From positions 228-16,479 of the forward strand of contig DKBB01000320.1 in NCBI GenBank assembly GCA_002451015.1: a stretch of 16,252 nucleotides of DNA, read 5' to 3'. The position numbers were made by a program, and so were the translations under genes. The notes beneath the pieces are model-generated. The model was not told the origin of the DNA and made no database searches. It saw only the letters and a program-made list of their open reading frames with translations. Position 1 is the stretch's first letter; each line of letters starts with the position of its first letter. This DNA comes from Acidobacteria bacterium UBA6911 (GTDB lineage Bacteria; Acidobacteriota; UBA6911). This document shows positions 1-16,252 of this stretch, piece by piece.

Positions 1-479
1 ATCCTTGTCGCTCTTCCACCGGATCCTCCCTGCGGCCTTCATGAATCGCAATGAAGGATCAAGATTCTGCATCCGACGCCTGTCGAAAATAAAGATAGGG
101 ACATCCACCCGGATTAAACAGCTGCTGCAACGGGCGCAGGATTAACGGTCGGAATACCCTGGAATATTATCGATGGGAAGCGATGACCGGATCCCGTGTA
201 AAGGCTGTACGGAAATACGGAGGATTCTTCTTGGATTTATTTCTTAAATTACTGCCCAGATTTCTCCCGTTTATATTCTCCGCTGAGAGCATGACAAAAT
301 ACGAATTCGCATGTCGTTCTTGCCTTAAGCGACTTCCCTGGTTTACGTGTGAGTAGAATTGAGGAGACGGAACCCTCAGGGTTCTTTTTTCTAAGAAAAA
401 GCTTCCTGTCACGTATAAATATTATAGGAATCCTGCAGTAGAAAGGTGGCTGCGGATCACTGCCGAAAGAGGCGCTGCC
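1..479. other. Left-edge region without a confident gene
   Basis: No complete gene is convincing here. A minus-strand reading frame is open from about position 141 to the left edge. It could start at the GTG at 108 or the ATG at 72, and the first residues from the ATG read MQNLDPSLRFMKAAG. It could be the 5' end of a gene leaving the window, but I see no good ribosome binding site and recognise no family. A plus-strand frame open from the left edge to a TAA at 140-142 overlaps it antisense and looks less protein-like. Two longer minus-strand frames between 167 and 488 have no ribosome binding site and look like chance. The only clear signal is the terminator at 370-390. Confidence 0.3.
370..390 (+). 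terminator. Intrinsic terminator
   Basis: The sequence GAACCC-TCA-GGGTTC (370-384) forms a perfect 6-bp stem with a 3-nt loop. It is followed at once by six T (385-390), the standard rho-independent form on the plus strand. No recognisable plus-strand gene ends just upstream: the nearest open frame ends at 142. It may terminate a transcript from outside the window, end a short RNA, or act as an attenuator 90 nt before the lipoprotein gene at 480. Confidence 0.6.
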
Positions 480-989
480 ATGAAACAAGGTGGAATGAAG
501 GCCCGTAAAATGAATATCGCATCCAAATCCCTACTATTTATCCCTTTGATTGGGAGCATTTTTATTTCCTCCTGCTCAATCGCTGCTACGGAAATTCAGG
601 GGAGGGACCCATTCATCCCGCCTTCCGGTTATGTCATGAAATTTGAACGCACCGGCGGTTATTTCGGGTGGTATGACGCATTCTGGATTTATCCCGACGG
701 CAGAGTATTAAGCTCAGAGGGGAAAAAAGCAAAAATCCCTTCCGAAACGGTCCTGAGGTGGATGGAAACGATCCAGCCGGTCGAAATCCCGATCTTCAAG
801 AAAAAACCGTCCGTGCAGACATGGGGAAGGGATTGCTACCTGTACCGGATTACTGTTTATGGCCAATGTGGAACCAGCGTATTATCATTATCTTGCACGG
901 ACATTTACCTCCCCCGCACTCATGACGACGCCGAGGGGATGGATATCGGTCCGATCCGCGATACTCTGATGCACCTTCCGTGGAAATGA
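480..989 (+). CDS. Small lipoprotein of unknown function
   Basis: A protein of 169 residues if the ATG at 480 is used. It begins with basic residues, then a hydrophobic stretch (about 17-30) and a lipobox-like FISSC with Cys32. It is therefore probably exported and lipid-anchored with a mature part of about 138 residues. The mature part has an aromatic-rich segment (GGYFGWYDAFWIYPDG) followed by several Cys (YLYRITVYGQC, LSLSC) that could pair as disulfides. Both the ATG at 480 (AGAGG 7 nt upstream) and the in-frame ATG at 510 (GAAGG 8 nt upstream) have ribosome binding sites. The second would give a more usual signal-peptide length. I recognise no family. It stands alone, converging on the NTF2-like gene. 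Confidence 0.7.
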   Translation: MKQGGMKARKMNIASKSLLFIPLIGSIFISSCSIAATEIQGRDPFIPPSGYVMKFERTGGYFGWYDAFWIYPDGRVLSSEGKKAKIPSETVLRWMETIQPVEIPIFKKKPSVQTWGRDCYLYRITVYGQCGTSVLSLSCTDIYLPRTHDDAEGMDIGPIRDTLMHLPWK

Positions 990-1023
990 GACGAAAATCC
1001 GAGGTGCTCGTTCCAGGCTTCGT

Positions 1024-1467
1024 TTATCCGTTTTTCACCGTCTTGGGATCCAGGTGGCGATGATGAAAAATACGGATACGCTTGAATTTTCCTTTGTCAT
1101 CCAGGTCGTAGAGCACGTTCTGATTCAGAATATGGGTTTCTCCTTTTTTCCACTGGGCCCCTGGTGCACCGGCCGGGGGCTTTTTAAAAACGTAGAACTC
1201 GGTGATCAGTTCGACGCAGAATTGATTGCCTCTGGAAATGAAAACTCCCACATTAAGAACTTCGCGAATGTTGGCGGTTAGCGCCTTATAGTTGGCGATA
1301 AACTCTTTCGGGCCATGGAGTGTCCTTCCGGTGATGCCGGGTTTCTGGGATCCCATAAAATTATCGGGATATTCCAAAGTGACGTCCGGTCTGAAGTAGC
1401 TGGCAACCCTGTCAAATCTGCGGTTGTTGAAGTGCGCAACATATTCCATGAATTGCTTGCGGTTCAT
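1024..1467 (-). CDS. NTF2/SnoaL-like fold protein
   Basis: 147 residues, the usual size of a single cone-shaped NTF2/SnoaL-like domain. The pattern fits: an N-terminal helix (FMEYVAHFNNRRFDRVASYFRPDVTLEYPD) with the typical 'region around residue 30 where the load is carried', a GPKEFIANYKALTANIREV helix, then alternating strands (VGVFISRGNQFCVELITEF) and a final strand ending in FHHRHLD. Members act as small-molecule isomerases, dehydratases or ligand carriers, and the substrate cannot be read here. No signal peptide is seen, so it is probably cytoplasmic. AGGAG lies 10 nt before the ATG. It is downstream of and co-directional with the secreted VOC gene, with a 144-nt AT-rich gap, so it may have its own promoter. 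Confidence 0.75.
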   Translation of the reverse strand: MNRKQFMEYVAHFNNRRFDRVASYFRPDVTLEYPDNFMGSQKPGITGRTLHGPKEFIANYKALTANIREVLNVGVFISRGNQFCVELITEFYVFKKPPAGAPGAQWKKGETHILNQNVLYDLDDKGKFKRIRIFHHRHLDPKTVKNG

Positions 1468-1611
1468 AGCCGATTGTCTCCTTTTTTTATAGATGGATCC
1501 GCTTGCTGATGCGATGCTATAAAATTACTTTTAATTGATTTAAAACAGCCTGTGCGCCCAAGCGGCATGTCCGGACCGTATATATTGAAACCGCTTCGGA
1601 GGAACCGTCGG

Positions 1612-2397
1612 CTACTTCCCGGCAAAGCCATCCGTTAATTCGATACGGGTACCTGCCGGATCGGTGACGAAAGTGACTTTCAGACCGATCTGGGGCGCAT
1701 CGATGATATTCATATCAAGCCTGGTGCCCTGAGCTTCAAGTTTCCTGCAGAATGCCTCCAGTCCCTTGACCTCGAAACTTATGTGATCGAGTGCATGCCC
1801 TTTTGTCGGCACCCGCGGCGGGTTCGACTGCTCCGTGAAATAGATCTGCCCGCCAGGGAAATTGGGTCCGTCGGGGAACTTGATTCCGCCGAAATTTTGC
1901 ACATACCAGCTCCGGAGCGCCTCGGCGTCATCGGTGAAAATATGGAAATGGTGAAAAGCAACGGGCACGCCGAGATTCTTGTCCTCGATAAACTCCACCC
2001 GTACCCCGTCAGGGAAAGCAGCCATTTCTCCCTCCGACAGTCCGATGCCGGCAGCGGCAAGACTTTTTGTGACGGCGGCGAGATCCCGCACCACTAGTGC
2101 AAAGTGATCTGCAGTCGGCTCCCCGACAGCGCTTGCGGGCTGTCCCTTGTTGATCAGCAGGACAATTCCGGGCAGTTTGAGAAATTCCAGGGCCCCGGTT
2201 TTGGCTACCTGGGCGTCGAAGATATCCATCCACAATTTTTTATGGGCTTCAGGATCGGGGACGAGTAAATGAATGTGGCCCATCGTGACACCGATTCCGT
2301 TTGCCGGCGTGAGTTGGGCGAAAGCGGGAATGGAAAGAAGGAATGCGAGCGAAAATACCGGCAACAACACGGAACAGATCGTTGATTTAGCATGCAT
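1612..2397 (-). CDS. Secreted VOC (glyoxalase/dioxygenase-fold) protein
   Basis: 261 residues. A Sec signal peptide spans about residues 1-27 (hydrophobic core LLPVFSLAFLLS, likely cleavage at AFA|Q). Two vicinal-oxygen-chelate modules follow: about 38-139 (GHIHLLVPDPEAHKKLW, ADHFALVV, VRVEFIED) and about 148-257 (FHHFHIFTDDAEALRSWY, LDHISFEV, RIELTDG). Each keeps a plausible metal-ligand set: His41/His43, His98 and Glu135 in the first; His152, His205 and Glu253 in the second. VOC proteins include glyoxalase I, extradiol dioxygenases, epimerases and resistance proteins, so the reaction is not determined. A signal peptide is uncommon in this fold and implies a periplasmic role. AGGAGG 8 nt before the ATG supports the start. 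Confidence 0.85.
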   Translation of the reverse strand: MHAKSTICSVLLPVFSLAFLLSIPAFAQLTPANGIGVTMGHIHLLVPDPEAHKKLWMDIFDAQVAKTGALEFLKLPGIVLLINKGQPASAVGEPTADHFALVVRDLAAVTKSLAAAGIGLSEGEMAAFPDGVRVEFIEDKNLGVPVAFHHFHIFTDDAEALRSWYVQNFGGIKFPDGPNFPGGQIYFTEQSNPPRVPTKGHALDHISFEVKGLEAFCRKLEAQGTRLDMNIIDAPQIGLKVTFVTDPAGTRIELTDGFAGK

Positions 2398-2934
2398 GGG
2401 TATAACCTCCTGGCCGGTTTTATATCACGGATCTTAAAAGATCTGTAATGATTACCGGCAGGCCTGACCGCTAGCCGGATTTGCCGCTGCCGGGGGCCTC
2501 TTTTGCTGCACGTACGGACCGCCTCTATGAAGAAGGTTTCAAGAGAAAAGATGGATTCCTGGTATCGGTACAAACTGCAAGGAGGTTTTAAGAACGCCCT
2601 GTTAAAGCTAGTGTGGCTATGAGGATTTAATTTATCCTGCCAAGAGCTATCGAGGGCAAAATATTATAGAAAAGTTTAAATTTTCAGCTTGCCTCCCGGG
2701 GCACGGTTCTCCCTGCAATTTCCACCTGCTATTCCATATCGAAGCTCTTCTTCCGAAGCAAACGAATGATAGTTATCTATCCCGGCGACACTGAACGCCG
2801 CTGTCCCCTGTCAGGGTGAACGAATTTTTGGCAACAGACAGACTTCTGAGGATGATAGTATGGAATCGGTTCATGCAAGATGATTTCCCCCTCTTGGCCC
2901 GGAGCTGAAGAAAATCCCTATAGAAGGAAAAGCC
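2398..2934. other. Divergent intergenic region
   Basis: This 537-nt gap separates the minus-strand VOC gene from the plus-strand beta-propeller gene and should hold both promoters. I see no coding frame with a ribosome binding site. It has an inverted repeat at 2430-2443 near the VOC start. A hairpin lies at 2783-2800 (CGGCG, 8-nt loop, CGCCG), followed by the perfect palindrome CCCTGTCAGGG at 2806-2816, about 120 nt before the propeller start. No T-tract follows them, so they are not terminators. The rest shows nothing I can name. Confidence 0.5.
2430..2443. promoter_or_regulatory. Inverted repeat upstream of the VOC gene
   Basis: GATCTT-AA-AAGATC is a perfect 6-bp inverted repeat with a 2-nt spacer, 33-46 nt upstream of the VOC start codon. 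On the minus strand a -10-like TATAAA lies just downstream of it. The placement suits an operator, but a repeat this short can arise by chance. Confidence 0.25.
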
Positions 2935-4290
2935 GTGAATAGATTCCTAAAAAATTCCACAGTAACAACTCGTTTTTTTCTCAACCCCCTTTGGATATCC
3001 ATTGTTTTAGCCGTTCTTCATTCGTTCTCGTATCCTGGCGGCAGCCAGGCTTTTGAAGGTTCTGATCTTGCAGTTTCCATGGTTCCCCCGGAAGGCGAAG
3101 CCGCAAATTATTGGCCTGCCTGGCGCGGACCCTCGATGCAGGGTCTGGTTTCCGGTTCCGGATACCCCGAAAAATGGTCCGATACGGAAAACGTGGTGTG
3201 GAGGGTTCCTGTTCCCGGGCGCGGGCATTCCTCCCCCATCATCTGGGGGGATCGGTTGTTTCTTACAACGGCTGCGGAAGATGGTTCCCGTCGTTCCGTC
3301 CTTTGCTATAACAGATCGGACGGATCTCTGCTCTGGGAAACAGCTGTCCCGGGATCACCCGCCGAGCAGGTGCACCAAAAAAACAGCTACGCATCCTCTT
3401 CCCCCACTACAGACGGAGAGAGGATTTATGCCTACTTTGGCAGCGCCGGACTCATCGCGCTCGATTTTGAAGGCAAAGTTATATGGCATATCGATTTCGG
3501 TTCCATAAATCTCTATCACGGTCCCGGAGGGTCTCCTCTGCTTTACCGGGACCGTATCATTCTGTTTCAGGATCAAATAAGTTTTGGGCCTGGAGCCGCG
3601 GCAAATTCAGGATTCATTGTTGCAATCGACAAGGATACGGGACGGGAATTATGGCGTAAAAGCCGTGAGCCCAAGCCAGGATGGGGATCCCCTGTAGCAG
3701 TTCAAGTAGATGATCACGTGGAGATCATTGTCAGCAGCAGCCGAAATATTGAAGCATACGATCCGCTGACGGGGGAGATGATTTGGAACTGTCGCGGCAA
3801 TACTATGGAAGTAATACCCATGCCGGTCGTTGGCCATGGAATGGTCTATTGCAGTTCGGGCCGTGCGGGACCTACCCTGGCAGTTCGGCCGGGAGGCAAG
3901 GGCGATGTGACAAGTTCCCATGTTGTCTGGAGCACACCCAAAGGATCCCCCTTTGTTCCATCTCCTCTGCTGCTTGGTGAATATATCTATACTATCAACG
4001 ATATGGCCAGTATTGCAGCCTGCCATCACGCAAAGACCGGAGAACTCATCGGCCAGATACGCCTGGGCGAGCCTAGAAGGGAGGGATTTTCGGCGTCCCC
4101 AGTCGCAGTTGAAGGCAAGATATTCTTTATTAACGACGATGGGGAAGCTTTTGTCGTCAATCCCGCCCCCGATTTTAATCTTTCCCATATCAATAGCATA
4201 GGCGAAAGAATGCTGGCCAGCCCGGCGCTGGTAGACGGCAAGTGGTATTTCCGTACCGACAGTCACCTGATCTGTATCGGTAAGGAGTGA
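2935..4290 (+). CDS. Secreted PQQ-type beta-propeller protein
   Basis: 451 residues from a GTG start with AGAAGG 7 nt upstream. The N-terminus is a Sec signal (hydrophobic about 14-30, possible cleavage near SQA|F39). The mature protein opens with WPAWRGPSMQG and WSDTENVVWRVPVPGRGHSSPIIWGDRLFLTT, the usual entry motif of the PQQ_2/YVTN-like propellers common in environmental bacteria. Repeated blades end in A-x-D-x-x-T/D-G-x-x-x-W signatures: LCYNRSDGSLLWET, ALDFEGKVIWHIDFG, AIDKDTGRELWRKS, AYDPLTGEMIWNC and CHHAKTGELIGQIRLG. Such proteins resemble BamB or the propeller of PQQ dehydrogenases. Catalytic dehydrogenase residues and a cytochrome domain are not evident, so a binding or scaffold role is as likely as an enzyme. 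It is monocistronic as far as seen. Confidence 0.85.
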   Translation: MNRFLKNSTVTTRFFLNPLWISIVLAVLHSFSYPGGSQAFEGSDLAVSMVPPEGEAANYWPAWRGPSMQGLVSGSGYPEKWSDTENVVWRVPVPGRGHSSPIIWGDRLFLTTAAEDGSRRSVLCYNRSDGSLLWETAVPGSPAEQVHQKNSYASSSPTTDGERIYAYFGSAGLIALDFEGKVIWHIDFGSINLYHGPGGSPLLYRDRIILFQDQISFGPGAAANSGFIVAIDKDTGRELWRKSREPKPGWGSPVAVQVDDHVEIIVSSSRNIEAYDPLTGEMIWNCRGNTMEVIPMPVVGHGMVYCSSGRAGPTLAVRPGGKGDVTSSHVVWSTPKGSPFVPSPLLLGEYIYTINDMASIAACHHAKTGELIGQIRLGEPRREGFSASPVAVEGKIFFINDDGEAFVVNPAPDFNLSHINSIGERMLASPALVDGKWYFRTDSHLICIGKE

Positions 4291-4404
4291 AAAGACTTTC
4301 TGTTGGAGAGAAGGCCGCGATTTTCGAAAGGGCTTTTGGGGAAGCATTTATTCGAGTGACTTTTTGAGACAGGGTAGGAGTTACTATCCTAGGATCGAAT
4401 CCTG

Positions 4405-4425
4405 AAAAAAACCGTTAATCAACGG
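4405..4425 (-). terminator. Intrinsic terminator of the permease operon
   Basis: On the minus strand, CCGTT-GATT-AACGG (4425-4412) forms a 5-bp stem with a 4-nt loop followed directly by seven T (4411-4405). It lies 18 nt past the stop of the downstream permease gene and ends that two-gene operon. Confidence 0.6.
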
Positions 4426-4443
4426 ATGATAAAGAAGGGATGT

Positions 4444-5706
4444 TTACTCGTAGCGAAGGGATTCGATGGGATCGAGGCGGGCGGCCTTGACGGCAGGCCA
4501 GACGCCAAAGAGAAGACCGACCATGGTGGAAACGCCGAGGCCTGAAAAAACCGCCCAGGCGGGCGGTACGGCAGGAAGTCCTTGAATAAAATAAGCCAGA
4601 ATCAAGCCCAGGAACCCCGCCAGCGAAACTCCACAGAGGCCACCGATCGTCGTCAACACAGCCGCTTCCAGCAGAAACTGCGCAACAATGTCGCGCTTGC
4701 GGGCGCCGACGGCTTTACGGATCCCGATTTCCCGGGTGCGCTGGGTGACCGACATCAACATGATGTTCATGACCCCGATGCCGCCGACCAGTAGGCCCAG
4801 ACCTGATATGATAAACGTTCCTATTCGAAACAGCGCGGTAATCCGGTCAATCTGCTGTATTATGGAGTCCGAAGTGCTAAGAAAAAAATCCGATGCATCC
4901 CCAGATTTCAATCCCCGCAGCCGTCTCAGTTCCGATTCGACTTCCTCCAGGGCAATGTCGCGCATCCCCGGCTTTGCCTGGCAGTAGAGGATTACCGTAT
5001 CGGCATCCGGGTAGCGCAGCCGGGCGGTACTGATCGGGATTACGAATACATTGTTCCGCCGGTTCTCCCCCGCGAATCCTCCCCCCTCATGTTTCTCAAA
5101 CACTCCGAGCACTGTGAAGATTGCTCCACCCATCTCGACCTGTTTCCCGATTGGATCCGAAGAAGGAAAAAGTGACTGGGCAATATTGGATCCCAGGAGG
5201 CAGACCTTTGCGCGCCTCTCTTCCTCTTTGAGCGAAAATGGACGCCCCGAGCGCATCTCCGCACTGGTAACCTGCGGGTAATTCCACGTAGCGCCCTGAA
5301 CCTGGATATTTTCGTTTTCTACGTTCCGGTACCTGGCCGTTTGCGCCTGTCCTGCCACGATACTCGGTACATAGAGCTGCACAGCCGAATCTTTCAAGGA
5401 AGGGCAGATGCTTAAAAGTGCATGCGCGAATTCAGGTTTCAGGGGCCTTCGGGTCATCTCTTCCGGCTGCAGACGTGTACTGCCCGGATCGCGGTTCAGA
5501 TGGTAGGCGAAGATGTTGTCGGTCCCAAGCCCTTGGAACAATAAAATGATATTGTTCCGCACCCCAACCAGGACCGATGCTACCAGCACGATCGTGATAA
5601 TTCCTATTATAATTCCCAGGATCGTCAGCAGGGATCGGAACTTGTGTGCCAGGATGTTGGACAGTGAAGAGTCCAGGGCTTCACTATTAAACAGGCTCCG
5701 GTTCAT
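4444..5706 (-). CDS. ABC transporter permease, MacB/FtsX type (second of pair)
   Basis: 420 residues. The order is typical of the MacB family. A short N-terminal amphipathic segment precedes TM1 (LLTILGIIIGIITIVLVASVLVG). A large extracytoplasmic MacB_PCD domain follows (roughly 50-275, with VTSAEMRSGRPFSLKEE and GSNIAQSLFPSSDPIGK). Three TM helices form a C-terminal FtsX domain carrying GVMNIMLMSVTQRTREIGIRKAVGAR, the loop that couples to the ATPase. These permeases transmit ATP hydrolysis into periplasmic conformational change for efflux or lipoprotein handling. The ATG is 1 nt after the stop of the upstream permease (TGA-A-ATG), so translation is probably coupled. No cognate ATPase or membrane-fusion protein is in the window. 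Confidence 0.9.
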   Translation of the reverse strand: MNRSLFNSEALDSSLSNILAHKFRSLLTILGIIIGIITIVLVASVLVGVRNNIILLFQGLGTDNIFAYHLNRDPGSTRLQPEEMTRRPLKPEFAHALLSICPSLKDSAVQLYVPSIVAGQAQTARYRNVENENIQVQGATWNYPQVTSAEMRSGRPFSLKEEERRAKVCLLGSNIAQSLFPSSDPIGKQVEMGGAIFTVLGVFEKHEGGGFAGENRRNNVFVIPISTARLRYPDADTVILYCQAKPGMRDIALEEVESELRRLRGLKSGDASDFFLSTSDSIIQQIDRITALFRIGTFIISGLGLLVGGIGVMNIMLMSVTQRTREIGIRKAVGARKRDIVAQFLLEAAVLTTIGGLCGVSLAGFLGLILAYFIQGLPAVPPAWAVFSGLGVSTMVGLLFGVWPAVKAARLDPIESLRYE

Positions 5707-5707
5707 T

Positions 5708-7012
5708 TCAGGTCTCCGAACCCAGGGCTTCGACCGGAGGCATTCTGGCGGCCAGTAAAGCCGGGAAAATACCCGCGCCGATTCCTATGGTCGCGGCCAC
5801 GGCCAGAGCCATGAGTATGTACTCGGGTTGGATGGCTACTTCCGAATCGAATGCTTTTTCCAGGCCAAAGGTGGTCAGGTAGGAGAGAAACAGCCCGATT
5901 GTCCCGCCCAGGACTGTAAGAATGGTGGATTCGAGCAAAACCTGGGTGAGAATGTCCCGGTTCCGCGCGCCCAAAGATTTTCGAATCCCGATTTCCCGTG
6001 TCCGTTCTGTGACCGAAACGAGCATCATGTTCATGACGACGATGCCGGCCACAATCAGTGCTACGGAACTGATCGGTATGATGGCAATGCCTATCATGTC
6101 GACAATCTGCGCCAGGAAGTCGCGGTTCGCTTCCGGCGTCAGGATGTCGAAGTTGTCCGGGACGTTCGGCTTCAACCGGCGCAGGACGCGGAGGTGGAAC
6201 CGGGCCGTTTCCTGTATTTCATTAAATCGTTCCGGATTATTCGGCTGTACGTATAAATCGACAGAATTCCTGCTTCCCCAGATCTTTTCATAGGCTCCAA
6301 GCGGAATGTAGGCATTCCGGTCAAGCGAGTTGCCAAAACTGGACCCCTGCTTTTCCTGCACGCCGATTACAACAAAAGGCCTTCCCTTGATCCGAACCTG
6401 TTTGCCCAGGGGATCCACCTCCGGAAAGAGTTCCTCGACAAGGGCCTGACCGATAACCGCAACACCCTTCGATCGTTGATTCTCTGCCTCCGTATAGAAC
6501 CGTCCACTGCTTAACACAATATTGCGGATATTCTGGATCGTTGCATTCGATCCGATGACCTGTGCGGTGAGGAACATTCTTTTCCCGGCTTTGACGTCCG
6601 AAAAGCTCTGCAAAACCGGCGCTGTCCGGGCATATGGTTCGATTTTTTCGGCAAGTCTGTCAGCCTCCCGACGATAGATTTCGGGGTTTTTCCGGAGCTT
6701 TTCGGCCAATGCCTTTCGGCCAAGATCCCCGACGGAACCCACCTGTCCTACGAGGAAATTGTCGGTGCCGAAAGTTTGTGCGGTACTGCTCACAACGGAT
6801 TCCCGCACGACTCCCAGGGTCGCACCGACCAGGACAACGGCTGCAATGCCTATAATGATGCCGAACAGCGTGAGTGCAGACCTCAGTTTGTGCATCCAGA
6901 GAGTGTCCAGAGCGATCCGGAATGCATTGATATAGGTAACAGCCCATTTCTGGATCGGCTCCGTTTGGCGGGCATATGTTTCAGGAGTATTTCGCTTCAT
7001 ACCTTCAATCAC
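5708..7012 (-). CDS. ABC transporter permease, MacB/FtsX type (first of pair)
   Basis: About 434 residues with the same architecture as its neighbour: TM1 (SALTLFGIIIGIAAVVLVGATLG), a periplasmic MacB_PCD domain (FGTDNFLVGQVGS, SSGRFYTEAENQRSKGVAVIG, LFPEVDPLGKQVRIKG), then the FtsX domain with VVMNMMLVSVTERTREIGIRKSLGAR. The frame is open to an ATG at 7078, which has only a close GGAG. The ATG at 7000 has its GAAGG just 1 nt away. I prefer the GTG at 7012, with AGGG 8 nt upstream, because the extra 22 residues of the long version do not resemble the family. It probably forms a heterodimer with the product of the following gene, since the two coding regions are separated by 1 nt. Confidence 0.85.
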   Translation of the reverse strand: MIEGMKRNTPETYARQTEPIQKWAVTYINAFRIALDTLWMHKLRSALTLFGIIIGIAAVVLVGATLGVVRESVVSSTAQTFGTDNFLVGQVGSVGDLGRKALAEKLRKNPEIYRREADRLAEKIEPYARTAPVLQSFSDVKAGKRMFLTAQVIGSNATIQNIRNIVLSSGRFYTEAENQRSKGVAVIGQALVEELFPEVDPLGKQVRIKGRPFVVIGVQEKQGSSFGNSLDRNAYIPLGAYEKIWGSRNSVDLYVQPNNPERFNEIQETARFHLRVLRRLKPNVPDNFDILTPEANRDFLAQIVDMIGIAIIPISSVALIVAGIVVMNMMLVSVTERTREIGIRKSLGARNRDILTQVLLESTILTVLGGTIGLFLSYLTTFGLEKAFDSEVAIQPEYILMALAVAATIGIGAGIFPALLAARMPPVEALGSET

Positions 7013-7389
7013 ATGGATATCCCTGAATGATTTTGAAGATAATATCAGATGCAGGGAACATAAATCTGTATATTTCATGTTTCTCCATAATAGAGAGTTT
7101 GTGCATTCTCAGTGAACGGGAGGGGCCGGTTCCTGAAAGAACGGGCGCTGCATGCTGAGGTCACTAGGGCCATTTCAATGCGTTCAGCCTGCTTTGTCCT
7201 TGTAATCTCCAGATCATTGAAAGCAGTGCATATCCCTGCACATTTGTAGGTTTTCTTTTTTAAAGGCAGTGATCGCATATTTATTTATCTGTAAGATCAA
7301 TTCTTGGAATTATGTAAAATACGCATACGACCTGCTTGGATCGCCTGCGAACGCCGGACAACGAAACATACCGGTCAGGAGGGTGGAAA
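7013..7389. other. Divergent intergenic region
   Basis: 377 nt between the permease operon (minus) and the CIA30-like gene (plus). It should contain both promoters. A small hairpin GTGCA-TATCCC-TGCAC is visible at about 7227-7242, followed some 9 nt later by a pyrimidine-rich run (TTTTCTTTTTT), too distant for a normal terminator. A 67-codon minus-strand frame at 7075-7278 has no ribosome binding site or recognisable content and I do not call it. Confidence 0.4.
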
Positions 7390-7971
7390 ATGTCCAGAAA
7401 AGCAATTTATGCTGTCCTAGGCGTGATATTGTCGCTTATGACAGGAGAGCATCTGATGAAGGCAGCGGGCTATCGAGTATTGTTTGAATTTGAAAGTGTG
7501 GACGCAGCTGCTAAATGGCAAACGGTTAATGATGGAGTCATGGGCGGCGTATCGGATGGTCGATTCAGGATCTCCCAAGAAAAGACGATGGTATTTTACG
7601 GCACGCTTTCTCTGGAAAATAACGGTGGTTTTGCATCTGTGCGTTCAAGGCCGGCAAATCTTGGTCTCGAAAAAGGAGACAAGCTTGTGGTTCGTGTCAG
7701 GGGAGATGGTAGGCAGTACAGCTTAAACCTCTACACTCCCGGACGCATGACCGCTTTCTCATACCGGGCTGAGTTTGCCACGAAAACGGATGAGTGGATT
7801 GAAGTCACTGTTCCGATAGACGCATTTGTCGCAACATCATTTGGACGATTGGTGAAGGATCAACCGTTGAATCCGGACGAAGTGAACGGCATCGGCATCC
7901 TGCTCGGCGACAGGAAAGAAGGCCGATTTAAGCTTGAGGTTGCGTGGATAAGGATAATTAAATCGGAGTAG
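7390..7971 (+). CDS. CIA30-family (NDUFAF1-like) protein
   Basis: 193 residues from the ATG at 7390, which has AGGAGG 7 nt upstream; an in-frame start at 7336 has none. A hydrophobic N-terminus (AIYAVLGVILSLMTG) suggests a signal peptide or anchor. The rest is one CIA30 jelly-roll domain: VLFEFESVDAAAKWQTVNDGVMGGVSDGRF is the hallmark opening (D-G-V-M-G-G-x-S), followed by FYGTLSLENNGGFASVRSRP, VRVRGDGRQYSLNLYTPG and a closing NGIGILLGDRKEGRFKLEVAWIRI. The mitochondrial relative helps assemble complex I. Bacterial members are carbohydrate-binding-module-like proteins of unproven role, so a complex I function should not be assumed. Divergent from the permeases and 300 nt before the AOR operon. 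Confidence 0.85.
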   Translation: MSRKAIYAVLGVILSLMTGEHLMKAAGYRVLFEFESVDAAAKWQTVNDGVMGGVSDGRFRISQEKTMVFYGTLSLENNGGFASVRSRPANLGLEKGDKLVVRVRGDGRQYSLNLYTPGRMTAFSYRAEFATKTDEWIEVTVPIDAFVATSFGRLVKDQPLNPDEVNGIGILLGDRKEGRFKLEVAWIRIIKSE

Positions 7972-8271
7972 AGTATCCGGAATGCGGCCGTTTTCCCTTT
8001 AGACCTCAAGATTATCTCTTATAATAACCTCGCGCTTTAAAAGATTTTCCTGAATCATGGGATCCGGGTTGCTGGGACCGCATCCGGTATTCGGAGGCAA
8101 TTGAAATATAGTAAATAAGAGTTATGGTTGAATGGTTTGTTCCGCTATGCAGTAAAAATATAGCAAAAGGCTGGTTTCCTTTTACACCGGAAACGGAAGG
8201 CCGACACGTGGGCAGGATTCACATCCTCCCCGTTAAGTAAGGTAGTAAATACATTGCGAAGGAGTTTTTTT
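7972..8271 (+). promoter_or_regulatory. Leader and promoter region of the AOR-selenoprotein operon
   Basis: 300 nt with no coding frame of note. Possible sigma70-like elements are TTGAAA (8101-8106) with TATGGT (8123-8128), spacer 16, but this is weak. Downstream the sequence can fold several ways: AAAAGG/CCTTTT (8165-8170 with 8178-8183), the competing stem GTTTCC/GGAAAC (8174-8179 with 8189-8194), and a strong hairpin GGG-(C)-AGGAT/ATCCT-CCC (8210-8230) with loop TCAC. Mutually exclusive stems ahead of a Mo/W-enzyme operon suggest a regulatory leader. I could not match it to a known riboswitch consensus by eye. The ribosome binding site AAGGAG follows at 8259-8264. Confidence 0.3.
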
Positions 8272-9057
8272 ATGGCTGGAGACAAAAGAACGGATACGAG
8301 AAAAGCCAAAACTGCAAATTTCTCCAGGCGTGATTTCCTGGTCGGTGGCGGAGCTGCATTGGCTCTTTCCACTCCGGTAGCTGCGGCTGTTCCGGCAACA
8401 TCCCCTGCGCCTGCAAAAACCGATCATGCCGTATCCGCAGGATACCTGGTCTACGACAGTAAGAAGTGCGCGGGTTGCACGACCTGCATGCTTGCCTGTT
8501 CATTAACCCATGAGGGCGTTCAGAGCCTGACGCTGTCACGCATCCAGATAATCCAGGATTCGTTCGGTAAGTTCCCCAATGACGTCAAAATGGCACCCTG
8601 CCGGCAATGCATGACGCCGGTGTGTGTGGAGCGATGCCCTGTAGGAGCCGCTTTTGTGGATAAGGAAAATGGAAATGTCCGGAGGATCGACAGTGAAAAA
8701 TGCATCGGCTGCCAGACCTGCCTCTCCGCATGCCCGCAACAGCCGCACCGTCCGGTCTGGAACCACAAGATCAAAAAGTCCATGAAGTGCGATCTCTGCA
8801 TCGATACACCACACTGGAAGGAACCGGGTGGCGTCAACGGAAAACAGGCCTGTGTGGAGTCCTGCCCGATGAAGGCCATCAAATTAGCATTAAAAACTCC
8901 CGAACAGAAAGAGACCGAAGGCTACGACATCAATCTTCGGAACATACACTGGATAAACCTGGGACTGGTGGACTCGAGCACGGTGGAACCGCCCGCATTG
9001 GCCGACCAGCCGAAGCTGTTCTTCGGCGCACCGAAAACCGAACCCGAGGTGAAATAA
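8272..9057 (+). CDS. Tat-exported four-cluster iron-sulfur protein (DmsB/HybA/YdhY-like)
   Basis: 261 residues; AAGGAG lies 7 nt before the ATG at 8272 (an upstream in-frame TTG at 8254 has none). Residues 18-23 are SRRDFL, followed by an Ala/Gly-rich hydrophobic run, a twin-arginine signal. The body carries 16 cysteines in the four-cluster arrangement of DMSO-reductase-type beta subunits: C66-C69-C72-C76, C110-C113-C118-C122, C144-C147-C150-C154 and C173-C176-C194-C198, enough for four [4Fe-4S] clusters. It would pass electrons between the AOR encoded 38 nt downstream and another carrier. E. coli ydhY-ydhV pairs a comparable ferredoxin with an AOR homologue. The Tat signal puts it outside the cytoplasmic membrane, which is odd beside a signal-less AOR. 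Confidence 0.9.
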   Translation: MAGDKRTDTRKAKTANFSRRDFLVGGGAALALSTPVAAAVPATSPAPAKTDHAVSAGYLVYDSKKCAGCTTCMLACSLTHEGVQSLTLSRIQIIQDSFGKFPNDVKMAPCRQCMTPVCVERCPVGAAFVDKENGNVRRIDSEKCIGCQTCLSACPQQPHRPVWNHKIKKSMKCDLCIDTPHWKEPGGVNGKQACVESCPMKAIKLALKTPEQKETEGYDINLRNIHWINLGLVDSSTVEPPALADQPKLFFGAPKTEPEVK

Positions 9058-9061
9058 CAGG

Positions 9062-9080
9062 CCTCAATTTGAAATTGAGG
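9062..9080. promoter_or_regulatory. Perfect palindrome in the ferredoxin-AOR gap
   Basis: CCTCAATTT-G-AAATTGAGG is a perfect inverted repeat with 9-nt arms around one base. It lies 4 nt after the ferredoxin stop and 2 nt before the AOR ribosome binding site (AGGAGG 9083-9088). As RNA it folds to an 8-bp hairpin with loop UGA. There is no T-tract, so it is not an intrinsic terminator. Possible roles are an mRNA processing or stability element that sets the subunit ratio, or a dyad operator. Confidence 0.5.
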
Positions 9081-9095
9081 ACAGGAGGTACGACC

Positions 9096-11174
9096 ATGAC
9101 AGGCGGATATACCGGAAAGATCTTAAGGGTGAACCTGACTACAAAATCAACCAGAAGTATTCCTACGGAAAAATATGAGGAATACGGCGGCGGCCACGGG
9201 ATGGGTTCCGCCATTTTTTTCGACCTGGTCGGCGATCAACTTCCTTTTGAAGCATTCGATCCAAGAAACCTCATTATAATGATGAACCACCCATTTGCCG
9301 GCACATTCATGCCCGGCTCGGGGCGTTGCGAGGTTCAGGGCCTGGCTCCGATGCTTCATCCGGTCGAATGGTTCGCACACAGCAATTTCGGAGGGCGTTT
9401 TACGGCTCAGCTGAAATTTGCCGGCTGGGACGGCATTGTGGTTGAAGGAGCGGCCGACGCTCCCGTCTGGATCAATATCGTCGACGACAAAGTCAAGATT
9501 GAGAGCGCCGACGGGATCTGGGGAATGGATACCTGGGACACCCAGGAAGAGATCTCCCGGCGCGTGATGCCCGGCTTGAAATATGGCGAATGGGCGCAAG
9601 TGGATGACCGCTTCACCACCCAGGTTCCTGCTGTGGTGTGCTGCGGGGTGGCCGGAGAAAACAGGAGCCGCATGGGCGCCCTGCTGCACGGTCCCGGCTC
9701 TCAAGCTGCACTGGGCGGTTTTGGCGGTGTCTTCGGCTCTAAAAATCTCAAGGCAATCAGCGCCATCGGTACGGGAGACGTACCCATAGCCGATCCTGAA
9801 GCGTTTATGGAAGCCCGGCTCTGGTTCCGCCAATTTCTGTGGGACGTGGACGATCCCCGCAGGAAGGATATGGTGGGCGGATTTTACTTCTGGGTCAACG
9901 GATCCCCCGCCGGTGCGAACGTAACGAATAACCCGTACTTCGGGGCCAACGCTCTACCCCTCGTGCCTGCGCGTGCGGCAGCCTGCGCTTCCTGCCCCCG
10001 GGGTTGTCGGCAACGACTGGCCAGCGGAGACAGCAATGAATCGGTCTGCGCTGGAACGGCAGCCGTCAAGCTGGAGGGCGCTTCCTTGAAGCAGACCCGC
10101 CAGGCCAACGACTGGGTGCAGAAATACGGGCTCGGCCACTGGCATTTCATGCCCATGCAGGGTTATGTCCAGTCGCTCTATAACAGGGGGCTTCTGGGTA
10201 AAGGAAAGAAGATCGAATGCGACCTGCCGATGGATCAGTACGGCACCATGGGATTTCTGGAAATGCTTATGAACCAGATTGCCACCCGCCGCGGGATAGG
10301 CAATGACTTGACCGAGGGTCTGGCCCGGGCTGCAATAAAATGGGGAACTTATGAAGAGGATCTGAAATCCGGGGATCTCAATCTGGCGTATTGGGGAACC
10401 GCCATGCACTACGATCCCAGGTCTGAAGCCGAATGGGGTTTCGGGTCGCTGATGGGAGAGAGAGACCTAATGCTGCATGCAATCGCCAACTACCCTCTCC
10501 ACTGGATGCCACAGGCATCCGAGATGGTCGGCAAAGAACCGTACCTGTCCGCCGAACAGGCGGTTCAAATTACGGCGGATGCCATGATTCCCTACGATGG
10601 GGATGTCTTCATGCTCGATTACAGTGACGGTCCCACCGGAATCTATTCGGAACATAAAGTCAAGCAGGTCGCCTGGGTCAAACACTACGAAAAATTCTGG
10701 ATCGGCTCCAACGGCTTCTGCGGCTGGAGATGGCCCATGTGCTTCACATGCAACTCCGCCGACAACCGGGGGGCGACGCCCCAGGCCGAACCCAGGTTTT
10801 TCAATGCTATTACGGGAAAGAACATTACATTCGCCGACGGCATGGAACTGGGTCGCAAGATCTTTACACTGGACAGGGCAATATGGACCCTGCAGGGGAG
10901 GGACCGTGACATGGAAGTCTTCCCGGATTATATCTACGAGAAGGATTCCGGGGGGGAATTGCTGCCGATGTACGATCATACTACCAAAAAATGGTCGTAC
11001 TCGATGAGTTCCGGACGAAAGCTGGATCGCGCCAAGGTCGAATCGTGGAAGACAAAGTTTTACGATTTTGAGGGCTTTAACACCAAAAACGGTTGGCCGA
11101 CAAGAAAGACCCTCGAGGATATGGACCTGAAGAAAGTGGCTGATGTTATGCAGAATAAAAACAGGTTGGGCTAG
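9096..11174 (+). CDS. AOR-family tungsten/molybdenum-pterin oxidoreductase
   Basis: 692 residues; AGGAGG 7 nt before the ATG. The N-terminal AFOR domain is clear: GYTGKILRVNLTTKST, GGHGMGSAIFFD, PGSGRCEVQGLAPM, FGGRFTAQLKFAGWDGIVVEG, then AGENRSRMGALL and FGGVFGSKNLKAI. The cluster motif C297-x2-C300-x3-C304 and a distal Cys549 (PMCFT) match the [4Fe-4S] ligands of Pyrococcus AOR, and the YDPR-SEAEWGFG segment matches its pterin-proximal DPRGAEGHG. It should hold a bis-pterin W or Mo site and carry out a low-potential oxidation or reduction such as aldehyde/acid. It is longer than classical AOR (about 605) and divergent: the usual AAGRGG reads QAALGG (203-208), losing an Arg. No signal peptide is visible. 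The substrate cannot be inferred. Confidence 0.9.
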   Translation: MTGGYTGKILRVNLTTKSTRSIPTEKYEEYGGGHGMGSAIFFDLVGDQLPFEAFDPRNLIIMMNHPFAGTFMPGSGRCEVQGLAPMLHPVEWFAHSNFGGRFTAQLKFAGWDGIVVEGAADAPVWINIVDDKVKIESADGIWGMDTWDTQEEISRRVMPGLKYGEWAQVDDRFTTQVPAVVCCGVAGENRSRMGALLHGPGSQAALGGFGGVFGSKNLKAISAIGTGDVPIADPEAFMEARLWFRQFLWDVDDPRRKDMVGGFYFWVNGSPAGANVTNNPYFGANALPLVPARAAACASCPRGCRQRLASGDSNESVCAGTAAVKLEGASLKQTRQANDWVQKYGLGHWHFMPMQGYVQSLYNRGLLGKGKKIECDLPMDQYGTMGFLEMLMNQIATRRGIGNDLTEGLARAAIKWGTYEEDLKSGDLNLAYWGTAMHYDPRSEAEWGFGSLMGERDLMLHAIANYPLHWMPQASEMVGKEPYLSAEQAVQITADAMIPYDGDVFMLDYSDGPTGIYSEHKVKQVAWVKHYEKFWIGSNGFCGWRWPMCFTCNSADNRGATPQAEPRFFNAITGKNITFADGMELGRKIFTLDRAIWTLQGRDRDMEVFPDYIYEKDSGGELLPMYDHTTKKWSYSMSSGRKLDRAKVESWKTKFYDFEGFNTKNGWPTRKTLEDMDLKKVADVMQNKNRLG

Positions 11175-11191
11175 CATCAAACTGCGACTGA

Positions 11192-11243
11192 TTTGGAGCG
11201 CGCTCGCAAGCTGAGCTTACGCGCTTGCATGCCGCACTCCAAA
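11192..11243 (+). promoter_or_regulatory. Long imperfect hairpin before the selenoprotein gene
   Basis: In the 82-nt gap after the AOR stop, TTTGGAG (11192-11198) pairs with CTCCAAA (11237-11243), and inside it GCAAGC (11206-11211) pairs with GCTTGC (11223-11228). An alternative inner stem uses GCGCG/CGCGC. The structure ends exactly where the ribosome binding site GAGGGG (11244-11249) begins. It lacks a T-tract. It could protect a processed mRNA end, tune translation of the costly selenoprotein, or cause partial termination. Confidence 0.5.
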
Positions 11244-11256
11244 GAGGGGTGAGTTC

Positions 11257-13059
11257 ATGAAAAAAACTTATATAGGAACATTAATAATAGCCGCCACAGT
11301 GATCCTTGCCGTCGGATGCATGACTTCAGGAAATGTCACTCTGGAAGTGCTGAATCCGCGGGGAGAAATCGAACTGCCTTCCGTTTCGGCGCCCAGCGCC
11401 CGTATCGCCGATCTGGCCGGTAAAAAGGTCGGCCTCTACTGGAACGAAAAGCCTGGCGGAAATCACTTCTGGAATGGCATTGAACAACTCCTGAAAGAAA
11501 GGTTGCCGGAGACGACGGTTTTGCGATACTCCGGTGCTTTCGATCTTGGAGACGAGTTCGCGGCGAAGATAGCAAAGGAGACCGATGCGTTCCTTTACGG
11601 CGTCGGAGACTGAGGATCCTGCACATGGGCCGGCGTGTCCGGCTACTACAGGGTGGAACAACTCGGCAAACCCGGTGTTTATGTCTGCACCGACAACTTC
11701 GTACATGACGCAGAATCCGCCGCGGAAGATGTCGGCATGCCGAATTCGCGTATCGTGACCGTGAAGGCCGCGGATTATTACCGGCTCAGGGGTACCGACG
11801 AAGGGATCATTCCCGTTGCCGAGGCGGTCATTGACCAGCTTATCGATGGACTGACAAGACCGTTGACGCCGGAGGAGGCCAGCACCGAACCTGAAAAAGA
11901 GAATCTAGGGCCTCTCGAAGTTTCAGAGGAGTCCTACGCACGTGCCATTGAAAAGTTCAACGATATCTACCTGGACAATATGTGGGGGGACGGGTTGACG
12001 TTGATGCCCCCTACGAAAGAGGCGGTTGCGGCCATGCTTGCGGGCACCAGCCGCTCCCCGGATGAGGTCATCGGCACGGTCGCTCCCAAGAACGGTGTGG
12101 CCACCATTGAGAAGATAGCCGTCAACGCGGTGATGGCCGGAGCCAGGCCGGAATATCTGCCGATCATCATCGCCGCAATGGAAGGGATTACCGATCCCGA
12201 TTACGATGACCTGCATGTCATGACTTCCACCGGATCCTTTAATTTCGCCATCATGGTGACCGGGCCCATCGCGCAGGAACTCGAAATTAATTCCGGCATC
12301 GGTTTCCTGGGCTACGGATGGCGGGCGAATAGCACTATCGGGCGCGCTTTACGGCTTGCTCTGATCAACATCGGTCGTGTATGGCCCGGAGTGAACGATA
12401 TGGCCCTCGTCGGCCGTCCCTCACAGCAATTCTATGTCTTTGCGGAGAACCAGGAATTCAGTCCGTGGCCGCCGTTCCATGTCACCCAGGGATTCAAACC
12501 GGAGGACAGCTGCGTGACCGTATCCTCGGTTATGAGCGCCTCGGGCGATCTGCTTGGAGGTGGGGCTGTGGCAACATGGACACCACAGGATATCCTGGAT
12601 AGCGCCGCCCGCATGATGACGGAACCCCGGTGGGGTATGGCCACATGGAAGCGGGGAAGTTCCAACCCGGGCCCGTTCAAGTACATCCTCTTTTTCGAGC
12701 CTGTGCTGGCTCGGGAACTGGCCGGCCAGGGCCACGATCGCGCCAGTTTGCAGAAGTATATTTATGAACGTGCCGTCATTCCCTATGAGGAGCTGACACC
12801 CGCGGAAATCGCAAATGTTCAGCCCAGGATCGACTCGGGTGAGATCCCCCCGGACCGGGTTTCCACATTCAAAGGAGCATTGAAGCCGGGCGGGAAACTG
12901 CCCATGCTGGACAGGCCGGAAGACATCCGCATTGTCGTCGCGGGCGGGATCCCGGGCTATTCCTTCGCCATGTACTTCTGGCGCGAAGGTCTCTACGCGC
13001 CCACATCCGATCAGACAAAATTGATCCATGGTGCAACACTGACAGAAGCAGGACGATAA
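11257..13059 (+). CDS. UGSC-family selenoprotein, lipoprotein with fused C-terminal domain
   Basis: A single 600-residue gene with an in-frame UGA at codon 119 (11611-11613) read as selenocysteine. Residues 1-21 are a lipoprotein signal (ILAVGC, Cys21). Residues about 31-205 form the UGSC domain: VLNPRGEIELP, AGKKVGLYWNEKPGG, DAFLYGVGD, then Sec119-Gly-Ser-Cys122, and VYVCTDNF with Cys144. Sec and Cys122 form a CxxC-like redox pair, so thiol or selenenylsulfide chemistry is likely. Residues about 217-600 are a second conserved domain (MWGDGLTLMPPTKEAV, INSGIGFLGYGWRANSTIGRALRL, SPWPPFHVTQGF, IRIVVAGGIPGYSF) that I associate with UGSC proteins but cannot name. GAGGGG lies 7 nt before the ATG. 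A SECIS-like hairpin follows the UGA. The half after the UGA has no ribosome binding site of its own. The enzymatic reaction is unknown. Confidence 0.9.
11614..11653 (+). promoter_or_regulatory. Candidate bacterial SECIS element
   Basis: Immediately 3' of the UGA the mRNA can form a lower stem UCCUG/CAGGG (11617-11621 with 11649-11653, including one U-G pair), an internal loop, and an upper stem GCCGG/CCGGC (11629-11633 with 11639-11643) closed by the 5-nt loop CGUGU. The apical loop begins 20 nt after the UGA and has G in its second position. Both agree with the published general form of bacterial SECIS elements bound by SelB. It lies inside the coding region, as expected in bacteria. Confidence 0.75.
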
Positions 13060-13079
13060 AATTATTTTGGAGGGCGACA

Positions 13080-14033
13080 TTGTTAGCGATCACCGGGGCC
13101 ACCGGGGAAGTAGGCGGCAGGGTGGCCCGGCGCCTGTCCGGACTTGGAGTCGCCCAGCGTTTAATCGCACGGGACCCTGCCCGGATATCGCATCTGCCCG
13201 GCGCAGAGATCGTTGCCGCCTCCTCCTACAGCGATGCCGTTTCGATGCGCAGGGCATTGGAGCGAATCGAGATTTTATTCCTGGTTTCGGCCCGGGACAG
13301 ATTCGGCGTCAATCATATCAGTGCGAAAAACCGTATGAAGCCTCCACCCTACGACCGGCTCAAGGAACAGGTTACGGCCGTGAATTCGGCCCTGTATGCC
13401 GGCGTCAGGTATATTGTTTACCTTTCGGTTCTAAATGCCGCCGCGGATGCGACCTTCATCCTGGCCCACGATCACTTTCACACCGAGGAACACATCCGTA
13501 ATACTGGAATACCGTTTACTTTTTTAAGGACTAATCTGTATACAGATAATGTTCCCCGGAGCGTTTCGGCCGACGGCGTGATCCGTGTCCCGGCGGGCGA
13601 AGGGAGGATCAGCTGGGTGACACGGGACGACATCGCCGACACGGCGGTTGCCGTATTGACCGGGACCGGTCATGAAGGGCGCACCTACGATGTGACGGGG
13701 CCTGAAGCGCTTACAATGGTCAAAACGGCTGAACGGCTGTCAGCCGTCACAGGACGAAAGATTGTTTACGAGCCCCAGACTCCGGAAGAAGCCCGGAGCA
13801 CCCGTTCGACAAGCCGATTGGAAAAATTCGAAGCCGAGCGTCGCGAATGGACCGGCAAGGGCCTGGATGATTATGAAGTAGAGGTTTTCGTCACCCACTT
13901 CCTGCAGATCGCCAAAGGGGAATCGGCTGCCGTCAGCGATTCGGTCCCCGCACTGACCGGACATCCGGCACAATCGCTGACTGAATACCTGCATCAGCAT
14001 CCTGAAAGCTACTGCCATCTTCTGAAAAAATGA
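13080..14033 (+). CDS. NmrA-like atypical SDR, NAD(P)-binding
   Basis: 317 residues from a TTG start, with GGAGG 6 nt upstream (13069-13073) and 20 nt after the selenoprotein stop. The Rossmann motif is at the very N-terminus (AITGATGEVGG, GxxGxxG), which fixes the start. Further NmrA/TMR-type features are LIARDPARI, a helix leading to VRYIVYLSVLNA, HFHTEEHIRNTGIPFTFLRTNLYTDN and WVTRDDIADTAVAVLTGTGHEGRTYDVTGPEALTM. The classical SDR YxxxK is not obvious; the atypical family often lacks it and includes both NAD(P)H-dependent quinone or isoflavone reductases and redox sensors. As last gene of the operon it could reduce a product or sense the NADP state. It ends 4 nt from the convergent stop at 14038. 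Confidence 0.85.
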   Translation: MLAITGATGEVGGRVARRLSGLGVAQRLIARDPARISHLPGAEIVAASSYSDAVSMRRALERIEILFLVSARDRFGVNHISAKNRMKPPPYDRLKEQVTAVNSALYAGVRYIVYLSVLNAAADATFILAHDHFHTEEHIRNTGIPFTFLRTNLYTDNVPRSVSADGVIRVPAGEGRISWVTRDDIADTAVAVLTGTGHEGRTYDVTGPEALTMVKTAERLSAVTGRKIVYEPQTPEEARSTRSTSRLEKFEAERREWTGKGLDDYEVEVFVTHFLQIAKGESAAVSDSVPALTGHPAQSLTEYLHQHPESYCHLLKK

Positions 14034-14037
14034 CGTA

Positions 14038-15057
14038 CTAATCCCCGCTGAGACTGCCCGGCCAGGGAGTATTCGTGTGAAAGGGCGCCGAGGGGGCGAC
14101 CGCCAAGACCCGCCGGATCTTACCGTTTTCGATCAGGAATACCTCGGTTACCAGGATGCTGGAAGGACGGTTGAAGCCCGGGAACTGGTACGGACGGCCG
14201 TCGGACAGCGTTCCCTTGCTGACCGTGCCCTGGTCGAACACCGCATGCGCCCAGACAACGCCGCGCTCCCGGTCCACGAGCGGGAAACGGCGGCCGTGAA
14301 TGTTCTGGACGACAAAGTAGATGCCCAGTTTGAACTGCGACAGGCAGTCCATTGAAAAAAGATTGATCGTGTCCGGGGCTTCATTCGGGGGCCTGGGAAC
14401 GTTTGTGGTGTTCGACCCGTTTTCAATGCGATGGCAGTCGCTGGTGAATGGATAGGTACCGGTGCCGTTGACGCCCCGGCCGTCGTTTCTCTGCAGTCCT
14501 GAAAAATAGGCGTCGGCGACCGAAATCAGCTCCTGGCGCGACATCTGTTTTTCAGCCGGAATCGACTTGAACCATATGTCCTCGGGCTCGTACGGCTTGT
14601 CCATGTCCGCGATGTTGTTGGGACCGCCGCCGCCCGGTTTGAAGAAAACGCTCTCGATTTCGGTGATGCGTCCCAGCTGGATGCGCAGACGCAGGCTCAT
14701 CAGTATGGGCCCGCCGGCTTCGATCATGGTGCCCATGAAAGCAACCTGGCCGAATTCCGGATCGGCGAAGTAGTGCGAATATTTGCCGCGGCCCTCGACC
14801 GTCTTCCAGAAGCCGTCGCCGATCTCCAGGCGCTGGGCGTTCTCCGTGTACATCACGTCTTTGGACAGCGGCAATCCCGCCGGATCATGGGCGACCAGGG
14901 CGGAAAGGTACTGATTCAGCACGTTTTCCAGGCAGGCGCGGTCGCAGTTGAGCGGGATCGGCCCCGTGGATGCATAGACGTTGGGAGCCGGATAACCGGC
15001 GACAATTGCGGCGGTCATCAGAACTAGAATACTGACAATCGGGGGAGTCGAGCGCAT
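14038..15057 (-). CDS. Secreted DUF8021-like protein
   Basis: 339 residues with a Sec signal (VSILVLMTAAIVAG, cleavage likely near VYA|S). After the signal comes CDRACLENVLNQYLSALVAHDPAGLPLSKDVMYTENAQRLEIGDGFWKTVEG, a SnoaL/NTF2-like opening I associate with DUF8021 proteins. A second similar unit begins near RQELISVADAYFSGLQRNDG and ends with FLIENGKIRRVLAV, so it looks like two NTF2-like modules in tandem. Two Cys in CDRAC and others in TSDCHR and SMDC could form disulfides in the periplasm. AGGAG lies 9 nt before the ATG. It converges on the SDR gene. Its function is unknown; a ligand-binding or isomerase-like role is only a fold-based guess. Confidence 0.75.
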   Translation of the reverse strand: MRSTPPIVSILVLMTAAIVAGYPAPNVYASTGPIPLNCDRACLENVLNQYLSALVAHDPAGLPLSKDVMYTENAQRLEIGDGFWKTVEGRGKYSHYFADPEFGQVAFMGTMIEAGGPILMSLRLRIQLGRITEIESVFFKPGGGGPNNIADMDKPYEPEDIWFKSIPAEKQMSRQELISVADAYFSGLQRNDGRGVNGTGTYPFTSDCHRIENGSNTTNVPRPPNEAPDTINLFSMDCLSQFKLGIYFVVQNIHGRRFPLVDRERGVVWAHAVFDQGTVSKGTLSDGRPYQFPGFNRPSSILVTEVFLIENGKIRRVLAVAPSAPFHTNTPWPGSLSGD

Positions 15058-15134
15058 GACGTTTGTCTCCTGTTATTGAAGTTTGTGAGATCTTACTTCC
15101 AAGACCTGCCTTGACGCAAGTCAGACCGTGCGTG

Positions 15135-15155
15135 TCAGGCCTGAACCGGCGCCGG
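15135..15155. repeat. Two adjacent 10-bp perfect palindromes
   Basis: TCAGGCCTGA (15135-15144) and CCGGCGCCGG (15146-15155) lie one base apart, about 80-100 nt upstream of the DUF8021-like start and just past the stop of the metalloprotein gene. They may be an operator or an RNA structure, and could also be chance in GC-rich sequence. Confidence 0.3.
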
Positions 15156-15175
15156 ACGATTGCCGTTTTTCAATT

Positions 15176-15742
15176 TCAGGTTTGGCGCATTCGGGCCCAA
15201 TCGATCGTCCATCTGTTCCTGGGTATGGATCGCCAGATCAGGCGTTTAAGCGGCGTGCCGCGGCAACAGTGATAATAAACCGCGGTTCGCTCGTAGAATC
15301 CGCGGGTGTGGTAGGTATTGGGAAATCCAAGCCCGTGGATGTCCAGGTGATGGCAGAACTCATGGCACAGCGTGCTGAGAAATGTGCCGAAGGAGGTCAC
15401 CCGCTTCTGGACCGCCGTTCGCATCCAGACCCGGATCAACGCGCTGTCTTCATGATAATCGCCGAAAAGCTCGCTCGATCCGGTTTCATACACGCGCAGC
15501 GGGCGCGCATCCAGCACACGCACTTTCGGCCGCGGTACCTTGAACAGACCAGCCGATTCCAGCATTAAGCCGTCACAGGTCGATTGAACCTGTTTTTTTA
15601 TTCCGGATTTCAGGGCGGATTCGATCAGGAGCGCAAGCGCGTGCAGCCGGTTTCCCCCGGGAATAGGAAGCATTGTCATTTGATCGCTGCGGTCGTATTC
15701 CGTGCGCCGTGTGATTATCCTTGGTCTGGGATCGGTAATCAT
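15176..15742 (-). CDS. Putative HExxH zinc metalloprotein
   Basis: 188 residues with no signal peptide. A helix in the C-terminal half carries LSTLCHEFCHHLD (H127-E128-x2-H131, followed by His132), the zincin HExxH core, and further on PNTYHTRGFYERTAVYYH supplies candidates for the third ligand (His145 or Glu151). The N-terminal half (RLHALALLIESALKSGIKK, VRVLDARPLRVYETGSSEL, DSALIRVWMRTAVQKRVTSFGTFLSTL) fits the small predicted metallopeptidases found in several Gram-negative phyla. An in-frame TGA two codons upstream limits the start to the ATG at 15742, although its ribosome binding site is weak. Substrate unknown. Confidence 0.7.
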   Translation of the reverse strand: MITDPRPRIITRRTEYDRSDQMTMLPIPGGNRLHALALLIESALKSGIKKQVQSTCDGLMLESAGLFKVPRPKVRVLDARPLRVYETGSSELFGDYHEDSALIRVWMRTAVQKRVTSFGTFLSTLCHEFCHHLDIHGLGFPNTYHTRGFYERTAVYYHCCRGTPLKRLIWRSIPRNRWTIDWARMRQT

Positions 15743-15890
15743 TTTTCAAAAGCCATTTAAAATACAAATTCTCCGGTCGGTCCATCCGCGCGGGAATCAT
15801 ATCATTTCTTTGCTGCTCCGAAAGATTGATAATTAGGGTGAACCTTTTCATCAAACGCATCGTATTGGGATAAAAAGGAGGGAAATTCGT

Positions 15891-16252
15891 ATGAAACGTG
15901 CCGGGATATATTGTGCAATTGCGCTTGCTCTCTTTATGTTCACCGGGTGCATTATTGCGTTTTCCGCGGTTGAGGGGGAATTCGAACGGCTGCTGACCGT
16001 AAGCGGCCCCGTGGATTTGGATGTTTCGACCGGGTCCGGAAGCATAGAGGTTATCGAAGGCAATTCCGGTGAAGTCTGGATTCAGGCGACAATAAAGGCG
16101 AGAGACGATTTCCGCGCCGATGCGGAAGAGAAAGTAGCGTATCTGACGGCCAATCCGCCGATCGAACAGATCGGCAACCGTATTACCGTCGGCCGCATTG
16201 AAGACAAAAGGTACAGGAACAACGTTTCAATCAGCTACAGGATTATCACTCC
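15891..16252 (+). CDS. DUF4097-like lipoprotein (3' end outside window)
   Basis: The first 120 codons of a gene that runs off the right edge. AAGGAGGG ends 8 nt before the ATG at 15891. Residues 1-20 are a lipoprotein signal ending FTGC (Cys20). The mature start reads VEGEFERLLTVSGPVDLDVSTGSGSIEVIEG, the usual entry into a DUF4097 (putative adhesin-like) beta-helix domain, and continues with short strands such as EVWIQATIKA and GNRITVGRI. Probably a surface or periplasmic lipoprotein. Divergent from the HExxH gene across 148 nt. Confidence 0.75.
   Translation, partial: MKRAGIYCAIALALFMFTGCIIAFSAVEGEFERLLTVSGPVDLDVSTGSGSIEVIEGNSGEVWIQATIKARDDFRADAEEKVAYLTANPPIEQIGNRITVGRIEDKRYRNNVSISYRIIT

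Follow-up and report, generated by a model that had tools for sequence, protein, structure and literature searches.

Within the 16,252-nt stretch of DNA that was analysed (the window), an ATG at 11257, a TGA at 11611–11613 and a TAA at 13057–13059 share one forward-strand frame with no further stop inside (Table 1), which agrees with the preliminary description, where a 118-codon ORF and the frame open to 13059 had been taken as a single frame divided by the TGA alone. Gene callers give two products here, of 118 and 474 residues, and read-through translation gives one protein of 600 residues, with U119 (the position also assigned before) followed by Gly-Ser-Cys-Thr. The codons TGA GGA TCC TGC (11611–11622) specify the Sec-Gly-Ser-Cys order of the UGSC family (PF24696), and confirm the signature that had been recognised there. 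A strong anti-Shine-Dalgarno duplex (-11.9) was found within 20 bases before the start at 11257, against scores of -3.5, -2.0, -3.5 and -0.3 for the four in-frame starts listed downstream of the TGA as far as 11760 (11635, 11653, 11737 and 11755), in line with the earlier remark that the downstream half lacks a ribosome binding site. Elsewhere in the window, a 339-residue protein with a hydrophobic N-terminus (14038–15057, minus strand) matched no Pfam family and belongs to a cluster present in 20/74 compared loci, and two further proteins (480–989, plus strand, and 15176–15742, minus strand) had no Pfam family at E≤0.001.

Table 1. Features of the candidate selenoprotein locus, in window coordinates
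Feature	Position	Strand	Basis or remark
4Fe-4S ferredoxin-like protein, upstream	8254..9057	+	Possible electron carrier; association only
Aldehyde ferredoxin oxidoreductase (AFOR) homologue, upstream	9096..11174	+	AFOR_N and AFOR_C; start at 9096 chosen from the translation; association only
Candidate selenoprotein gene, complete	11257..13059	+	600 codons plus stop, with TGA as Sec codon 119
Putative export signal at the N-terminus, with lipobox-like LAVGC (residues 17–21)	11257..11325	+	Homologue N-termini
UGSC domain, residues 30–200, alternating strand-helix fold	11344..11856	+	Pfam match and structure model
In-frame TGA, probable selenocysteine codon 119	11611..11613	+	TGA kept in two relatives (L001, L002) and in family members
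Bacterial-SECIS-like hairpin, apical loop 11634–11638	11614..11654	+	Fold and silent-site conservation
C-terminal domain, residues 205–600	11869..13056	+	Encoded elsewhere by its own gene, next to a small UGSC gene

The Pfam UGSC profile matched the read-through protein with 92.8 bits (cut-off 25; residues 30–200, profile positions 1–171 of 172) and the separate halves with 39.1 and 27.0 bits, so that the domain spans the TGA and includes the Sec motif. The score against NCBIfam NF041046 was 78.6 bits, under its curated cut-off of 125, and the protein is therefore called a two-domain relative rather than an NF041046 equivalog. An AlphaFold2 (AF2) model of the UGSC domain was a confident alpha/beta structure of alternating strands and helices (pLDDT 92.7), in which Sec119 follows the third core strand and is placed with Cys122 at the N-terminus of helix 120–135. 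The C-terminal domain (CTD) was also modelled with confidence (pLDDT 90.6, pTM 0.92), with no clear PDB match for the model and no Pfam family above cut-off for this part of the window protein. In 15/30 matching genomes the UGSC and C-terminal domains were encoded by separate adjacent genes, some of these frames having a further stop, and an additional search gave more such cases. Near the N-terminus, a hydrophobic 12-mer was present in 106/120 of the homologous N-terminal halves listed (0/120 for an inner control), and the hydrophobic N-terminus was also lipobox-like in 58 of the 120. Judged from these N-termini, the two-domain protein is probably exported.

Two named relatives were identified, in a Deltaproteobacteria-labelled metagenome-assembled genome (MAG; L001, 81% identical) and an Acidobacteria-labelled MAG (L002, 90% identical), which share an isolate prefix and may stem from one sampling project. 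Both retain the TGA at the same codon with highly conserved flanks, and the DNA alignment with L002 extends upstream into the AFOR gene and downstream into the first part of an NmrA-like gene. For 437 codons the encoded amino acid is unchanged across the three genes, and 160 of these codons are themselves identical throughout; in codons 120–135 the figure is 11/13 (hypergeometric p 4.6e-4), and the best silent-site window of the gene covers codons 117–131 (12/13 identical). The protein databases mirror the split annotation that had been anticipated for this gene: 119/120 of the N-terminal-half proteins listed, the window's own included, end in GVGD (the following stop codon is not visible in proteins), and in a second list 56/120 of the proteins have 474 or 475 residues, approximately what translation from the first start past the TGA would give, which together indicate repeated splitting by gene calling. 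Half-proteins that end at the same place come from several sources, and at least a dozen further entries of the second list were full-length Sec-less relatives.

Directly 3′ of the TGA, a hairpin with the geometry of a bacterial SECIS element was found, as had been proposed before, with a stem of 11628–11633 paired to 11639–11644 and the loop CGUGU 21–25 nt after the TGA. Taken alone it is not exceptional compared with synonymous shuffles (z -0.91), and the statistics derive from the gene set as a whole, for which the 48 bases 3′ of the TGA in 71 Sec genes (the window gene and 70 others), and the matching stretch in 23 Sec-less paralogues, were folded against a background of synonymous-codon shuffles. 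Folds of the Sec genes exceeded those of their shuffles in stability (mean z -0.82, Wilcoxon p 2.8e-9) and folds of the Sec-less paralogues did not (mean z -0.03, p 0.52), with p-values that overstate independence since the genes are related. Simple rules for bacterial SECIS elements ask for a stem of at least 4 pairs, a G in the first two loop positions and a loop 16–37 nt from the UGA. At the set strength, such a hairpin was scored in 59/71 Sec genes (shuffles 66% on average) and was absent from the other 12, and was present in 9/23 Sec-less paralogues (shuffles 42%).

The reading of the TGA as Sec had been made to depend on a Sec machinery in the genome, and this was found in the genomes of the relatives: both (G001 and G002) have a tRNA-Sec with anticodon UCA, SelA and SelD, each SelD with an in-frame TGA. 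A complete SelB was found in G002, and G001 has a partial match, which covers model positions 1–270, stays under the cut-off and stops 270 bases short of a contig end. Three SelD loci with their own in-frame TGA were noted (L051, L052 and L053), and G002 has two such SelD matches.

Searching four genomes (G001, G002, G186 and G564) for PF24696 gave 23, 28, 17 and 27 members, respectively, 95 in total. A TGA was located inside the matched domain in 70 of these (one in 67, two in 3) and in 25 there was none, and at the homologous Sec column a TGA was present in 18, 20, 15 and 17 members, again 70/95. Another residue occupied this column in 23/95 (Ser in 14, Asn, Leu and Met in 2 each, Thr, Ala and Gly in 1 each), 2/95 had a gap, and Cys was found in none of the 95. 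Among the genomes of the class of G002, the family was detected in 13/38, and 10 of these 13 had at least 10 matches among those listed. A tree of 92/96 frames (4 were dropped for length or gap) requires a minimum of 5 switches between Sec and non-Sec, 3 of them forced by well-supported branches, and contains several long branches that leave its details unsure. Because many groups in the tree consist of one copy from each of several genomes, the expansion is in large part older than these genomes or has passed between them.

Motifs other than DUGSC that were seen in the paralogues are HUSxC, GUDxC (GUDGC and GUDSC), GUWGC, GUPGC, GUHGC and GUUGC, the last having two adjacent TGA codons in closely related UGSC-CTD genes of three genomes (L170, about 459, plus strand; L151, about 7352, and L201, about 6956, both minus strand). 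These adjacent TGA pairs suggest tandem selenocysteines. Separately, two TGA codons lie in the domain at G540:C14:2252-2773. The Cys at the fourth position of the motif is kept in 69/70 Sec members, with L172 (UGGA) as the exception, and in 2/23 Sec-less members, each of which has Leu in place of Sec; it is likewise kept in two more Sec-less relatives, P0077 and P0082, where Thr occupies the Sec column.

We conclude that the UGA at 11611 is very probably a selenocysteine codon within a single two-domain protein, the same conclusion that the preliminary description had drawn for a UGSC-family protein and with which the UGSC profile, the TGA of the relatives and the silent-site conservation agree. 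If the TGA were instead a true stop, with one transcript giving two proteins, the in-frame starts at 11635, 11653, 11737 and 11755 would open the second of these, as in the 118- and 474-residue products of the gene callers. These starts have weak ribosome-binding scores, the UGSC domain straddles the TGA, and neither silent-site conservation nor 3′ structure is accounted for; moreover, homologues with a true stop and separate genes at this position had been named beforehand as the case against Sec, and the family favours Sec, since 25/95 members run through the domain without a stop and 23/95 place Ser, Asn, Leu, Met, Thr, Ala or Gly at the column. Two separate proteins are thus very improbable. 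There is still less room for a nonsense mutation or sequencing error at a position 119 that normally holds a sense codon: Sec-less paralogues are indeed common (23/95 with another residue), set against two other genomes with a TGA at this codon between highly conserved flanks, half-proteins with the same end from several sources and a TGA in 70/95 paralogues. If TGA had been reassigned throughout the genome, for instance to Trp, an in-frame TGA that is read through would equally be explained; we regard this as scarcely credible given the UCA tRNA-Sec, SelA and SelD of the relatives. In the window 5/13 ORFs end in TGA, which is only suggestive of its normal use as a stop, because the ORFs were called with TGA as stop. 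The UGA is very probably decoded as Sec by tRNA-Sec and SelB, aided by the hairpin directly 3′ of it.

A profile of 71 UGSC Sec regions was aligned by hhalign with one of 5 GrdB and 5 PrdB-like sequences, giving a probability of 94% and a score of 54.9 across 68 columns with the Sec-x-x-Cys motifs in register. None of 200 column shuffles reached this score (maximum 22.0), the reversed profile gave 17.9, and masking the four motif columns left these 68 columns with a score of 36.0 and a probability of 58%. Writing U as C in both profiles favours the motif, and the GrdB/PrdB profile holds only 10 sequences. A direct match to PF07355 was absent from the 20 families matched at E≤1 by any of 85 UGSC members. 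The UGSC Sec region thus appears, from these profiles, to be remotely similar to the GrdB/PrdB-like Sec region, a resemblance that is apparently new. Genomes of the phylum of G001 also contain GrdB or short PrdB-like frames with an in-frame TGA and a U-x-x-C-like motif (L087–L090 and L092; L093, L094, L096, L099 and L100), with no stop counted within the stretch matched by PF07355.

Sec119-x-x-Cys122 would cap a helix of an alpha/beta domain resembling the GrdB/PrdB-like Sec region. The likeliest chemistry would be attack of the selenolate on an organic substrate followed by reductive cleavage, with Sec as nucleophile and Cys122 resolving the intermediate; the C-terminal domain would probably complete the active site or bind substrate, and paralogues would differ in substrate. 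Cooperation of the two domains is favoured by their occurrence as separate adjacent genes in other genomes. We offer this GrdB-like reductive chemistry of the two-domain protein tentatively. A selenoprotein that is a thioredoxin-fold thiol oxidoreductase, and not a GrdB-like enzyme, is the other reading of the same motif. In the thioredoxin topology the motif follows the first strand, and the AF2 model (pLDDT 92.7) places Sec after core strand three of its strand-helix alternation. The 50 VIA matches listed for this model are other alpha/beta domains (LacI/periplasmic-binding, receiver, lumazine-synthase, GH3, SGNH-esterase and similar folds), a list that excludes no fold. The UxxC motif itself, and the likely Trx-like fold stated for the UGSC family in the text of a 2008 survey (PMC2398784), speak for a thioredoxin-like enzyme; with the profile match to GrdB on the opposite side, we consider it unlikely. 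The confidently predicted alpha/beta structure, which departs from the thioredoxin fold put forward in that text, appears to be new as a prediction.

The upstream neighbours fit an oxidoreductase setting and prove nothing. An AFOR homologue is also directly upstream in L002, and AFOR matches were located within 5 kb of a UGSC gene in 8/83 cases, against 3.0 expected (p 0.011, uncorrected and with orthologous loci that are not independent), with p 0.084 at 8 kb; the proximity of AFOR to UGSC genes is thus weak. AFOR_C has 16–25 matches per genome in G001, G002, G186 and G564, fragments included, and forms a second large oxidoreductase set.

The UGSC family itself has been known since 2008, when 255 Sec and 21 Cys forms were given in the survey text (PMC2398784), and the absence of Cys reported here would be particular to the expanded branch, because those Cys forms occur elsewhere. 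According to Table 3 of a 2016 survey of >5200 organisms (PMC5029168), there were 33 UGSC-containing selenoproteins in 26 organisms, an average in that table of little over one per possessing organism, and single genomes here appear to hold 15–20. Our literature search found no report of a UGSC Sec expansion of 15–20 members per genome; this scale, in each of four genomes, appears to be new, as does a C-terminal domain with neither Pfam family nor clear PDB match. It is possible, and we propose it with reserve, that the expanded UGSC-CTD proteins form a large Sec-dependent reductase superfamily distantly related to GrdB/PrdB, with 15–20 substrate-specific selenoenzymes per genome in Acidobacteria- and Deltaproteobacteria-labelled lineages, including a GUUGC subgroup, in which Sec is not replaced by Cys and the non-Sec members presumably have another role. 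If real, this would change selenoproteome counts for these lineages, whose genes of this type are split by gene callers, and would provide a natural set of genes in which to ask why Sec is not exchanged for Cys, as well as a family whose C-terminal domain lacks a clear structural relative and whose plausible enzymatic cousin, GrdB, makes it open to test.

The interesting part beyond the known family is the probably exported two-domain form, the expansion and the GrdB resemblance. With the UGSC family (PF24696, NF041046) the window protein shares the domain, the U-G-S-C signature and the Sec position, and adds a C-terminal domain of ~395 residues and a likely export signal. The UGSC/Unknown_1 fusion of Figure S1A in PMC2398784 likewise joins UGSC to an uncharacterised conserved domain, a comparison drawn from its text and legend. 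Thioredoxin-fold UxxC selenoproteins have the UxxC motif in common with the window protein and differ from its predicted strand-helix order around Sec. GrdB (PF07355) and PrdB-like proteins share with UGSC the Sec-x-x-Cys motif (UGTCT and UGICN; one GrdB sequence has UGTGT) and a downstream E..G-x-P-x-V pattern, and GrdB differs in an additional Cys after the motif and in its upstream part; the similarity is remote.
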